Source: Macrococcus epidermidis
GTDB lineage: Bacteria > Bacillota > Bacilli > Staphylococcales > Staphylococcaceae
Direction of reading: 5' to 3'
Length of the DNA: 64,000 bases
Assembly (NCBI RefSeq): GCF_003259695.1
Contig: NZ_PZJH01000002.1
Span: forward strand, 1-64,000
The stretch's first letter is position 1. Each line of letters begins with the position of its first letter. The translations under genes were made by a program, and so were the position numbers. The notes under the pieces were generated by a model. The model had not been told where the DNA came from, ran no database searches, and was given only the letters and a program-made list of their open reading frames with translations. Of this stretch, positions 1 through 64,000 are shown in pieces.

Positions 1-96
1 GGTCACACCTGTTCCCATACCGAACACAGAAGTTAAGCTCTCTAGCGCCGATGGTAGTTGGTCTTACGATCCGCGAGAGTAGGACGTTGCCGGGCA
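1..96 (+). rRNA. rrf: 5S ribosomal RNA, 5'-truncated by the window edge
   Basis: The sequence has the conserved 5S rRNA blocks CCGAACACAGAAGTTAAG, GATGGTAGT and GAGAGTAGGACGTTGCC in the right order. About 20 bases of the 5' end lie outside the window. It is the last gene of an rRNA operon and is followed after 7 bases by an intrinsic terminator. The 3' end is placed after the GCCGGGCA block by analogy with other Firmicute 5S genes. Confidence 0.95.
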
Positions 97-103
97 ATTC
101 ATA

Positions 104-129
104 AGAGATCCTTCGGGGTCTCTTTTTTG
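104..129 (+). terminator. Terminator of the rRNA operon
   Basis: An 8-bp stem AGAGATCC/GGGTCTCT (one T-G pair) closes a TTCG tetraloop and runs into a T tract at 121-128. This is a textbook rho-independent terminator. Confidence 0.93.
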
Positions 130-156
130 TTTATATATTTAATCATATGTTTATAT

Positions 157-189
157 GAGTGGGCGAAATAATAACTATTTCGCCCACTC
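157..189. repeat. Perfect 14-bp inverted repeat
   Basis: GAGTGGGCGAAATA (157-170) and its exact complement (176-189) are separated by ATAAC. No T tract follows on either strand, so it is not an obvious terminator. It lies in the roughly 250-base gap between the rRNA operon and tsaE. Confidence 0.8.
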
Positions 190-218
190 GCACGATTTCT
201 AATCATAGTATTTAAAGT

Positions 219-251
219 GAGTTGGCTGCAACACAACAATGCAGCCAACTC
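219..251. repeat. Perfect 12-bp inverted repeat
   Basis: GAGTTGGCTGCA (219-230) pairs exactly with TGCAGCCAACTC (240-251) across a 9-base loop. It is the second strong stem in this gap, has no T tract, and contains no reading frame. Both stems could fold in RNA or be copies of a dispersed intergenic repeat. Confidence 0.8.
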
Positions 252-346
252 ATCAAACAAAAGAAGTATTATTATCCATCAATCAATTACATTAATACAA
301 ACATTTCATGATACAATAATATATATTTGAAAAATAGGTGAAGAAA

Positions 347-817
347 ATGGAATTACTAATTAATTCAATAGAAGAAACGCAAAAACTTGCTACAACAATT
401 GCCCAATTTTCAAAGCCACAAACAGTTATTTTGTTAAAAGGTGATCTTGGAGTGGGTAAAACAACATTTAGTCAATATTTTGGACAGGCGTTAGGTGTAG
501 CATCTGTTATCAGTTCTCCAACGTTTAATATCATTAAATCTTATGAAGCGCGCATCCCGTTTCATCATATGGATTGTTACCGTTTAGTAGGTGCGGAAGA
601 TGATTTAGGATTTGATGATTATTTTTATGGTGATGGTGTTACTTTAGTAGAGTGGCCACAAATGATTGCTGACTTTCTGCCTGATGATTATCTGCAAATT
701 GAAATAGAGCGTATTGATGATACGAGACGTTTATTTAAACTTTCGTCACATGGTAATCGTTCAGCAAATTTAAAGGAGCAAATTGAGTATGAGACTACTA
801 CATATCGATACGAGTAA
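347..817 (+). CDS. tsaE: tRNA threonylcarbamoyladenosine biosynthesis ATPase TsaE
   Basis: TsaE is the P-loop ATPase that supports TsaB-TsaD during transfer of threonylcarbamoyl to A37 of ANN-decoding tRNAs in the cytoplasm. The 156-residue product has the Walker A motif GDLGVGKTT (residues 32-40), the SSPTF segment (57-60) and the conserved EW pair (102-103). I chose ATG 347 because AGGTG (336-340) lies 6 bases upstream; a GTG at 338 overlaps that site. It opens a four-gene operon in which every junction overlaps (tsaE-tsaB by 29 bases). Confidence 0.95.
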   Translation: MELLINSIEETQKLATTIAQFSKPQTVILLKGDLGVGKTTFSQYFGQALGVASVISSPTFNIIKSYEARIPFHHMDCYRLVGAEDDLGFDDYFYGDGVTLVEWPQMIADFLPDDYLQIEIERIDDTRRLFKLSSHGNRSANLKEQIEYETTTYRYE

Positions 818-1451
818 TCAACCGTTATCTGTTGCTATTACTGAAGGTAATGAAGTGTTAGCAGAATTTAATAGTGGCATGAGAATCAACCATTCAATTA
901 CAATGATGTCTCAGATTGAATCTCTTTTAGAATATACAAAACTTGAAATGAAAGATATTGAAGGCATTGTAGTGGCAAAAGGACCAGGTTCATATACAGG
1001 GTTACGTATAGGTGTTACAGCTGCAAAGACACTTGCTTATACTTTAAATATTCCCTTATATGCAGTATCTAGTTTAGCTGCCATTGCTGCAACTGTGAGA
1101 ATGCATGAATTTTTATTGATACCTGTTATTGATGCCCGACGTAACCACGTATATGCGGGCATATATCGATACAAGGGTGTTAAATTAGAACTTGTTGAAG
1201 ATGATACGTATATATCAATTGATGAATTAAATCAAAAATTAAAAGAACAACATTTACCGTATCTATTTATTGGAATGGATGCTGAGAAACTGGCAGAACA
1301 GTTAAAAGGTCCATCTTACTATTGTATTCCTCGCAGTGCTGAAATGAGAAGACTCATTAATGAATCGTATTTAGTCAATGCACATACGTTTGAACCTACG
1401 TATTTGAGAATATCAGAGGCTGAGCGTAATTGGCAGAACAATCAGGCTTAA
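789..1451 (+). CDS. tsaB: tRNA threonylcarbamoyladenosine biosynthesis protein TsaB
   Basis: TsaB is the ASKHA-fold partner of TsaD in the t6A-modifying complex. The 220-residue product begins MRLLHIDTS, as usual for the family, and has the GPGSYTGLR loop (65-73) expected for TsaB. AAAGGAG (772-778) could serve TTG 783 or ATG 789; the family N-terminus favours ATG 789. It starts inside tsaE and ends inside rimI, so translation of the operon is probably coupled. Confidence 0.94.
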   Translation: MRLLHIDTSNQPLSVAITEGNEVLAEFNSGMRINHSITMMSQIESLLEYTKLEMKDIEGIVVAKGPGSYTGLRIGVTAAKTLAYTLNIPLYAVSSLAAIAATVRMHEFLLIPVIDARRNHVYAGIYRYKGVKLELVEDDTYISIDELNQKLKEQHLPYLFIGMDAEKLAEQLKGPSYYCIPRSAEMRRLINESYLVNAHTFEPTYLRISEAERNWQNNQA

Positions 1452-1885
1452 CAATTAGAAAGATGTTGCTTGAAGATGTTCCGGCAATATATGAGATAGA
1501 ACAAAAAGCGTTTCCATCAGGTTCATGGAATTTAGATGCTTTTTATCATGAACTCGAAAAAAATGAGTTTGCGCATTATTTTACGATGTTGCAGGATAAT
1601 AAAGTAATAGGATATCTCGGTATGTGGATAGTTATTGATCAGGCACAAATTACTACGGTTGCAATAGATGAAGCAATGCGTGGCAAAGGATATGGTAAGT
1701 TATTATTAGAGTATGTTATGAATTATGCACGTCTTACTTGTGAAATGATGAGTCTGGAAGTGAGAGAAGAGAACTTAACGGCTCGTCGTTTGTATGAATC
1801 ATTCGGTTTTACATATGGTGGAGTTAGACGTGACTATTATGGTCCGAATCAGGATGCGAAAGTTATGTGGGTGAAATTAAAATGA
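1430..1885 (+). CDS. rimI: Ribosomal protein S18-alanine N-acetyltransferase RimI
   Basis: This GNAT-family enzyme transfers acetyl from acetyl-CoA to the N-terminal alanine of ribosomal protein S18. The 151-residue product has the acetyl-CoA loop RGKGYG (84-89) and the C-terminal LYESFGF segment typical of RimI. The start is TTG 1430 with AGAGG at 1415-1419; it overlaps the tsaB stop by 22 bases. Location between tsaB and tsaD is the standard Firmicute arrangement and supports the assignment. Confidence 0.92.
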
Positions 1886-2883
1886 GCGATGTAACAATAT
1901 TAGCAATAGAAACAAGTTGTGATGAAACTGCAGTGAGTATTGTAAGAAATGGATATGAGGTGCTGAGCAACGTCGTTAACAGTCAAATAGAATCTCATAA
2001 ACGATTTGGTGGCGTTGTACCAGAAGTAGCAAGCAGACATCATGTAGAAAATATTACAATCGTTATTGAAGAAGCAATTGATGAAGCGAATCTTAGTTGG
2101 AATGACATTGATGCCGTTGCAGTGACAGAAGGACCAGGTCTAATCGGTGCATTGCTTGTAGGCATCAACGCAGCAAAAGCATTAGCGCTAGCGCATAACA
2201 AACCGTTAATACCTGTACATCATATCGCAGGGCATGTTTATGCGAATCATATTGAAGAACGATTAGCTTTTCCGTTATTAGCTTTAGTGGTGTCAGGAGG
2301 TCATACAGAACTGGTTGTTATGAAAGACCATATGGACTTTGAAATGATTGGACAGACACGTGATGATGCTGTCGGTGAAGCGTACGATAAAGTAGCTAGA
2401 ACTATTAATCTACCTTATCCGGGAGGACCTCATGTTGATAGATTAGCCGCCATTGGTGAGGATAATTTAAAATTACCACGTCCAATTTTAGAAGGCTATG
2501 ATTTTAGTTTCAGCGGTTTAAAAAGTGCCGTAATTAATACATTGCATAATAAGAATCAAAAAGGTGAAAGCTATAAAGCAGAAGATGTGGCAGCAAGCTT
2601 TCAGGCGAGTGTCATTGATGTGTTATCAGAGAAAACATTTGATGCATTAGCTGAATATAATATTAAACAATTACTGATTTGTGGTGGTGTAGCGGCAAAT
2701 AAAGGATTACGTGAACGTATGACGCAGCTATGTGCAGAAAAGAATATTAAATTGATGATACCTCGCTTTGAATTATGTACAGATAACGCAGCGATGATTG
2801 GTGCAGCAGCATATTATCAGTATATTAAATCTGAGTTTGCTGGAATGAATTTAAATGGAAGATCAAATATTGAATTAAAATAA
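1882..2883 (+). CDS. tsaD: tRNA N6-adenosine threonylcarbamoyltransferase TsaD (Gcp)
   Basis: TsaD catalyses transfer of the threonylcarbamoyl group to A37 of tRNA. The 333-residue product has the ETSCDET phosphate motif (10-16), the metal-binding HHIAGH motif (His113, His117) and the VSGGHTE motif. ATG 1882 is chosen over an upstream GTG at 1867 because GGTGA lies 7 bases before it; the ATG overlaps the rimI stop in an ATGA junction. It is the last gene before the prophage. Confidence 0.96.
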
Positions 2884-2914
2884 AGGACAAAGTGAAAACT
2901 TTGTCCTCTTTTTA
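2884..2914 (+). terminator. Terminator of the tsaE-tsaD operon
   Basis: AGGACAAAG and CTTTGTCCT pair around TGAAAA and lead into CTCTTTTT immediately after the tsaD stop. It also overlaps the end of the convergent small ORF at 2912-3016. Confidence 0.9.
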
Positions 2915-3016
2915 ATGCATTATAGCGACGCAACCATTTAATAGTACAGTTAAAATGATTGAAAGAATAACCGATAGAATAATACTTCCTAAACAACTAC
3001 GTGGAAAACGATACAT
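2912..3016 (-). CDS. Small hydrophobic membrane peptide (34 aa)
   Basis: This short frame reads MYRFPRSCLGSIIL and then a continuous hydrophobic stretch (SVILSIILTVLL) ending NGCVAIMH. One membrane helix covers about residues 9-27. A good ribosome site, AAGGGG, precedes the ATG by 7 bases. It is convergent with tsaD and lies on the chromosomal side of attL, so it would be a host gene. I do not recognise the family; size and shape would fit a small membrane protein, a type I toxin or an amphipathic peptide. Confidence 0.55.
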   Translation of the reverse strand: MYRFPRSCLGSIILSVILSIILTVLLNGCVAIMH

Positions 3017-3124
3017 ATATATACCCCTTAAAATATGATGGTGTCTGATTGAATAAAATTTCTAAAATATATATACCACTTACATATAAAATTAAGCATT
3101 TATTTTTATCAATTTGTCTGTATT

Positions 3125-3156
3125 TTATCCACGCGAACACATGTACTTGTACACAA
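3125..3156. repeat. attL: attL core
   Basis: The half TTATCCACGCGAACA, one variable base (C here, A at attR) and the half ATGTACTTGTACACAA recur at 52280-52311. The strand-exchange region must lie entirely in one half, because the variable base distinguishes the two junctions. It lies 34 bases beyond the end of the integrase gene, the normal position for attL. Confidence 0.88.
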
Positions 3157-3189
3157 AGTATGCAACTTTATGGGTAAACCATAGTAGTA

Positions 3190-4389
3190 TCAAGATGTCT
3201 TAGCGTTAAATTGAATTACTTCCGACACTTCTTCCGACACTTCGTTTTTCATTATATCTGAGAATGCATTTGCAACTTTTCGTTTACCTGGATTAACATG
3301 GTGACCATAAGTTTCTTCAATCATTCTAGGGGTATTACCTAATCGTTCAGCAATATAATGATATGTTTCTCCTGCGTTTAATAAGAGAGTAGCATGCGTA
3401 TGTCTGAAAGCATGTGGATGTATCTTTATTTTTAAATCTTTACCAACTGCATTCATCATATTAGTGATTACTGTCTTACTGATTGGTTGTAATGTATTGA
3501 TTCCTAAGAAGATATAGCCATTAATATCTATCTTTATATCTTTTTCAAAGGCTTTGTCATATACGTAAAGATAATATTCTTTTAATAAATCGGTGATCAT
3601 AGGGTCTACATAAATTGTACGAACAGAATTTTTAGTTTTAGTTTTCTTTTCAGTGTCGATATTTTTTCTAGTCCGTAATATTGAAATAGTATGCTCATTA
3701 AAGTTTACATCAGTCCATCTTAACCCTAACAATTCACTTATACGCATTCCAGTGTATGCTAATGTTTTGATGATAAGTTCATAAGTAATATTTAATTCCT
3801 CAGATTTATCTAAAATACTTTTTAATGTTTTCTGATCATAAAAAATTACTTGCTTATCATCTGTAGGTATAAAAATATTGTGAGATAATCTGTTTTTAAT
3901 TAACAAATCATTTCGCACTGAATAATTAATTATTGCTGATAAAGTTTCATATAAATTCTGTACCGTTTTTGGTGATAATTCAGCTAATTTTACGTTAATT
4001 AGACTATTTTGAACTAAATCTGAGGTAATATCATTCAATTTAATATGACCTAATATAGGTAGTAAATGATTATCTAATGTTCCTCTATTTCTCTTCCTGG
4101 TATTTTCGGACCAATATGATAGTTTATTTTGATAATATAATTCAGCAGCTTTAGCAAAAGGAATTTTATCCGAATCTAACTTTGAAAAGTCAGATGATTC
4201 TAATTCAAACTTTCTTAATAACATTTCTTTATATGCTGATTTCTCAGTAATAAAACCACTGCGTTGTAATTCTTTTCGTTTTCCGTTACGATAATATTTG
4301 AAGCGGAAACAATATAATTTTTTACCTGATGACGTTGTATAACTGTACACGTCATCATATTTTTTTGATTTTATATATTTTACTGACAT
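3190..4389 (-). CDS. int: Phage integrase, tyrosine recombinase
   Basis: The integrase catalyses attP x attB recombination. The 399-residue product has an N-terminal AP2-like arm-binding region (about 1-55), a SAM-like core-binding domain (about 75-170) and a catalytic domain with Arg216 (GMRISE), Lys near 253, His326 and Arg329 (HPHAFRH) and Tyr361 (EETYGHH). The second catalytic His is Asn in LGNTP, as I recall for many staphylococcal phage integrases. ATG 4389 has AAGGAGG five bases upstream. An in-frame TTG at 4434 also has a site (AAAGGAGG), so a product 15 residues longer is possible. It is transcribed away from the rest of the phage, towards attL. Confidence 0.95.
   Translation of the reverse strand: MSVKYIKSKKYDDVYSYTTSSGKKLYCFRFKYYRNGKRKELQRSGFITEKSAYKEMLLRKFELESSDFSKLDSDKIPFAKAAELYYQNKLSYWSENTRKRNRGTLDNHLLPILGHIKLNDITSDLVQNSLINVKLAELSPKTVQNLYETLSAIINYSVRNDLLIKNRLSHNIFIPTDDKQVIFYDQKTLKSILDKSEELNITYELIIKTLAYTGMRISELLGLRWTDVNFNEHTISILRTRKNIDTEKKTKTKNSVRTIYVDPMITDLLKEYYLYVYDKAFEKDIKIDINGYIFLGINTLQPISKTVITNMMNAVGKDLKIKIHPHAFRHTHATLLLNAGETYHYIAERLGNTPRMIEETYGHHVNPGKRKVANAFSDIMKNEVSEEVSEVIQFNAKTS
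3219..3242. repeat. Tandem 12-bp repeat, candidate integrase arm-type sites
   Basis: CTTCCGACACTT occurs twice head to tail at 3219-3230 and 3231-3242, inside the 3' end of int. The same TTCCGACA core recurs near attR (52091, 52144, 52155, and inverted at 52049). Paired clusters at both prophage ends are what arm-type integrase sites look like. Confidence 0.6.
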
Positions 4390-4407
4390 AATAACCTCCT
4401 TAATAAG

Positions 4408-4423
4408 CGGGAGACTTGGAAGT
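4408..4423. repeat. Copy A of a 14-mer found three times in the prophage
   Basis: CGGGAGACTTGGAAGT lies just upstream of the integrase start. The core GGGAGACTTGGAAG recurs at 7979-7992 and, inverted, at 52072-52085. Here it contains the palindrome GACTTGGAAGTC (outer arms GACTT/AAGTC). Confidence 0.6.
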
Positions 4424-4515
4424 CGGTCAGTCAATATCACCTCCTTTAAACGAAACATATGTTCTGATATAATTAAATTAAAAATGGCTTTTCGCCAAGA
4501 ATGGGAGTGTGTGTA

Positions 4516-5163
4516 TTGTCAATTTTAATATTCTTACTATCTTCTGGTATAATGGGATTGTACACATATATTAATTTAAGCAGATTATCCCTTTTAGGTA
4601 ATGAAAATGAAGAAACTAAAAAATTATATCTTTCAATGTTTAGTGTAATTACAATGTTATTATTTGTATTAATTTTTAGCATTTATAATCATGAGTATAA
4701 TTTAACTAAACTTTTTAAAAATATTAATATTTTCTCGATATTAATTTCCCTTTTTTGGACGATAATTTTAGTATGGTTTCTAAATAATTTTATATATCCA
4801 CTATCAATAAAAATGTTTAGAAAATCTACAAATTATGATCGTAATGTTTTAGGTAAGTCTAAAATTGTTGATGAACTGTTGATAGATACAGTCCTAGATA
4901 ATAATAAATTTATTAACTATGTTGAATTGTTTAAATCTAATGAAGACCATACACTTATTGAAAAAGGTTTATTGAAAAATTACGAGATAGACAAAGAAAA
5001 TAATGTAAATGTATTAATAGAATCAGTAAACTTAAAAAAAGAAAAACCAGGTGTTAGTGACAGGATTGATTCAACGCTTACTTATTATTCAAGCAAAAAC
5101 GATATGATATTAAAGGTAACAAGATTAAATGAAAATCAATCTCCATCACCAAATAAAAATTGA
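4516..5163 (+). CDS. Membrane protein of unknown function (DUF6338-like?)
   Basis: Divergent from int, this product has three hydrophobic segments in its first 95 residues (about 1-22, 40-58 and 72-92) and a charged cytoplasmic-looking C-terminal half. TTG 4516 is preferred because GGGAG lies 8 bases upstream; ATG 4501 has no ribosome site. Small membrane proteins next to int in staphylococcal phages often act in lysogenic conversion or exclusion. The overall plan resembles DUF6338, but this is a weak, memory-based match. Confidence 0.7.
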   Translation: MSILIFLLSSGIMGLYTYINLSRLSLLGNENEETKKLYLSMFSVITMLLFVLIFSIYNHEYNLTKLFKNINIFSILISLFWTIILVWFLNNFIYPLSIKMFRKSTNYDRNVLGKSKIVDELLIDTVLDNNKFINYVELFKSNEDHTLIEKGLLKNYEIDKENNVNVLIESVNLKKEKPGVSDRIDSTLTYYSSKNDMILKVTRLNENQSPSPNKN

Positions 5164-5339
5164 AAGTCATCTTTATCTGGTTGTTTTAATTCGTGATTCC
5201 TATTACGTTGATTGTTATAGTCTCTGTATGGATCATGTCTTTTTTCGATATTTTCATTTAATGGGTCTTTACCCGGTGGTAAATTTCTATGATTATTTTT
5301 TGTTTTCGAATTACTTGAATTCTTAGGATTTTTAAACAT
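5136..5339 (-). CDS. Hydrophilic phage protein of unknown function (67 aa)
   Basis: The product is very polar, rich in Asn, Lys, Arg and Asp, with no hydrophobic core, and ends in DFQFLFGDGD. ATG 5339 is preceded by GTGGAGG. Its 3' end overlaps the convergent membrane-protein gene by 28 bases. The composition suggests a disordered protein. Function is not recognisable. Confidence 0.6.
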   Translation of the reverse strand: MFKNPKNSSNSKTKNNHRNLPPGKDPLNENIEKRHDPYRDYNNQRNRNHELKQPDKDDFQFLFGDGD

Positions 5340-5353
5340 ATATTCCTCCACAG

Positions 5354-5379
5354 CACATAGCTAAAATGCTATGTGTTTT
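5354..5379. terminator. Hairpin with short T tract
   Basis: CACATAGC and GCTATGTG (5354-5361, 5368-5375) form an 8-bp stem followed by TTTT on the plus strand. It may end rightward transcription from 4516-5163, though it is 190 bases downstream; on the minus strand there is no T tract. Confidence 0.45.
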
Positions 5380-5646
5380 CTATTTCCATAATTTATTCAA
5401 TTCAGGATTTTTTAAATCCAACGTCAGGACTTCTCTCTCAATATCAGCATCTAACTTCCAGAGGTAAACATCACTTGAATTGATAATTAATGTTCCATTA
5501 TCTTTGTATTCGTATTCTAATGATGCCATCACATCAAATGTTCCGTTGTTGTGTGGTTTAACTAAAGAGATAGTTTTTTCATCTGTATGTAAATAAAGAC
5601 TCGGTGAGCTAAATTCTTCTATTTCCCATTTTGTAATATGTTTCAT
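5380..5646 (-). CDS. Phage protein of unknown function (88 aa)
   Basis: An acidic, soluble-looking protein beginning MKHITKWEIEEF. ATG 5646 has a strong AAAGGAGG seven bases upstream. The alternating hydrophobic pattern in the middle suggests a small beta-rich fold. It lies in the leftward lysogeny cluster, after a terminator, so it may be expressed from its own promoter in the lysogen. I do not recognise it. Confidence 0.65.
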   Translation of the reverse strand: MKHITKWEIEEFSSPSLYLHTDEKTISLVKPHNNGTFDVMASLEYEYKDNGTLIINSSDVYLWKLDADIEREVLTLDLKNPELNKLWK

Positions 5647-5688
5647 TTTATCCTCCTTTAGAACATACGTTCCGTTATTAGATGAAAT

Positions 5689-5709
5689 AAAAAGGCATTA
5701 TGCCTTTTT
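5689..5709. terminator. Bidirectional terminator after the Ltp-like gene
   Basis: AAAAAGGCA and TGCCTTTTT are perfect complements around TTA, giving a T tract on both strands. It immediately follows the stop of the leftward lipoprotein gene. Confidence 0.8.
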
Positions 5710-5715
5710 AAATAG

Positions 5716-6393
5716 TTATTTATCCATATGTTGTAAAGCGTATTGAGCTTCTTCTTGCGTGAACTTACTTCCTGCTTCGGATGTTAGTTGTTGCAGTAAT
5801 TCTTGATCAGACATTGGTAATGTTTCATTATAACTATTTGCAGCTTCTACAGCTTCCTCTTTAAAATCTGCTTCTACATTATCAATTGCGTATTGAGCTG
5901 CTTCTGGTGGAAAAGCATTACCTGCATCGGAAGTTAACTGATCATATAATCCAGCTTTTGAAAATGGCATTATATCTATATAGTTTTGAGCAGCAGCTAA
6001 TGCCGCAACGTGTTCTCTAGTTATATTAGTATCATCTTTTGTAGATATTTTTTCTGAATTTGAATCTTTAGCTGTAATTTCTTCAGTAGTTATATCTTCT
6101 TCAACTGTCATATCTTCTTCGTTAGCTCCATCTTCCTCAAAAGCAGTATCTTCATCAGCAGTTGTATCATCACTTTCAGTAGTGTCATCCTCTGAAGGAA
6201 CAATATCCTCTACTACTTCTTTATCTTCTTCGGTGAGTTCATTACTAGTAGGCAAAAATATAGCAGAACAAGCGCCAATTAAAAACATCAATAAAACTAA
6301 TCCTAAACAACCGAATAAAAATGGATTTTTTTTCTTTTTAAAAACAACCGGATTTCCTTGTGCATCATAATAAACTTCCTCTTTTTTTGCCAT
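5716..6393 (-). CDS. Ltp-family superinfection-exclusion lipoprotein
   Basis: The 225-residue product has a charged N-terminus, a hydrophobic segment (about 25-46) containing the lipobox IGAC (Cys42), a long acidic Thr/Glu/Asp linker (50-125), and two tandem repeats (about 129-175 and 180-224) with the LTSxAGxxFxxExAQYAxxxM pattern of host cell surface-exposed lipoprotein domains (PF07553). The Ltp protein of phage TP-J34 has this plan and blocks DNA injection by related phages. The anchored, linker-spaced layout fits that role on the outer face of the membrane. Position beside int and repressor, with a terminator after it, suits expression during lysogeny. AAAGGGG precedes ATG 6393. Confidence 0.85.
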   Translation of the reverse strand: MAKKEEVYYDAQGNPVVFKKKKNPFLFGCLGLVLLMFLIGACSAIFLPTSNELTEEDKEVVEDIVPSEDDTTESDDTTADEDTAFEEDGANEEDMTVEEDITTEEITAKDSNSEKISTKDDTNITREHVAALAAAQNYIDIMPFSKAGLYDQLTSDAGNAFPPEAAQYAIDNVEADFKEEAVEAANSYNETLPMSDQELLQQLTSEAGSKFTQEEAQYALQHMDK

Positions 6394-6476
6394 AAAATAA
6401 TTTCCCCTTTGTATTTTTTATAATAATGACTTTGGAATAATTCGTTAGTCGATTATAATTGGTTAGTAAAATTCAA

Positions 6477-6950
6477 TTAATATACCTCATGGAACTGAGT
6501 GATATTGAGTGGATCTAGTAAAATTCGATAATTGTTATGCATAACAACTAAACCATATTTTTGTTTTAAATGGTCAATAGATTTCATAATAAAATCTTGA
6601 CTAACTTCAAAGTATTCAGCCATTCCATATAAATTATGTATTCCAAACTTCCAAGCTTCTATTAATGAATCGAAATTTACTATAAGTTCATATCCTTTTC
6701 TTCTTGCCTGGGCCTCTTGTTTTGCATTCTTCTTATAATCAGTAATATCACCAGCACTAGTAAAATAATGACCTATCTCTTCTGATAATACCTCTACACT
6801 TTTTTTATAGGGTAGTTTTTTCTTTATCAAAATTACATTTGGATTTCCTAAATATAGACCAGATAAACCATATGGCATGTCATCTCTCTCTATTATTCTG
6901 CATTTCGGTGCTAATCTGCATAAATTTTCATAAGCATTGATTGTTATCAA
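6477..6950 (-). CDS. ImmA/IrrE-like metallopeptidase family protein
   Basis: ImmA-type proteins cleave or inactivate the adjacent XRE repressor after DNA damage. Residues 57-61 read EEIGH rather than HEXXH, so the first zinc His is replaced by Glu. I recall this as a common variant in staphylococcal phage homologues. Glu79 (KQEAQA) could be the third ligand. The start is unclear: TTG 6950 follows directly on AAGGGGG with no spacing, so translation may be coupled to the repressor gene 21 bases upstream or use a rare start. It forms a leftward operon with the repressor. Confidence 0.82.
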   Translation of the reverse strand: MITINAYENLCRLAPKCRIIERDDMPYGLSGLYLGNPNVILIKKKLPYKKSVEVLSEEIGHYFTSAGDITDYKKNAKQEAQARRKGYELIVNFDSLIEAWKFGIHNLYGMAEYFEVSQDFIMKSIDHLKQKYGLVVMHNNYRILLDPLNITQFHEVY

Positions 6951-6971
6951 CCCCCTTACGCTAATCGCTTA

Positions 6972-7364
6972 TTAAAATTTATTAGATTTAATGAACTCAA
7001 TATATTTTATAATATCTTTCATTTGTTCTTCAGTAACATCATCATCAATATGTGCAGCAATAGTTTCTATATTTGACTTAGTAGATCTATTTTCATTTGT
7101 CTTATCCGTTGTATCATTTTGATTATTATGTTTCGGAACATCATAACCCATTAACCAAGCTTCTGATACACCTAATGTTTTACTTAACAAAAATAACTTG
7201 TGCTGATCTGGTGAAGATTTACCGTTAACATATTGAGAAAGATGACTTTTAGACATTTTAATTCCAAGCGATTTTTGATATTTTTCACTTTTATTTAAAA
7301 TATCTATCTGTTTTAAATTACGCTCTCTCATAATTTCTTTTAATCTTTCAGATGTTAATGTCAT
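6972..7364 (-). CDS. XRE-family phage repressor (CI-like)
   Basis: The 130-residue product has an N-terminal helix-turn-helix (about 4-72) and a short C-terminal tail with no peptidase domain. It is therefore not a self-cleaving LexA-like repressor, which matches the ImmA-like partner encoded next. ATG 7364 is chosen because AGGAGG lies upstream; the longer frame to 7430 runs through the operator region. It is divergent from the Cro-like gene across a 160-base control region with GTTCAA-type half-sites. Confidence 0.9.
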   Translation of the reverse strand: MTLTSERLKEIMRERNLKQIDILNKSEKYQKSLGIKMSKSHLSQYVNGKSSPDQHKLFLLSKTLGVSEAWLMGYDVPKHNNQNDTTDKTNENRSTKSNIETIAAHIDDDVTEEQMKDIIKYIEFIKSNKF

Positions 7365-7381
7365 ATTATTTTCCTCCTGAA

Positions 7382-7402
7382 GTATCATATAATTTATGAT
7401 AC
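7382..7402. promoter_or_regulatory. 21-bp inverted repeat in the repressor leader
   Basis: GTATCATA-N5-TATGATAC has perfect 8-bp arms. It lies 18 bases upstream of the repressor start, so it could bind a regulator or fold in the repressor mRNA leader. Half-sites GTTCAA at 7419 and 7432 lie just upstream of it. Confidence 0.55.
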
Positions 7403-7455
7403 AACGTCTTGAATAAAAGTTCAATAACAATGTTCAAAATTTTTAACTATTTTAA

Positions 7456-7484
7456 TTGACTTGATTTAAATTATTGTGTACTAT
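7456..7484 (+). promoter_or_regulatory. Early rightward promoter PR
   Basis: TTGACT (7456-7461) and TACTAT (7479-7484) are spaced by exactly 17 bases and point to the Cro-like gene. A 16-bp operator palindrome starts 8 bases after the -10 box, so bound repressor would block initiation. Confidence 0.8.
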
Positions 7485-7491
7485 GAATGTA

Positions 7492-7507
7492 GTTCAAATA
7501 TTTGAAC
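7492..7507. promoter_or_regulatory. Repressor/Cro operator 1
   Basis: GTTCAAATATTTGAAC is a perfect 16-bp palindrome at the PR transcription start. The same half-sites GTTCAA/TTGAAC recur at 7734-7749 after the Cro-like gene. Confidence 0.75.
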
Positions 7508-7523
7508 GAATGGAGGTGTAGTT

Positions 7524-7742
7524 TTGGAGTTTGATTATTCTATGTTAAATGGTCGTATAGTTGAGAAGTATGGTACACAATTTAATTTTGCAGTTGCTAT
7601 GAAGATGTCTGAACGTAGCCTATCATTAAAGTTAAACAATAAAGTAAGTTGGCGAGATGCTGATATGTTCAAAGCAATTGAACTATTATCTATACCAAAG
7701 CGTGAAATACATCAATATTTTTTTAAACCTAAAGTTCAATAA
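7524..7742 (+). CDS. Cro-like regulator, DUF739 family
   Basis: The 72-residue product matches my memory of phage DUF739 proteins, with the pattern FDYSxLxGRIVEKxGTQ near the N-terminus, SERSLSLKLNNK as recognition helix and a YFFxPKVQ ending. These are small helix-turn-helix proteins at the Cro position of Gram-positive temperate phages. The start is TTG 7524 with GGAGGTG at 7512-7518. The stop codon lies inside the second operator. Confidence 0.82.
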   Translation: MEFDYSMLNGRIVEKYGTQFNFAVAMKMSERSLSLKLNNKVSWRDADMFKAIELLSIPKREIHQYFFKPKVQ

Positions 7743-7749
7743 TTTGAAC
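7734..7749. promoter_or_regulatory. Repressor/Cro operator 2
   Basis: GTTCAATAATTTGAAC has the same perfect half-sites as operator 1 with a different 4-base centre. It straddles the stop codon of the Cro-like gene and may regulate the next gene or support looping with operator 1. Confidence 0.65.
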
Positions 7750-7774
7750 GTTTTGGTATTTGGAGGTGTGGTGA

Positions 7775-7975
7775 TTGCCTAGAGGAGATTGGACAATTGA
7801 TGCAAAGGAAATCCAGGAACGCCTTTGTATAAGCAAAGATTTCTTTTATGAAAAAATAGCAAATGATCCTCGAATGAAAGCCATTGAGATTTCAAAATCT
7901 AAACGGAAGTCTTGGTGGCTTACTAAAGAGGCTGAAAAAATATGTATAGCAATTATGAAAGAATATGGTTTTTAA
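7775..7975 (+). CDS. Small phage DNA-binding protein (DUF771-like)
   Basis: The 66-residue product has a predicted helix-turn-helix (EIQERLCISKDFFYEKI, about 12-28) followed by a basic segment and a Trp-Trp pair. This resembles DUF771 or excisionase-like proteins of early phage regions. TTG 7775 is served by GGAGGTG at 7762-7768. The gene follows operator 2 and may take part in the lysis-lysogeny switch. An excisionase role is a guess. Confidence 0.65.
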   Translation: MPRGDWTIDAKEIQERLCISKDFFYEKIANDPRMKAIEISKSKRKSWWLTKEAEKICIAIMKEYGF

Positions 7976-7977
7976 GA

Positions 7978-7992
7978 CGGGAGACTTGGAAG
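7978..7992. repeat. Copy B of the prophage 14-mer
   Basis: CGGGAGACTTGGAAG matches copies near int (4408-4422) and just inside attR (52071-52085, inverted). Here it lies between the stop of the DUF771-like gene and the next ribosome site. Confidence 0.6.
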
Positions 7993-8017
7993 CAATATTT
8001 AAAAAGGAGAATGAACA

Positions 8018-8224
8018 ATGAGATTAATTATAACGATTATTGTAGGAATAGTAATTACATTATCGTCACTATCATTTGCGTTAATATATTCATCTTTTAC
8101 ACAAATGGATGAAGGAAGCACAACATTTTTAGCATGTATCGTTGCTGGTATCAGTAACTTAAGTTTGTATGCAAATTACGAGGTGGGAAAGAAACGTGCT
8201 AAAAGAAATCATCAAATTAATTAA
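8018..8224 (+). CDS. Small membrane protein (68 aa)
   Basis: Two hydrophobic segments (about 2-26 and 36-54) are followed by a basic tail (KKRAKRNHQ), predicting both termini on the cytoplasmic side. AAAAGGAG precedes ATG 8018 by nine bases. Located in the early region, it is of unknown function. Candidates are exclusion protein or early membrane factor, without direct evidence. Confidence 0.65.
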   Translation: MRLIITIIVGIVITLSSLSFALIYSSFTQMDEGSTTFLACIVAGISNLSLYANYEVGKKRAKRNHQIN

Positions 8225-8384
8225 GCCTGAGAAGAAACTACAGAAAGATGTATTTGACTGGTATGAGAAAGGCATTTGGATGGCAGAGGTCATTAAATGT
8301 AAATCAAATAACAAGTTGATCTATGTTGATTCTTATTTTTGTGAAGAAACAGATAAGTTTTATATCGAGTATTACATCAAATAA
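8196..8384 (+). CDS. Phage protein of unknown function (62 aa)
   Basis: It starts at GTG 8196, eight bases after AGGTGGG, and overlaps the preceding membrane-protein gene by 29 bases. The product is a basic-then-acidic soluble protein containing VFDWYEKGIWMAE. The overlap suggests coupled translation. No family recognised. Confidence 0.5.
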   Translation: MLKEIIKLIKPEKKLQKDVFDWYEKGIWMAEVIKCKSNNKLIYVDSYFCEETDKFYIEYYIK

Positions 8385-8413
8385 AAAGCCGCATCTATAG
8401 AAATAGAAGCGGC
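8383..8413 (-). terminator. Leftward terminator for the 8611-8871 gene
   Basis: GCCGC/GCGGC and TCTAT/ATAGA form a stem with one A-A mismatch around AGAA (8388-8413). The T tract lies on the minus strand, so it serves the leftward gene at 8611-8871. Confidence 0.7.
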
Positions 8414-8438
8414 ATGAGCGAATTAAAAATATTTGATA
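8412..8438 (+). repeat. 27-bp direct repeat, left copy
   Basis: These 27 bases match 8930-8956 exactly, covering the first 8 codons of the antirepressor gene and 2 bases before it. The pair brackets a cassette with one rightward and one leftward small gene. Confidence 0.9.
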
Positions 8439-8479
8439 CATATATTGTATCACGAAGGGCGGTGAAAATAAATGATTAA
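8414..8479 (+). pseudogene. Truncated 5' end of an antirepressor gene
   Basis: The frame reads MSELKIFD, identical to the intact antirepressor at 8932, then diverges (TYIVSRR) and stops after 21 codons. It looks like the stub left when a cassette entered at the antirepressor start. It has no good ribosome site because its upstream bases form the leftward terminator. Confidence 0.6.
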
Positions 8480-8633
8480 ATATCTAAAAATAGCCCTCTT
8501 AATCTACCTCTTGGCGGAAGAGATTAAGAGAGCTGCTAAAGAAAATGAAATAGTCAACAAAATTTCAGTAGATCAATCTTTTGTCGAAAAGTTAATTAAA
8601 TCAGATAGATTTAATTTGTATCAGCTTGATTAG
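8472..8633 (+). CDS. Small phage protein (53 aa)
   Basis: The frame begins MIKYLKIALLIYLL, a short hydrophobic N-terminal segment, followed by a charged helical region (AEEIKRAAKENEIVNK). GGCGGTGA precedes ATG 8472. It is convergent with the gene at 8611-8871 and overlaps it by 23 bases. It may be a small single-pass membrane protein. No family recognised. Confidence 0.45.
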   Translation: MIKYLKIALLIYLLAEEIKRAAKENEIVNKISVDQSFVEKLIKSDRFNLYQLD

Positions 8634-8871
8634 TAAGTTTTTCAAGTATTTGCAAAGCTGAATAAGCTGCAGTTTCATTAGTTGTTTTTGCAGACACTAA
8701 AGTTAAATGTAAAAAGAATTGTTTTTGCTCTTTGCTTAGATTTAATGACTTAGCAACTTCAGAATTAATTAATACATCAAAATTTTCTTCAATTTCCTTA
8801 ATAGCCATTTTGAAGTTTTTGTCTGTAATTTCTTTGAATAACTTTTGAAACTGTGAGTCTGACATTTTCAT
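8611..8871 (-). CDS. Leftward small protein in a cassette (86 aa)
   Basis: This gene runs against the early operon, has its own terminator (8383-8413) and a strong site AAAGGTGGTG before ATG 8871. The product is helical and charged (MSDSQFQKLFKEITDK, then LNLSKEQKQFFLHLTL). With the 27-bp repeats around it, it behaves like a moron expressed in the lysogen. Function unknown; prophage genes of this kind often act in immunity or exclusion. Confidence 0.65.
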   Translation of the reverse strand: MKMSDSQFQKLFKEITDKNFKMAIKEIEENFDVLINSEVAKSLNLSKEQKQFFLHLTLVSAKTTNETAAYSALQILEKLTNQADTN

Positions 8872-8929
8872 ATTATTCACCACCTTTCTTAATAAGATTA
8901 AGAAAATTATAACAAATAAAGGAGCGATA

Positions 8930-8956
8930 GCATGAGCGAATTAAAAATATTTGATA
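8930..8956 (+). repeat. 27-bp direct repeat, right copy
   Basis: Exact second copy of 8412-8438; here it forms the start of the intact antirepressor gene. Confidence 0.9.
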
Positions 8957-9642
8957 ATGAACAATTCGGATCATTACAAGTTTTAGAGAAAGATGGAAAA
9001 GTATTTTTCCCAGCAACAGATGTAGCACTTAAATTAGGATATTCAAATCCACGTGATGCCATCAAACGTCACGTAAAAGAACATGGGGTCGTGTTTCACG
9101 ACGTCATCGATACATTAGGCAGAAAACAAGAAAAGAAGTATATCAGTGAAGGTAATTTATATAGATTGATCAGCAATTCAAAATTAGAATCAGCTAATCA
9201 ATTTGAAGAATGGGTTTTTGACGATGTGCTTCCTACACTGAGAAGGACAGGTGTCTATCAGACAAAACCATTAACAACACAGGAACAAATTCAACTAATT
9301 GCACAAGGTAACAATGAATTAGTTGAACGTGTTGAAGCAATAGAAACATCAATACCAGTCTTTCCAGGTGAATCAAAACATATTCATCAAACAATTAAAC
9401 GTAAAGCTACTGAAGTAATGAAAAACCAATTTAATGGCATACCTATCAGCAAGATAAGTAGAAAGGTATATTCAGCCCTTTACAGAAGTCTTTATACAGC
9501 ATTTAGCGTACCAAACTATCAAAGTATACCACGTGGCAAATATAAAGATGCTATCAGATTTATTGAAACATGGCAGTTACAGAGTGAAGTTGTTTATCAA
9601 ATTGAAGCTGATCTAAGAGGTGACGCATATGCCAATCGTTAA
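8932..9642 (+). CDS. ant: Phage antirepressor, BRO-N plus ORF6C domains
   Basis: The 236-residue product has an N-terminal BRO-N/Ant domain (about 5-105; FFPATDVALKLGYSNPRDA, then ISEGNLYRLI and FEEWVFDDVLPTLRRTG) and a C-terminal ORF6C-type domain (about 125-233; KISRKVYSALYRSLYTAFSV). Such proteins counteract repressors or act as early regulators. AAAGGAGCGATAGC precedes ATG 8932. It begins the block that leads into replication genes and overlaps the next gene by 14 bases. Confidence 0.9.
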   Translation: MSELKIFDNEQFGSLQVLEKDGKVFFPATDVALKLGYSNPRDAIKRHVKEHGVVFHDVIDTLGRKQEKKYISEGNLYRLISNSKLESANQFEEWVFDDVLPTLRRTGVYQTKPLTTQEQIQLIAQGNNELVERVEAIETSIPVFPGESKHIHQTIKRKATEVMKNQFNGIPISKISRKVYSALYRSLYTAFSVPNYQSIPRGKYKDAIRFIETWQLQSEVVYQIEADLRGDAYANR

Positions 9643-9907
9643 AAATACAGACTTACAACTAATTGAAAAGCATGGTTTCAAAGAAAATCATGCTTTCAAC
9701 ATTCAATGGTATAAGGTCCAGGGTCCATATTACACGTTTATATGGATGAATAGAGATGATTGGGAAGTTTGTATTTCTGATTTTGGAAATGCACGTACCG
9801 GCTTAGTAACTAACATATTTGGTCATAGGTACAAAACGTTAGAAGAACTATTTGAAGATATATGTACCGAAAATAGAAAGAGATTATGGAGTGTTCAAGA
9901 TGAATAA
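9629..9907 (+). CDS. Phage protein of unknown function (92 aa)
   Basis: The product has many aromatic residues (FNIQWYKVQGPYYTFIWM) suggesting a small beta-sheet domain. ATG 9629 has AAGAGG eight bases upstream and is preferred over GTG 9620. It overlaps both neighbours (antirepressor and replication initiator), so the three are probably translated together. No family recognised. Confidence 0.6.
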   Translation: MPIVKNTDLQLIEKHGFKENHAFNIQWYKVQGPYYTFIWMNRDDWEVCISDFGNARTGLVTNIFGHRYKTLEELFEDICTENRKRLWSVQDE

Positions 9908-10850
9908 TAAAAATATTATCAAATCAGATATAAGCGGTTATGGGTTGGTTTTTAAAAACGTAATGACTGATAAAAGTATTGATATTGAAGCGAAGGGACT
10001 TTATGCATTTCTTTCTTCTTATGCTGGATCATCAGAATCAGCATACCCAAGTGTTGAACTAATATGTGGCCAGTTAAATATAAGCGAAAAACGATTTAAG
10101 AAATATAGAAAACAATTAGAAGATGCTGGTTACTTAACAATTAAAAGACATAGAACTACTAATGGATTTAGTAATAATGTATACACAATAAATCATCAAT
10201 CCGTATCGGGTCAAAACGTTACTGTAACAAATGATACCGATAAGAAAGTGTTATCGGGTCAAAATGTACCGGAACAAATCGTACCGGAACAAAACGTAGG
10301 CAAACAAATTGTATCGGAACAAAACGTAGGGACTAAGAATAACAGTCTTAAGAATAACAGTCTTAAGAATAACAGTAATAAGAATAACACCACTACAAGT
10401 AACACCTCGAAGGTGGCGGTGGTGGAGAATGAACAATTCAAAAATTTATATAACTTCTTTGAAACAAACATAAACATGCATCAAGCGATTAAAGTTACGA
10501 ACTTTATATCTGATGATCTAGAGAAATTTGGATTTGATTTAGTTATGTATGCTATGGAACAAGCATTGCTTAATAACAAAACACATTATGGTTACATCCA
10601 GGGAGTGTTAAGAAGATGCGAAGCAGAAAATGTAACGACTAGGGAACAGGCAGAATTTAAAGCTAGTCAAAAGAAAAATAACTACAACAACCATCAACCT
10701 AAAGAAATGACACCTGAATGGATAAAAAACGAAAAACAAAAACATGATAAAAAAGAAGATGATATGACACCTGAAGAACTTGAAGCATATAGAAAGCAAG
10801 TAAAAGAAGAGTTGTCATCTTTGTGGGAGGATGACAAACAACATGCGTGA
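9900..10850 (+). CDS. Phage replication initiator / replisome organiser, DnaD-like
   Basis: The 316-residue product has an N-terminal winged helix-turn-helix (about 15-98; KGLYAFLSSY, SVELICGQLNISEKRFKKYRKQLEDAGYL), a low-complexity linker of pentapeptide repeats (103-165) and a C-terminal DnaD/DnaB_2-like domain (about 180-245, GYIQGVLRRCEAENV). This class binds the phage origin and recruits host helicase-loading factors. The linker is encoded by 15-bp DNA repeats that look like iterons, so the origin probably lies inside the gene. ATG 9900 has GGAG nine bases upstream. Confidence 0.88.
   Translation: MNNKNIIKSDISGYGLVFKNVMTDKSIDIEAKGLYAFLSSYAGSSESAYPSVELICGQLNISEKRFKKYRKQLEDAGYLTIKRHRTTNGFSNNVYTINHQSVSGQNVTVTNDTDKKVLSGQNVPEQIVPEQNVGKQIVSEQNVGTKNNSLKNNSLKNNSNKNNTTTSNTSKVAVVENEQFKNLYNFFETNINMHQAIKVTNFISDDLEKFGFDLVMYAMEQALLNNKTHYGYIQGVLRRCEAENVTTREQAEFKASQKKNNYNNHQPKEMTPEWIKNEKQKHDKKEDDMTPEELEAYRKQVKEELSSLWEDDKQHA
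10204..10326. repeat. 15-bp iterons, probable phage replication origin
   Basis: Five contiguous 15-bp units (10252-10326) follow TAYCGGRWCAAAAYG, with one degenerate unit (10297-10311); an isolated sixth lies at 10204-10218. They encode repeats such as SGQNV, PEQIV and PEQNV in the initiator. Iterons inside the initiator gene are the classic lambda-type origin arrangement. Confidence 0.7.
10335..10394. repeat. Second array of 15-bp repeats next to the iterons
   Basis: AAGAATAACAGTCTT occurs twice exactly (10335, 10350), then two variants follow (10365, 10380). The AT-rich repeats encode a KNNSL pentapeptide series. An AT-rich repeat beside initiator sites could act as the DNA-unwinding element. 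Confidence 0.6.
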
Positions 10851-11166
10851 GAAATTTTATGACGGATTTATTTTAACTGAGGAAGAAATAGATGCACTTA
10901 ATGCAGGAAAAGAAATAAAGCACAAATCTAAAAATGGCAAGATATATCTTTTTAGCAAGCAAATCAAAGCTGAATGCAATTACTATGATATCTCATTCAA
11001 TTTATACAAAGGGAATGACGTTGTTACCGAAGATGGCTTATTCACAATTTATGCAAAAGGCATTGATGAAGCTATTAAAAAGCTAAGCAGTAAATATCCA
11101 AAGAATATTGTCGAAATTATAAATTACCGAACAGTGAGGAGAACTTCAAATGTCCAATCAATTTAA
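10843..11166 (+). CDS. Phage protein of unknown function (107 aa)
   Basis: The start overlaps the end of the initiator gene by 8 bases. ATG 10843 is preferred because ATG 10831 abuts the GGGAGG site. The acidic-basic mixed product has no recognisable motif; it begins MREKFYDGFILTEEEID and ends with a basic tail. Position in the replication block suggests a DNA-metabolism accessory role. Confidence 0.6.
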   Translation: MREKFYDGFILTEEEIDALNAGKEIKHKSKNGKIYLFSKQIKAECNYYDISFNLYKGNDVVTEDGLFTIYAKGIDEAIKKLSSKYPKNIVEIINYRTVRRTSNVQSI

Positions 11167-11509
11167 AAGTTTTAATTTAATTGATTATACCAAATCAAAG
11201 CAAACAGAAATTTATGAAAAGTATCTACCTAGTGCGATGAAACAGCTAGAAAAAGCAATACTTGAAGCGGTCAATAAAGGCCATTCAAAAATTGGTATAC
11301 CAACAACAGGAACATTGAATGCACATCATCATGAATTACACTCAACCATTAATTGCATTCAAAAAGTTTTAAGGTTGAAACCAGATGAATTTTCTCAACT
11401 TGTAAGAGATGTATATCAGTTAAGCACTGAAAACGTTTATATAGAAGAACTCAACATATTTAATCATAAATACCTAGTAATTAATTGGAGTGAAACAAAT
11501 GCTGAATAG
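11150..11509 (+). CDS. Phage protein of unknown function (119 aa)
   Basis: A helical product beginning [18 protein letters not shown] with a His-rich segment (AHHHELHS, about 58-65). GTGAGGAGA precedes ATG 11150. It overlaps the genes on both sides, including the SSB gene by 11 bases, so it is part of the replication operon. No family recognised. Confidence 0.62.
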
Positions 11510-11981
11510 AGTTGTATTAGTCGGAAGATTAACAAAGGATCCTGAATATAGAGTAACGCCATCTGGTGTATCAGTAACGACATTCACATTAGCAATCAAC
11601 AGAACATTCACTAATGCACAGGGTGAAAGACAAGCAGATTTCATTAATTGTGTGACATTCAAGAAACAAGCTGAAAACGTCAATAACTTTTTAAGTAAAG
11701 GTTCTCTTGCTGGTGTCGATGGCAGATTACAGTCACGTAGCTATGACAATCAAGAAGGTAGAAGAATATTCGTTACTGAAGTGATTTGTGACTCAGTTCA
11801 ATTCCTAGAACCAAAAGGAACAAGAAATGATGGTAGTCAGTATGAAGAATATACACAAAATAAGACACCAAACGATTACCACCAACAGAATAAAAAGGCG
11901 CAACAATCGACACCAGCAACAAATCCATTCGCAAATGCTGATGGACCTATAGATATAAGTGATGATGATTTGCCATTCTGA
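11499..11981 (+). CDS. ssb: Single-stranded DNA-binding protein
   Basis: The 160-residue product has an N-terminal OB fold (about 1-105) starting [18 protein letters not shown], with the typical FINCVTF and NNFLSKGSL segments, a Gln/Asn/Pro-rich linker and the acidic tip ISDDDLPF used to recruit partner proteins. It binds single-stranded DNA during phage replication. ATG 11499 is chosen because GGAG lies eight bases upstream; GTG 11490 overlaps that site. Confidence 0.97.
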
Positions 11982-11996
11982 TTTGGAGGTTAAGAA

Positions 11997-12209
11997 ATGT
12001 ACTTAAAACCTGGTATTTTATACGACAAAAACGAAGATATTATTTGTGAAATATTACGAATTAAAAACAACATGTTTCAAATAATTAAATTTTCAAAAGG
12101 CAGAAAGATATGGGCATGTGGAATGAATGAACATGAAACAAAGCGATTCAAAAGAATGAATAAGTTATTTTATAAAGATGAACTTCAAAGGATGAATGCA
12201 AATGGCTGA
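11997..12209 (+). CDS. Small phage protein, first of two tandem paralogues (70 aa)
   Basis: The product aligns along most of its length with the next gene: MFQIIKFSKGRKIWACGMNE here and MYQIVKISENPNIRTCGMDE there, followed by KRFKRMNKLFYKDEL versus KKFKNDNKLYFIDEL. This points to a tandem duplication. TTTGGAGG precedes ATG 11997. It lies directly after ssb. It lacks the C-terminal extension of its paralogue. Function unknown. Confidence 0.65.
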   Translation: MYLKPGILYDKNEDIICEILRIKNNMFQIIKFSKGRKIWACGMNEHETKRFKRMNKLFYKDELQRMNANG

Positions 12210-12438
12210 AGCAAGAATGATAAGAAAAGTAGGAATGTTATTTAATCGAGAAGGTGTAAAACAGTGCAATGTATTGCCACTGAAAGAAACGATGTATCAG
12301 ATTGTAAAAATATCTGAAAATCCAAATATAAGAACTTGTGGCATGGATGAAAAGACATTCAAGAAATTTAAGAATGATAACAAGTTATATTTCATAGATG
12401 AATTGAAACAACCAACATTATTCGATTTTTTCGATTAG
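12202..12438 (+). CDS. Small phage protein, second paralogue, with clamp-binding-like tail (78 aa)
   Basis: This protein is the diverged duplicate of the preceding gene and ends in QPTLFDFFD. The QPTLF core fits the bacterial sliding-clamp motif (Q-x-x-L-F), and the whole tail also fits the QxxLxxFF form of the PCNA box. A C-terminal location is typical of clamp-binding peptides. The inferred role is contact with host DnaN during phage replication; this is inference only. Start ATG 12202 has AAAGGATG upstream and overlaps the previous stop. Confidence 0.62.
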   Translation: MAEARMIRKVGMLFNREGVKQCNVLPLKETMYQIVKISENPNIRTCGMDEKTFKKFKNDNKLYFIDELKQPTLFDFFD

Positions 12439-12451
12439 GAGGATAAATATT

Positions 12452-12847
12452 ATGACAAAAATTGATTTATCAACAATTGCAGATGGTGCAGTACAAGAAA
12501 GATTTGAAGATGCTTTTAACAAAGTCCTGGATAACATCCATGATTTAAATACTGATCCAAAGAAAACAAGAAAACTGACACTTGAAGTAAAGATTTCATC
12601 TGAAGAGAATAGAGAGCTACTTTTTATGGATGTATCAGCCAAAACGTCTCTTCAATCTAGAACACCTATTGCAGTAACAATGATGACAGGTATTGACGGC
12701 AAAGGAAATCCTGAAGCAAAAGAATTAAAGTCGGGTGCAAAAGACCAGACATATTTTGATGAGACAGGAACTGTAAGAGAAGATGACGGAAAACCAGTAG
12801 AAAGCAACAAAGTTACCGAAATTACTAAAAAACAATTATTTAAATAA
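12452..12847 (+). CDS. Phage protein often annotated as replication terminator protein
   Basis: The 131-residue product begins MTKIDLSTIADGAVQERF and continues with NTDPKKTRKLTLEVK, which I recall from a Firmicute phage family annotated replication terminator protein. The name is inherited and I see no evidence of Tus-like function. AGGAGG precedes ATG 12452. It forms a pair with the following gene. Confidence 0.65.
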   Translation: MTKIDLSTIADGAVQERFEDAFNKVLDNIHDLNTDPKKTRKLTLEVKISSEENRELLFMDVSAKTSLQSRTPIAVTMMTGIDGKGNPEAKELKSGAKDQTYFDETGTVREDDGKPVESNKVTEITKKQLFK

Positions 12848-12864
12848 AAAGGAGAATGAAAAAC

Positions 12865-13590
12865 ATGTTAAAAGAAGCATTGCAATGGATTAAAGAGGAA
12901 ACTTCAGACGCTAGAGAATTAATGGTAAATGGTGAAACTTATTCTAATAAACAACTTTTTAAAATCAAACAACCAAGACGAAATACGATTAAGATTGCCA
13001 CATTATCTGGATTGATTGATTTTATACAAAGCAATTTTGATGATAAAGACTCGAACTATATGATTGTTGTTAAAAATTACAACGAAATTGAACTATTAAC
13101 TAAATTGAATGTAAACCAAGAAAGAGAAGAAGTAATTAAGGTTGAGGCTGAATTACCTAGAATTACTTTTAACGAATTTATGAGTACGGAAGATTTCATT
13201 ATTCAACTTCAATCAGTATATATCGAGTCTGAAACACGATCTAATTTATTGAAACTAGTAGGAAATCTTAAGACGGAAGCTATCAAGACACAAAGTGATG
13301 ATGGTGTCAGTCAATTAGTACAAGTAAGACAGGGTGTAGCAACAGTTGGTGAAGAAGTTGTTCCAAATCCGGTAACACTTAAACCTTTCAGAACATTTAC
13401 AGATGTAATTCAACCTGAATCAGAATTTGTTTTCAGATTAAAACAAGATAATCGCGGAGAAGTTGTTGCAGCATTGTTTGAAGCGGATGGTGGGGTTTGG
13501 AAGAACATCGCTAGAGAAACAATCAAACAATACTTAAACGATAACTTAGCAAATGAAATTGAAAGTAGAAGAGTAGTTGTTATCGGATAA
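12865..13590 (+). CDS. Phage protein of unknown function (DUF2303/YfdQ-like?)
   Basis: The 241-residue product is soluble and mixed alpha-beta, with the segments IATLSGLIDFIQSNF and LVQVRQGV. The layout is reminiscent of YfdQ/DUF2303 phage proteins, but I cannot confirm this. ATG 12865 is preferred to ATG 12856, which abuts AAAAGGAG. It is adjacent to the so-called terminator protein, a pairing I recall from other phages. Confidence 0.6.
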   Translation: MLKEALQWIKEETSDARELMVNGETYSNKQLFKIKQPRRNTIKIATLSGLIDFIQSNFDDKDSNYMIVVKNYNEIELLTKLNVNQEREEVIKVEAELPRITFNEFMSTEDFIIQLQSVYIESETRSNLLKLVGNLKTEAIKTQSDDGVSQLVQVRQGVATVGEEVVPNPVTLKPFRTFTDVIQPESEFVFRLKQDNRGEVVAALFEADGGVWKNIARETIKQYLNDNLANEIESRRVVVIG

Positions 13591-13611
13591 CAGCTACTTA
13601 AGAGGTGGAAT

Positions 13612-13869
13612 ATGGATAGATACGCATCAACGATTATCACTCAGTTTATAAACTTTTCAAACTGTGAGATAGAAAAAGAAGAAGGAAGGATTGAAAAGAC
13701 AATTTCAGTTTATTTTAGAAACGGTCGAAAAAAGACATTTATAGGAAATACATGGAATGCAATTGCTTATGATATGGCTGGATTTATGAGACAGCCATAT
13801 TTTAAAAAGTTATTTATTGACCCATTGTTTTCAAGAGAAAGGTGGATTATTGATGACTCGCTTAGATAG
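13612..13869 (+). CDS. Phage protein of unknown function (85 aa)
   Basis: The product starts MDRYASTIITQFINF and contains many charged residues and a GRKKTFIGNTWNAIAYDM segment. AAGAGGTGG precedes ATG 13612. Its end overlaps the next gene by 17 bases. No family recognised. Confidence 0.6.
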   Translation: MDRYASTIITQFINFSNCEIEKEEGRIEKTISVYFRNGRKKTFIGNTWNAIAYDMAGFMRQPYFKKLFIDPLFSRERWIIDDSLR

Positions 13870-14035
13870 ATTTTTCGTATTCGCAGGTATATCTTTAGTT
13901 GTTTTAAATTTGATATTAAAACTCGTTGAATACTGGATTACAGCTACTATTCCAGATGAAATTGAATACTACGAAGATGATCCATATTTCACTGAAAGGA
14001 AAGCGCAATATGAAATCATCAATAAAGTCAAATGA
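13853..14035 (+). CDS. Small single-pass membrane protein (60 aa)
   Basis: ATG 13853 follows GAAAGGTGG. One hydrophobic helix (about 7-30, FFVFAGISLVVLNLILKLVEYW) is followed by an acidic tail (DEIEYYEDDPYF). The start is inside the previous gene, suggesting coupling. Function unknown. Confidence 0.6.
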   Translation: MTRLDRFFVFAGISLVVLNLILKLVEYWITATIPDEIEYYEDDPYFTERKAQYEIINKVK

Positions 14036-14111
14036 TTACAAACTCAGTTTTAGGACAACAGTTAGAAAATCATTAATGTTCATTAAATTAAGAAATCGGT
14101 TAAAGCGGTAA
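14010..14111 (+). CDS. Very small basic protein (33 aa)
   Basis: A frame starting MKSSIKSNDYKLSF is rich in Lys and Arg (about one third) and overlaps the previous gene by 26 bases. GAAAGGAAAG lies upstream. It ends inside the left arm of the hairpin at 14098-14126. It may be real because overlap and ribosome site are consistent, but its length makes it uncertain. Confidence 0.4.
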   Translation: MKSSIKSNDYKLSFRTTVRKSLMFIKLRNRLKR

Positions 14112-14126
14112 TACACCGCTTTAACC
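14098..14126. terminator. Strong hairpin inside the early operon
   Basis: GGTTAAAGCGGT and its exact complement form a 12-bp stem around AATAC. Only ATTT follows on the plus strand, so it is more likely an attenuator or mRNA-processing structure than a full terminator. recU starts 26 bases downstream. Confidence 0.5.
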
Positions 14127-14151
14127 ATTTAATAAAGAGGTGATGTAAATA

Positions 14152-14676
14152 GTGGTAGCGCATTATAACAGGCAAGGTTTCAGAGGTAGATGGTTAGAAC
14201 AAGTTATAGAAAATACAAATAAAATGTATGAACACAGAAAGATAGCCTTGATTAATAAGATACCAACACCTACCCAGGTAGTGCGAAAAGGCGAGGAATT
14301 AATAGGAGCAAAATATGTTCATAAATCAACAGTAGATTTTACAGGGATATTAGATGACGGAAAATTTATCGCTTTTGATACAAAAGAGTGTCAGAAAACT
14401 AACTTTTCATTTTCATCAGTAAAATCACATCAACTCGAATATCTTATGAAAGTAAATGCAATGAATGGTATAGCATTCATATTAATCTTTTTCAGGAATA
14501 TGGATGAATTATACAGGATAGAAATTGAAGAGTTTATCGATCTGATGAATACATTAAATCGTAAAAGCATTCCATATACATACTTTAAAGAAAATAAAAC
14601 AGCGATACCTAAATGGAAGTATGGATATTTCTTTGATTATTTAAATGCAGGAAGAAAAAATATGGAGGTATTTTAA
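14152..14676 (+). CDS. recU: Holliday junction resolvase RecU
   Basis: RecU cleaves four-way junctions during phage recombination. The 174-residue product has the RGRWLEQVIENTN segment (11-23), STVDF with Asp62, and the catalytic-site block FDTKE (75-79) with Lys78. The family's usual Glu in this block is Asp76 here. GTG 14152 follows AGAGGTGATG. The stop and the next start share a TAATG junction. Confidence 0.9.
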   Translation: MVAHYNRQGFRGRWLEQVIENTNKMYEHRKIALINKIPTPTQVVRKGEELIGAKYVHKSTVDFTGILDDGKFIAFDTKECQKTNFSFSSVKSHQLEYLMKVNAMNGIAFILIFFRNMDELYRIEIEEFIDLMNTLNRKSIPYTYFKENKTAIPKWKYGYFFDYLNAGRKNMEVF

Positions 14677-15116
14677 TGAGAACAAGACGACATAGAGCTA
14701 TCAAGTGGGCTGAACAAGGAAAGAAGAGAAAGAAGTATACAACAAGTGAACAAAAAACAATTGTATTAATTGAACATCTTAAAACAAAAGGTATTGAGTT
14801 CTTTTCAGAAATTATTAGAGGTGTTTCTGAGAATATGAACAAGATTAGATTAGTTGGTAATCATCAAGAATTCACTAATCACAAAACATTTTATAAACAT
14901 ATCCGTGAATCAAGTATGGATCATAGTCAGTATTTATTCAGAAAAGATGATGATGGTTATTCGGTAGTTAGAAATATTGGATCATACGGTTATAAAGAAG
15001 GGCTATGGGAAATGTGCAAAATTGTTTATTTAAAAGATGAACACTTTGAGCTGATAGATGAACCTATTGGATTTGTGTCTGTTGATGAAGTTGTGAAGCG
15101 GTTAGATGAAATGTAG
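14676..15116 (+). CDS. Phage protein of unknown function (146 aa)
   Basis: The product has a strongly basic N-terminus (RTRRHRAIKWAEQGKKRKKY) followed by a mixed alpha-beta region. A basic N-terminus and the neighbouring recU suggest nucleic-acid binding. TGGAGG lies ten bases before ATG 14676, which overlaps the recU stop. No family recognised. Confidence 0.62.
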   Translation: MRTRRHRAIKWAEQGKKRKKYTTSEQKTIVLIEHLKTKGIEFFSEIIRGVSENMNKIRLVGNHQEFTNHKTFYKHIRESSMDHSQYLFRKDDDGYSVVRNIGSYGYKEGLWEMCKIVYLKDEHFELIDEPIGFVSVDEVVKRLDEM

Positions 15117-15126
15117 GTAACAAATT

Positions 15127-15282
15127 ATGTATGAGGATATTAAATATGGAGGTTTTTATACAATTACAGGCAAGTCTAAACGTTACGTTTATATATCTGG
15201 AACTGACGAATGGGGCAATTGTGTGAAAGGAGCAGTTCCGATTGGCGAATTTTACAATACTTTTAAAGAGGTACAGGGATGA
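15127..15282 (+). CDS. Small phage protein (51 aa)
   Basis: The frame begins MYEDIKYGGFYTITG and reads through to an ATGA junction with the next gene. The residues suggest a compact beta fold. The ribosome site (TAGGTAAC) is weak, and the support is mainly gap-filling and the ATGA overlap. Confidence 0.5.
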   Translation: MYEDIKYGGFYTITGKSKRYVYISGTDEWGNCVKGAVPIGEFYNTFKEVQG

Positions 15283-15614
15283 TTAAGGTTGGGGATTACA
15301 TTAAATTCAATAACAAAATTGACAGAGTGGAAGAAATTTTACCAACGTCTAACGATAAATATATGATTTATTTTGAAAATATAGACCACGGTGTTTTGTT
15401 TGATGGTTTATATGATAGTAGGGTTGTAGACTACAAACAACTGTACGAACAACAAAAACAACGTGCTGATCGAGCTGAAAAAAGGTGGCGTGAGTTGAAG
15501 GAACGAATGGAACACGATGAAAAAGAAGCGTTTGGTGAAGGAGATGTTATTGCGCATACAGTACACAATTACGTGTTGGAACTGATGGAAGGCTTAGAGG
15601 AGGATGGCGAGTGA
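15279..15614 (+). CDS. Phage protein of unknown function (111 aa)
   Basis: The N-terminal half looks like a small barrel (MIKVGDYIKFNNKIDRVEEIL) and the C-terminal half is helical and charged (QLYEQQKQRADRAEKRWREL), probably coiled coil. AGAGGTACAGGG precedes ATG 15279. Similar plans are common in small proteins of staphylococcal phages. Function unknown. Confidence 0.6.
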   Translation: MIKVGDYIKFNNKIDRVEEILPTSNDKYMIYFENIDHGVLFDGLYDSRVVDYKQLYEQQKQRADRAEKRWRELKERMEHDEKEAFGEGDVIAHTVHNYVLELMEGLEEDGE

Positions 15615-16065
15615 AAAGAATCCTAGACGCATGTTGTGGAAGTAGAATGTTTTGGTTTGATAAAAAAATAATGACGTTGAATTTATGGATATTCGAGAAT
15701 TAGAAACGACTTTATGTGATGGTCGTAATTTAGTAATCAAACCTGACACGTTAGCTGACTTTAGAAATATGCCATATGATGATGAATCTTTTTACATGGT
15801 TGTTTTTGATCCGCCACATTTAATACGAGGTGGGGAAAATAGTTGGCTAGTTAAAAAGTATGGCCGACTTGATAAAGATAATTGGATGCAGGACTTAAAG
15901 CAAGGTTTTGATGAATGTATGCGAGTGTTAAAACCTAATGGAACTTTAATTTTCAAATGGAATGAAGAACAAGTGAAAATAAATGATGTTTTGGCCACAA
16001 CGGAATACAAACCACTCTTTGGGAATAAGAGAGCGAAAACGCATTGGCTTGTATTTATGAAATAA
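15611..16065 (+). pseudogene. Class I SAM methyltransferase, split by a -1 frameshift
   Basis: The reading starts at GTG 15611 with the SAM-binding motif DACCGS (residues 6-11) and stops at 15703. A second frame from about 15669 to 16065 continues the same protein (FMDIRELETTLCDG, then VFDPPHL and ECMRVLKPNG). Adding one A to the run of seven at 15662-15668 joins them into a complete 151-residue methyltransferase like those I recall from staphylococcal phages. The DPPH motif suggests an N-methyltransferase acting on DNA. The break may be a mutation, a sequencing error, or slippage at the A run. Confidence 0.82.
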
Positions 16066-16089
16066 CGTCCGTTCATTCGGGCGATGTAA

Positions 16090-16193
16090 TAACCTAAACA
16101 ATAACCTAGAGTAACCTAAACATTCGGCTAATCTGGAGTACAATTCCACATTAGCCGAAGTTACTAGAAACCTACTAGAAAGCGTACTAGAAA
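16090..16193. repeat. Non-coding stretch with two short repeat series and a long stem
   Basis: TAACCTA occurs three times (16090, 16102, 16112) and TACTAGAAA three times (16162, 16173, 16185). Between them TTCGGCTAAT (16123) pairs with ATTAGCCGAA (16150) in a perfect 10-bp stem. No gene fits the 170 bases between the methyltransferase and the next ORF. Confidence 0.7.
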
Positions 16194-16236
16194 TCGAACT
16201 ATTAGGAAATTCCGAATAGTTGAGGAGGAAATGAGA

Positions 16237-16386
16237 ATGACACCAGAACAACATCTAGCAATGCACCAAATGTTGAATAATGTAAAAACTCAAAAATATG
16301 TTACACATAATGATTATATTGAGTTGGTTGTAGTAGATAAAGACGGAAATAAAATGGAAATTAAGTTTTATCCGAAAGAAAACTAA
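16237..16386 (+). CDS. Small phage protein (49 aa)
   Basis: ATG 16237 has GAGGAGG eight or nine bases upstream. The product begins MTPEQHLAMHQMLNNVK and ends in a short beta segment (IELVVVDKDGNKMEIKFY). No family recognised. Confidence 0.55.
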   Translation: MTPEQHLAMHQMLNNVKTQKYVTHNDYIELVVVDKDGNKMEIKFYPKEN

Positions 16387-16404
16387 TCGAAAGGAGCGAG
16401 GATT

Positions 16405-16662
16405 GTGGAAGTATATATTGTCCACTTTATGAAATATGAAGATGGAAGTTTAGTTGATGCTTGGGTAACTGAAGATACATTCCCTACATACGACAGTGCG
16501 AAAGAATGGCTGATAGCACCTAGCGAATATGTGAATTATAAAGAAGTAAGAGAATTTGGTTTTATAGCAGAGTATTTCTTGCATGAAGAAGATGATTTAA
16601 AAATCAAAGCATTTATTCATTGTATTTACGTCAATGAACAACTCGAAAAGGAGAATGAATAA
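16405..16662 (+). CDS. Phage protein of unknown function (85 aa)
   Basis: The product starts at GTG 16405 after AAAGGAGCGAGG and begins MEVYIVHFMKYEDG. It is acidic and soluble. Its stop overlaps the next start. No family recognised. Confidence 0.6.
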   Translation: MEVYIVHFMKYEDGSLVDAWVTEDTFPTYDSAKEWLIAPSEYVNYKEVREFGFIAEYFLHEEDDLKIKAFIHCIYVNEQLEKENE

Positions 16663-16889
16663 TGGCATATGAAAAAGTGAAATTAGTTGTGGCTTTTATG
16701 ACAGGAGAAATTTATATGGCAAGAATATCAGATAAAGGAATTATGGATAATAAAAACAGAAGAATTGCTACTGATGATGTGTTGAATGCAACTGCTGAAT
16801 GGTTTATAAAAAATAAGAAAAAATCATCATCTTGGGAAGGTCATGGAAAATTAGTATGGATTCCAGAAGAAAAGGAGGATGACGAATGA
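16662..16889 (+). CDS. Small phage protein (75 aa)
   Basis: The product reads MAYEKVKLVVAFMTGEIYMARI and contains DDVLNATAEWFIKN, which I recall from conserved hypothetical proteins of staphylococcal phages. AAAAGGAG precedes ATG 16662. It overlaps both neighbours by 1-4 bases. Function unknown. Confidence 0.62.
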   Translation: MAYEKVKLVVAFMTGEIYMARISDKGIMDNKNRRIATDDVLNATAEWFIKNKKKSSSWEGHGKLVWIPEEKEDDE

Positions 16890-17281
16890 TATTAAAGTTT
16901 AGAGCGTGGGATAAAAAGAAAAAAGAAATGTTTAATGTTATTGCTATCAATATGAAACTAAAGCGTGTTTACGAAACATGGAACGAAGATGGTAAGAACC
17001 TTTTTGCACCGTTAGATGGCACAATTTTAATGCAATCCACAGGACTTACTGACAAAAACGGTAAGGAGATTTTCGAGGGGGATATTGTAAAAGCGTGGAG
17101 TGAAGGCTATTGTGGCACATTCCAAGTTAAATGGAGAAACGAAGGAGCGCCAATGTATATATTATATCCAGCTTGGCAAAATGAACAATTTTGGAACTTA
17201 CACGGCAATAGCATTAGAGTTGATGACGGGATTGAAATCATCGGCAACATACACGAAAGTCCAGATCTACTAAACACATAA
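16886..17281 (+). CDS. YopX family phage protein
   Basis: The 131-residue product opens with LKFRAWDKKKKEMF and contains LMQSTGLTDKNGKEIFEGDIV, followed by a C-terminal IEIIGNIHE. This matches the YopX family (PF09643) seen in many Firmicute phages. Its biochemical role is not known. AAGGAGG precedes ATG 16886 in an ATGA overlap with the previous gene. Confidence 0.9.
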   Translation: MILKFRAWDKKKKEMFNVIAINMKLKRVYETWNEDGKNLFAPLDGTILMQSTGLTDKNGKEIFEGDIVKAWSEGYCGTFQVKWRNEGAPMYILYPAWQNEQFWNLHGNSIRVDDGIEIIGNIHESPDLLNT

Positions 17282-17328
17282 TCACAATTAGTCTAATTGA
17301 ATAAAATCTTTATGTAGGTGAAGTGCAT

Positions 17329-17469
17329 ATGAAAAATATATGGGTTATTAATTTTAATGGTTATCCTTATGAAGCATACGAAAACACGATGAAGGCTCAG
17401 GACAGATATTTTGAATTATATGAAGAATACGGATCAAGTGTAACAAGACATCAAATAGAGTTGAAATAA
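17329..17469 (+). CDS. Small phage protein (46 aa)
   Basis: The frame starts MKNIWVINFNGYPYEAYEN after TAGGTGAAG. It is a compact acidic peptide of the kind common in staphylococcal early regions. The next 60 bases hold no further gene. Function unknown. Confidence 0.5.
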   Translation: MKNIWVINFNGYPYEAYENTMKAQDRYFELYEEYGSSVTRHQIELK

Positions 17470-17530
17470 CCGGGTTAATGAAACTTACAGCGAAATTTAA
17501 TTAAAGAAAGTGGAAATAAGGAGATAACAC

Positions 17531-17713
17531 ATGAACAAAGGTAGATGGTCATACAGTAATTATCGACCGCTTCAACGATATTGCAAAAGATGCAAAAGCA
17601 ATGAAGTAAGTGAAACGAAATATTTCATTGAGGGACAGTTAATTCAATTCATTGTTAGATGTAATAGTTGTGGATATGAAGAGGATGTTATGGAGGAAAT
17701 TAAATGGAATTGA
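17531..17713 (+). CDS. Small zinc-ribbon protein (60 aa)
   Basis: Two CxxC knuckles, CKRC (18-21) and CNSC (44-47), with about 22 residues between predict a single zinc ribbon. AAGGAG precedes ATG 17531. Such small ribbons often bind nucleic acid or act as transcription modulators. It overlaps the next gene by 10 bases. Confidence 0.65.
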   Translation: MNKGRWSYSNYRPLQRYCKRCKSNEVSETKYFIEGQLIQFIVRCNSCGYEEDVMEEIKWN

Positions 17714-17937
17714 AAACTTTCATTATAATCATTTTGATATTTACTAATGTATTCTTTGTTGCATACGGTTATAGAACATATCGGATGTATTTTAAAGAAA
17801 AGATATACAGAATGACTTTAGAAAAATTAATTGGACATTATAAATCAATTAATCCAACAAAAATAAACAGTGATCTAATAGATACTGCATTCATGAAAGC
17901 GTGGGAACAATTTGAAAACGAAAACCGTAAAAACTGA
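17704..17937 (+). CDS. Small membrane-anchored phage protein (77 aa)
   Basis: One N-terminal hydrophobic helix (FIIIILIFTNVFFVAYGY, about 6-23) is followed by a basic then acidic cytoplasmic domain. ATGGAGG precedes ATG 17704. No family recognised. Confidence 0.6.
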   Translation: MELKTFIIIILIFTNVFFVAYGYRTYRMYFKEKIYRMTLEKLIGHYKSINPTKINSDLIDTAFMKAWEQFENENRKN

Positions 17938-18175
17938 AAAAACTGTAGCTGATAATGCATTAGAAAGATTAAGAGTATCAGAGATTAAAACTTATTCACA
18001 ACACATAGAAACAGTAATAGATGGTGCTGCAATAGAATATATAAATCCCATGCCTGGAAAAGTACTTGTAGATAAATTTGTATTACAAGATATAGAAAGC
18101 AATGATCAGTTTGAATTAAAGGTTAAGGATGGATTACTAGTAATAGAAATAATAAAAAGAGGTAGATGCGAATGA
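17912..18175 (+). CDS. Phage protein of unknown function (up to 87 aa)
   Basis: The frame continues to an ATGA junction with the next gene. TTG 17912 gives MKTKTVKTEKTVADNALERL, but its ribosome site is poor and the true start may lie elsewhere. The C-terminal half (GKVLVDKFVLQDIE) looks like beta structure. It overlaps the previous gene by 26 bases. Confidence 0.5.
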   Translation: MKTKTVKTEKTVADNALERLRVSEIKTYSQHIETVIDGAAIEYINPMPGKVLVDKFVLQDIESNDQFELKVKDGLLVIEIIKRGRCE

Positions 18176-18474
18176 CTAAACAAGAGTTTATCGTAGCAGT
18201 GGAAGATTGTACATCTAGTGGTAATTTAGACAACCCGTTCGTTGTAGTTGAAGCGTTTGATAATCTCTATGTGCTGAACAAACATGAAGTGTCCAGGCTG
18301 AAACGGTACGATGAATTCAATAAAGCAGCATATCTATATATCGACATGGAAAAAGAGTACAACCTGATTATTAATGAAAGATGCTATCTAATGTATAAGG
18401 TAGTGCGAACACCATTAATGGAAGCTGTATTTGAATTTGCCACAACACCGATAGAAAAAAGATTTGTAAGCTAA
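18172..18474 (+). CDS. Phage protein of unknown function (100 aa)
   Basis: ATG 18172 has AGAGGTAG upstream and overlaps the previous stop. The product begins MTKQEFIVAVEDC and contains NLYVLNKHEVSRLKRYDEF. It is soluble with no clear motif. Confidence 0.6.
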   Translation: MTKQEFIVAVEDCTSSGNLDNPFVVVEAFDNLYVLNKHEVSRLKRYDEFNKAAYLYIDMEKEYNLIINERCYLMYKVVRTPLMEAVFEFATTPIEKRFVS

Positions 18475-18500
18475 ACGCATAATAATATGGAGGACAAAAA

Positions 18501-18704
18501 ATGACAAGGCTTAGAAGTATGTATCTATTAATCAAATCATTATTTAAATCTCTCGATAACTTATTGAGTGGTGTCGGGAATATGATTGAGTCTTATAAAA
18601 TAGCAAAGTATATCGAAAGCATCAAGACTGGTAATAAGCCTGAAATTAATATGAATACAATTTTAATTGATGCAATGTTTTATAAAAAGGAGCGAACAAA
18701 ATGA
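18501..18704 (+). CDS. Small phage protein (67 aa)
   Basis: The N-terminal half is amphipathic (MTRLRSMYLLIKSLFKSLDNLL) and could bind membranes. ATGGAGG precedes ATG 18501. The stop overlaps the dUTPase start by 4 bases. Function unknown. Confidence 0.55.
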   Translation: MTRLRSMYLLIKSLFKSLDNLLSGVGNMIESYKIAKYIESIKTGNKPEINMNTILIDAMFYKKERTK

Positions 18705-19273
18705 TACAGATAACATTAAAGTTATTCGAAAAATTAGCAAAGAAACAAGAAGAGTTAGACAGTAACATTAGAAAACAGCATAACATAAGTGCAGATGAAT
18801 GGTTAGAAGATTTACAACAAAACCATGTACTAGCATTAAAAAATGAAATTGCTGAATTTCAGAATGAATGTTTTGATCAGTGGAAGTACTGGAAAACAAA
18901 GAGCGTTGAACCACGAAAGATTATTGCTGAAGGTGTAGATATTATCCACTTCCTACATTTAATTATCAACAAACATTCAGCTGGTAAAGAGACGTTAGTA
19001 ACATACATCAATAAGAGAATAGAAACAAATATGCCTTTAGTCAGAACAAAAGAAGAGTACTGGGATAAGGATAAAAAGAAATCAGTAAAGATTAAGGATT
19101 TAAGATACATTATGAATAAAATGTATCAGCTTAAAACATTAGAAGATTACCTAGAGTGTTATGCAATATTATTGATCATATTAGATTACTACGCTTTCAG
19201 TTTAGAAGAAATTGAAGCGGCATATGATATTAAGAATAAAGAAAATCATGATAGGCAACAACAGGGATATTAA
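18701..19273 (+). CDS. dut: Dimeric all-alpha dUTPase
   Basis: The enzyme hydrolyses dUTP to dUMP and pyrophosphate, keeping uracil out of phage DNA. The 190-residue product has the helical metal-binding pattern of the dUTPase_2 family (PF08761): Glu49 and Glu52 (LKNEIAEF), the WKYWK segment (61-65), and Glu77 with Asp80 (EGVDIIHF). An internal insertion (about 100-135) is typical of staphylococcal phage forms. Phage dUTPases of this class can bind the Stl repressor of pathogenicity islands; whether this one does is unknown. AAAAAGGAG precedes ATG 18701. Confidence 0.92.
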   Translation: MIQITLKLFEKLAKKQEELDSNIRKQHNISADEWLEDLQQNHVLALKNEIAEFQNECFDQWKYWKTKSVEPRKIIAEGVDIIHFLHLIINKHSAGKETLVTYINKRIETNMPLVRTKEEYWDKDKKKSVKIKDLRYIMNKMYQLKTLEDYLECYAILLIILDYYAFSLEEIEAAYDIKNKENHDRQQQGY

Positions 19274-19288
19274 AAGGAGAGATTAATA

Positions 19289-19516
19289 TTGAAATTATAC
19301 TTTGCAACGATTAACGGATACTTAAATGACAAAGGTTTTCATCAGTTGTATTGGACAAGAGCATTCAATAGGTATTCAGCAAATAGAAAATTGCGAAAAA
19401 TATTACGAAAAGAATTAAGACCAAACGGGTATGAACCACCTTATAGATATGACGTAATAAAATATAAAAATAAAGATGTTATAAACGTAGTAATAAAAAA
19501 TATACGATTATGGTAG
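19289..19516 (+). CDS. Small basic phage protein (75 aa)
   Basis: The product begins MKLYFATINGYLNDKGFHQLYW and is very basic in the centre (SANRKLRKILRKELR). TTG 19289 is preceded by AAAAGGAG. Nucleic-acid binding is plausible from charge alone. No family recognised. Confidence 0.6.
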   Translation: MKLYFATINGYLNDKGFHQLYWTRAFNRYSANRKLRKILRKELRPNGYEPPYRYDVIKYKNKDVINVVIKNIRLW

Positions 19517-19528
19517 GGGGATTGAGTA

Positions 19529-19924
19529 ATGAAGAACATATTAGGAACGACATTATTAGCTATAACCTTATTCCTAACAGCTTGTGGCACAGAAGCGGAC
19601 AGGGTAACAGAGAACTTATCACAGGAGTCTGATAATTTTAATACAGTAAGAAAAGTAACTGTGATCAATGCAATCAAGAATGACATCATCTTTCAGATGT
19701 CAGGTCGGATGTCGATTAAAGCAGATAGAAAAGATAAGCAATTAGAAGTGGTTGTTGAAAATGATAAAGGACAATATCAAAAACATATTATCGGTTTATC
19801 TGATAATGTTTCATATGTTGTCGAAGATATGAATGTAAAAAACGTTAGTAAATATAGATATGAAATTAACTACAATCCACATATGTGGATTCCTGCAATA
19901 CCTAAACCAAAATATGTCGACTAG
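19529..19924 (+). CDS. Phage-encoded lipoprotein, beta-sandwich type
   Basis: The 131-residue product has a signal peptide with lipobox LTAC (Cys19), then TEADRVTENLSQESDNFNTVRKVTVINA and a C-terminal NYNPHMWIP. I recall this family as a beta-sandwich lipoprotein carried in the early region of staphylococcal phages. It would be anchored on the outer membrane face. Roles in exclusion or conversion are possible. GGGGG precedes ATG 19529. Confidence 0.85.
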   Translation: MKNILGTTLLAITLFLTACGTEADRVTENLSQESDNFNTVRKVTVINAIKNDIIFQMSGRMSIKADRKDKQLEVVVENDKGQYQKHIIGLSDNVSYVVEDMNVKNVSKYRYEINYNPHMWIPAIPKPKYVD

Positions 19925-19935
19925 GGAGTGTCATA

Positions 19936-20220
19936 ATGTCTGAGGGGATAATCTTATTAGATGGATTAGATATAAGAAGTATAGATGATTTGATTACAGT
20001 GCTACACGCTTATAAGGATAAAGATATTAACAGAGATGAAATAATGATACTAATGGACCATTTGAAACAAGGAATGATGTTCTGGGGCATAGACTTCCCT
20101 CATATCGTAATATCACCTAGTTGTTTTGGTATGACTTTAGAAGAAACACGTCAAGCAACATTAATCGCTACAACAAAAATAAAAGAATTAAAAGGAGAGA
20201 ATAAAAATGAACACAATTAA
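19936..20220 (+). CDS. Phage protein of unknown function (94 aa)
   Basis: The product begins MSEGIILLDGLDIRSIDDLI and is largely helical, ending in a charged tail. The short gap after the lipoprotein gene contains AGGGAG before ATG 19936. It overlaps the next gene by 14 bases. No family recognised. Confidence 0.6.
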   Translation: MSEGIILLDGLDIRSIDDLITVLHAYKDKDINRDEIMILMDHLKQGMMFWGIDFPHIVISPSCFGMTLEETRQATLIATTKIKELKGENKNEHN

Positions 20221-20650
20221 TTTAGGTGGAAAAGTATTTGATTTAGTGCCACGTCAAACGATTATAGCAGAAGAGATAAAAAAAGAATTCACAATGCCAC
20301 ATGATATTAATTCTGAGATTAAACCAGTAGTTGATGAAGTTAATGATCCAACACCACAAGCTCAACCAGCAGTTAAAGATGTTAATGGTATTCATGATGA
20401 AATTATTGATACATTGAATCAACGAGATATGAAAGGTATTAATAAATATGGTCAACCATTTATAGAGTCTAACTTATCGGTAGAAGAGTTACTTGATTAT
20501 GGATTTGAAAAATCTTTAGACGATTTGCAATGCAACAGGATCACTAAGAAGAGAATCGATGAAGTAATAAACTTATTAGCACCACACGAAGAGATACCTT
20601 TTATTGGGGAGTCATTAAAATTATTAAGAGGAACAGAGGAGGATATTTAA
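20207..20650 (+). CDS. Phage protein of unknown function (147 aa)
   Basis: The product has an N-terminal beta-like opening (MNTINLGGKVFDLVPR), an acidic Pro-rich linker (about 40-60), and a C-terminal region with MKGINKYGQPFIESNL and FEKSLDDLQC, resembling conserved phage proteins of the dATP/dGTP-associated early region. I cannot name it. AAAGGAG precedes ATG 20207. Confidence 0.62.
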   Translation: MNTINLGGKVFDLVPRQTIIAEEIKKEFTMPHDINSEIKPVVDEVNDPTPQAQPAVKDVNGIHDEIIDTLNQRDMKGINKYGQPFIESNLSVEELLDYGFEKSLDDLQCNRITKKRIDEVINLLAPHEEIPFIGESLKLLRGTEEDI

Positions 20651-21052
20651 ATGGCAGAGATAAATAATAATACAATCAATATAAAATTTGATGAAGTTGA
20701 AGTTAATAAGATTATTAAACCAATACAAACAGAAGCGGATAGAGTAATTAATAAGCTGGATGAAGTATTAGCGATTCAAAGTGAAATATTATGCAACCAA
20801 CCAATTAAATCAATTGCATTAGATAGCATGAAGATAAGTAAAAGCATTGAAGATAAAATCATAAAACAGAATGTTAGATATGATAAAAAGAAAGATTCTA
20901 TTAATGTCATTAATGAATTAAAAGAATTTCTGAAAGGTAGATATGAGGATTGTATGAATGATCAGCAACACTATAAAGATGAAATACATGCATATGAGGT
21001 AATCATATTAAAAATAAAAGAATTAGAAGCGTTACAAGCATCACAGAAATAA
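20651..21052 (+). CDS. Phage coiled-coil protein (133 aa)
   Basis: The product is almost entirely charged helix (IIKPIQTEADRVINKLDEVLA and later KIKELEALQASQK). AGAGGAGG precedes ATG 20651, which directly follows the previous stop. It ends the early block. Function unknown. Confidence 0.6.
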   Translation: MAEINNNTINIKFDEVEVNKIIKPIQTEADRVINKLDEVLAIQSEILCNQPIKSIALDSMKISKSIEDKIIKQNVRYDKKKDSINVINELKEFLKGRYEDCMNDQQHYKDEIHAYEVIILKIKELEALQASQK

Positions 21053-21070
21053 GAAGCATAAATAAAAAAA

Positions 21071-21089
21071 GCACCGCTTCACGCGATGC
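21071..21089 (+). terminator. Weak hairpin at the end of the early block
   Basis: GCACCGC and GCGATGC pair with one mismatch around TTCAC, followed by ATGTTTTATA on the plus strand and a longer T run on the minus strand. It may separate the early operon from the regulator genes. Confidence 0.4.
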
Positions 21090-21141
21090 ATGTTTTATAT
21101 ATACGACATATATATTATAACATGAAATGTGGAGGGTGCTA

Positions 21142-21597
21142 ATGACATCATTATTAACTGAGATGAAAAACCTGGACTTTATTAAAACAAGAAGAAATGT
21201 TTACCGTATATTCAAACGCTATAACAAACTATTAAACTTATTACCTTTAAGAAGTATGCCATCTGTAACGCAATCATTCAGTTTCATTCCACCTTCAACA
21301 GTATCAGGACTTAATAAGATTGAGGTTAGTGCAGATAAGAATATTAAACGTGAACAGATGTTAAAAGAAAGAGAAGTATTATTGAAAAGAGTGCATGAAG
21401 CGGTTGATAATTTAAAGCCCGATGAGAAGTATATTATCGTCAATAAATATCTTCAGGATGAAAGAGGTATAGACTTTGAAATCTATACAGATTTAGGTAT
21501 CGGCAAAACAAAATACTATGAAGTAAAGAATGATGCTATTATCCGTTTAGCTTTTTATCTTGGCATAGATGAATATATGGAGGATGATGCAGAATGA
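21142..21597 (+). CDS. ArpU-family late transcription regulator
   Basis: The 151-residue product fits the ArpU/phage transcriptional regulator family: a basic N-terminal region (FIKTRRNVYRIFKRYNK), a central SADKNIKREQMLKEREVLLKR segment and a C-terminal sigma-like helix-turn-helix (LKPDEKYIIVNKYLQ, then DLGIGKTKYYEVKNDAIIRLA). In related phages such proteins activate late genes. Its position just before the presumed late promoter supports this. TGGAGGGTG precedes ATG 21142. It overlaps the recombinase gene by 4 bases. Confidence 0.87.
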   Translation: MTSLLTEMKNLDFIKTRRNVYRIFKRYNKLLNLLPLRSMPSVTQSFSFIPPSTVSGLNKIEVSADKNIKREQMLKEREVLLKRVHEAVDNLKPDEKYIIVNKYLQDERGIDFEIYTDLGIGKTKYYEVKNDAIIRLAFYLGIDEYMEDDAE

Positions 21598-22142
21598 ACT
21601 TTGTAGAACCTATTCGTAACCCAGATATGATCGTGGCAATCGAGAGACATCTTAAACAGAAGAGCGAACGCAACTATATATTATTCTTAATTGGGATATA
21701 CTGTGGCCTGAGAATATCAGATATACTTCAATTAAGAGTATCTTCTGTGCAAGGTAACACAATAAGATTAAGGGAACAGAAGACAGGTAAGCAGCGTAAG
21801 ATACAGATACATAAGAACCTTAAAGGACCGCTTCAAGAATATATAAAGGATAAACCTCCAGAAGAGTTCATCATCAAATCAAGACAGGGATTTAATAAAC
21901 CAATATCACGCGATATGGCGTATAAGATATTAAGAGAACTAACTGATTACTTTGACCTGGAATCAATCGGTACGCATTCAATGCGTAAGACATTCGGCTA
22001 TCATTATTATAAAGGTACAAAAGATGTGGCGACACTACAGAAGATATTCAATCATAGTAGTGAAGCAATAACATTAAAGTACATAGGAATCACACAGGAT
22101 AGCATAGATGAAGCAATGACTAACTTTAAATTTGTATATTGA
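21594..22142 (+). CDS. Second tyrosine recombinase, catalytic domain only
   Basis: The 182-residue product consists of a catalytic domain without the usual N-terminal DNA-binding domains. All six catalytic residues are present: Arg40 (GLRISD), Lys63, His128 and Arg131 (HSMRKT), His154 (NHSSEA) and Tyr163. It is coupled to the ArpU gene (ATGA) and followed by a terminator. It is unlikely to be the integrase, which lies at 3190-4389. Small recombinases at this site occur in other Firmicute phages, and their role is unclear; late-gene control, resolution of concatemers or an inversion are possibilities. Confidence 0.9.
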   Translation: MNFVEPIRNPDMIVAIERHLKQKSERNYILFLIGIYCGLRISDILQLRVSSVQGNTIRLREQKTGKQRKIQIHKNLKGPLQEYIKDKPPEEFIIKSRQGFNKPISRDMAYKILRELTDYFDLESIGTHSMRKTFGYHYYKGTKDVATLQKIFNHSSEAITLKYIGITQDSIDEAMTNFKFVY

Positions 22143-22144
22143 TA

Positions 22145-22177
22145 AATGGATCTGAATCATATTCAGGTCCATTTTAT
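22145..22177 (+). terminator. Terminator after the ArpU-recombinase pair
   Basis: AATGGATCTGAAT and ATTCAGGTCCATT form a 13-bp stem (one T-G pair) around CAT, followed by TTATT. The next 190 bases up to the following gene are AT-rich and hold no gene; a TATAAT at 22298-22303 may be a -10 box there. Confidence 0.85.
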
Positions 22178-22368
22178 TAGACTTAAATTAAATAGATAAT
22201 TGTTATAAGTACTTTATTAAGTTAAAGAGTTATTCATAAATAAGCAATGTATAACTTGTTTTCTGAAAACTTATAGAAACATTGATATGACTAGGGTTAT
22301 AATGAATTCATGAGTTATACACAATATTAGATATGAATAACTCAAATACAATTAGGGAGGTGAAATAC

Positions 22369-22809
22369 ATGAATGTATTTAAAGACTTAAATAATATAGT
22401 TATGAAAGAACGACAGGATTATAGCAATCAAATCCAACGAAATATAAATGATGCTGAAGAATTATTTAATAGAGTGCATCCTATCTTTGAAGAAATGAAA
22501 GAAGCTTTATCAGTAAACAAAGAAATAGTAGATATAAAGGAAGAGAGACATGAAAACTATTTAATAAAGTTTTTAAACTCTAAAGTGCTTTCAATTGTAC
22601 CTGGTGGAGTAGATGGAGAAGAAGTAATAGCGTTAAGAGTGAACATATCAGATAGATTAGTCGATATATATACTATCACACAATTAAATGGTAAAGATGA
22701 TAGTTTGTTTAAACCTTTATCTCTGGATGCTATCAAAGTGATTAAAGATGAAGATTTGAAAGAACACTTTGAAGATGTATATTTAAATTTTGCACGCATG
22801 GTATTATAG
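22369..22809 (+). CDS. Phage protein of unknown function in the late-control region (146 aa)
   Basis: The product begins MNVFKDLNNIVMKERQDYSN, is helical in its first half and beta-like in the second (KVLSIVPGGVDGEEVIALRV). GGGAGGTGAAATAC precedes ATG 22369. It is bracketed by a terminator upstream and the presumed late promoter downstream, so it is likely to be transcribed alone. It might regulate the adjacent promoter, but I see no DNA-binding motif. Confidence 0.62.
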   Translation: MNVFKDLNNIVMKERQDYSNQIQRNINDAEELFNRVHPIFEEMKEALSVNKEIVDIKEERHENYLIKFLNSKVLSIVPGGVDGEEVIALRVNISDRLVDIYTITQLNGKDDSLFKPLSLDAIKVIKDEDLKEHFEDVYLNFARMVL

Positions 22810-22822
22810 GAGTGTGATTTCG

Positions 22823-22860
22823 CGAACTTTTGGCGAACTTTTCACGAACTTTTGGCGAAC
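22823..22860. promoter_or_regulatory. Four direct repeats phased at 11 bp
   Basis: CGAACTTTT (last copy only CGAAC) begins at 22823, 22834, 22845 and 22856, exactly 11 bp apart. They lie on one DNA face, directly upstream of a -35 box. This is the layout of activator sites at a positively controlled promoter. Confidence 0.75.
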
Positions 22861-22868
22861 AAAAAACG

Positions 22869-22906
22869 GTCAAAATTTTGACTATAACGTGTTAATCTTT
22901 ATATAA
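22869..22906 (+). promoter_or_regulatory. Presumed late promoter with overlapping palindrome
   Basis: The palindrome GTCAAAATTTTGAC (22869-22882) contains most of the -35 box TTGACT (22878-22883). TATATA at 22900-22905, 16 bases on, can serve as the -10 box. Transcription would start near 22913 and meet a terminator within about 10 bases. Confidence 0.6.
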
Positions 22907-22920
22907 GGAATGATGTAACA

Positions 22921-22957
22921 AGAGGTCATAGCTTAATTGCTGTGACCTCTTTTTTTG
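22921..22957 (+). terminator. Terminator between the presumed late promoter and late genes
   Basis: AGAGGTCA-TAGC and GCTG-TGACCTCT pair around TTAATT, followed by eight Ts (22950-22957). Late genes start at 22971, so the late transcript would have to read through it. Confidence 0.85.
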
Positions 22958-22970
22958 TGAGGTGATTTAT

Positions 22971-23297
22971 ATGAGTAATATCAGAAAGAAACAGAAATTT
23001 GATTGGTTCTATAAGAAGCCGGCGTGGAAAAAGATAAGGCTTGTTGCATTAGAACGTGATGATCACTTATGTCAACACTGTTTAGAAAAGTACGATGAGA
23101 TGACACCGGCAGATGTTGTTCATCATATCGTATATGTCGAACATGATATTCAAAAAGCATTAGACATAGATAACTTAGTATCTTTGTGTCACCATTGTCA
23201 CAATAAAATTCATGGCGAAGATGAGAAACGTAAAAGTGTTAAAAGTAAACGACAAAAGATGATTGATAGCAAGAAAGTAAATATAGTTAAAGTATAA
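22971..23297 (+). CDS. HNH endonuclease of the packaging module
   Basis: The 108-residue product has two zinc knuckles, CQHC (34-37) and CHHC (73-76), the HH pair of the active site (51-52) and the closing NKIH (78-81). HNH proteins next to terminase genes are needed for cos cleavage and packaging in cos-type phages. ATG 22971 has GTGAGGTG upstream. Confidence 0.92.
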   Translation: MSNIRKKQKFDWFYKKPAWKKIRLVALERDDHLCQHCLEKYDEMTPADVVHHIVYVEHDIQKALDIDNLVSLCHHCHNKIHGEDEKRKSVKSKRQKMIDSKKVNIVKV

Positions 23298-23418
23298 AAA
23301 AGATTTGCAATACATGTACTGTAGGTTTTTGATAAAAACTTTCTCTTCTATTTTGATAACGGTGTATCAGTCTTACCTGATATTTTCTTTAGTAAGGAGA
23401 TAAAGAGGAGGATGAACA

Positions 23419-24330
23419 ATGAAGAGTAGAGTTCACGAAGTGTTTGCACAACATGACACAATAATTGAAATGAATAATAAGAAGCTAGGTATTACGAAGA
23501 TAGCACTGAGGTTAAAAGTGGATAAAAAAGTAATCCGGAAGTATTGCTTATCTAATGGTATCGAATTACATAGAAGAACATATTACAATCAATGCAAGGA
23601 ATGTAATGAAACGTTTGAATCAATCAGATATAACAATAAGTTTTGTAGCACGCGATGTAAAGCGAAATGGAATACAAGATACTATAAAGAAAATGATATT
23701 AGCAATACATGTGAATGTAAACAATGTAATAAAGTATTCGAAGTACCTAAAAAGAAAGGCTACAAAGCTATTTGCAAAGAGTGTACATACAACAACAAGA
23801 CGAAACATCTTGTTGGCATGTCATGTTCTTTAATAGGACAACATTCAAGTGTTTTTATTAAAAGATGTAATCAATGCAACATTTATTTTACAAGTAACAT
23901 AAGAAAGCAATTCTGTAGCGAAAAATGTAGAAAGAAAAGCGCAGTTAGAATAGTATATTCTAAAAAATGCAAAGAATGTGGTAAACATTATTCACATTCA
24001 TATCAAGCGTCAAGATATTGTAGTGTTCAATGTAGTAAAAGATATCAAAATAGACAAAAAGAAATCAAAAGAAGAAAAAGGATAATGCTGAATGGTTCAT
24101 ACGATACAAGTATATCAATTGAAAGATTGATTAAAAGAGATGGTTGTAAATGTTATATATGTGGAAATGACACAGATAAAACATTACATTATAACGAAGA
24201 TAAATATCCAACTATTGAACACGTCATACCTATAGCAAAAGGTGGCATTCATGCTTGGGAAAATGTAAAGCTTGCATGTAGAAGTTGCAATAATGAAAAA
24301 GGAATTAAAGCACTTGGAGAAATAATGTAA
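23419..24330 (+). CDS. HNH homing-type endonuclease with zinc-finger array
   Basis: The 303-residue product has an N-terminal helix-turn-helix (LGITKIALRLKVDKKVIRKYC), about four CxxC-type zinc fingers (about 58-220) and a C-terminal HNH domain (CYICG near 243; IEHVIPIAKGGIH near 266; CRSCNNEKG near 288). This plan of DNA-reading fingers plus HNH is that of free-standing homing endonucleases. It lies between the packaging HNH gene and terS. A 120-base leader before it has TATCAG-TCTTAC-CTGATA and other small stems. AAGAGGAGG precedes ATG 23419. Confidence 0.85.
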   Translation: MKSRVHEVFAQHDTIIEMNNKKLGITKIALRLKVDKKVIRKYCLSNGIELHRRTYYNQCKECNETFESIRYNNKFCSTRCKAKWNTRYYKENDISNTCECKQCNKVFEVPKKKGYKAICKECTYNNKTKHLVGMSCSLIGQHSSVFIKRCNQCNIYFTSNIRKQFCSEKCRKKSAVRIVYSKKCKECGKHYSHSYQASRYCSVQCSKRYQNRQKEIKRRKRIMLNGSYDTSISIERLIKRDGCKCYICGNDTDKTLHYNEDKYPTIEHVIPIAKGGIHAWENVKLACRSCNNEKGIKALGEIM

Positions 24331-24520
24331 ATTCTTAAAAATAAAATCCCCCCTACCTTAATAAATTTTTTTAATACGCCGTGACAACGGCGACGCAGGA
24401 TCCTGTGTGAAAAAGTTGGATTTTTTACTTAAAGGGGGTAAATTCGACAAAATTTATTATTTTCAGATTTAATGTTTTTAGATTTAAAAATGTAGAAAAA
24501 TGTAAAGGTGGTGAGGGATT
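24331..24520. other. Non-coding gap before terS, candidate cos region
   Basis: The 190 bases hold a C6 run (24349-24354), a hairpin GCCGT-GACA-ACGGC near 24379-24392, the palindrome CAGGATCCTG shortly after, and a G5 run near 24435. No gene fits. GC-rich symmetric elements between the HNH gene and the terminase are where cos sites lie in related phages, but the cut positions cannot be read from sequence. Confidence 0.4.
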
Positions 24521-24853
24521 ATGGCAGTTCCAACTAAGAAGAAAATAATAGAATTTTTGGGTGATCAATATCAGGAATCTGATGATTATTTAATCGATTT
24601 GTATGTTGAAAACCATCAAATTTACCGAAAAATGCGTCAGGAATTGAGGTCACAAGACTTTATGATGCCACATACAAATAAAGCTGGGGCTACAAATATG
24701 ACCAAGAATCCACTTCTAATTGAAATTCCTAAATACGTTCAATTATTAAATGGTCTGTTAAAAAGTTTAGGACTTACTGTTGCTCAACGACAAAAACTAT
24801 CTTCTATTATTGAAGAAGGTGCATCTGATGACGACGGTTTCGATTCATTCTAA
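24521..24853 (+). CDS. terS: Terminase small subunit, P27 family
   Basis: The 110-residue product opens with MAVPTKKKIIEFLGDQYQ and contains NPLLIEIPKYVQLLNGLLKSLGLT, as in P27-type small terminases. It recognises phage DNA for packaging. AAAGGTGGTGAGGG precedes ATG 24521. It overlaps terL by 26 bases. Confidence 0.92.
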   Translation: MAVPTKKKIIEFLGDQYQESDDYLIDLYVENHQIYRKMRQELRSQDFMMPHTNKAGATNMTKNPLLIEIPKYVQLLNGLLKSLGLTVAQRQKLSSIIEEGASDDDGFDSF

Positions 24854-26591
24854 ACCAACTGAGATTAAAGAATGGTATCTGATTTGGAGAGCACAGCAAA
24901 TCAAAGCGGGTAACATTCTTGATTCAGTTTCAGATGTTTTATTAACAGATTGGTACGCTGATCAAATTATTTCCGGTGCAATACATGCATGTGAAGATGT
25001 TGTTTGGGCGTGTAAAAGACATAAGAAGGATTTAGAACGCGCCGGGACAGAAGATTTTCCATATATTTTTGATAAAGAAAAAGCACATAGACCAATAAGA
25101 TTTATTGAAAAGTTTTGTAAGCCTTCAAAAGGTGACTTCTTTAATATTATTCTTCAGCCCTGGCAACATTTTGCTTTGGGTTCATTGTATGGCTGGGTTC
25201 ATAAAGATACAGGACTAAGAAGGTTTAAAGAAGGATTGATATTTGTACCTCGTAAGGCGGGGAAAACGACAACGATCTCAGGTTTAACTACTTATGCTGT
25301 TTCTAAGGATGGTGAGCGTGGTGCTAGGGTTTATGTATTGGCAAATGCAAAGCAACAAGCGAGAGAGTTATATGATGAAGCACGTGCGATGGTACAAGCT
25401 TCACCCTCCTTAAAAAAGCGAATGAAAGAAACAGGTATAGCAATTACTCATCCTGAAAGTAAATCTAAGATTGAACCACGTGCATCTGACTCTAAGAAAT
25501 TAGATGGTTTAAATACATCTTTTGCAGTTTTTGATGAGATACATGAATTTACGAACTATAAATTAATCAACGTTATCAAAAGATCTTGGTCAGCACGTAA
25601 ACAACCATTGCTAGTATACATAACTACTGCAGGATATGAGCTAGATGGACCATTAGTTGATTTTGTTGAATTAGGAAAAGATGTAGTGCGTGGTGTAGTA
25701 GACCAGGATTCACAATTTTATTTGATGTATTCAATGGACAACATTAAAGAGATAGAAAATCCTGAATTGTGGGTGAAAGCTAATCCGAATATAGGTGTGA
25801 CAAGTGATTTGCCTTCTTTAGTTAAAGACTATAACACTGATAAATTAAATCCTGGTCAACATGCTGACTGGATAACAAAACAATTTAATATTTTTGCGGA
25901 TAATGATGAATTATCATTCTTGGATTATGACACATTGATAAGAAATGACGGTGAATTCAATCCAGAAGATTTAATCGGTAAACAATGTATTGGTGGTTAT
26001 GACTTGTCTAATACAGAAGACTTCACCAGTGCATGTCTTGAATTTCCGATGGATGATGGAAGTGTTGCGGTAATTAGTCATTCATGGATCCCACGTAAAA
26101 AATCAAGGGAAGATGATTCTATTCCATATGAAGAATATGAACGAATGGGATTACTGACTATTTGTGAAAAGGATTATGTAGAAGAGGATATTGTAGAAGA
26201 TTGGTTTATAGAAATGAGTAAAAAATACTCTATTCAAAAAATCGCATTTGATAATTACAATGCCTTTAGATTAAATAAATCTTTAGAAGCAAAAGGTTTT
26301 GAAATGGTTAAGATTATCCAGGGTCATAAAACTTTAAATGCACCAATGAAAAATTTAAAAGAAATATTTATTGATGGCAAAGTGAAATATAACAAAAATA
26401 AGTTGTTTAGATGGTATATCAATAATGTAAAACTTGTTATGGATCGTAATGGGAACTGGATGCCAACAAAACAAGGCAAAAACAGAAAAATTGATGGTTT
26501 TGCTGCTTTCTTAAATGCACATGTACTTGTCATGGAGATGATGGTCAATCCGGCTGGAAGCGGTGAAATTGAATTTGTAAGTTTTAGATAA
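24828..26591 (+). CDS. terL: Terminase large subunit
   Basis: The packaging motor ATPase-nuclease. The 587-residue product has Walker A PRKAGKTT (141-148), Walker B FAVFDEIHE (232-240) and the first nuclease Asp in GGYDLSNTEDF. It belongs to the Terminase_1 group (PF03354) that accompanies P27 small subunits and HK97 portals. ATG 24828 follows GAAGGTG. It appears full length. Confidence 0.97.
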   Translation: MTTVSIHSKPTEIKEWYLIWRAQQIKAGNILDSVSDVLLTDWYADQIISGAIHACEDVVWACKRHKKDLERAGTEDFPYIFDKEKAHRPIRFIEKFCKPSKGDFFNIILQPWQHFALGSLYGWVHKDTGLRRFKEGLIFVPRKAGKTTTISGLTTYAVSKDGERGARVYVLANAKQQARELYDEARAMVQASPSLKKRMKETGIAITHPESKSKIEPRASDSKKLDGLNTSFAVFDEIHEFTNYKLINVIKRSWSARKQPLLVYITTAGYELDGPLVDFVELGKDVVRGVVDQDSQFYLMYSMDNIKEIENPELWVKANPNIGVTSDLPSLVKDYNTDKLNPGQHADWITKQFNIFADNDELSFLDYDTLIRNDGEFNPEDLIGKQCIGGYDLSNTEDFTSACLEFPMDDGSVAVISHSWIPRKKSREDDSIPYEEYERMGLLTICEKDYVEEDIVEDWFIEMSKKYSIQKIAFDNYNAFRLNKSLEAKGFEMVKIIQGHKTLNAPMKNLKEIFIDGKVKYNKNKLFRWYINNVKLVMDRNGNWMPTKQGKNRKIDGFAAFLNAHVLVMEMMVNPAGSGEIEFVSFR

Positions 26592-26792
26592 TGCATGGTC
26601 CTGAGCATGACCTTTATAAAAGGTTTATTTATTTTTACATTAATCTCTCTTTCGACAAAGGAAAATTGATGTAATGGATAATTTATAGTCTATATCCAGA
26701 AAGGATTGTGATCTAATTTATCTCATGGTGTTGGTATTACACTCGAAACTATTCGTGAAATAGCAATCCTAAAAGAAAGGAGCGATAAGGAT
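26592..26792. other. Gap between terL and portal with a possible gene remnant
   Basis: No complete gene is evident in these 200 bases. The frame leading directly into the portal start reads SHGVGITLETIREIAIL without a start codon of its own and after a stop. It looks protein-like and could be the end of a decayed small gene. Confidence 0.35.
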
Positions 26793-28037
26793 GTGTCGAA
26801 ACAGCATGTAGGAATAATGGATAGGATTAAGAGAATTATCACAGGTCCTTTAGAAAATACTATCATTCAGCATAATAATACTGTCGTTTCTGACTTTTCA
26901 GGATGGCACAACAAATATTTCTGGGGAATAGAACAAGCGACATTAGAGACGAATGAAACAATATTCGCTTCGATAAGTAGATTGTCTAATTCTATGGCAA
27001 GTTTACCTATAAAATTGTATAAAAATTATGAGAAGCAAGATACGGATACAGCAAGATTACTTACAAGAAGTCCTAATGTTAATATGACACCTTTCGAGTT
27101 GATAAGGCGTATTGAAACGATTAGGAACGAGAAGGGTAATGCATATGTCGTTATATCTCGTGATAGATTATTACAACCAGAGGCACTGTATTTATTGAAT
27201 AGTGATAATGTTACGCCAGCAATAGATGGGAAAAGTAATGAATTATATTATGTTGTGAGAAATGGCGGAAACAAATTAATATTTCATAATGCTGAAATAC
27301 TTCATTTTAAACACATATCTGCAATGAATTCTGAAGTAGGCATCAGCCCAATAAGTGTGCTGAAAAATACAACAGAATTTGATAATGCATTAAGGAAATT
27401 CAACTTGGATGAAATGCAGAAAATGGATGCATTTATCATTAATTATGCTACCACAGTAAGTGAAGAACAAAAAAGACGAGTGATTGAAAACTTTAAGCAA
27501 TTTTTCTCTGAAAATGGTGGTGTTTTATTCCAAGAACAAGGTGTGGAAATTGAAAAGCTTGACCGAAAATATGTTTCAGAAGATGTTGTTAATGCTGAAA
27601 ATTTAACACGTCAACGAGTGGCTAATGCTTTTGGTATTCCAACAGCATTATTGAATGCCGATGTTAATTCGATGAAATCTGTTGAGGAGTTAAATAGATT
27701 TTATTTAACTCACACATTGCTTCCAATCATAAAACAATATGAAGACGAATTTAATAAGAAATTATTAAATGAAAACCAAAAAAACGAAGGGTTTTATTTC
27801 AAATTTAATACTAAGGCTTTATTAAGAGCTGATGTTGCTACCCAAGCAGAAGCATATTTCAAAGCTGGTAGAACAGGATGGTACACGGTTAATGAAATTC
27901 GTGGATTTGAAGACATGCCACCAATTGAAGGTGGAGATGTAGCAATGGTAAGTGGAGATTTATATCCGATCACTTTATCACCTGCAGAACGCAATCCCGC
28001 TAAAGGAGGTGATAACAATGACAAAAAAGACGAGTGA
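26793..28037 (+). CDS. HK97-family portal protein
   Basis: The dodecameric portal is the vertex through which DNA enters the head. The 414-residue product has the family pattern, with MTPFELIRRIETIRNEKGNAYV near 97, GISPISVLKN near 183 and FGIPTALLN near 265 (PF04860). GTG 26793 is used, with AAAGGAG ten bases upstream. It overlaps the protease gene by 20 bases. Confidence 0.96.
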   Translation: MSKQHVGIMDRIKRIITGPLENTIIQHNNTVVSDFSGWHNKYFWGIEQATLETNETIFASISRLSNSMASLPIKLYKNYEKQDTDTARLLTRSPNVNMTPFELIRRIETIRNEKGNAYVVISRDRLLQPEALYLLNSDNVTPAIDGKSNELYYVVRNGGNKLIFHNAEILHFKHISAMNSEVGISPISVLKNTTEFDNALRKFNLDEMQKMDAFIINYATTVSEEQKRRVIENFKQFFSENGGVLFQEQGVEIEKLDRKYVSEDVVNAENLTRQRVANAFGIPTALLNADVNSMKSVEELNRFYLTHTLLPIIKQYEDEFNKKLLNENQKNEGFYFKFNTKALLRADVATQAEAYFKAGRTGWYTVNEIRGFEDMPPIEGGDVAMVSGDLYPITLSPAERNPAKGGDNNDKKDE

Positions 28038-28812
28038 TTTCTTCCAAATGCAGAAAAAAGCTCAAAATGAAGCGGAAATCTATATTTATGGACCTATTAC
28101 TAACTCAAAATGGGAAGATTCTGATGTCACTGCCTCAGATTTTAAAGAAGAATTAAAAGCACTTGGAGATGTTGAGGTCATTAACCTTCATATTAATTCA
28201 GGTGGCGGAAGTGTATTTGGTGGGCATGCTATTTACAACATGCTTAAATCACATAAAGCAAAAATTAATGTATATGTTGATGCTTTAGCAGCGTCAATTG
28301 CAAGTGTTATCGCGATGAGTGGTGACGCTATTTTTATGCATGAAAATAGCATGATGATGATTCATAATTCGTGGATTGTAACAGCAGGAAACGCTAAAGA
28401 ACTACGTGAGACAGCTGATTTAATGGAAAAAATGGACAAATCAAGTAATACTGCATATCTCAATAAGAATTCTAAAGTTTCTCAAGATCAACTTGAAGAG
28501 ATGCTTAAAGAAGATTACTGGATGACAGCCCAGGAAGCGTATGAACTCGGATTTGCAGATGAAATTATTGGAGCTAATCAAATGGCTGCAAGTATCACTG
28601 AGGAACAATTAAAACAGTATTCTAAAGTGCCTGAAGCAGTTGCGAAGGATGTAGAAAAAGTAGTAGACACTTCTGTAATTGAAGAAATAGTACCTGATTC
28701 ACAAGAAAAAATAAATAAATCAACTGAAGTTGATAGAAAACTAATTCTCGAACGCTGCAAAACGATAAAAGCAGAAGTCGAGGATTTTTTAATTTCTCAA
28801 AACAAATTTTAA
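28018..28812 (+). CDS. ClpP-like head maturation protease
   Basis: The enzyme cleaves the capsid delta domain during head maturation. The 264-residue product has the ClpP fold with INSGGGSVFGG (60-69), catalytic Ser93 (DALAASIAS) and His116 (MMMIHNS). The C-terminal third is a charged tail. AAAGGAGG precedes ATG 28018. Confidence 0.95.
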   Translation: MTKKTSDFFQMQKKAQNEAEIYIYGPITNSKWEDSDVTASDFKEELKALGDVEVINLHINSGGGSVFGGHAIYNMLKSHKAKINVYVDALAASIASVIAMSGDAIFMHENSMMMIHNSWIVTAGNAKELRETADLMEKMDKSSNTAYLNKNSKVSQDQLEEMLKEDYWMTAQEAYELGFADEIIGANQMAASITEEQLKQYSKVPEAVAKDVEKVVDTSVIEEIVPDSQEKINKSTEVDRKLILERCKTIKAEVEDFLISQNKF

Positions 28813-28825
28813 AGGAGGGCATACA

Positions 28826-29995
28826 ATGCCAACATTATTCGATTTAAGACAAACTGCCACAATGAATGGTGAAAAGTTAAAAGCAAAGCAAGAAGAATTA
28901 AATAAATTAGTATCAGATCCAACATCAAAAGATGAAGATATTTTGAAAGTTGAAACGGAAATTACAAGTTTAGAAAAACGTTTCAATATTTCAAAGTCTC
29001 AATTAGATAAAATGGAAAATGAAATGAAGGAAAAACAAAACCTTGATGCTCAACAAGGTGCAGGATTTGCTGAGTTATCTAAAGAAGACCAAGTAGTTAA
29101 AGCAAAAGCAGAATTCTATCGTCATGCTCTAATGCCAAACGAGTTCTCTAAACCATCTGAAGATGCACAACGTATTCTTTTACACGCGATTCCTGCAGGA
29201 AATGAAACTGGTGGTGATAAATTATTACCAACAACAGTTAGTAAAGAAATTATCACTGAACCATTTGCAAAAAATCCATTACGTGATATTGCTCGTATGA
29301 CAAATATCAAAGGATTAGAATTACCTCGTTTATCTTACACATTAGATAACGATGATTTCATATTAGACACTGAAACAGCTCACGAAATGCAGTTAAAAGG
29401 TGATTCAGTTAAATTTGGTCAAAATAAATTTAAAGTATATGCTGCAATTTCTGACACAGTTCTACATGGTTCTGATTTAGATTTAGTAAACTGGGTTGAA
29501 AATGCACTACGTAGTGGTTTAGCTGCTAAAGAACGTAAAGATGCATTTGCAACTTCACCTAAATCTGGTTTAGAGCATATGTCTTTCTATGAAGCGGGTA
29601 AAATTAAATCTGTATCTGGAAAAGATGTATTCACAGGAATTATGGCTGCATTAGCAGATCTACATGAAGATTACCGTGAAAATGCGAAAATTGTTATGCG
29701 ATATGCTGACTATCAATCTATGTTATTAACTTTATCTAACGGTACAACTTCATTCTTTAATACTGCACCAGAGACTATTTTTGGTAAAGAAATTGTATTC
29801 TCTGATTCAGCAGTTAATCCAATTGTCGGCGACTTTAACTATTTTGGAATCAACTATGAAAATACAACATTCGATACAGATAAAGACGTTAAAAAAGGTG
29901 AGTATTTATTTGTACTTACTGCATGGTATGACCAAGTGCGTACTTTAGATGCTGCGTTCCGTATCGTAAATGTTTCAACATTACCTGCTGGCTAG
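28826..29995 (+). CDS. Major capsid protein, HK97 fold
   Basis: The 389-residue product has an N-terminal coiled-coil delta domain (about 1-90, LKAKQEELNKLV), removed by the adjacent protease, and the HK97-type body with LLPTTVSKEIITEP near 131, NPLRDIARM near 148, and the C-terminal YDQVRTLDAAFRIV. AAAGGAGG precedes ATG 28826. Its codon choice is biased towards preferred codons, as expected for an abundant protein. Confidence 0.96.
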   Translation: MPTLFDLRQTATMNGEKLKAKQEELNKLVSDPTSKDEDILKVETEITSLEKRFNISKSQLDKMENEMKEKQNLDAQQGAGFAELSKEDQVVKAKAEFYRHALMPNEFSKPSEDAQRILLHAIPAGNETGGDKLLPTTVSKEIITEPFAKNPLRDIARMTNIKGLELPRLSYTLDNDDFILDTETAHEMQLKGDSVKFGQNKFKVYAAISDTVLHGSDLDLVNWVENALRSGLAAKERKDAFATSPKSGLEHMSFYEAGKIKSVSGKDVFTGIMAALADLHEDYRENAKIVMRYADYQSMLLTLSNGTTSFFNTAPETIFGKEIVFSDSAVNPIVGDFNYFGINYENTTFDTDKDVKKGEYLFVLTAWYDQVRTLDAAFRIVNVSTLPAG

Positions 29996-30035
29996 TCTAC
30001 AGGTAATGTATTTTATAAATTAGGAGGCATAATTA

Positions 30036-30248
30036 ATGGCTAAGTTTAGAGTAAAAAAACCTTTTGAAGGTACACGTGAAGGTCGTGTGTTTGATAAAGT
30101 TGGTGAAGTTGTTGAAATGACTGTAAAACGTGCTGAAGAAATTCAACACAACATTGACGGTTCACATCCGGATTATGGTGAAGTATTAGAAAGATTACCT
30201 GAAGAAACTACAAAGAGCGCTGCTAAATCAGAAACAGATAAAGAGTAG
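30036..30248 (+). CDS. Small head-associated protein (70 aa)
   Basis: The product begins MAKFRVKKPFEG, has a short beta-rich domain followed by an acidic, Lys-rich tail (ETTKSAAKSETDKE). A gene of this size commonly lies between capsid and connector genes and may decorate heads. TTAGGAGG precedes ATG 30036. Confidence 0.7.
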   Translation: MAKFRVKKPFEGTREGRVFDKVGEVVEMTVKRAEEIQHNIDGSHPDYGEVLERLPEETTKSAAKSETDKE

Positions 30249-30258
30249 GTGAAAGCCT

Positions 30259-30540
30259 ATGTCTGAATTTGTTATTGAATTAGAAAAAGTTAAAACCTGG
30301 CTTAAAATAGATGGCCCAGATTTTGATGATGAAATTTTAGATTTAATATCTGAAGCACAATCAGAATTGTTATTGTCTGGTGTGCCAAATGTCGAAGAAA
30401 CAGATCCTGCTTATCCTCTTTATCGTAAAGCTTTAAAGTATATTATTACGCGTGACTTTGAGTCAAGAGGTATGGAAGATGTTGAAGATAAGACTTTAAC
30501 TTCGCTTGTACTTAAACTGAAAGCGAGTGTTGGATCATGA
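30259..30540 (+). CDS. Head-tail connector protein, gp6-like
   Basis: The 93-residue helical product opens with an ELEKVKTWLKID segment and DDEILDLISEAQSELL, the pattern of the phage gp6-like connector family (PF05135). It forms a ring under the portal. TAGGTGAAAG precedes ATG 30259. It overlaps the next gene by 4 bases. Confidence 0.88.
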   Translation: MSEFVIELEKVKTWLKIDGPDFDDEILDLISEAQSELLLSGVPNVEETDPAYPLYRKALKYIITRDFESRGMEDVEDKTLTSLVLKLKASVGS

Positions 30541-30881
30541 GGTTTAAAAGGAATAAATATGTTAATGACAACATTAGCCATTTAGACAAACGTATTGAAA
30601 TATATAGCGTTTCGGATGCATCTGATGATGGCTGGTCAACGCCTAGTGAAGAACTTCTTATGAAGGTTTGGGCAGAAATCATCAATGATAAGTCATCAGA
30701 TAGTCTAAATGAAATTCAGTTGGGTAACAAAACAGTAAAAAAATTGAGAATACGTTATCAAAAAAGCATTGTAACAGACATGCATGTCGTACTTAATTCA
30801 GAAAGATTTACAATAACTGAGATACTCGGCAAAGATTCACGACAACCATATATGTATCTTGTGATGGAGCGTGATGAGTAA
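30537..30881 (+). CDS. Head closure / head-tail adaptor protein
   Basis: The 114-residue product contains LDKRIEIYSVSDASDDGW, then VWAEI and the C-terminal FTITEILGKDSRQPYMYLVME, the beta-barrel adaptor pattern of PF05521 (SPP1 gp16 type). It seals the portal and joins the tail. It overlaps both neighbours. Confidence 0.85.
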   Translation: MRFKRNKYVNDNISHLDKRIEIYSVSDASDDGWSTPSEELLMKVWAEIINDKSSDSLNEIQLGNKTVKKLRIRYQKSIVTDMHVVLNSERFTITEILGKDSRQPYMYLVMERDE

Positions 30882-31258
30882 TGTCCGTTGAAATTGAAGG
30901 AATTAATGATATAAGTAAAAATCTTCTGAAGATGGTTCGCAATATTGAAGGTGCCGAAAAACGTATTGTTAATGCTGGAGCTAAAGTAGACTTTGAAGAA
31001 ATCAAGAATAATTTATCTGTAGGTAGTGGTAAATCTCGTGACACATTAACAATTGGAGAATTTAAACGTGATAGCAATGGTGGATACGTTTTAATTGGAT
31101 GGACTGAAGAAAGTAAGGTTGCTTATAGAGTTCATTTCGTAGAATGGGGTACGGTTCATCAGCCACCACAACTCAAAATTACAAATGCTCTGAGAATGTC
31201 GCAAAATAAAAAGTTAAAAGCGATGAAAGAAGAGATAAAAAGGAGTTTGAAAATATGA
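30881..31258 (+). CDS. HK97 gp10-like tail component
   Basis: The 125-residue product has the gp10-like pattern: helical N-terminus, HFVEWGTVHQPP near 86 and a C-terminal helical ALRMSQNKKLKAMKEEI (PF04883). It acts at the head-tail joining stage. The start overlaps the previous stop (TAATG). Confidence 0.88.
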   Translation: MSVEIEGINDISKNLLKMVRNIEGAEKRIVNAGAKVDFEEIKNNLSVGSGKSRDTLTIGEFKRDSNGGYVLIGWTEESKVAYRVHFVEWGTVHQPPQLKITNALRMSQNKKLKAMKEEIKRSLKI

Positions 31259-31653
31259 TTGATGATCCGTATAAATTTATAAGAGATATTCTTATTAAAT
31301 CACCAGACGTCACGAAACTAGTACCTGCTAGCAATATTAAAAATTTAGTTATTCCAGAAGAGTTAAAAACTAAACCGCCATATATAAGGATTTCGGTAAT
31401 CGGTACGCCAGATGTAGAATTTGGTGATGGTGAAATACACGCATCAGGTATACATTTTCAAATTGATATATGGCAACAAAATGGATTGATGACTACCGGT
31501 AATATTATTAAACGTTTATTAAAAGCAAATGGAATTAACTTTGTAGATTCTTTAGAACCACACACCGAAAGAATTACTGATTATGTATCTCTATATAGAG
31601 ATGCTAGACGTTATTATTACGCCTATGAATTAGATGAAAAAGATATTTACTAA
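31255..31653 (+). CDS. Tail terminator/completion protein, DUF806-like
   Basis: The 132-residue product has IRISVIGTPD, IHFQIDIWQQ and a Tyr-rich end (YRDARRYYYAYEL), as in DUF806 tail completion proteins (PF05657). It ends the joining block. ATGA overlap with the previous gene; a hairpin follows. Confidence 0.82.
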   Translation: MIDDPYKFIRDILIKSPDVTKLVPASNIKNLVIPEELKTKPPYIRISVIGTPDVEFGDGEIHASGIHFQIDIWQQNGLMTTGNIIKRLLKANGINFVDSLEPHTERITDYVSLYRDARRYYYAYELDEKDIY

Positions 31654-31682
31654 AGACATTCAATTGGATGTCTATTTTTTAT
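31654..31682 (+). terminator. Intra-operon terminator before the major tail gene
   Basis: AGACATTC and GGATGTCT pair (with T-G) around AATT and run into ATTTTTT. It may set the ratio of tail tube to joining proteins, together with a promoter or partial read-through. Confidence 0.7.
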
Positions 31683-31715
31683 ACAAAAAAACAATATTAT
31701 TGGAGGAATTAAATT

Positions 31716-32363
31716 ATGGCATATAAAGCTATTGAAGAAAAAGTAGGTTCATTCGTAAATATTAGTGGATTCCATGTAGCAGAATTAACAACAGATGAAA
31801 TGGGTAAGGCGCCAGTATATGATGAAATTCGTCATATTCGAGGAGCTCAACAAATTAAGGTAGATAAAGATCAAGATACTATTGAAAACTGGGGAGATGG
31901 AGAAATTCAGGAATCAGCTGTATCTCAAGGTAAAACTAAAGTAGATTTACAAGCGTTCGCAATTCCGTTAGCAATTCGTGCATGGTTAGCTGGATTAGAA
32001 GTAGATGAAGATGGAACTGTTATTCAACGTGGTGGAACATTAAATCCCCCTAACGTAGGATGCATTTTCTACAAAGAAAAAGCAAATAAAGATATTGAAG
32101 CGATCGCATTAACTCGTGGTGTGTTTGCAGTTGAAGGTGACGATGCTAAAACAGCTGAAGAAAAAACAGACTTCGGTAGTGCTTCAATCAACGGTGAGTT
32201 CTCATCTCGTTTGTCAGATAATATTAAAGAATACCGTGAAGTTATCGCAAAAGATGACAAAGCAGCACTAGATAAATTATTTACTAAAGTATTCGGTAAA
32301 GCTGCTCCAGCAACAAGTTTACCAAAAGGATGGGCTGTACCATCTGGTGTACCAGCAGGATAA
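31716..32363 (+). CDS. Major tail tube protein, phi13 family
   Basis: The 215-residue product forms the tail tube. It has the family pattern KAPVYDEIRHIRGAQQIKV near 30, GDGEIQESA near 60 and GEFSSRLSDNIKEYREV near 160. The codon use is biased like the capsid gene. TTGGAGG precedes ATG 31716. It is flanked by hairpin terminators on both sides. Confidence 0.93.
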   Translation: MAYKAIEEKVGSFVNISGFHVAELTTDEMGKAPVYDEIRHIRGAQQIKVDKDQDTIENWGDGEIQESAVSQGKTKVDLQAFAIPLAIRAWLAGLEVDEDGTVIQRGGTLNPPNVGCIFYKEKANKDIEAIALTRGVFAVEGDDAKTAEEKTDFGSASINGEFSSRLSDNIKEYREVIAKDDKAALDKLFTKVFGKAAPATSLPKGWAVPSGVPAG

Positions 32364-32372
32364 AAAAATAAT

Positions 32373-32397
32373 TTAAAGGGGCATCGTCCCCTTTTTA
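32373..32397 (+). terminator. Terminator after the major tail gene
   Basis: AAAGGGG and CCCCTTT pair around CATCGT and continue into a T run (32392-32396). Confidence 0.85.
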
Positions 32398-32446
32398 ATT
32401 TTGGCCAAAATTAAAAAATACAAATTAGTGAAAAGAGGAATTTAAA

Positions 32447-32893
32447 ATGACTGAAGAATTATTAAAAGAAGCAGAAGTATTAGTTGAAGAATCAAATGAG
32501 GAAGAAATTGAATTTGATTTTCTTAAAGAAATCGAACTTGCAAATGATGCAGGAGTAACACGTACTGTATACGCGCCAAATATTGTACCAGGACGAGTAT
32601 ACAGAAAAGCTATTTCATTACAATATCAAACACGTCAACGTATGTACAAAAACGATGGTAAAGGTAAGTATGAAAAAGATGAAAAAGGACATTATATTCC
32701 GTTAGAAGCAACAGAAGAAAGTGAATTAGGATTATTAGAATTACAAGAAGAGTTCTTAGTTGAATATTTCAACAATCAATTTACAGTCGAAGAATTACGT
32801 AATGGATTAGATGCACGTAAATATCAAGAAACTTTAGATCATGCTTATAATAGTGCGTTGGGAAACCCTACCGTAGAAGTGAAGAAAAAGTAA
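32447..32893 (+). CDS. Tail assembly chaperone gpG
   Basis: The 148-residue zero-frame product is the short tail chaperone that coats the tape measure during assembly. It has an acidic N-terminus and a conserved-looking middle (TVYAPNIVPGRVYRKAISLQ). A GGGAAAC slippery site lies near its 3' end, and the -1 frame continues into the gpGT fusion. GAGG lies before ATG 32447. Confidence 0.9.
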   Translation: MTEELLKEAEVLVEESNEEEIEFDFLKEIELANDAGVTRTVYAPNIVPGRVYRKAISLQYQTRQRMYKNDGKGKYEKDEKGHYIPLEATEESELGLLELQEEFLVEYFNNQFTVEELRNGLDARKYQETLDHAYNSALGNPTVEVKKK

Positions 32894-33126
32894 ATGATAA
32901 TGATGATGAAGATGAAGTAGAACTGACTCATGATGAAATTCTAAGGACTGTAGATAAAAATATAGGATTGATAGCAAAATATTTTAACATTAGCCCAATG
33001 GAAATTTGGGAAGGTGATTATCATTTCTATATTCATCAATATAACTTAGCAAATGAAGATGAGTATGAAGAAAATAAGCATCATCAGAAACCTAACAAAG
33101 TAGATAGCCTGTTCGACGCATTTTAA
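32447..33126 (+). CDS. Tail assembly chaperone gpGT, made by -1 ribosomal frameshift
   Basis: At 32860-32866 the heptamer G GGA AAC is in the correct phase (zero-frame codons GGA AAC). A -1 slip reads on as PYRRSEEKVNDNDDEDE and continues through VELTHDEILRTV and MEIWEGDYHFYIHQYN to a stop at 33124-33126, giving about 226 residues. This second frame has no start of its own. Conserved -1 frameshifting at this locus is a hallmark of long-tailed phages. Confidence 0.92.
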
Positions 33127-33157
33127 TTTTTAATATGCCGAACAGGCTATTTTTTTG
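33104..33157 (+). terminator. Terminator overlapping the gpGT end
   Basis: ATAGCCTGTTCG (33104-33115) pairs perfectly with CGAACAGGCTAT (33139-33150) and is followed by a T run to 33157. The stop codon of gpGT lies in the loop. Confidence 0.82.
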
Positions 33158-33175
33158 TGGAAAGGAGAGTGAAAA

Positions 33176-36100
33176 ATGGATGAAGTAGTAGGAAAAACAG
33201 TAGTTCGGGTCGGAATGGATTACTCTGAAATTAAGCAAGGAATTACTAACTTAAATGCTCAGATGAAAGTGGCCGATGCTACGTGGAAATCGTCTTTATC
33301 AACATTTAAACAATCAGACAGATCCTTCGAAAAATTATCTACAAGTATAAAAGGGATGTCTGACAAACTAAGGGTGCAAGAACAAATTGTAGAGGCACAT
33401 AAGGTTAATGTTTCAAAATTAACTAAAGAATACGGTGCTAACAGCACCAAAGTTTTGAATGCAACGGCGAACCTTAAAAAGCAAGAAGGTATTTATGGCA
33501 ATTTAAAACGTTCAATTAATGAAATGAACAATGAAATAGCTGAAAATAATGCGAAATTAAAAGAGAGCAGTATTCAACAGCGTATTGTTACCGGTCAGCA
33601 AGAAAAGATGATTAAGCAATCTCAAATGCTAGAAAAACAGCAGGCGAGTATGACATCTAAATTAAAACTTGCTGATCAAGAATGGAAAAACAATGTTACA
33701 TCATTAGGTAACGTATATAAAGCGGTTGATAAAGCAAAAGTTAATCTTGATGGACTTAATAAAAAATATGATATTCAAAAGAAAATTGTTATTGAGCATG
33801 CACAGGAATTAAGAAAACTATCATCAACATATGGAGATACTGATGAACGTGTTGTTCAGGCAAATATAAAGCTAAAAGAGCAAATCGGTATCTTCAAAGA
33901 TATGAAAAATGACATTACCAATGTTACAAAAGAGCTCAATGAATTAAAACGTGCTGAACAATTGAATAACAGTCCATGGACACAAAGGTCGAAAGAACTA
34001 CAAGCCTATAGCGACAAAATGAATGCTATTGGAGATAAGATGACTAATATCGGTCAGAATATGACGATGAGTGTTACAGCACCAGTTGCTTTAGGGATGG
34101 GATTTGCAATTAAAAAATCAATGGAATTTGAAACTTCTATGTCTGAAGTACAAGCATTAACTAATGCTACAGGCAAAGATTTTGAAAGACTAAAGCAATA
34201 TGCTATTGAATTAGGTGAAAGTACGGCATTTAGTGGTAAAGAAGCAGCAGATGGAATGGCAGTATTAGGTCAAGCTGGTTTTAAAACCAATCAGATTATT
34301 GATGCAATGCCTGGATTATTAGATTTAGCTGCAGCTTCTAAAATGAGTCTTGCTGATAGTGCAGATATTGTTGTCTCTTCATTAAACTCCTTCCAAATTG
34401 AAGCTAGTAAAGCTGGTCATGCGACAGATGTTCTTACTAAAGCAGGAGCAGAGACAAATGCTTCACTAGGTGATATGGGTGAAGCAATGAAATATGTTGG
34501 ACCAGTAGCTAATGATTTAGGTTTAAGTCTTGAGGATACAGCAGGAGCTATCGGTATTTTATCTAACTATGGAATTAAAGGATCAATGGCTGGAACTTCT
34601 CTTCGAATGGGGTTAAGTAAATTAAATGCACCTATACCTAAAGTAGCAAAGTCTATGAAGGAATTAGGTATTAACTTACATGATAGTAATGGTCAGATGT
34701 TGTCAATGGGAGATTTAATAAAATCTCTCCAAGAAGGAACAGAAAAGATGACTAAATCTGAGAGAGCTGCATATATTACTAGACTTGTGGGTATGGATGC
34801 TCAAAGTGCATGGTTAAAATTATTAAATCAATCACCTGAAAAAGTTGATAACTTCACAAAATCTTTAGAGTCTTCGAATGGTTATGCAAAAGATTTTGCT
34901 AAAACTATGCGCGATAATTTGTCGGGTGATTGGGACAATTTTACTGGTGGATTAGAAACATTTGCTTCGAAAGTATACGATGATTTCACTCCTGCACTAC
35001 GCGGGATTGTAAAAGCAGGAGACGCGCTAGTACAGACAATCAGTGCTTCTCCTAAACCAGTACGTATGTTAGCGACTTCATTAGCTATTGGTGCAGCTGC
35101 TACTGGTCCGGTGATATTAGGATTTGGAATGGTTGCCAAAGCAGCAGGAACTTCAGCTGAAATGGTTTCAAAATTAACTGGAAAGATGGCAGCAAATACC
35201 TTAGCAGCTGAAACAAATGCTGCAGCAAACATAGCCACAGGTACTACTATCGGCAAACAAGGAAAATTATTAGGCGGAGTAACAGGTCTATTTACCAAGT
35301 TCGGTAAGGCATCAGGAGGAGCAGCAACTTCAACTGGTTTATTAGCGAGAGCGGGTGGATTACTAACTAGTGGTTTGAGATTATTAACCGGTCCTGTTGG
35401 AATTGCACTTACTGCAGTTACTGCTTTATATGGTGGATTTAAACTAGCATATAAACATGTAGACTGGTTTAAAACTGGTGTAGATAATACTGGCAAATTA
35501 CTTAAAGAAGTAGCTGGATCAATTAATTTTCAATGGGCTAAAGATATGGGTACCACATTCAAGATTGGCGCAGGATATGCAAGAGGGTTAGTTGGTAGTC
35601 TTGGTGATGTTATTAAAAAAGGTGTGGAAATGGCACCAGGGACTCAAATGATTAAAATGGGTTTCGGAGTCATCAATGATGCAGTATCAAAAGCTACTGA
35701 TAAGGTAGATATTTACGGTAAAGGTGTCAGCAGAGGTGCCGAGAAAGCGCTTAAGGGTTACACTGATTTATCTATGAAAGCTAGATTACAGTTAGAAAAA
35801 TTAAGAGCGTCTCATAAAACTATAGGTGATAAGCAGTATCAAGAAATGGTTAGTCTATATGACAAAATGACAAATACTGCTTTAACAAAAATAGAGCAAC
35901 GTAGATCAAGAGAAATGAGTGGACTACGAAAACTTTTCTCTGAAACTAAAGGTTTGAAAGCGTCTGAAGAGAACAAAATCTTAACGGAAGCTCAAGCAGG
36001 TAATAATAAAGAAGTCCAAGCAGTAAAATCTATTCAAAAACAAATTAGTGCTATTTATACAAAAGCACACAAAGAGAAACGCGCTCTTACAAACATAGAA

Positions 36101-39100
36101 GAAAGTAAATTGGTTGTTTTACAACAAAGAATGGACCAGAAAGTTGTATCTTCATTAAGTAAGAGCGAAAAAGAACAAAGAATTATCTTAGGAAGATTGA
36201 GAGATAACAAAAAAGCATTATCAATTCAAGCAGCTTCAGAAGTTATCAAAGCGTCAGCAAAAGAGCGAGACAAAACAATTTCAGATGCTAAGAAAAAGAA
36301 AAAAGGTATCATTGATGAAGCAATTTATCAAAGAGATGTTACGAAAAAAATATCTAAAGATCAAGCTGATAAAATCATCAAAGATGCAGAGAGACAGTAT
36401 AAAGGTTCGGTAAAAAATGCGAAAGAACAGCACAAAAAAGTTGTTGATGAAGCGGCAAGACAAAATAAAGGCGTTAAACGTGAGATAGACTCACAAACAG
36501 GACATGTATTAAGTAAGTGGCAAAAATTAAAACGTCAAACTGGACCAATTCTAACTGGTATAAAAGTTGCTACTGTCAAATCATATGAAGATGCCAAAAA
36601 AGGTGTTGCGAAATGGATTGGTCAAACTGCATCAGATACTTTAAAACGCTGGAATGGCATAAAGAAATCTACTTTAGGTGTAACAGAATCGATTCGAAAG
36701 ACAACAGTAAAAAAGTATGAAGATTTAAAATCAGGAACTGTAAAATGGCTAGGTGTAGCATCCACTCAAATGTCTAGTAAGTGGGGTTCTATCAAGAAAA
36801 ATACCACTTCATTAGCTGAGGGTGTTCGTAAGGTTGCAGTGGATAAATTTGAGCAAATGTACAAAAAATCCACTGAATGGGTTAATAAGATCGGTACTTT
36901 TATTAGTGGTGCTAAGAAGGGTATTTCAGATAAGGCTAGCGATTTAGGTAAAGGTGTTGCTAATGCAGCAATTGGTGGGTTAAATGCCATGATTAGTGGA
37001 ATCAACTCAATTGCTAAAGGTATTACAGGTAAAGGCAATTTAATTTCTAAAATCCCTGATGTTGTTAAAAAATCTACTGGTGGCGGTGTTAAGGAAGATA
37101 CCCTTGCAATCGTTGGTGATAAAGGTCCCGGTAATGGTCCAGGTGGATTTACTAGAGAAATTATCAAACGTAAAGATGGATCAATGCATTTAACACCTGC
37201 TAAAGATACATTAGTATATTTAGGTAAAGAAGACGAAGTTATCAATGGTCGTACCACATACAATATGATGCAGAATGGCGAAATTCCAAGATATAGTACT
37301 GGTGTAGGTTCTACTAAATTGGGAAAATCTGCTGAGAAGAAAAAGAAACCGAGTGCAGCAGAAGTTGCAGGTAAATTTTTAGGTAAAATGGCAGGTACCA
37401 CAATCAACAATGCAACAAGTTTATTCGACTCTGATAATACATTAAAAGTAGTTAAAAAGACTTCTGAGGTGGGAGATAAAGTCAAAGATTTCGGTGAAGA
37501 AATCTTTGAGTATATGGATAATCCAGGTAAACTGGTTGATTTAGTTGTAGGACCATTAAAAAGCAAATTTGTTGGTATTGGTGGTGCAACTGGGGAAATT
37601 GCATTAGGAGCCTTCAATAACATTAAATCTAAATTGGTTAAAACAGTCGAAGGATGGTTTAGTGAATTTGGTGGTGGCGGAGATGCCGACGGAAGTTCAT
37701 TCACATCATTCCCTGTTAATACTATTTATAGTCCTAACGCTAGACCACCAGGTTATCCTTATCCAGCATTTCACTATGGTATTGACTATGGTACTCCGCA
37801 AGGTCATCCAATTACAGCACCAACAAGCGGTATGCTTTCTCAAACATTTGATACGCATGGTGGTTTAGTCGGTTTATTAACTGATAAAATTTATACTCAA
37901 TTTTTCATGCATATGGAAAGTTTAAGAAAATCTGGACCTATTAAAAAAGGCGAGTTCTTAGGTAAGACCGGAGGAGCAAGAGGATTACGTAACTCAGGAA
38001 TTTGGTCAACTGGCCCTCATTTACACTACCAAGTGAGAAGAAATGGACCAGGCGGTTGGAATACTAACACCATGAACCCTGCAACCTTCTTAAGTCAGGT
38101 TGGTTACGGAAAAGGTAGTGGTCCATCCGGAGTAAGTGGAAATGCTTCTTCATGGGCACCAGCAATTAGAAGAGCAGCTGCGCAAATGAAAGAAAAAATT
38201 ACTAATGCTGATGTTAATGCTATCATTGCTCAGATTCATCGAGAATCTGGTGGTAATCAGACGATTGTTCAAGGAAACATTGGTGATATTAATAATAGAA
38301 ACGGAACACCAGCAAGAGGATTGCTGCAGTATGTACCTACTACATTTGCAAACTATATGGTTAAGGGACATACCAACATTAATAGTGGTTATGATCAACT
38401 GTTAGCATTCTTTAATAATAAAAATTGGCGTGCAAATAATCCTGCTGGTAGAAGTGGTTGGAGTCCAAATGGTGCTAGAAAATATGCTGATGGCGGCATC
38501 ATTAATAAACCACATTTCGGTTTAGTAGGTGAAGCAGGAGAAGAAGTTATTATCCCTACTTCAAAGAATAAAATAAAACAGGCACAACCATTATTAGCAT
38601 ATGCAACCAATGTATTAAATAAACATCTTGGTAATCGTAATTATGTAAAAGAACCACCAAAAACTCATACCGTTAAATCTGGTGATACATTATGGGGAAT
38701 TTCACAGGCAAATAAAATGACCGTGAGTATGTTAAAACAACTAAACAATCTGAAGTCAAATCTTATTTTTCCTAAGCAAATTCTTAAATTAAATACTGGT
38801 GCTTATAAATTAGTTGGGGCAATCAAAGAACATGCTACAGCAATCAAACAATCAATCACTAAAAAGCCAGCTACAGTTAAACCTAAAGTTCAAATGACAT
38901 CAATCACTGGTGTAGTAAGTAAGTTTGCAGATGGATTAATTCGTACAGGTACAATATTTAAAGATTTAAAGACATCGAAAACTGATTTATCGTTCGGTAA
39001 ATTCTTAGAGTCTAAACTAAAAGGATTAAACTCTAGTAATATCAAAACGGTCATGACAAACATATCTGACATCAAGAAAAAACTAACTGAAATTGATAAG

Positions 39101-40912
39101 AAAAACGAAAAATTAATCAAAACTAATAACACTAAAATTAAATCAGCAACAGTTAAAAACTTTGATGAACAATTAAAGATTGATAACTATAAAGCTGAGA
39201 AAGCATTGAACGGTAAAAAAGGTACGATCACTGTTAAAACTCGTATTGCAGCAAGAGATACTACATTGATTGATAGAAATCTTGCTAAGTCTAAGTTGAA
39301 TAAAGCAGCACATGAAAAGGATTTAAAAACATTACATGCTTATGAAGATAATCTTCTTAAGAAACGTGCTACTTTAAAGACTAAAAAAGAAAAAGAAAAT
39401 AATGCAAAGTTATTAGCGAGTACTAAAAAACGTATTGCTGATGAACAAAAGCAACGTGATAAAGAAGTAGCTAATATTAAGAAGTATGAAGCGCAACGTG
39501 CTGACGCTTTAAAGCTTAAGTACAAAACAGAAAAGAAATATGTAACAGGTCGTTCAGCATCAGCATTAGATAAATTAATCAATACTTCTACAAATAACAT
39601 TGGTAAGAATAATACATTGATTAAAAATCTAAAATCAGAAAATGCATTATATGCTAAACAGTCAGCAACTCTAAATAAAATTAAAGGTGCTGAAATACTT
39701 AAATCTGATGTACTTAAAAAGATTGCTGCAAGACGTGAGCAACTTGTGAAAATGATGGAAGCACTGAAGAAAAAAGAAACATCATTAAAAGAAGAAAAAC
39801 AAGGATTTGCTGATAGTATTAGCGAGAACTTACAATCATATGCTGGTTTTGGTAGTGCAAGAGGACATACTGCACGTGACTTTGTAAGCTGGATGCGTTA
39901 CAGATTAGGCAAAATGCGTACATTTGCTTCTAATGTTCAAAAGCTTAAAGGTATGGGATTAGATCCTAAGCTTATAAGAGAAATGTTAGCAGGTGGTATT
40001 GAGAACGCTATACCTAAAGTTGAAGCTTTAGTTAAAGGTGGCGGCGGATATATCAGTCAGATTAACTCACTTCAAAAAGAAATTGATGGAGTAGTTAAAT
40101 CAATCAGTACTGAGCAATCAACTAGTCTGTTTGCAGATGAATTAGCAAGTAATAAACGCCGTCAAGACGTAGTTACTAAAGCTATGAAAGATAATGAAGC
40201 AAGACTTGATAAATTTAGAAGTGGTAAAGATAAAGTCATCAGTATGAAATCGTACACAGATTTAGAAAATAAAACTTCTAAATATAAGTATCAAGCTAAA
40301 CCATTACCTAAGAAAACAACAACTAAGAAAACTACTACAACTGTAACATCAGGTAAATATAAAGTTAAAGCAGGAGATAGTTTATGGCTAATTGCTAATA
40401 AGTATAAGACTACGGTTGATAACCTTAAAAAGTTAAACGGGTTAAAATCTAATCTTATTCACCCTAATCAGACTTTAAAAGTGCCAGGGGCAACAAAATC
40501 TCAGAAAGTCGTTAATCTTGAAGCAGCTAAGAAGAAACGTGAAGACGAATCAACTAAATTAATCGTTAATACTGCTAAGAAATTGAATGTGGTTGGTAAG
40601 AACGATAAATATGCTGCTGAATTAAAGAAAGAATTAGCTGAGATTAAGAAGACTGCAACTAAGAAAGATGATGCACTTGTAGCTAAGCTTGAAAAAGAGC
40701 TTAAAGCTATGAATGCTAATACCAAAAAGTTGGATAGGTTAGATGAAGCTGTAATGTTACTTGCACAAATACTTAATAAGAGTACAGATGTTATTTTAGA
40801 CGGTCAGAAAGTAAGTAAGACTGTTGAAAAGAATATTGTGACAAAAGCTAGGACTACAGCAAGAAAAACAGTAACACCTAAACCTAAAACAGCAGTTAGG
40901 AGGAAAGCTTAA
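33176..40912 (+). CDS. Tape measure protein with M23 peptidase, transglycosylase and two LysM domains
   Basis: The 2578-residue product sets tail length. In order it has N-terminal coiled coils (1-270), a TP901-type core (about 275-640), hydrophobic segments near 640-760, long charged helices, an M23 endopeptidase domain (His1533, Asp1537, HLH 1615-1617), a lytic-transglycosylase-like domain (about 1655-1775; Glu1690 in HRESGGN), the PHFGLVGEAGEEVI motif common in tape measures (about 1780), LysM 1 (1830-1873), more coiled coil, LysM 2 (2393-2436) and a basic tail. The enzymes would open peptidoglycan during DNA injection. Start ATG 33176 has AAAGGAG upstream. Confidence 0.96.
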   Translation: MDEVVGKTVVRVGMDYSEIKQGITNLNAQMKVADATWKSSLSTFKQSDRSFEKLSTSIKGMSDKLRVQEQIVEAHKVNVSKLTKEYGANSTKVLNATANLKKQEGIYGNLKRSINEMNNEIAENNAKLKESSIQQRIVTGQQEKMIKQSQMLEKQQASMTSKLKLADQEWKNNVTSLGNVYKAVDKAKVNLDGLNKKYDIQKKIVIEHAQELRKLSSTYGDTDERVVQANIKLKEQIGIFKDMKNDITNVTKELNELKRAEQLNNSPWTQRSKELQAYSDKMNAIGDKMTNIGQNMTMSVTAPVALGMGFAIKKSMEFETSMSEVQALTNATGKDFERLKQYAIELGESTAFSGKEAADGMAVLGQAGFKTNQIIDAMPGLLDLAAASKMSLADSADIVVSSLNSFQIEASKAGHATDVLTKAGAETNASLGDMGEAMKYVGPVANDLGLSLEDTAGAIGILSNYGIKGSMAGTSLRMGLSKLNAPIPKVAKSMKELGINLHDSNGQMLSMGDLIKSLQEGTEKMTKSERAAYITRLVGMDAQSAWLKLLNQSPEKVDNFTKSLESSNGYAKDFAKTMRDNLSGDWDNFTGGLETFASKVYDDFTPALRGIVKAGDALVQTISASPKPVRMLATSLAIGAAATGPVILGFGMVAKAAGTSAEMVSKLTGKMAANTLAAETNAAANIATGTTIGKQGKLLGGVTGLFTKFGKASGGAATSTGLLARAGGLLTSGLRLLTGPVGIALTAVTALYGGFKLAYKHVDWFKTGVDNTGKLLKEVAGSINFQWAKDMGTTFKIGAGYARGLVGSLGDVIKKGVEMAPGTQMIKMGFGVINDAVSKATDKVDIYGKGVSRGAEKALKGYTDLSMKARLQLEKLRASHKTIGDKQYQEMVSLYDKMTNTALTKIEQRRSREMSGLRKLFSETKGLKASEENKILTEAQAGNNKEVQAVKSIQKQISAIYTKAHKEKRALTNIEESKLVVLQQRMDQKVVSSLSKSEKEQRIILGRLRDNKKALSIQAASEVIKASAKERDKTISDAKKKKKGIIDEAIYQRDVTKKISKDQADKIIKDAERQYKGSVKNAKEQHKKVVDEAARQNKGVKREIDSQTGHVLSKWQKLKRQTGPILTGIKVATVKSYEDAKKGVAKWIGQTASDTLKRWNGIKKSTLGVTESIRKTTVKKYEDLKSGTVKWLGVASTQMSSKWGSIKKNTTSLAEGVRKVAVDKFEQMYKKSTEWVNKIGTFISGAKKGISDKASDLGKGVANAAIGGLNAMISGINSIAKGITGKGNLISKIPDVVKKSTGGGVKEDTLAIVGDKGPGNGPGGFTREIIKRKDGSMHLTPAKDTLVYLGKEDEVINGRTTYNMMQNGEIPRYSTGVGSTKLGKSAEKKKKPSAAEVAGKFLGKMAGTTINNATSLFDSDNTLKVVKKTSEVGDKVKDFGEEIFEYMDNPGKLVDLVVGPLKSKFVGIGGATGEIALGAFNNIKSKLVKTVEGWFSEFGGGGDADGSSFTSFPVNTIYSPNARPPGYPYPAFHYGIDYGTPQGHPITAPTSGMLSQTFDTHGGLVGLLTDKIYTQFFMHMESLRKSGPIKKGEFLGKTGGARGLRNSGIWSTGPHLHYQVRRNGPGGWNTNTMNPATFLSQVGYGKGSGPSGVSGNASSWAPAIRRAAAQMKEKITNADVNAIIAQIHRESGGNQTIVQGNIGDINNRNGTPARGLLQYVPTTFANYMVKGHTNINSGYDQLLAFFNNKNWRANNPAGRSGWSPNGARKYADGGIINKPHFGLVGEAGEEVIIPTSKNKIKQAQPLLAYATNVLNKHLGNRNYVKEPPKTHTVKSGDTLWGISQANKMTVSMLKQLNNLKSNLIFPKQILKLNTGAYKLVGAIKEHATAIKQSITKKPATVKPKVQMTSITGVVSKFADGLIRTGTIFKDLKTSKTDLSFGKFLESKLKGLNSSNIKTVMTNISDIKKKLTEIDKKNEKLIKTNNTKIKSATVKNFDEQLKIDNYKAEKALNGKKGTITVKTRIAARDTTLIDRNLAKSKLNKAAHEKDLKTLHAYEDNLLKKRATLKTKKEKENNAKLLASTKKRIADEQKQRDKEVANIKKYEAQRADALKLKYKTEKKYVTGRSASALDKLINTSTNNIGKNNTLIKNLKSENALYAKQSATLNKIKGAEILKSDVLKKIAARREQLVKMMEALKKKETSLKEEKQGFADSISENLQSYAGFGSARGHTARDFVSWMRYRLGKMRTFASNVQKLKGMGLDPKLIREMLAGGIENAIPKVEALVKGGGGYISQINSLQKEIDGVVKSISTEQSTSLFADELASNKRRQDVVTKAMKDNEARLDKFRSGKDKVISMKSYTDLENKTSKYKYQAKPLPKKTTTKKTTTTVTSGKYKVKAGDSLWLIANKYKTTVDNLKKLNGLKSNLIHPNQTLKVPGATKSQKVVNLEAAKKKREDESTKLIVNTAKKLNVVGKNDKYAAELKKELAEIKKTATKKDDALVAKLEKELKAMNANTKKLDRLDEAVMLLAQILNKSTDVILDGQKVSKTVEKNIVTKARTTARKTVTPKPKTAVRRKA

Positions 40913-41355
40913 TGAGTAATAACATAAGGGCTGGATTTTATTTCAACGATAAGCACAGTAGTGAGTTTGATATTAGGCTTAGTGGTGTGCTTACACTTCC
41001 TCCAGAAATAAAGAAAATAACTGATAGCGTTCCTCATATGAATGGAGATTATGATTTTACATTTATGTATGGTGCACCTAAATATAACAATCGGCAAATT
41101 GATGTCGATTGTTTTATTTTATGTGATCATAATCAGAACATGGCACAGACAGAAAATGAAATAATCAACTGGTTATATGGTACACCTTTTATAAAGTTGA
41201 CCTTTGACCACCAGGAAAACAGAGAATATACTGCAAAACTTGAAAGTATAAGCTTTGAAGAACCTGATTACAACATGAGAAGACTATCATTCAAATTACA
41301 GTTTGAAGCTAAACCTTTTGCTTATGACATCATGCAAGAAAAAGAGGTGTTGTAG
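40912..41355 (+). CDS. Distal tail protein Dit (short form)
   Basis: The 147-residue product matches the N-terminal ring domain of Dit (PF05709): SSEFDIRLSGVLTLPPEIKK near 15 and an FIKLTFDHQENREYTAKLESI segment near 93. There is no C-terminal galectin-like extension. Dit forms the hub between tail tube and baseplate. TAGGAGG precedes the start, which overlaps the tape-measure stop by one base. Confidence 0.88.
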   Translation: MSNNIRAGFYFNDKHSSEFDIRLSGVLTLPPEIKKITDSVPHMNGDYDFTFMYGAPKYNNRQIDVDCFILCDHNQNMAQTENEIINWLYGTPFIKLTFDHQENREYTAKLESISFEEPDYNMRRLSFKLQFEAKPFAYDIMQEKEVL

Positions 41356-43878
41356 ATGTATACAGTGAAAGTTTGGAACATGAATGAAGATCCAACATAT
41401 ATTTGGGATTATCGTAAATCAGACAATCAAATGAAAAGCAGTACTTTAGATAAAGAGTTAGAAGCTGTAGACCAGTTTAATTTTGAATTGATTGATAATG
41501 ATATTAAATTGAAATCATTTCTATCTTTTGTCGAAGTAAAAAATGAAGTGAAAAACAATGTAGCGTTTCGTGGTCGTATAATGACACCAACAACACAGAT
41601 GAACGAAGATGGAACATATAATACTTCTTATACATCAGAGGGTGCAATGGCGTATCTTGATGATTTTATTCCATCTTATAATATGCTGACTGATTTAACA
41701 CCACAACAACGATTCAGAGAATTAATTAATATTCATAATAGCTTGTTAGGTGCCGATACTTATAAGAGAATTAACATTGGTAATGTATCGGTAACACCTA
41801 AGATGCCAGAGTCTGAAACTGTTGAATATGATGATACAGCATATTTTATATTAGATCCTGAAAAATCAATACTCACTCATATCAGAGAATTGATTTTAGG
41901 CGTATATGGTGGGGAAATCGTATTAAGATATGAAGCTGATGGAAACTACATTGATTGGGTTGATAAGATAGGTAGCAAGAAATCAACTGAATTAAAAGTT
42001 GGAAAGAACATGAAGTCATTCCAGCGACAGATTGATCCAACTGAAGTAATTACAAGATTAATTCCATTAGGGTCATCAGAGCCAACTGCTTGGGAAGGCA
42101 GTAAACGATTAGAGATTGTTGAAGACCCACGTAGTGGCGGAAAAAATTATATAGATATACCTGAGTTAATAGCACTATATGGTATACAAACCGGCGTATC
42201 TGTTTTTGATGATGAATATACGCCAGATACTCTATACGATAGAGGGATGAAAGAGAAGATAGAAATTATGAAGAAGTATGCAAAGATGACAACTGAAATT
42301 CAGTTGTTAGATTTGTTTACGATTGGATTAGATCCTGATGACTTTGAACGTGGAAATTTCTATCATACAATATTACCTCGTTACAGTATTGATGAAGATT
42401 TAAGAGTGGTAGGTACTTCATTTGATGTAATTCATCCTCAAAATAAATCTTGCCGCATCGGTGATAAAGATTTAGGAATTTTAGATGTATCAGATATTAA
42501 TACTTTAAATATTATTAATGAGTCTGTGCCTACAATCATAAATGAACAAGTCACACCAATCATTAATGAAACAGTAAAAGAAATCAGAGAAGAAATTGAC
42601 ACAGCTGAAAGTGATGCTGTTAAAAGTGCTGACGATTTAGCAAGACAGAGAGTTGAACAATTCAAAAGAGATTCATTTGAGCCTTTTAAATTATCTATAC
42701 CTGATATAATGAACACGAAATTATCAGATTTCAAACAAGGTGAATTAGGAACTATCATCAACAACACGATTACTACTAACGGTGAATCGATTAAAAATGA
42801 TGTAGTAAACAGAATCAATACAGGAACGAATGTAATTCGTGGTGACGCTATCGTAGTTGATGCAGCAATGATTAATAAAATAGCTGCTGATCAAACTTTC
42901 ACGGACAAATTAGTAGCAAATGATGCGTTTATAAGAAATATCATGGCATCAAATATTGTTTCAGAAAAGATTAAGACAACTGACATTGATTTGAATAGGG
43001 CAACCGTTAGAGGAACGTACGATGCTGATAACTATATTATTATGTCATCTGATTATATTAGACAGTACGGTAAATATGTTTCTACAAATGAAAGTGGATA
43101 TCAAGAAGAAGTTAAAGGATATACGGAACTAAAAAATGGTATGTTAAGAATCAGAAATGATGCAAAAAACCGTTCTATATACATTCATCAAAATGGAATG
43201 ACAACAAATTTTACTAGCCCATTAAGTGCTAACAGCACATTACAATTTAATGCAAGTTATCCAGGTGAAAGTGGTACAGGACCATCTTTGACGAGTTATG
43301 CTGGACCAGTAAATATTCAAGCATATCAAGGGTTATTGAATTTACAGGGAAAAAAGGTAGATTTGTATTCTGAAGGACCATTAACCTTGACAGCTAGCGA
43401 TGTTATTCAGTGTAACACACCAATTAAAGCGTCAAATTTTATAGGAGCTTTAAAAAATGATGTTGGTAACGTTTATGTTATGACAAATGATGAAGCGCGT
43501 ATTACCTCACCTGCTGGATATAATGGCGGAAGTCCTGTATATAAAGATATTCGTTATGCTAAGGGTTATGCAATGTCACACGAAAAATATAAAAGTGATA
43601 TTAGCGCATGGGATTTTAATGTTCTTGATATTTATAGAGATGAACTAAAGTTATATAAATATAAAATCAATGCAGAGATTGAGAAAGGTAATGCTATGTA
43701 TCAACATGGTATTGTGATACGTGAAAATGTAAGTAACGATCAATTCCCTATCGAATGGCGTAATGGTGACGGATATAATCAAAATGAAGTTGTATTTTGG
43801 AACACTAAAGCAATTCAAGAATTAATAAATAAAGTAGATAAACTGGAGGCTCAAATAAATGGAACAACCACAACGTAA
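41356..43878 (+). CDS. Tail-associated protein (Tal) with prophage endopeptidase domain
   Basis: The 840-residue product has the gp27/Tal-like prophage endopeptidase tail domain (about 1-370, PF06605), a helical connector (380-450), beta-rich repeats, and a C-terminal segment (about 741-830) with SHEKYKSDISAW that resembles an S74-type intramolecular chaperone. A short coiled coil ends the protein. It caps the tail tip below Dit and is likely to touch the host surface. Confidence 0.88.
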   Translation: MYTVKVWNMNEDPTYIWDYRKSDNQMKSSTLDKELEAVDQFNFELIDNDIKLKSFLSFVEVKNEVKNNVAFRGRIMTPTTQMNEDGTYNTSYTSEGAMAYLDDFIPSYNMLTDLTPQQRFRELINIHNSLLGADTYKRINIGNVSVTPKMPESETVEYDDTAYFILDPEKSILTHIRELILGVYGGEIVLRYEADGNYIDWVDKIGSKKSTELKVGKNMKSFQRQIDPTEVITRLIPLGSSEPTAWEGSKRLEIVEDPRSGGKNYIDIPELIALYGIQTGVSVFDDEYTPDTLYDRGMKEKIEIMKKYAKMTTEIQLLDLFTIGLDPDDFERGNFYHTILPRYSIDEDLRVVGTSFDVIHPQNKSCRIGDKDLGILDVSDINTLNIINESVPTIINEQVTPIINETVKEIREEIDTAESDAVKSADDLARQRVEQFKRDSFEPFKLSIPDIMNTKLSDFKQGELGTIINNTITTNGESIKNDVVNRINTGTNVIRGDAIVVDAAMINKIAADQTFTDKLVANDAFIRNIMASNIVSEKIKTTDIDLNRATVRGTYDADNYIIMSSDYIRQYGKYVSTNESGYQEEVKGYTELKNGMLRIRNDAKNRSIYIHQNGMTTNFTSPLSANSTLQFNASYPGESGTGPSLTSYAGPVNIQAYQGLLNLQGKKVDLYSEGPLTLTASDVIQCNTPIKASNFIGALKNDVGNVYVMTNDEARITSPAGYNGGSPVYKDIRYAKGYAMSHEKYKSDISAWDFNVLDIYRDELKLYKYKINAEIEKGNAMYQHGIVIRENVSNDQFPIEWRNGDGYNQNEVVFWNTKAIQELINKVDKLEAQINGTTTT

Positions 43879-44017
43879 CTTTGAAAAAGAATTAGGTATC
43901 TATCAAGTAGAATACATGCAACTTAAAGCTGAGAATGTATCACTTAAAGCACAAGTTGATGATTTACAAAACGAACTGCAACAACTAAATAAAAAAGATG
44001 AAGCTGTATCTCAATAG
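43859..44017 (+). CDS. Small coiled-coil tail protein (52 aa)
   Basis: The frame MEQPQRNFEKELGIYQVEYM overlaps the Tal end by 20 bases and continues as a leucine-heptad coiled coil (LKAENVSLKAQVDDLQNELQ). GGAGG lies ahead of ATG 43859. Small proteins of this kind between tail genes may help fibre trimerisation. Confidence 0.62.
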   Translation: MEQPQRNFEKELGIYQVEYMQLKAENVSLKAQVDDLQNELQQLNKKDEAVSQ

Positions 44018-44053
44018 AGATATGGCTTTTCTTATTAAAGGAGGGGAAATTAT

Positions 44054-47000
44054 TTGGATATTAATAGTATCAAAACGAAAGTAAAACAGCATAAACATAT
44101 AACCCTTAAACAAAAAGATAATACAAGTCCAATAGAACTGTATCTATGTGGTAACGATGGTAAAGTAATGAGTTCATTAAGTGGAACTGCAAAAGTAACT
44201 TTGTTAGATAACGTTGATCGTGAAGTTAGAGCATCAATTGATGCAAACGTCACAGGTGGGGCAATCTCATTTGTTGTTACTCAACACTTAAAAGCAAATC
44301 CACACAATTTGGAGATAACTATTGGCGGACGTAAATTTCCATCTGACGGTGAGTTCACTATTCAAGTTGCACCAACGCATGACATGGCTGAACTGAATAT
44401 AATCCAGCAAGGGACAAAAGAACAGGTTATCAGTCAGATTACATCAGATGTTAAATCGTACGTGAGTCCAATTATCACTAACTATATGAGTGCAAATGCA
44501 AGTTTATTTAAAGGTGAAAAAGGGGATGCTTTTACTTATTCTGACTTCACTTATGCTCAATTAAATGCACTAAAAGGTGATAAGGGTGACCAGGGTATTC
44601 AAGGACAGAAAGGAGAACCATTTACATTCTCCGATTTTACTGTTGAGCAATTAAATGCATTAAAAGTAAAAGGTGACAAAGGAGACCCTGGACTTTCAGC
44701 CTATCAAGTATGGTTAGCACAGCCTGGCAATGCAGGAAAAACAGTAAATGAATATTTATTAAGCCTTAAAGGAGATGGTCTACAAATCGATGGGGTCGCA
44801 ACATCAGTAGACCAGTTACCAACTGGAACAACTAAACTCACATATCTAGTTGGTACGGTACTGTATTTTAGACAAGCTGGTTCGAGTACGTGGACACAAG
44901 GACCGAATATTAAAGGATTAGACGGTTCTAAAGTAACCATTGGCAGTGACGGCTACTGGTATATTGACGGGGTTAAGCAGAGTTGGAAAGCTGACGTATC
45001 TACTGAAACTGCTAGAGTTATGCAACTTAAAAACTTGTTAGGAAATTATGGTGGTTTTCACAAAGATAGTGATGGTGACGGACTAGCAGATGGGAGTATA
45101 AAAACAGGGACGAATAATGGACTAGCAACATGGTCAAATGGACAACAGACTTTTAGTTCAAATAGTGCAAGTTTTTATTTCAAAAGTCCTGCTACTTCAA
45201 ATTTAAAAGATAATACTTTCTATATTGCTGTGATGGATGTCTCAAGTAATCAAACTAGTGACAGGCAATTGGCAGAAAAAGTTCAAGTTTATGGGACTAC
45301 CTCAATATCGGCAAGGTTTGATTATAAGAATATAGAAAAAATAGCATATACTTCTTTTAAAACTTCAACATCTGGCACTGGTGTCGCTGAAGTTGTTTTC
45401 TTGAAATATGACACCGCAATAAATACTTATGATAATTTGAGAATATATGAAATACCTCAATCTGAATATGATGCATTAGCAACAATGTCACCTGCACAGA
45501 TAAAACAAAAATATCCTTATACAGAACCAATTTCTATGTCGCAAGTTGATGGATTGGAAACACAGTTAAATAGTAAAGCTTTAGCAGGACATAATCATGA
45601 TTTGACGTATATAAAAATAGCGGATGGTCAAATTTATAAAGTTTTCGCTGATGACGGAAATGCAATACCAATAAATTCAGTAGATTTTAACAACCCGAGC
45701 GCAACACTTCTCAAATCTGGTTTGTATTATATTAACGGTTCAACTAACATTCCGCTTGGAACTAATCAATATGGATTTGCTGAGTATATAAAATTAGGTT
45801 CAAATCATGCGAAATTGTATTACTCTCCATATAATTCTGACGTTGTATATCTAAAAACTAGAACATCTGGTACATGGGGTTCATGGCAATTATTAAACGT
45901 TAACGCATACACAAAAACGGAATCGGACAGTAAATATGCATTAACTAATCACACGCACTCTGGATATGCACCAACCTCGCATACTCATGTTATTACGGAT
46001 GTTACTGGACTGCAAAATGCATTAGACGGAAAACTCACTAAAGCACAGGCAGATAGCTATTATGCACCTATCGGTAGTACTTCTACAGGTGGAACGACAG
46101 TTGTCGATGACAAAAACAAAGTTAATGTAAATACTAAATTCGGGTTTGTCGGCGATGGAGTGACGGATAACTATCAGGCTTTTAAAGATATGATCGCGTT
46201 TAACAAATTAAATCCAGAAGTTAAACTTGAATTCGACGGACAGTATAATGGCCAACGCGCTAAATATCGTGTTGATAGATATGTAACTATCGCAAATATT
46301 GAGGGGAGTTATGCATCAGGTTCACCGACGCATATGGTATGGGAAGGTCGTATGGTTCACCTTATCACAAATGGTGCGTTATTTATCAATATGCCTATGA
46401 ATGGTTTCACAAAAACCAAAGCATATACTAGTGGTGGATGGCATTATGCGAAAGAGGAACCAATCACATTATTTAATTTTGAAAAGGTTCAATCAGTTTT
46501 AGGAGATAATCTTCATATTGATGGGGAGAACTACAAACTAAAATTTGAAGCTGGATTCACTTCTAAAGAGGGCGAAAACGCTAAATGGTCAGCGGATAAT
46601 CTTCCTTTAGCAGAAGGTAGAGGGCACGGTATTATTTTAAGCGGTTCAACAAATATCGCTTTCAAAAACATTTCAGCAATTAACCAGGTTGTAGACGGCA
46701 TCGCGATGGGTTTCTCTGCAGATTATACTAAGATGGAAGTCACTCAATCATCAAACGTGAGTATTACCAACGTAACTACAAATGGTAATGGGCGTTTAGG
46801 TATTTCTGGATTAGGTGCGTGTAATGGGCATATCACTAACTTTATTTCCGAATATAACGGTATGAACAAGAATGCGGATGGAATGTATATCAGTTCAAGT
46901 CCTGCTGGTGGTTTTGACTTCGAACCACATCACAGTCCTGTTTCAACAGATAACAACACACCACCGTCTTACACTGTAGAGGACTGGAACGGTAACTTTG

Positions 47001-48544
47001 TTATCGAGAATGCACGTATTAGATATAATTCAGGCACTCAAATAGCATGTACTTCAACTTTATTGACACGTACTGTAGTACTTCAAAGAGCGACTGTTAG
47101 ACCACCTAAAGGTAGAACTGGTGATCATCTATTAATTCAGGCATCATTACAGAACTGTAAATTTATCGACTGTGATATTGATGGTAAATTAGCAGATGGC
47201 AAATTATCGCGCGTAGTATTCTATGGTGCTGGATATGTATCAGAATCAACAGGTGTAATCACAGGACAACCTGCAAACGTATGGAGTGAGGTTGTCGGGG
47301 GTCGTTGGGCAAATATTGAGCCGTGGGTAAACACAGACGGTAATACGACTTACAACGAAATTCCAACAGGTCAATATGGACTTCATAATATTTCATTTAC
47401 TGGATTAGTTATGGATAACGTATTATTCACACTTAGAACAATTAGACGTTTCAATTTCTTAAATGTCGTGATGAACTATCCGTCAGATACTGTAGTAAAT
47501 AAATTGATTATCTGGAACGCTAACATGAAAGATTGCGTTATGATCAACAGAAAATCATCTAACATTACACTTGATTTAGGAAGTGGAGATACACAATCGA
47601 ATTTTGAAAACTTAAGATTAACTTCAAATAAATTTGATTTTGCATCAGGTACTAAGAAATATAAAACAGCAGTTATTTCAAATGAGGCAATGGATGTCTA
47701 CGATTACACAAGAGCGATGGAATACATGTTAGGTAACGGAACTACGCCAACACCACCAGCAGATACAACGCCACCAAATGCACCAACCGTAAATACTGTT
47801 TACACAGATTCTACTACTATTACAGGTACGGCAGAAGCGAATAGTACAATTACAGTATTATTCAATGGTGGTAACGCCACTACTGCTACAACAAATGGTA
47901 GCGGTAACTGGACAGTTACGAAACCAGGTGCAGTAACTTTAACCGCCGGAATGAGTATCAACGTAACTGCTAAAGATGCAGCAAACAATACTTCTAATGC
48001 TACGACAGTAACAGTTCAAGCAGTACAAACGGGTACTGGTGGTAACTTATGGCCGACAACATCATTTGATTTCACTGGTAAAACGATACCTCAAGCCGGA
48101 GGTAGTGGCAGTAAGTTAACAGTCAATTCAGTGTTCACTGTATCTAATAACGAAGCTCAAGCATTAGACATGTCAGGTAGCGGAGATACGATTACATTTG
48201 CTTCTAAAGCAGGTACAAGTAAATATGGATTCTTCACATTACAACCTAATACTCAATATACTATTCGAGTTAAAGGTTCTGATACTATCGCGAATGCATC
48301 AGACTTAGTAACAATGATTTCAACAACTGATGCAAATTACATCTGGCCAAACCCTAAAGTAGTGGACATTACATTTACTACTGATTCAGCTGGTAAATTT
48401 GGTTATGACTTTAACGGTGTGACTTATGGTAATGCTACATCATCATTTGTATTCCATCGCGCAAACGGCGGTAAAAATTCAACAACTACTTATAAGGTAT
48501 GGTTAAATCCAGGATCTACAAGTACAGCAACATGGTCCTCATAA
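44054..48544 (+). CDS. Large mosaic tail fibre / receptor-binding protein
   Basis: The 1496-residue product has a BppU-like N-terminal attachment domain (about 1-145), collagen-like Gly-X-Y stretches (about 155-245), a pyocin-knob-like segment (about 535-625), a pectate-lyase-type beta-helix beginning at VGDGVTDN (about 698), a bacterial Ig-like domain (about 1240-1320, PPNAPTVNTVYTDS) and a C-terminal jelly-roll-like carbohydrate-binding domain (about 1335-1496). This combination fits binding and perhaps cleavage of wall teichoic acid or capsule. Start TTG 44054 follows AAAGGAGGGG. Confidence 0.87.
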   Translation: MDINSIKTKVKQHKHITLKQKDNTSPIELYLCGNDGKVMSSLSGTAKVTLLDNVDREVRASIDANVTGGAISFVVTQHLKANPHNLEITIGGRKFPSDGEFTIQVAPTHDMAELNIIQQGTKEQVISQITSDVKSYVSPIITNYMSANASLFKGEKGDAFTYSDFTYAQLNALKGDKGDQGIQGQKGEPFTFSDFTVEQLNALKVKGDKGDPGLSAYQVWLAQPGNAGKTVNEYLLSLKGDGLQIDGVATSVDQLPTGTTKLTYLVGTVLYFRQAGSSTWTQGPNIKGLDGSKVTIGSDGYWYIDGVKQSWKADVSTETARVMQLKNLLGNYGGFHKDSDGDGLADGSIKTGTNNGLATWSNGQQTFSSNSASFYFKSPATSNLKDNTFYIAVMDVSSNQTSDRQLAEKVQVYGTTSISARFDYKNIEKIAYTSFKTSTSGTGVAEVVFLKYDTAINTYDNLRIYEIPQSEYDALATMSPAQIKQKYPYTEPISMSQVDGLETQLNSKALAGHNHDLTYIKIADGQIYKVFADDGNAIPINSVDFNNPSATLLKSGLYYINGSTNIPLGTNQYGFAEYIKLGSNHAKLYYSPYNSDVVYLKTRTSGTWGSWQLLNVNAYTKTESDSKYALTNHTHSGYAPTSHTHVITDVTGLQNALDGKLTKAQADSYYAPIGSTSTGGTTVVDDKNKVNVNTKFGFVGDGVTDNYQAFKDMIAFNKLNPEVKLEFDGQYNGQRAKYRVDRYVTIANIEGSYASGSPTHMVWEGRMVHLITNGALFINMPMNGFTKTKAYTSGGWHYAKEEPITLFNFEKVQSVLGDNLHIDGENYKLKFEAGFTSKEGENAKWSADNLPLAEGRGHGIILSGSTNIAFKNISAINQVVDGIAMGFSADYTKMEVTQSSNVSITNVTTNGNGRLGISGLGACNGHITNFISEYNGMNKNADGMYISSSPAGGFDFEPHHSPVSTDNNTPPSYTVEDWNGNFVIENARIRYNSGTQIACTSTLLTRTVVLQRATVRPPKGRTGDHLLIQASLQNCKFIDCDIDGKLADGKLSRVVFYGAGYVSESTGVITGQPANVWSEVVGGRWANIEPWVNTDGNTTYNEIPTGQYGLHNISFTGLVMDNVLFTLRTIRRFNFLNVVMNYPSDTVVNKLIIWNANMKDCVMINRKSSNITLDLGSGDTQSNFENLRLTSNKFDFASGTKKYKTAVISNEAMDVYDYTRAMEYMLGNGTTPTPPADTTPPNAPTVNTVYTDSTTITGTAEANSTITVLFNGGNATTATTNGSGNWTVTKPGAVTLTAGMSINVTAKDAANNTSNATTVTVQAVQTGTGGNLWPTTSFDFTGKTIPQAGGSGSKLTVNSVFTVSNNEAQALDMSGSGDTITFASKAGTSKYGFFTLQPNTQYTIRVKGSDTIANASDLVTMISTTDANYIWPNPKVVDITFTTDSAGKFGYDFNGVTYGNATSSFVFHRANGGKNSTTTYKVWLNPGSTSTATWSS

Positions 48545-48550
48545 ATTTAT

Positions 48551-48585
48551 GACACCTCATTATGAGGTGTCTAATTTAATTTTAG
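48551..48585 (+). terminator. Terminator after the tail fibre gene
   Basis: GACACCTC and GAGGTGTC form a strong stem around ATTAT, followed by an interrupted T tract (TAATTTAATTTT). It separates the structural operon from the moron unit. Confidence 0.7.
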
Positions 48586-48598
48586 AACACACATTCTC

Positions 48599-48627
48599 TT
48601 ATCATATTCTTTTGGATAGAGTATATT
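48599..48627 (+). promoter_or_regulatory. Predicted promoter of the Ntn-hydrolase unit
   Basis: TTATCA (48599-48604) and TATATT (48622-48627) are spaced by 17 bases and lie 21 bases before ATG 48648. With the terminator upstream, this would give independent transcription. Confidence 0.5.
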
Positions 48628-48647
48628 ATTTAAAAGGGGATGGTAAC

Positions 48648-49844
48648 ATGACATCAGAAATTTGTATAATGAATAGTTTAGGTGCAGTATTAGCTGCTGA
48701 TAGTGCAGTTACAATCAGTGGAAGTGGATCTGCAAAAACATATGATACAGTAAATAAAATATTCAGTATGGATAAACACGACATAGGAATTATGATAAAT
48801 GGCAATCTTACATTTAATAAACTTTCATTAGATATTGTTATTAAAGAATTTAAAAAACAATTACCTGAAGAGAAGTATAATACCGTTAATATTTATGCCT
48901 CTAAATTTTTGGAGTTTCTTAATACGTTTAAAGAATCAAAAACTAGCACTGCTGAAATAGAACTTATTAATCTATATATATATAATCTGATAAATGAAGT
49001 GAATAGAAGATCAGAACTGATGATTAATGAAGTTTTGTCAACAGAATCAACAGTACAAGTTGACTCCGTTCAAAAAATTATTACACGTAATATTAATGAT
49101 GTTTATCAGATATTAGACCAACACTTCGACTCTATATTAACTTTTGACGATAATTATTTTGAAATTAATTATAATAAATTAGTAGAAGAAAGAATTTGGG
49201 AACATTTTGCACCAGCGTATATTACTGATGAAATAATCACACTTTTTATAACCTTAGTTAAAAAAGCACTTCAGACAAATTATGAAGTTTTAAGTAAAAG
49301 TTCTATTGTTTTTGCTGGATACGGAAAAGAGGATGTACTACCATCGATGATTGAGTTAGAACTATATGGTAGTTTTAATGGAGTGATAAAACATCGTTTT
49401 AATTATTCATCAAGTATTAGTATTAGAGAAAATTTCTTAGCTGATATTAAACCTTTCGCCCAAGATGATATGATTGAAACTGTTATAAAAGGGATACATC
49501 CAGAAGTAAATCAGAATATGATAAATTGTATAAATGGATCAAGCATACCTGAACAAGAAAAGATTAATATAATAAATGAAATTGATGGATTTCAAAAGAC
49601 GCAATTTGTACATCCGTTTTTACAAACTATCGTTAATCTTCCATTAGAAGAATTACCTTCAATGGCTGAAACGCTAATTAATCTAACCTCTTTCAAAAGA
49701 AAGTATTCGCAAAATATTGAAACAGTTGGTGGTCCGGTAGATATTTTGATGGTTTCAAAAGGGGAAGGCCCAATATGGATAAAAAGGAAACATTATTTTA
49801 AAAGTGAATTAAATTTAGAATATTTAAATAGAAAGGGTGTTTAA
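48648..49844 (+). CDS. Proteasome/HslV-like Ntn hydrolase encoded in the prophage
   Basis: The 398-residue product starts MTSEICIMNSLGAVLAADSA. Removing Met exposes Thr1; Asp then falls at 17 in LAADSAVT, exactly as in HslV and proteasome beta subunits, and Lys36 in VNKIF sits where Lys33 is expected (three residues later). An IGIMINGN segment follows, like the G-x-x-G strand after this site in HslV. The C-terminal 300 residues are helical and unlike HslV. I infer a self-contained Ntn-fold amidase or peptidase. AAAAGGGGATGG precedes ATG 48648; an upstream in-frame extension to 48549 lies in the terminator and is rejected. Position between fibre and holin marks it as a moron. Confidence 0.8.
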   Translation: MTSEICIMNSLGAVLAADSAVTISGSGSAKTYDTVNKIFSMDKHDIGIMINGNLTFNKLSLDIVIKEFKKQLPEEKYNTVNIYASKFLEFLNTFKESKTSTAEIELINLYIYNLINEVNRRSELMINEVLSTESTVQVDSVQKIITRNINDVYQILDQHFDSILTFDDNYFEINYNKLVEERIWEHFAPAYITDEIITLFITLVKKALQTNYEVLSKSSIVFAGYGKEDVLPSMIELELYGSFNGVIKHRFNYSSSISIRENFLADIKPFAQDDMIETVIKGIHPEVNQNMINCINGSSIPEQEKINIINEIDGFQKTQFVHPFLQTIVNLPLEELPSMAETLINLTSFKRKYSQNIETVGGPVDILMVSKGEGPIWIKRKHYFKSELNLEYLNRKGV

Positions 49845-49846
49845 TA

Positions 49847-50020
49847 ATGTTTAAAATTTCTAATAATCAACGTAGTTCATTCGATTTTGTAGTTAATAAA
49901 GGATTTAATATTAAAACCCCATTAATAGAAAAGTTAACTGAACAAAAGGATAGAGAAAAATACTTAGAAGAACGTAAACAATTCATCAGAGAAATAATCG
50001 TACAACAACAGAATCAATAA
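49847..50020 (+). CDS. Small companion protein of the Ntn hydrolase (57 aa)
   Basis: The frame begins MFKISNNQRSSFDFVVNKGF and ends in a charged helix (DREKYLEERKQFIREIIV). It starts two bases after the Ntn-hydrolase stop and shares its transcription unit, which ends at the terminator 50040-50066. GAAAGGGTG lies upstream. It could be a substrate, adaptor or inhibitor of the hydrolase; none is shown by sequence. Confidence 0.62.
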   Translation: MFKISNNQRSSFDFVVNKGFNIKTPLIEKLTEQKDREKYLEERKQFIREIIVQQQNQ

Positions 50021-50039
50021 ATAGCTAAATAATATCCAA

Positions 50040-50066
50040 CCTCTCACATAACGTGAGGGGTTTTTA
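50040..50066 (+). terminator. Terminator after the Ntn-hydrolase unit
   Basis: CCTCTCAC and GTGAGGGG form an 8-bp stem around ATAAC and are followed by TTTTT. Confidence 0.88.
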
Positions 50067-50099
50067 TTATATAAAAATTTAAATTACAGGAGTGATGGA

Positions 50100-50648
50100 A
50101 TGCATATAGAAGCAGACGGTATAAGTTTTGAACACTTATCGATATTAAAATTTTATTTATTAGGCACAGATTTAAGGATGGTTTACATTCTATTAGCGTT
50201 TATGAGTTTCGATATTATGACAGGAATTTTTAAAGCGTGGCAACAGCATAATTTATGGAGTAGGAAATCTATGTTTGGTTATTCAAGAAAACTATTAATT
50301 TTCGGAATAGTTATTATGGCTAATCTAATGGATCAAATACTTGAGTTAAACGGAGTATTGTCGATTGCGACGATTCTTTACTATATAGGAAATGAAGGAT
50401 TAAGTATAGTGGAGAACCTTGTGATATTAGGAGTGCCAGTTCCTGAATTTCTAGCAGAAAAATTAGCAATATTAGCTAATGGTAAACGTTCAATAACTAC
50501 TGACATTAAAGAAGAGTTTAGCACTAAAAATTCACCTGATTTACCTGGAGGTGAAGTGGAAGTAAAAGTTAAGGTTGAGCCGGAAGAAATAAAAGCAATG
50601 AACTCTAAATATGGGATGGAGATGTATTCAAATGACAAAAAAGGCTAA
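50100..50648 (+). CDS. Phage holin, toxin-secretion/lysis family
   Basis: The 182-residue product has hydrophobic segments at about 28-45, 65-85 and 95-120 and the family phrase FDIMTGIFKAWQQHNLWSRKSMFGYSRK (PF05105-like). Its C-terminus is a long charged tail. Holins form membrane lesions that release the endolysin, encoded next with a 17-base overlap. GGAGTGATGG precedes ATG 50100. Confidence 0.9.
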   Translation: MHIEADGISFEHLSILKFYLLGTDLRMVYILLAFMSFDIMTGIFKAWQQHNLWSRKSMFGYSRKLLIFGIVIMANLMDQILELNGVLSIATILYYIGNEGLSIVENLVILGVPVPEFLAEKLAILANGKRSITTDIKEEFSTKNSPDLPGGEVEVKVKVEPEEIKAMNSKYGMEMYSNDKKG

Positions 50649-51963
50649 AATGAAATATAAAATTGAAACTCAGCATGTCAAAGGATTACCACAGTATAGA
50701 TACAACACAAAGAATGGTAAACCTGATTGCATCGTAATGCATGATACTGGAAACGATTCAAGTACCATTGAAGGTGAAGTAAGTTATATGTCGCGTAACT
50801 GGAAAAATGCGTTTGTGCATGGTTGGATTAATGCTGATAAAATAATTGAAACTGCTAATACTGATTTCTTGTGCTGGGGTGGAGGGCCAGGTATCAATCC
50901 TTACGCGATACAAGGTGAGTTAGTACATGAGCATACCAAAGAAAGATTTTTATTATCCATCGATCGATGGATATTTTATTTTGCTTATCAGATGTATTGG
51001 TATGATATTGAAGTATATGATGCTACAGATGATGGTAATGGAACAGTATTTACACATCACGCAGTATCTAAATTCCGTGGCCATACTGATCATGTTGACC
51101 CAATGCCTTATATAAAAGAACGTTCTAAAAAGTTATTAGGAAAAGAAATAACCTGGTCACAGATTTATAACAAACTAAAAGAATATGTTGATGCATTATA
51201 TGATGGAGATAGTACTAAAGTTAAAATGATTGGTGAAGCGTCTGATAGTAAAGTTGTTAAAAAAGCTCCAAAGAAAACACCAGTTAAAAAGAAAGTTACC
51301 ACAAAACCTAAAAAAGTTGAAGATATCTATATTGTCAAAGAAGGAGATAGCTTATGGAAAATAGCAACGGAATACAAACTGACTATAGATGAATTAAAAA
51401 AGCTAAATGGGTTAAAATCGAATTTAATATTCGAAAAACAAAAATTAAAAATAAAGAAAGAAAAAAAGGCGCAATCTACTATCAAGCAGAAAGCGCCTTT
51501 AAAAATAAACAACCCTAAAAATAAATTAACCAAATCGCAAGCAGTTCAATTCGTTAAATTGCTAGAAGGTAATATTTATGACTACGATAAATATGCAGGT
51601 GCGCAATGTTTTGATTTAGCAAATGTGTATTGGCATGCAATGTACCAACATAAATTAGATGGTATTGCTGCAAAAGATATTCCAACCGCTAACGATTTTA
51701 CAGGTGAAGCGGTTATATACAATAACACGCCAGAATTTTTAGCGATGCCTGGGGATTTATGTATTTGGTCAAAACGTTTCGGTATTGATAAATATGGAAA
51801 AGGTTGGGGACATGTAGCAATCGTATTAGAAGCTGATTTAAATACTATTACGGTGTTAGAACAAAATTGGCTTGGTGGTGGTTGGACTATGACAGAACCA
51901 GCGACGATAAGAAATCATAAATATGAATATGATATGAAATTCATAAGACCACTTTATAGATAG
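50632..51963 (+). CDS. Endolysin: amidase - LysM - CHAP
   Basis: The 443-residue product has an N-terminal Amidase_2/PGRP domain (about 25-170; His37 in MHDTG, His151/His154 in GHTDHVDP), a basic Lys/Pro linker (205-230), one LysM domain (232-275) and a C-terminal CHAP domain (about 305-443; Cys326, His394, Asn412). It therefore predicts N-acetylmuramoyl-L-alanine amidase and endopeptidase cuts. In most staphylococcal endolysins the CHAP is N-terminal and the binding domain SH3b is C-terminal, so this order is reversed. Its LysM shares LKKLNGLKSNLI with the tape-measure LysM domains. Confidence 0.95.
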   Translation: MTKKAKMKYKIETQHVKGLPQYRYNTKNGKPDCIVMHDTGNDSSTIEGEVSYMSRNWKNAFVHGWINADKIIETANTDFLCWGGGPGINPYAIQGELVHEHTKERFLLSIDRWIFYFAYQMYWYDIEVYDATDDGNGTVFTHHAVSKFRGHTDHVDPMPYIKERSKKLLGKEITWSQIYNKLKEYVDALYDGDSTKVKMIGEASDSKVVKKAPKKTPVKKKVTTKPKKVEDIYIVKEGDSLWKIATEYKLTIDELKKLNGLKSNLIFEKQKLKIKKEKKAQSTIKQKAPLKINNPKNKLTKSQAVQFVKLLEGNIYDYDKYAGAQCFDLANVYWHAMYQHKLDGIAAKDIPTANDFTGEAVIYNNTPEFLAMPGDLCIWSKRFGIDKYGKGWGHVAIVLEADLNTITVLEQNWLGGGWTMTEPATIRNHKYEYDMKFIRPLYR

Positions 51964-51967
51964 TTGA

Positions 51968-52005
51968 AACCCTACTTATCATTTGATAGGTAGGGTTATT
52001 TTTTT
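51968..52005 (+). terminator. Terminator at the end of the prophage late operon
   Basis: AACCCTACTTATC and GATAGGTAGGGTT pair around ATTT and run into seven Ts (51999-52005). Confidence 0.9.
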
Positions 52006-52279
52006 GGCTAAATAGCCGAAATATTGATAATTTGGTTATTTAGACGAATGTCGGAATGATATTGTTATGTACTTCCAAGTCTCCCTAAACTTCCGACAGT
52101 TTATCCACATACTATGACGTGTTTATTCCATTTTATTATTACGTTCCGACAATGTTCCGACAGTTTAGGCGATTATAACCGATTATAACCGATAAAACGC
52201 GGAAATATCGAACATAAATCCATTGTATAAAAACTTTTATAAACGTTGATGTGACAGTATTTATAAAGTTATTCAAAAA
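52006..52279. other. Non-coding prophage end with integrase arm-like sites
   Basis: No gene is seen in these 274 bases. TTCCGACA occurs at 52091, 52144 and 52155 and inverted at 52049, matching the tandem copies in the int gene end. A 10-bp tandem repeat GATTATAACC lies at 52171-52190. The region is best read as the attP right arm. Confidence 0.6.
52071..52086. repeat. Copy C of the prophage 14-mer (inverted)
   Basis: ACTTCCAAGTCTCCCT is the reverse complement of the elements at 4408-4423 and 7978-7992. It lies between arm-like TTCCGACA sites. Confidence 0.6.
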
Positions 52280-52449
52280 TTATCCACGCGAACAAATGTA
52301 CTTGTACACAAGTTGTGCACAAAATGTGTATAACTTAATGTCAATAGGGAGTATTACACAAAATTAATCATAATATAACACCCTTTTTCTGTGGATAACT
52401 AGGATAACTCTGTGGATTAGTGTAATAAAAGGATTTTTATTGTGTATAA
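52101..52449. promoter_or_regulatory. Cluster of DnaA-box-like nonamers
   Basis: TTATCCACA matches the DnaA consensus at 52101-52109 and, inverted, at 52390-52398. One-base variants are TTATCCACG (52280, part of the att core) and inverted TAATCCACA (52411-52419); TTATACACA, inverted, occurs at 52325-52333 and 52441-52449. Five of the six lie at or beyond attR in chromosomal DNA, in the tsaD-ydiF gap. There is no other reading frame in this stretch. Confidence 0.6.
52280..52311. repeat. attR: attR core
   Basis: Matches attL (3125-3156) in 31 of 32 positions, differing only at the central base (A here). Everything beyond it on the right is host sequence with the ABC-F gene. Confidence 0.88.
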
Positions 52450-52464
52450 CTTTGTGTACAAAAA

Positions 52465-52483
52465 TAACCGGCTATGCCGGTTA
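52465..52483 (-). terminator. Terminator of the ABC-F gene
   Basis: TAACCGGC and GCCGGTTA pair around TAT; on the minus strand a T-rich tract follows. It overlaps the ABC-F stop codon. Confidence 0.85.
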
Positions 52484-54397
52484 ATTTTCTAATGTCAATT
52501 CTAATTCTGTCCACTGTTCGACTTTTTGTTCGAGTGTTTGATTTAATGCAATAAGTTCTTCATTTAAAGCATGAGATTTTTCATGGTCGTTAAATACTTC
52601 TGGTTGCGTAAGTCGTTCCTCTATACTACTAATTTGACTTTCCAGGTGCTGAATATCTTTTTCTGTATTTTCTAATTGACGTTCTAGTTTACGTCTTTCT
52701 TTTTGGTTCGCTTTAAAGTCATCGTTAGTCGTTTCTTTAGTAATTTGCTTTGACTCCTGTTCGATTAAGCTTTCATGCGCTAATCGTTCTTCTTCTTTTT
52801 CGATAAAATATGAATAGTCGCCGAGGAATAGCTTTCCACCCTTATCTGTCATCTGGAATATCTTTGTCGCTATTTTATTGATGAAATAACGATCATGGCT
52901 GACAAATAACAAGGTTCCTGGATAATGGATAAGTGCATCCTCCAGCACTTCTTTTGCATCGATATCGAGGTGGTTAGTCGGCTCATCAAGAATTAACACA
53001 TTGTTTTCTTCAAGACTAAGTTTAGCAAGTTGTAATCTCGCTTTTTCTCCACCTGATAAGTCATTGATGATCTTTTTCACATCATCCTGAACGAATAGAA
53101 AGCGTCCCAGTACAGTACGAATATCTTTTTCAGGCATTGTTGGATAGTACTGCCATAATTCTTCTAGTACAGTATTATTTGAAGAAAATTCTGCTTGCTT
53201 TTGATCGTAATAGCCGATTGAAAGATTAGCACCATACTTAATGTCACCGTGTAGTGCAGTTAACTGTTTGGCGATGGTTTTAATAAGCGTTGTTTTACCG
53301 ATACCGTTTGGCCCAATAAATGCGACAGCATCCTGTTTTTTTATATCTAAGTTTAAATGTTCAGCAAGTGGCGTATCATAGCCGATAGCAAGGTCATCGA
53401 TACGTAATACGTCATTTCCTGTTTCTTTCTGAATATTAAATCTTAAATTCATAGAATGATCGTCTTGTTTCGGAATATCAATCTTTGTCATCTTCTCAAG
53501 TACTTTACGACGTGATTTCGCCATACCACTCGTTGACGCACGTGTAATATTTTTTTGGACAAAGGTTTCCAAACGTTTAATCTCAGCCTGTTGTCGCTCA
53601 TACTGTGCCTGCATCTTTTCGTAAAATTGATCACGTTGTTCAATGAATTTTGAATAGTTACCTATATATTTCTGAACTTGTCCTAGTGCAACATCATATA
53701 CTGTATTAACAACTTTATCTAAAAAGTAACGGTCGTGTGAAATAATTACGATGGCACCATCATACGTCGTTAAATAATTTTCGAGCCAGGCAGTTGTATC
53801 CATGTCGAGATGGTTAGTAGGCTCATCGAGAAGCAGTAAGTCAGGATTATGAAGTAGCATTTCAGCAAGAGCAAGACGTGTCTTTTGTCCACCTGAAAAT
53901 GTATCGATTTTCTGGTCAAAGTCTTCAGGTTTGAAGTTGAGACCTGTGAGCACTGTCTTTATTTTTGTTTCATAAAGATAGCCATCCTGAGCTTCAAATT
54001 GTTGCTGTAATTTCTCATAACTCGTTAATTTTTCCTGATATGCATCCGTGTGTGCATTATGACTTTCTTCGCTTAAATACAAAGCGATTTTGTCTAATTC
54101 CTGCTGCATTTTTTCCAGATGAAGGAACGGCTTTTTCATCGCTTCGTAGACGGTTCCTTCTGCATTCAAAGTCATTTGCTGAGTAAGATAGCCTAGTCTG
54201 ATATTTTTAGCCATTGAAAGATTACCAGTATCGTAATCTTCAGTGCCAGCTAGAATCTTCATTAAAGTGGTTTTACCAGCACCATTTCTTCCGACAATAG
54301 CGATACGGTCGTTAGATTTAACTTCGAATTTCACATTCGAAAATATATTTTCACCTGAGTAGGATTTAGTTAAATTGCTTGCTTGTAATAATATCAA
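52481..54397 (-). CDS. ABC-F family ATPase, YdiF-like
   Basis: The 638-residue soluble protein has two ABC domains: Walker A GRNGAGKTT (about 36-44) and GPNGIGKTT (about 364-372), two signature motifs (FSGGQKTRLALAEML, LSGGEKARLQLAKL), two LDEPTNHLD motifs, a linker between them (about 250-310) and a C-terminal coiled coil (about 550-638). ABC-F proteins act on ribosomes, not in transport. The location next to tsaD and rex matches Bacillus ydiF. TTG 54397 has GAGGTGA upstream. It is divergent from rex. Confidence 0.94.
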   Translation of the reverse strand: MILLQASNLTKSYSGENIFSNVKFEVKSNDRIAIVGRNGAGKTTLMKILAGTEDYDTGNLSMAKNIRLGYLTQQMTLNAEGTVYEAMKKPFLHLEKMQQELDKIALYLSEESHNAHTDAYQEKLTSYEKLQQQFEAQDGYLYETKIKTVLTGLNFKPEDFDQKIDTFSGGQKTRLALAEMLLHNPDLLLLDEPTNHLDMDTTAWLENYLTTYDGAIVIISHDRYFLDKVVNTVYDVALGQVQKYIGNYSKFIEQRDQFYEKMQAQYERQQAEIKRLETFVQKNITRASTSGMAKSRRKVLEKMTKIDIPKQDDHSMNLRFNIQKETGNDVLRIDDLAIGYDTPLAEHLNLDIKKQDAVAFIGPNGIGKTTLIKTIAKQLTALHGDIKYGANLSIGYYDQKQAEFSSNNTVLEELWQYYPTMPEKDIRTVLGRFLFVQDDVKKIINDLSGGEKARLQLAKLSLEENNVLILDEPTNHLDIDAKEVLEDALIHYPGTLLFVSHDRYFINKIATKIFQMTDKGGKLFLGDYSYFIEKEEERLAHESLIEQESKQITKETTNDDFKANQKERRKLERQLENTEKDIQHLESQISSIEERLTQPEVFNDHEKSHALNEELIALNQTLEQKVEQWTELELTLEN

Positions 54398-54460
54398 GTT
54401 ATTTCACCTCACTTTCATTGTACATGAAGGACGATGAGGTGGGAATGTTTTAATCAGTTT

Positions 54461-54529
54461 TGTGAAATTTCACATAGTCAATTAATATGTTAAGTGTTAT
54501 AATCAAAAGTGATGTGAAATCTATCACAA
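54461..54529 (+). promoter_or_regulatory. rex promoter with Rex-type operators
   Basis: TATAAT (54498-54503) is the -10 box. TGTGA-N6-TCACA at 54513-54528 matches the Rex operator half-sites and lies over the start site, indicating autoregulation. A second palindrome, TGTGAAATTTCACA (54461-54474), has N4 spacing and may be a weaker or different site. Confidence 0.7.
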
Positions 54530-54553
54530 ATTTACTTGAAACAGGTGAGTAGG

Positions 54554-55186
54554 ATGTCAAAGGACGAAATAAAGATTCCTAAAGCCACACTAAAGAGACT
54601 TCCTTTATATTATCGTTTTGTGAATACGTTATATAATTCAAATGTGGAAAGAGTCAGTAGTAAGGAGCTAAGTGAAGGCTTACAAATTGATTCGGCAACA
54701 ATACGAAGAGATTTTTCTTATTTTGGTGAGCTAGGAAAAAAAGGATATGGCTACAACGTTAACTTTTTATTAAACTTTTTTAAGACAACTTTGCAGCAGG
54801 ACATGATTACAAAAGTTGCAATTATCGGAGTAGGGAATCTGGGAACTGCACTTGTTAATTATAATTTCTCGATCAATGATCGCATGAAGATTACAGCAGC
54901 CTTTGATACAAGCTCAACTTCTATCGGAAAGACGATTGGGAAGATTACTGTCGAAGATATGAAGGATTTCGAAAAAATTGTTGAAGAAACAGGCATTCAA
55001 GTTGTAATATTAACAGTACCAGGTGCGGTTGCACAAGACGTGGCAAATAGAGTGACAAAAGCACAAATAAAAGGTATATTAAACTTTACACCAGAACGTT
55101 TAACAGTACCAAATGGGGTGCACGTGCATCACATCGATTTAGGTGTTGAATTACAGTCGCTAATATTCTTTATGAAAAATCATTAG
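54554..55186 (+). CDS. rex: Redox-sensing transcriptional repressor Rex
   Basis: Rex senses the NADH/NAD+ ratio and represses fermentation and anaerobic genes. The 210-residue product has an N-terminal winged helix (about 1-75, SATIRRDFSYFGELGKKGYGYNV) and a Rossmann domain with GVGNLGTAL (92-100), ending with the domain-swapping C-terminal helix. ATG 54554 lies after AGGTGAGTAGG. Rex-type operators are in its own promoter. Confidence 0.96.
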   Translation: MSKDEIKIPKATLKRLPLYYRFVNTLYNSNVERVSSKELSEGLQIDSATIRRDFSYFGELGKKGYGYNVNFLLNFFKTTLQQDMITKVAIIGVGNLGTALVNYNFSINDRMKITAAFDTSSTSIGKTIGKITVEDMKDFEKIVEETGIQVVILTVPGAVAQDVANRVTKAQIKGILNFTPERLTVPNGVHVHHIDLGVELQSLIFFMKNH

Positions 55187-55198
55187 GGGGTAAAATAG

Positions 55199-55396
55199 AT
55201 GTTATTTGTAAATACAGTTGGTATGATATCACCTGCAATTGCTATTTTCTTAGGGATTATCGCGTTAATTATTTTCGGACCTAAGAAATTACCAGAATTC
55301 GGTCGTGCGATGGGTACATCTTTAAAAGAATTTAAAGATGCAACAGATGGTATTATGAAAGATCATGACGATAAAGATAACAAAGACGTAAAATAA
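55199..55396 (+). CDS. tatA: Sec-independent translocase protein TatA
   Basis: The 65-residue product has one N-terminal membrane helix (about 10-28), the hinge [11 protein letters not shown] and an amphipathic helix, followed by an acidic tail. TatA multimerises to form the Tat pore. AGGGGGTAAAATAG precedes ATG 55199, 12 bases after rex. A terminator separates it from tatC. Confidence 0.95.
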
Positions 55397-55407
55397 TTTA
55401 GAATTTC

Positions 55408-55437
55408 AAAACGGCGACAGTGTTTGCCGTTTTTTTA
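55408..55437 (+). terminator. Intra-operon terminator between tatA and tatC
   Basis: AAAACGGC and GCCGTTTT pair around GACAGTGTTT and end in a T run (55430-55436). Partial read-through would make TatA more abundant than TatC. Confidence 0.82.
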
Positions 55438-55457
55438 TGAGGAGGTCCATTCCTTTG

Positions 55458-56213
55458 ATGAATAAAGATGATTTAACCGTTGTTGAGCATTTGGATGAAT
55501 TGCGTAAACGCATTATGGTCGTGCTCTATTGTTTAGTAGCTGGGACGGCAGTAGGATTTTACTTTGGTAAACCTGTTACGAAATTCTTAACAAAAGATGA
55601 TGTTCCTAAAGGTATTGAGTTGCACTATTTTAAAGTTAGTGATCCGTTAACAATTTATATTACAGTGATTATGATTATTGCACTGATCATTATATCTCCA
55701 GTCATTTTATATCAGTTATGGGCATTTATCTCTCCGGGATTACATCCAAAAGAACGCCGTGCAACATTATCATACATTCCAATCAGTTTAATTTTATTTC
55801 TAGCAGGACTTAGTTTTAGTTATTTTTATGTATTTCCTTATTTGATTCAGTTCACGATTGGACTTGCGAGTGAGATGGGTGTAAATCAGATGATCGGTGT
55901 TAGGGAGTATTTCAACGAAATGCTGAGATTTACGATTCCATTCGGATTCTTGTTCCAGTTACCGATACTGTTGTTGTTTTTAACAAGACTTGGTATTGTA
56001 ACACCGATGTTCTTAAAGAAAAATCGAAAATACGCGTATTTTGCTTTATTTGTGATTACTGCATTAATTTCACCGCCGGATTTAATTTCATATTTGATGT
56101 TCTCATTTCCAATGTTGTTATTATACGAAGTGAGCATACAAATCAGTAAGATTGGGTATCGTCAATTTTTAAAAGGTGAACAACGTTTAATTGAAGAAGA
56201 ACTAATGGACTAA
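55458..56213 (+). CDS. tatC: Sec-independent translocase protein TatC
   Basis: TatC recognises twin-arginine signal peptides. The 251-residue product begins with the conserved VVEHLDELRKRI (9-20) and has six predicted membrane helices, with the family segments FYFGKPVTKFL, YQLWAFISPGL and FRFTIPFG-like RFTIPFGFLFQLP. ATG 55458 follows AGGAGGT; TTG 55455 is possible. Confidence 0.96.
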   Translation: MNKDDLTVVEHLDELRKRIMVVLYCLVAGTAVGFYFGKPVTKFLTKDDVPKGIELHYFKVSDPLTIYITVIMIIALIIISPVILYQLWAFISPGLHPKERRATLSYIPISLILFLAGLSFSYFYVFPYLIQFTIGLASEMGVNQMIGVREYFNEMLRFTIPFGFLFQLPILLLFLTRLGIVTPMFLKKNRKYAYFALFVITALISPPDLISYLMFSFPMLLLYEVSIQISKIGYRQFLKGEQRLIEEELMD

Positions 56214-56239
56214 CCACTCTGGAGAGTGGTTAGTTTTTT
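56210..56239 (+). terminator. Terminator after tatC
   Basis: CTAACCACTCT and AGAGTGGTTAG are perfect 11-bp complements around GG, followed by six Ts. The tatC stop is in the left arm. Confidence 0.92.
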
Positions 56240-56249
56240 GATGTTTAGT

Positions 56250-56402
56250 GGAAAAAACTTCAAACAAGTGCCCACTTGGAATCAGAAGTGTGCACGAACA
56301 GGAAAAAACTTCAAACAAATGCCCACATCAAATCAGAAGTGTGCATGAACAGGAAAAAACTTCAAACAAATGCCCACATCAAATCAGAAGTGTGCATCTA
56401 TA
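56250..56402. repeat. Three tandem 51-bp repeats
   Basis: Units begin at 56250, 56301 and 56352 with GGAAAAAACTTCAAACAA and end near GTGTGCA. Units 2 and 3 are nearly identical; unit 1 differs at several bases. A 17-residue repeat (EKTSNKCPHQIRSVHEQ) can be translated across them, but there is no ribosome site, so I treat them as an intergenic DNA repeat. Confidence 0.85.
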
Positions 56403-56418
56403 CCCATTAATATCCAAC

Positions 56419-57312
56419 TCAAATTTGATATGTACCCTCTTTATCTGTACGTTTTAAATTTTTCCTGATAAAACGCTCGATTTTGTAGTTTCTCCCATCA
56501 CTTCCCGTAATAAACTTCGTAAATTTACCAACTTTCACACTGCCCACTTTATGAATTGCACAATATTCTTTCAGTGCATAGTGCATCACATCATTAAAAC
56601 TATAAATTTCATGACAGCATGGCATCTTTATCAGATTAGAAAATTCTACGTCTTGCACAACAGCACATTTCGGACATTTCAGACCTTTAAAAAACACAGC
56701 TTCTGTAATATCCAGTTCAACACTATGGATTGATTCTGATCGATGTGCTTTCACAAGCAATTCTGCAATATCATAGTCCACTTCCATTATAGGGTGCATC
56801 TTTAATTCATGAAATGATGACTGCAATTCGTTTGCGTGTAACAAGCGTGGATGTCTACCGTCATTTTTAAACGTCACATCATTATTTACAAATACAAAAA
56901 ACCCCACAACTGTAAAGTTCACGCCGAAATGCTTCCATATATAATTCCTTAAAAAAGTTTCAGATCTGCTGATCTGTAAATCAGGATTTTCAATCTCTTT
57001 ATAACCGTGATAGAATTTGCCATCTTGATAACGAGAATCCCTCGTATAGTATTTCGCGTCTAATATATATGCACTTTGATTCACGATAACGATTGTATCG
57101 AACTGTCGTTCAATCTTACCATCTAACAATCTTAAATCCTGAATGACTAATGCATTTCCGAAATTTACACGACTAACAATACGATCAAGCAGTTGCTCGC
57201 CGTAATAGCCTTTTAATTCTAATTCATAATCGGATAAATCGAGATTACTGCGTCCTTTGAGGTGGTGTAACTGAAGCAAAGAAGAGGAAGGTTGTCTTGT
57301 TTTGATAATCAT
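56419..57312 (-). CDS. NERD domain protein with C-terminal zinc-binding motif
   Basis: The 297-residue product has a nuclease-related NERD domain (about 30-145; GYYGEQLLDRIV, then FDTIVIV and YILDAKYY, resembling D-ExK nuclease geometry) and a C-terminal cysteine cluster (CPKC about 213-216 and a CC pair near 232-233) suggestive of zinc binding. NERD proteins are thought to act in DNA processing; targets are unknown. ATG 57312 has CAGGAG upstream. It ends next to the 51-bp repeats. Confidence 0.85.
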   Translation of the reverse strand: MIIKTRQPSSSLLQLHHLKGRSNLDLSDYELELKGYYGEQLLDRIVSRVNFGNALVIQDLRLLDGKIERQFDTIVIVNQSAYILDAKYYTRDSRYQDGKFYHGYKEIENPDLQISRSETFLRNYIWKHFGVNFTVVGFFVFVNNDVTFKNDGRHPRLLHANELQSSFHELKMHPIMEVDYDIAELLVKAHRSESIHSVELDITEAVFFKGLKCPKCAVVQDVEFSNLIKMPCCHEIYSFNDVMHYALKEYCAIHKVGSVKVGKFTKFITGSDGRNYKIERFIRKNLKRTDKEGTYQI

Positions 57313-57410
57313 AAAGTCTCCTGTTAGATATTCAATGATCAATACACTCTCTTTATATCACGAATTTCTAAAACATGCTAAAATAAAGTCAATATGTAAG
57401 GGGTGGCAGC

Positions 57411-58385
57411 ATGAATAATATATTAGATATTGCGAATCTCGCTGGCGTTTCAAAAAGCACCGTCTCAAGATATTTAAACGGTGGTTCAGTAAGTGAGAAG
57501 ACGAGACAGAAAATTGATAAAATTGTACAGGAAACGGGTTTCAAGCCTAACCAGTTTGCACAAAGTTTAAAAGCGAAGCGCACGAATATGATAGGTGTTA
57601 TCGTACCCCGTCTAAACTCATTTGCTTCTAATGAAACGTTACTCGGTATTGAAACGACACTACGCCGTCAAAACTATCAAACTTTAATTGCTAATACAGA
57701 TTTGTCTATTGATTTAGAGTTAAATGCGATTAAGACTTTTCATACGAGTAAAGTTGATGGCATCATTCTGCTAGCTACGACTTTAACAGAGGTACATATT
57801 GAACACATCGAATCTTTAGATAAACCTTTTCTGCTTATCGGTCAGCAAGATGCACATATTCACTCAATTATTCAGAATGATTATGCAGCAGGCATAAAGA
57901 TCGGTAAATATTTTAAAAATCTCGAATATCAAAATATCGCTTATCTTGGTGTGCCTGAAACGGATATTGCAGTTGGCCAAAAAAGAAAACAAGGTGTAAT
58001 CAAAGGGTTTGGGCAAACCATCCCATTATATGAAACGACCTTTAAACTTCAAGACGCAACAGAAGCTGCAAAGCAGTTAGTAGAAAAATATGATGCACTT
58101 ATTTGTGCGACAGATAATATCGCACTTGGCGTATTGAAAGCAGCCCAACAACAAAAAGTAAAAGTACCTGAGCAACTATCGATCACTGGATTTGGGGGTT
58201 ATGAAACGACATCTATTGTGACACCGATGATCACGACGATTAAATTTCCGTATTTTGAGACAGGTGAGTTAGCAGCTAAATCAATGCTCGATTTAATTGA
58301 CGAAAAAGAGGTGCCGTTACTTCAGGAAATGTCGTTTGAATTAGAAGAAAAAGAAAGCGTTGACAAAAAAGCAGTACAAGCATAA
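57411..58385 (+). CDS. scrR: Sucrose operon repressor ScrR, LacI family
   Basis: The 324-residue product has the LacI helix-turn-helix (ILDIANLAGVSKSTVSRYLN, 4-23) and a periplasmic-binding-like effector domain. Its location before scrB and scrK identifies it as the sucrose/fructose-responsive regulator. AGGGGTGGCAGC precedes ATG 57411. A promoter and a LacI-type operator for scrB lie at its 3' end. Confidence 0.92.
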   Translation: MNNILDIANLAGVSKSTVSRYLNGGSVSEKTRQKIDKIVQETGFKPNQFAQSLKAKRTNMIGVIVPRLNSFASNETLLGIETTLRRQNYQTLIANTDLSIDLELNAIKTFHTSKVDGIILLATTLTEVHIEHIESLDKPFLLIGQQDAHIHSIIQNDYAAGIKIGKYFKNLEYQNIAYLGVPETDIAVGQKRKQGVIKGFGQTIPLYETTFKLQDATEAAKQLVEKYDALICATDNIALGVLKAAQQQKVKVPEQLSITGFGGYETTSIVTPMITTIKFPYFETGELAAKSMLDLIDEKEVPLLQEMSFELEEKESVDKKAVQA

Positions 58386-58388
58386 AAT
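58360..58388 (+). promoter_or_regulatory. scrB promoter
   Basis: TTGACA (58360-58365) and TAAAAT (58383-58388) are spaced by 17 bases, inside the last codons of scrR and just beyond its stop. Confidence 0.8.
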
Positions 58389-58402
58389 GACACTAAATAG
58401 AA

Positions 58403-58416
58403 TGGAACCGGTACCA
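58403..58416. promoter_or_regulatory. ScrR operator upstream of scrB
   Basis: TGGAACCGGTACCA has a palindromic centre (ACCGGT) with TGG/CCA ends, a LacI-family operator with central CG. It lies about 15 bases after the -10 box and before the scrB ribosome site. Confidence 0.75.
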
Positions 58417-58432
58417 AAAAAGGAGTATATAT

Positions 58433-59917
58433 ATGATTGAATGGACACGAGAAGAACGATATCAAACATTAGAAGCATTACCAGAAGACCAATATTTAAA
58501 ATTAATAGAACAGACGAAACAATCTCCTCACAGACAGTTATTTCATATTCAGCCACCCACGGGATTACTGAACGATCCAAATGGATTTGCTTATTTTAAC
58601 GGTCAGTATCATTTATTCTATCAATGGTTTCCGTTAGGACCGGTACATGGTTTGAAATACTGGTATCATACCGTAAGTGATAATCTTGCAACTTTTAAAA
58701 ATGCAGGAATTGCACTCCGTCCGGATACTCAGTTTGATAGTCATGGTGCTTATTCAGGCTCGGGACTAGTTGTAGATGAAACGCTGAAACTAATCTATAC
58801 AGGCAATCATCGTACAGATGCATGGGAACGCATTCCTTATCAGATGATTGCAACGATGCATAAAGACGGTACAATTACAAAAGATGAAACACCGATTATC
58901 AGTGGTCCACAACCTGGTTATACAGATCATTTCCGCGACCCGAAAGTTTGGTTTGAAAATGGTTACTATTATGCCGTGATTGGTGCTCAAAGAACAGATG
59001 AGACAGGTACTGTTGTTGTATATCAATCTATTGATTTAAAGCACTGGACGTTTATCTCTGAGTTAAAAACTGACTACACAGACTTCGGATATATGTGGGA
59101 GTGTCCGGATTATTTTGAATTGAATAATACGGATGTATTATTATTCTGTCCACAAGGCATTGATAAATATGAAGATCAGTTCTGGAACATTTATCAGTCT
59201 GGTTATGTGCTCGGTAAACTCGATAAAGAGACATTCGAGATGACACACGGTGAATTTATAGAACTGGACCATGGATTTGATTTTTATGCACCTCAAACAA
59301 CACTCGATAAAGATGGAAACAGAGTATTAATTGGATGGATGGGATTACCTGATACAGGCTATCCAACCGATAAAGAAGGATGGGCGCACTGTTTAACAAT
59401 TCCACGCGTATTAACGATAGAAGATAACAAGTTACGTCAACGTCCGGTGGAATCACTTAAATCATTACGTGGTAACGTAGAAACGGCAGAAGGTTATGCT
59501 ACGAAAAAGAATGTAAAACTTCATCCTTATGAAGGGACGCATTATGAATTGATCGTCGATGTGCTTGACAATGATTCGACTGAATTTTATATAGAGTTAC
59601 GCGTCTCTAAGAAGGAAAGTACGATGATTACTTATAATAAAGCAGAAAAACGCATCACGCTGGATCGATTTGATAGCGGACAGTTACCAGAAGGCGTTGA
59701 TGGATATAGCCGTTCAGTTGTATTAGATGAAGATTTAAATCAATTACAGATATTCGTAGATACTTCGTCTATAGAAATCTTTATCAATGACGGAGAGAAG
59801 GTAATGACGACACGTATCTTTACATCACAAGATGCTAAAGGTATTCGCACATCGACTGAATCAGGTCAGGTGTACTTTAAATTTACAAAATATGACCTTA
59901 AGGAGGCAAACGAATGA
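58433..59917 (+). CDS. scrB: Sucrose-6-phosphate hydrolase, GH32
   Basis: The enzyme splits sucrose-6-phosphate into glucose-6-phosphate and fructose. The 494-residue product has the GH32 motifs NDPNG (nucleophile Asp48), FRDP (Asp169) and ECP (acid/base Glu223), then a C-terminal beta-sandwich domain. AAAGGAG precedes ATG 58433. No sucrose PTS transporter gene (scrA) is in the window, so uptake must be encoded elsewhere. Confidence 0.96.
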   Translation: MIEWTREERYQTLEALPEDQYLKLIEQTKQSPHRQLFHIQPPTGLLNDPNGFAYFNGQYHLFYQWFPLGPVHGLKYWYHTVSDNLATFKNAGIALRPDTQFDSHGAYSGSGLVVDETLKLIYTGNHRTDAWERIPYQMIATMHKDGTITKDETPIISGPQPGYTDHFRDPKVWFENGYYYAVIGAQRTDETGTVVVYQSIDLKHWTFISELKTDYTDFGYMWECPDYFELNNTDVLLFCPQGIDKYEDQFWNIYQSGYVLGKLDKETFEMTHGEFIELDHGFDFYAPQTTLDKDGNRVLIGWMGLPDTGYPTDKEGWAHCLTIPRVLTIEDNKLRQRPVESLKSLRGNVETAEGYATKKNVKLHPYEGTHYELIVDVLDNDSTEFYIELRVSKKESTMITYNKAEKRITLDRFDSGQLPEGVDGYSRSVVLDEDLNQLQIFVDTSSIEIFINDGEKVMTTRIFTSQDAKGIRTSTESGQVYFKFTKYDLKEANE

Positions 59918-60864
59918 GCGCATTATTCGCAATCGGTGAAGCATTGATTGACTTTATTCCTCAGACAAAAGGTGTGAAGTTAAAAGAGGTTAAATCTTTT
60001 GAAACGAAAGTAGGAGGAGCTCCTGCAAACGTTGCAGCAAGTGTCGCTAAGTTAGGAGGAAAGTCTTATTTAATTTCACAACTGGGTGTTGATGCATTCG
60101 GAGATTTAATCATCGATACATTGGAAGATACAGGTGTTAATACAACTTATATTACACGCTCAAACGAAGCAAATACTGCTCTTGCATTTGTAAGCTTAAC
60201 GCTCGAAGGTGAACGTGATTTTTCATTCTACCGAAATCCTTCAGCAGATATGTTAAGAACAGCAGAAAATTTGCCGGAACAGATTCAACCGGAAGACATT
60301 ATGCATTTCTCATCCGTTGACTTGATTCCGTCACCGATGAAAGATACACATATCACATTGATAGACAAGTTCCATGAAGCAGGTGGCTTAGTCATCTTTG
60401 ATCCGAACTTAAGATTTCCACTGTGGCCGGACAAAGCATTGCTAAAAGAAACGGTCCAGACTTTCATGCCAAAAGCACATATATTAAAAATTTCAGATGA
60501 AGAACTAGAATTTATTACAGGTATTAGTAATGTAGACGAGGCAGTTCAAAGCCTGTTTAAAGGTCATACAGAAGCGGTCATCTATACAGAAGGTCCAAAA
60601 GGCGCAACCGTATATTTTAAAGATTACAACGTTCACGCACCAGGAGAAGTTGTCACGGTAGAAGATACGACAGGCGCAGGAGATGCTTTTATTGGTGCTG
60701 TAATCTATCAATTGTTAAATAAAACACAACAAATTAGCTATCTAAAAGAAAATGCTTACGATATTTTAGCATTTGCCAATCAAGTTGGGGCATACACAAC
60801 GACAGGTAAAGGTGCCATCGAAAGTTTACCAAATATAAATGATTTAAAACTACGATTTTCCTAA
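59914..60864 (+). CDS. scrK: Fructokinase ScrK, PfkB family
   Basis: The enzyme phosphorylates the fructose released by ScrB. The 316-residue product has the N-terminal PfkB signature VGGAPANVA (33-41) and the C-terminal DTTGAGDAF (251-259) with catalytic Asp257. It starts in an ATGA overlap with scrB after AAGGAGG, so the two are co-translated. Confidence 0.95.
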   Translation: MSALFAIGEALIDFIPQTKGVKLKEVKSFETKVGGAPANVAASVAKLGGKSYLISQLGVDAFGDLIIDTLEDTGVNTTYITRSNEANTALAFVSLTLEGERDFSFYRNPSADMLRTAENLPEQIQPEDIMHFSSVDLIPSPMKDTHITLIDKFHEAGGLVIFDPNLRFPLWPDKALLKETVQTFMPKAHILKISDEELEFITGISNVDEAVQSLFKGHTEAVIYTEGPKGATVYFKDYNVHAPGEVVTVEDTTGAGDAFIGAVIYQLLNKTQQISYLKENAYDILAFANQVGAYTTTGKGAIESLPNINDLKLRFS

Positions 60865-60880
60865 AATTGTAGTTTTTTTT
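60847..60880 (+). terminator. Terminator after scrK
   Basis: AAAACTAC and GTAGTTTT pair (with an inner TTTT/AAAA) around the stop codon, followed by a T run. The next 150 bases before the regulator gene are very AT-rich with a TATAAT-like box and no gene. Confidence 0.82.
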
Positions 60881-61027
60881 AATAAAAAGCATTATTTTTT
60901 ATCAAAAATTTAAATATTTATTTAAATTATTCCCAACATATAGTATATAATATATATAAGTATTAATTCTAATTAATATTTTGTAATATTGTCTTATTTT
61001 TAATGAAAAGTTTGGAGGTTATTAGCT

Positions 61028-61879
61028 ATGTATTCCGTTTTAGGCCAAATTACACAAATGTACGACACATTCACACCGGTTGAAAAACGTATTGCAGATT
61101 TGATGATAGATCAACCTGTAAAAGTTGTGAATTTACCAATTAAAGAGATAGCGAAAACGGCAGGGACCAGTGAAGCTGCCATCGTACGGTTCAGCAAGCG
61201 CCTAGGACTCTCTGGAATCAAAGTTGTAAAAGTAGAACTTGCAAGAGAATTACATACGATTGACACTGAGAAAAAACCTTCTAAGATAGAATTTACAGAT
61301 TCAGTTGAAGTGTTAAAAGAAAAAGTATTCAATAATTCAATTCAAGCTTTATACAATACAGAAAAAATATTATCGCCAAAAATAATTGATGATGCAGCAC
61401 AAGCAATTATTAAAGCAAAGCGTATGATGATATTTGGAGTAGGGATAGCTCAAGTCGTTGGAGAAGACTTTCGACTTAAGCTTGCGCAAATTGATAAACT
61501 TGCACATCTTGCAAATGATTCATTTACCGCAGTATCAATGCTTGCAAACTTCGAACCAGGCGACGTATTGTTTGCGATAACTTCATCAGGTAGAAGTAAA
61601 GAAATTATCGAAGTAATTAAATATGCAAAGAAACAAAAGATTACGATTATCCTACTTACTCAAAAAGTACCTTCACCTGCTTTACGCATGGCAGATATCG
61701 CGCTTGCTATGGCGAAAGAAGAAAGTGATTTTAAAGTTGGGACGATGACGGTTCGTCTTGTACAACTGGCTATTATTGATGCAGTATATTTAAGAATTGG
61801 TTCAATACAAAGTGAAGTAGTTATTAAAAGTTTAACAAACGTTAACAATGCACGTGAAGATATTCAGGACGCCCAATAA
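61028..61879 (+). CDS. MurR/RpiR-family transcriptional regulator
   Basis: The 283-residue product has an N-terminal RpiR helix-turn-helix (about 1-77; LPIKEIAKTAGTSEAAIVRFSKRLG) and a C-terminal SIS sugar-phosphate-binding domain (about 115-250; FGVGIAQVV, ITSSGRSKEI). It probably responds to a phosphosugar, but the target operon is not adjacent. TTGGAGG precedes ATG 61028. Confidence 0.93.
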   Translation: MYSVLGQITQMYDTFTPVEKRIADLMIDQPVKVVNLPIKEIAKTAGTSEAAIVRFSKRLGLSGIKVVKVELARELHTIDTEKKPSKIEFTDSVEVLKEKVFNNSIQALYNTEKILSPKIIDDAAQAIIKAKRMMIFGVGIAQVVGEDFRLKLAQIDKLAHLANDSFTAVSMLANFEPGDVLFAITSSGRSKEIIEVIKYAKKQKITIILLTQKVPSPALRMADIALAMAKEESDFKVGTMTVRLVQLAIIDAVYLRIGSIQSEVVIKSLTNVNNAREDIQDAQ

Positions 61880-61892
61880 TGTTAAGTAATTC

Positions 61893-61931
61893 AAAAAAGA
61901 TCATTGAAATATTTTTTCAATGATCTTTTTT
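61893..61931. terminator. Bidirectional terminator
   Basis: AAAAAAGATCATTGAAA and its exact complement form a 17-bp stem around TATTT, with T runs on both strands. It serves the convergent regulator and nitroreductase genes. Confidence 0.9.
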
Positions 61932-61937
61932 ATAAGG

Positions 61938-62561
61938 TTATTTTTTAACGATAAAGCGGTTTTCTACAGGTTGGAAGTCTTTTGGACCAGCTTCTGAACC
62001 AACTGAACCGAACGGCATTTGCGCAACAAGTTCCCAAGTTGCAGGAATATCGAATTCACTTGCTACTTTTTCATCGATTACGCCATCATAATGTTGTAAT
62101 GATGCACCTAATCCTTTATTGGCAAACGCTGTCCAGATTGCAAATTGGTGCATTGCATTTGATTGTTGTGCCCATACAGGGAATTTCGGAGCATAAGCAG
62201 CGAATTTTTCTTGTAATCCTTCAGTTACTTTTGTATCGATGTAATATAATACAGTCCCGTAACCAGCTTTAAAGCTATTGATTTTTTGTTCAGTTTCACT
62301 GAAATCACGGTCTGGACCCATTAATTCTTTTAAGCTGTCTTTAGTAATATCCCATAATTTTTTATGTTGATCATTTAATAAAAGAACGACACGTGTACTT
62401 TGTGAGTTGAATGCTGATGGTACATGTTTTACTGTGTCAGAAATAATTTTTTCGATTTCTTCGTCAGAAATTGGTGATTTTGGTTCGATGTGATAAATTG
62501 AACGTCTGTTTTCGATTGCCTCTTCAAAACTTTTTGCTAAATCTTTTTTAAATAAACTCAT
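61938..62561 (-). CDS. Nitroreductase family protein (MhqN/YdgI-like)
   Basis: The 207-residue flavoprotein-type product has the FMN-binding RRSIYHIEPK start (about 18-27), VPSAFNSQSTR near 49 and a C-terminal PVENRFIVKK. This is the HBN1/YdgI group, which reduces quinones, nitro compounds or lipids. ATG 62561 has AAAGGAG at suitable spacing; ATG 62567 is too close to it. It is downstream of the dioxygenase gene in the same leftward unit, like mhqN-mhqO in Bacillus. Confidence 0.85.
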   Translation of the reverse strand: MSLFKKDLAKSFEEAIENRRSIYHIEPKSPISDEEIEKIISDTVKHVPSAFNSQSTRVVLLLNDQHKKLWDITKDSLKELMGPDRDFSETEQKINSFKAGYGTVLYYIDTKVTEGLQEKFAAYAPKFPVWAQQSNAMHQFAIWTAFANKGLGASLQHYDGVIDEKVASEFDIPATWELVAQMPFGSVGSEAGPKDFQPVENRFIVKK

Positions 62562-62585
62562 TGTCATTTCTCCTTTTATTTAAAA

Positions 62586-63437
62586 TTAATTACTACGTAT
62601 CATTAATCTGATACCTATACCATTTGGATCTTTTATTACTTCAGAATTCCCGTCTTTATGCATTGTTAATCCTTTTTCGTTCAATAACTTTTTGAAATGG
62701 GCAACATCTTCATCATTTGGCATCTGAATATCGAAACGACGTATACCCGGTGCATCTTGTTCAGGTTGTTCAGTCGCTTTATCCCACGTATTTAAGCCGA
62801 GATGATGGTGATATCCAGCTGCTGATAGAAATGCAGCACTCGTTCCGTATTTAGTCATAACATCCATGCCGAAGAAATCCTTATAGAAAGCAATACTTTT
62901 ATCGAGATCGATGACAGATAGATGCATATGTCCCATAATTGTATCAGGATGTAAACCTTTAAAAGGATGGTTATTATTCGCAGCAAGTACACCGCTAAAA
63001 TCCATTTCAGTTGTACCCATCACGATATTGCCGTTTTCTTCAAATTCCCATTTTGAAGATGGCACATCACGATAAATTTCAATCCCATTACCTTCTGGAT
63101 CTTGTAGATAGATCGCTTCAGATACATCATGATTACTAGCTCCAGAAAGCGGATAACCCGTTTTGATGAGATGGAAAAAGATATTACCTAATGCTTCACG
63201 AGATGGTACCAACAGCGCAAAATGAAATAATCCAGCTGATTTTACTCTTTCTTTATTGGTCTGGTACAGATAAATTAAAGGACGGTTTCTAGTGCCGAGT
63301 ACTGCATATTGATCTGTTGACTCTAAAACATTCAGTCCTAAAATTTCGTTGTAGAAAACTAAACTGTTCTCCATAAAATTTACATTTAAATGAATTGCAC
63401 CGATATGCGTGTCGTTCGAAAAATATTTTGCTTCCAT
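62586..63437 (-). CDS. Two-domain VOC ring-cleavage dioxygenase, CatE/MhqO-like
   Basis: The 283-residue product has two VOC modules (about 8-125 and 165-280). Likely metal ligands are in HLNV near 16, HLSVI near 172, HHHLGL near 210 and EIY near 120. Length and plan match catechol-2,3-dioxygenase CatE and the hydroquinone dioxygenase MhqO. It would detoxify quinone-derived phenols together with the nitroreductase 24 bases downstream. TTAGGAG precedes ATG 63437. Confidence 0.87.
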   Translation of the reverse strand: MEAKYFSNDTHIGAIHLNVNFMENSLVFYNEILGLNVLESTDQYAVLGTRNRPLIYLYQTNKERVKSAGLFHFALLVPSREALGNIFFHLIKTGYPLSGASNHDVSEAIYLQDPEGNGIEIYRDVPSSKWEFEENGNIVMGTTEMDFSGVLAANNNHPFKGLHPDTIMGHMHLSVIDLDKSIAFYKDFFGMDVMTKYGTSAAFLSAAGYHHHLGLNTWDKATEQPEQDAPGIRRFDIQMPNDEDVAHFKKLLNEKGLTMHKDGNSEVIKDPNGIGIRLMIRSN

Positions 63438-63468
63438 AATTTAAAGACTCCTAAGTATATTTTATATA

Positions 63469-63491
63469 TATGATATAATTAATATATCATA
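63469..63491. promoter_or_regulatory. Inverted repeat upstream of the dioxygenase operon
   Basis: TATGATATA-N5-TATATCATA is a perfect 9-bp inverted repeat, 32 bases upstream of the dioxygenase start, in the promoter zone. It is the right size for a MarR or DUF24-type redox regulator such as MhqR or CatR. Confidence 0.6.
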
Positions 63492-63655
63492 TAACGTTAT
63501 AAAATAAAATGATTTAATGTTATTATATCAACTTTTATAAATTTATTGCAGTTATATATACTATGTTAAATATATGTAACAATACGCTCACTTAATAGAA
63601 AATAATAAATATGTGCTTTATAATGAACGTAATTGGAAATTTGGAGGAATGTATA

Positions 63656-64000
63656 ATGCGTAAACTAAAGCTACATTCGTTTGCTATAACGACAGCTGCT
63701 CTAACGTTAAGTCTAAATGCATTAGACATTAACTCAGCAGAAGCTAATGAAATCACACATAAACCAGCAAGTACTGTTGAAATCGTATCAACTGAAATGA
63801 ATCAATCTACGAATGATACACCAACTATAGAGCGTCCTACGACAGAAGCAAGAACGACTGAAACACCGACAACGGAGAAAAAGTCTACTGAAAAGACGAT
63901 TGTTACATCTCAAACGAATGATAAAGTAACTGAAAAGCCGGCAAAAGAACCAGCTAAGACGACGAGCACTTCAACAAATCCTGCTACGAATAATCAGGCT
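63656..64000 (+). CDS. Secreted Thr-rich protein, N-terminal part only
   Basis: The first 115 residues are visible. They start with a signal peptide (MRKLKLHSFAITTAALTLSLNALDINSAEA, cut expected after AEA near 30), followed by a Thr/Glu/Lys/Pro-rich low-complexity region (TTEARTTETPTTEKKSTEK). This is the linker type of staphylococcal surface or wall-hydrolase proteins. The functional domain is beyond the window. TTGGAGG precedes ATG 63656, and TATAAT at 63619-63624 may be its -10 box. Confidence 0.8.
   Translation, partial: MRKLKLHSFAITTAALTLSLNALDINSAEANEITHKPASTVEIVSTEMNQSTNDTPTIERPTTEARTTETPTTEKKSTEKTIVTSQTNDKVTEKPAKEPAKTTSTSTNPATNNQA

Follow-up and report, generated by a model that had tools for sequence, protein, structure and literature searches.

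A proteasome-like Ntn hydrolase gene of a Macrococcus prophage and the small conserved gene that follows it

Twenty-two new proteasome-like families, some of them present in phages, were published by Fuchs, Alva and Lupas in 2021, and gene neighbourhoods suggested no function for any of the 22 (PMC8665760). One of these, the uncharacterised PMI-4 ('proteasome homolog with multiple insertions'), was reported from Proteobacteria, Firmicutes, Actinobacteria, Bacteroidetes, cyanobacteria, Euryarchaeota and phages, and the main text of the paper makes no mention of a small gene as partner (PMC8665760). Connectase cleaves KDPGA between Asp and Pro and becomes amide-linked through its N-terminus (PMC10154401). 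Here we describe an enzyme gene, from a family for which our literature searches found no functional study, within a window that comprises the whole 64,000-nucleotide stretch of Macrococcus epidermidis DNA analysed.

The window contains integrase, terminase, portal, major head and tape-measure genes, and by this gene content the element is identified as a prophage. The enzyme gene and a small gene behind it lie between a tail/receptor gene and, beyond the pair, genes for a holin and an endolysin; as the original prediction stated, no HslU adjoins the enzyme, its neighbours being the tail protein, the 57-aa ORF, the holin and the endolysin. Intrinsic terminators on the + strand bound the module upstream, after the tail gene (48551-48571), and downstream (50038-50062). 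A promoter-like site, TTATCA-17-TATATT (48599-48627, + strand), is weak (9 of 12), and such sites in the region barely exceed those in shuffles. The GC content of the pair is 0.28, compared with 0.32-0.39 around it, and among 108 genomes of the bacterial family the enzyme gene occurs in the window genome and is absent from the other 107. The pair is thus AT-rich, terminator-bracketed and sporadic, as expected of a moron. Carriage of the enzyme as a prophage moron, which had been proposed, is borne out by the flanking terminators, the low GC and the single occurrence in 108 genomes; the accompanying idea of a new kind of moron is not, since 22 such families were already published in 2021 and relatives are widespread. 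Searches found no phage record near-identical to the window locus, and Rfam returned no match in the module region. The same prophage encodes a member of a superinfection-exclusion lipoprotein family (5716-6393, - strand, phrog_4980), and the endolysin (50611-51963) has Amidase_2, LysM and CHAP domains.

The enzyme gene (48648-49844, + strand) encodes 398 aa from an M-T start. Its mechanical ORF is longer, from 48549; we place the start at ATG 48648 because more than 100 homologues begin with M-T-x-E and because AAAAGGGG lies directly upstream of this codon. Removal of the initiator Met is predicted to expose Thr1 (codon 48651-48653), the predicted nucleophile. The Met-less protein has all three residues named in the original prediction, Thr1, Asp17 (48699-48701, in register with Asp17 of HslV) and Lys36 (48756-48758, equivalent to Lys33), an assignment that hinged on their conservation among homologues. 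In an alignment of 99 homologues, the Asp and Lys (D18 and K37 with Met included) are invariant and T2 is present in at least 90%; 142 of 143 distinct homologues have Thr at this position, and the remaining one has Ser. The place of the oxyanion Gly47 is taken by Gly in the window protein and by Gly, Asn or other residues among homologues. Profile alignment with 13 HslV proteins covered only the N-terminal 25 residues of the enzyme, in the register T1-T1 and D17-D17, and the pairwise score against HslV (E 0.0006 over 25 columns) is weak if taken alone.

An AlphaFold model of the window enzyme, built from the 99-row alignment, reached a pLDDT of 93.5 and a pTM of 0.90. The best PDB matches of the model in Foldseek were 20S proteasome beta subunits and Anbu (best E 9.5e-6), and VIA-align superposed it on Thermoplasma proteasome beta with Z 17.7 over 185 residues at 3.2 A, spanning residues 2-385. 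These comparisons recover the alpha-beta-beta-alpha fold of proteasome beta that had been anticipated, and, together with the conserved T1/D17/K36 and the HslV register, they identify the modelled catalytic core as that of a proteasome-like Ntn hydrolase, hydrolysis itself being predicted. The C-terminal 300 or so residues had been described as unlike HslV; because the proteasome beta alignment spans residues 2-385, they are better read as the rest of the same fold with helical insertions. In the model, strands 21-24 and 29-32 lie near each other and are followed by helices (61-93), and the remaining strands of the fold (218-271 and 364-379) occur along with fold helices. From the modelled secondary structure, a first helical insertion of residues about 94-190 (48927-49217, + strand) is provisionally assigned to the H1/H2 'pore-loop' side, and a second of residues about 298-332 (49539-49643, + strand) appears to lie between H3 and H4.

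Sequence libraries placed the enzyme less readily. The proposed PF00227 search left the window enzyme below the curated cut-off, with no match even at E 1, and in the host genome it matched one other protein, HslV. No family in Pfam, NCBIfam or PADLOC was matched, a PDB sequence search returned noise only, and the PHROG match was phrog_5990, of unknown function.

A gene for a 57-aa protein (49847-50020, + strand) follows on the same strand, beginning 2 nt past the enzyme stop codon, and has a ribosome-binding site of its own, AGAAAGGGTG; the original prediction had overlooked this gene. Annotated phage and satellite records have a gene of 55-59 codons directly 3' of the enzyme gene. Defining a partner as a same-strand ORF of 45-85 aa that starts within -40 to +40 nt of the enzyme stop, we found one behind 134 of the 139 enzymes in a first set, compared with 157/771 (20%) of the other ORFs of at least 250 aa at the same loci, and behind 152 of 157 distinct enzyme genes in a larger set from bacteria, archaea and phages. 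The five exceptions comprise one locus with a 35-codon version (L038) and four without a clear partner; the version at E. coli locus L313 has 34 codons. Because the tiny gene almost always follows the enzyme gene, the enzyme is probably one component of a device with two parts, enzyme and regulator, and not a lone enzyme. In the listed annotation, the partner gene is missing from a Streptococcus satellite (L290), from E. coli L312 and L313, and from plasmids L284, L286 and L287, whose gene tables are incomplete.

The dN/dS ratios of the partner gene range from 0 to 0.48 and mostly from 0.07 to 0.3 (23 comparable pairs), which indicates that it is translated and under selection, by this measure purifying. 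Partner proteins are hydrophilic (median GRAVY -0.93, 34% charged residues), and in nearly all of them hydrophobic segments are absent. Divergent groups can be distinguished among them, and 57 of 128 are united by an iterative profile; what the groups appear to have in common is gene position and coding constraint. A search by length for natural fusions of enzyme and partner yielded none that was convincing, the enzymes of L288 and L157 having C-terminal extensions. That of Mesorhizobium L288 (8001-9437) is about 50 aa long at a locus where a separate small ORF is absent, a possible fusion. We attempted docking by modelling in AlphaFold a read-through fusion of enzyme and small protein (L178, with in-frame neighbours); the small part had a pLDDT of about 38-67, and docking is therefore without support.

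As our leading though still tentative explanation, we propose that a Thr protease and a dedicated small antitoxin-like regulator form a two-gene lysogenic-conversion (moron) module that aids the lysogen. We infer proteolytic activity, physical interaction, inhibitor polarity, a trigger and an anti-phage benefit, as follows. Met removal would expose Thr1 at the enzyme N-terminus, which with Asp17 and Lys36 would cleave peptide (or amide) bonds. The two helical insertions would probably gate substrate entry, replacing an unfoldase or ring partner. A small, charged and mostly disordered protein would be made next to the enzyme, from overlapping frames in about half of homologues, and would bind the enzyme and hold it in check in the manner of an antitoxin or inhibitor. 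A trigger, for example a competing phage, would then release the enzyme.

The polarity of this scheme draws on loci where the enzyme gene is damaged. At L139 (2943-3243; IMG/VR 2846511114_000001), which is from another phage, the enzyme gene is cleanly deleted and an identical 57-aa protein is kept along with a terminator, the junction joining 38 bp that match window 48581-48618 to sequence matching 49825 onward. The small gene is also intact behind a 5'-truncated enzyme at L307/L037 and behind a split enzyme at L300. These three cases, in which the small gene is kept and the enzyme lost, lean, few as they are, towards an inhibitor or immunity role for the small protein. The L139 deletion also takes out the -10-like hexamer, and the surviving small gene may therefore be silent; the enzyme gene is a seven-fold larger target for damage than the small gene, and searches for orphan small genes mostly recovered the full pair. 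That a small gene can, in a few cases, outlast an intact enzyme also speaks against its being a required cofactor, whether assembly chaperone, activator or substrate adaptor. Such a cofactor, on the unlikely side in our estimate and still a serious candidate, would account for a small gene beside nearly every enzyme gene, for coupled synthesis, which overlapping frames favour (72 of 152 partner genes have a start that overlaps the enzyme gene), and for the divergence of the small protein, faster than that of the enzyme in most pairs, which fits a binding partner or adaptor. The antitoxin or inhibitor polarity keeps a modest lead over the cofactor role and over that of a substrate.

A substrate role is raised by the motif content of the partners. 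Those united by the profile share F/Y-x-P followed by K/S/E, as well as a C-terminal helix-like stretch, and the motif [FY][FLNVYI]x0-2P occurs in 65 of 143 small proteins, compared with a mean of 14.6 in shuffles; the window partner has a loose version, FNIKTP. In about half of the small proteins, a conserved x-Pro-[K/S/E] motif lies in the part that is conserved best; this motif, and the precedent of connectase, a proteasome-like ligase with a single short recognition motif, would suit a dedicated substrate that the enzyme cleaves or joins to other proteins in connectase fashion. We consider this rather improbable: not all small proteins have the Pro motif, connectase differs from the window enzyme in having no H1-H2 and in the place of its insertion, and the small proteins lack the conserved Gly-Gly-Gln/Glu C-terminus of Pup.

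Relatives of the enzyme were found in 13 phage records, in IMG/VR, on plasmids and in 222 genomic stretches from bacteria and archaea, across Firmicutes, Bacteroidetes, Planctomycetes, Proteobacteria, cyanobacteria, Euryarchaeota and phages. In E. coli, 22 of 5426 genomes carry the gene. Two prophages of this species differ in setting, with the pair antisense between Q (the antiterminator) and the lysis genes in L312 and beside a repressor-like HTH gene in L313; in streptococcal satellite phages, it is at the distal, accessory end. The annotated start of the L313 enzyme (7787-9190) appears about 33 codons too early, masking the N-terminal Thr. At L050 and L051 (5896-6840) are distant relatives that share the N-terminal signature and are shorter, at about 280 aa counted from M-T. 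On Rhizobium/Mesorhizobium plasmids (L284, L287, L334 and L288), the enzyme is a few genes from a multiubiquitin-domain/ThiF cluster, and three of the four loci also have a ClpP-like gene. Ubiquitin-like tagging genes beside a proteasome homologue are worth attention, and their proximity may be coincidence, since three of the four loci represent one syntenic island.

When 108 chromosomal neighbours were scanned with PADLOC and Pfam, no defence family recurred, and these neighbours are ordinary genes. Many homologues lie in such ordinary chromosomal surroundings, and in flavobacteria (L097, L119, L121 and L127) the position of the enzyme gene is conserved. This would suit a protein quality-control or stress protease that travels on mobile elements, with the small gene as a minor regulator and no anti-phage role, a reading that we regard as unlikely because the gene is patchily present and is carried repeatedly by phages, satellites and plasmids. 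A wall-active amidase at lysis, one of the functions suggested originally and in keeping with the holin and endolysin genes that come directly after the pair in the window, is so improbable that we rejected it, because terminators separate the enzyme gene from the lysis genes, it is on the opposite strand to them in E. coli and Stenotrophomonas phages, no signal peptide for export is apparent, and the enzyme is also present in archaea.

The conserved micro-gene gives a first functional handle, a cognate partner, on what is apparently the largest of the 22 families. Were the two genes to encode a protease and an inhibitor of it, they would make up a proteasome-like toxin-antitoxin or immunity device; should the small protein prove to be a substrate, the enzyme could be a second connectase-type ligase. 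On a broader reading, possible but doubtful, the pair would represent a two-component system for proteolytic immunity (or protein ligation) that is widespread among phages, bacteria and archaea, in which a partner of about 60 aa would hold, or be acted on by, an enzyme that is unleashed on phage or host proteins at superinfection.

Among known systems, HslV has a beta-type fold with Thr1, Asp17 and a nearby Lys in register with the window enzyme, but is about 171-175 aa long and has HslU as partner, whereas the window enzyme has 398 aa and no adjoining unfoldase gene; the host has a separate HslV. Anbu shares the proteasome-like fold, matching the enzyme model at Z about 17, but has a C-terminal coiled-coil helix and lacks the insertions. 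The phage proteasome homolog PPH has about 140 residues and no H2. Connectase is likewise proteasome-like with one dedicated, Pro-containing substrate motif, but lacks H1-H2, has a two-helix insertion between S3 and S4 and is confined to methanogenic archaea. HslV, PPH and connectase were excluded as the identity of the enzyme on size or topology. The pair also resembles toxin-antitoxin systems in joining a large enzyme to an adjacent, co-oriented tiny gene with mobile and patchy occurrence, a likeness at the level of gene arrangement; the short protein encoded beside Sofic is an example of small-protein control of a toxic enzyme (PMC12249575). PMI-4 is closest, with its proteasome-beta core, Thr1/Asp17/Lys33 and no propeptide, a long pore-loop insertion and another between H3 and H4 as in our model, and a taxonomic spread across bacteria, Euryarchaeota and phages that matches our homologue set. 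Matched to the published description by architecture and distribution, the window enzyme likely belongs to PMI-4, a cluster with HDY66466.1 as its reference sequence. The enzyme is of a described, still uncharacterised kind, and the partner gene and the two-gene module are the new element.
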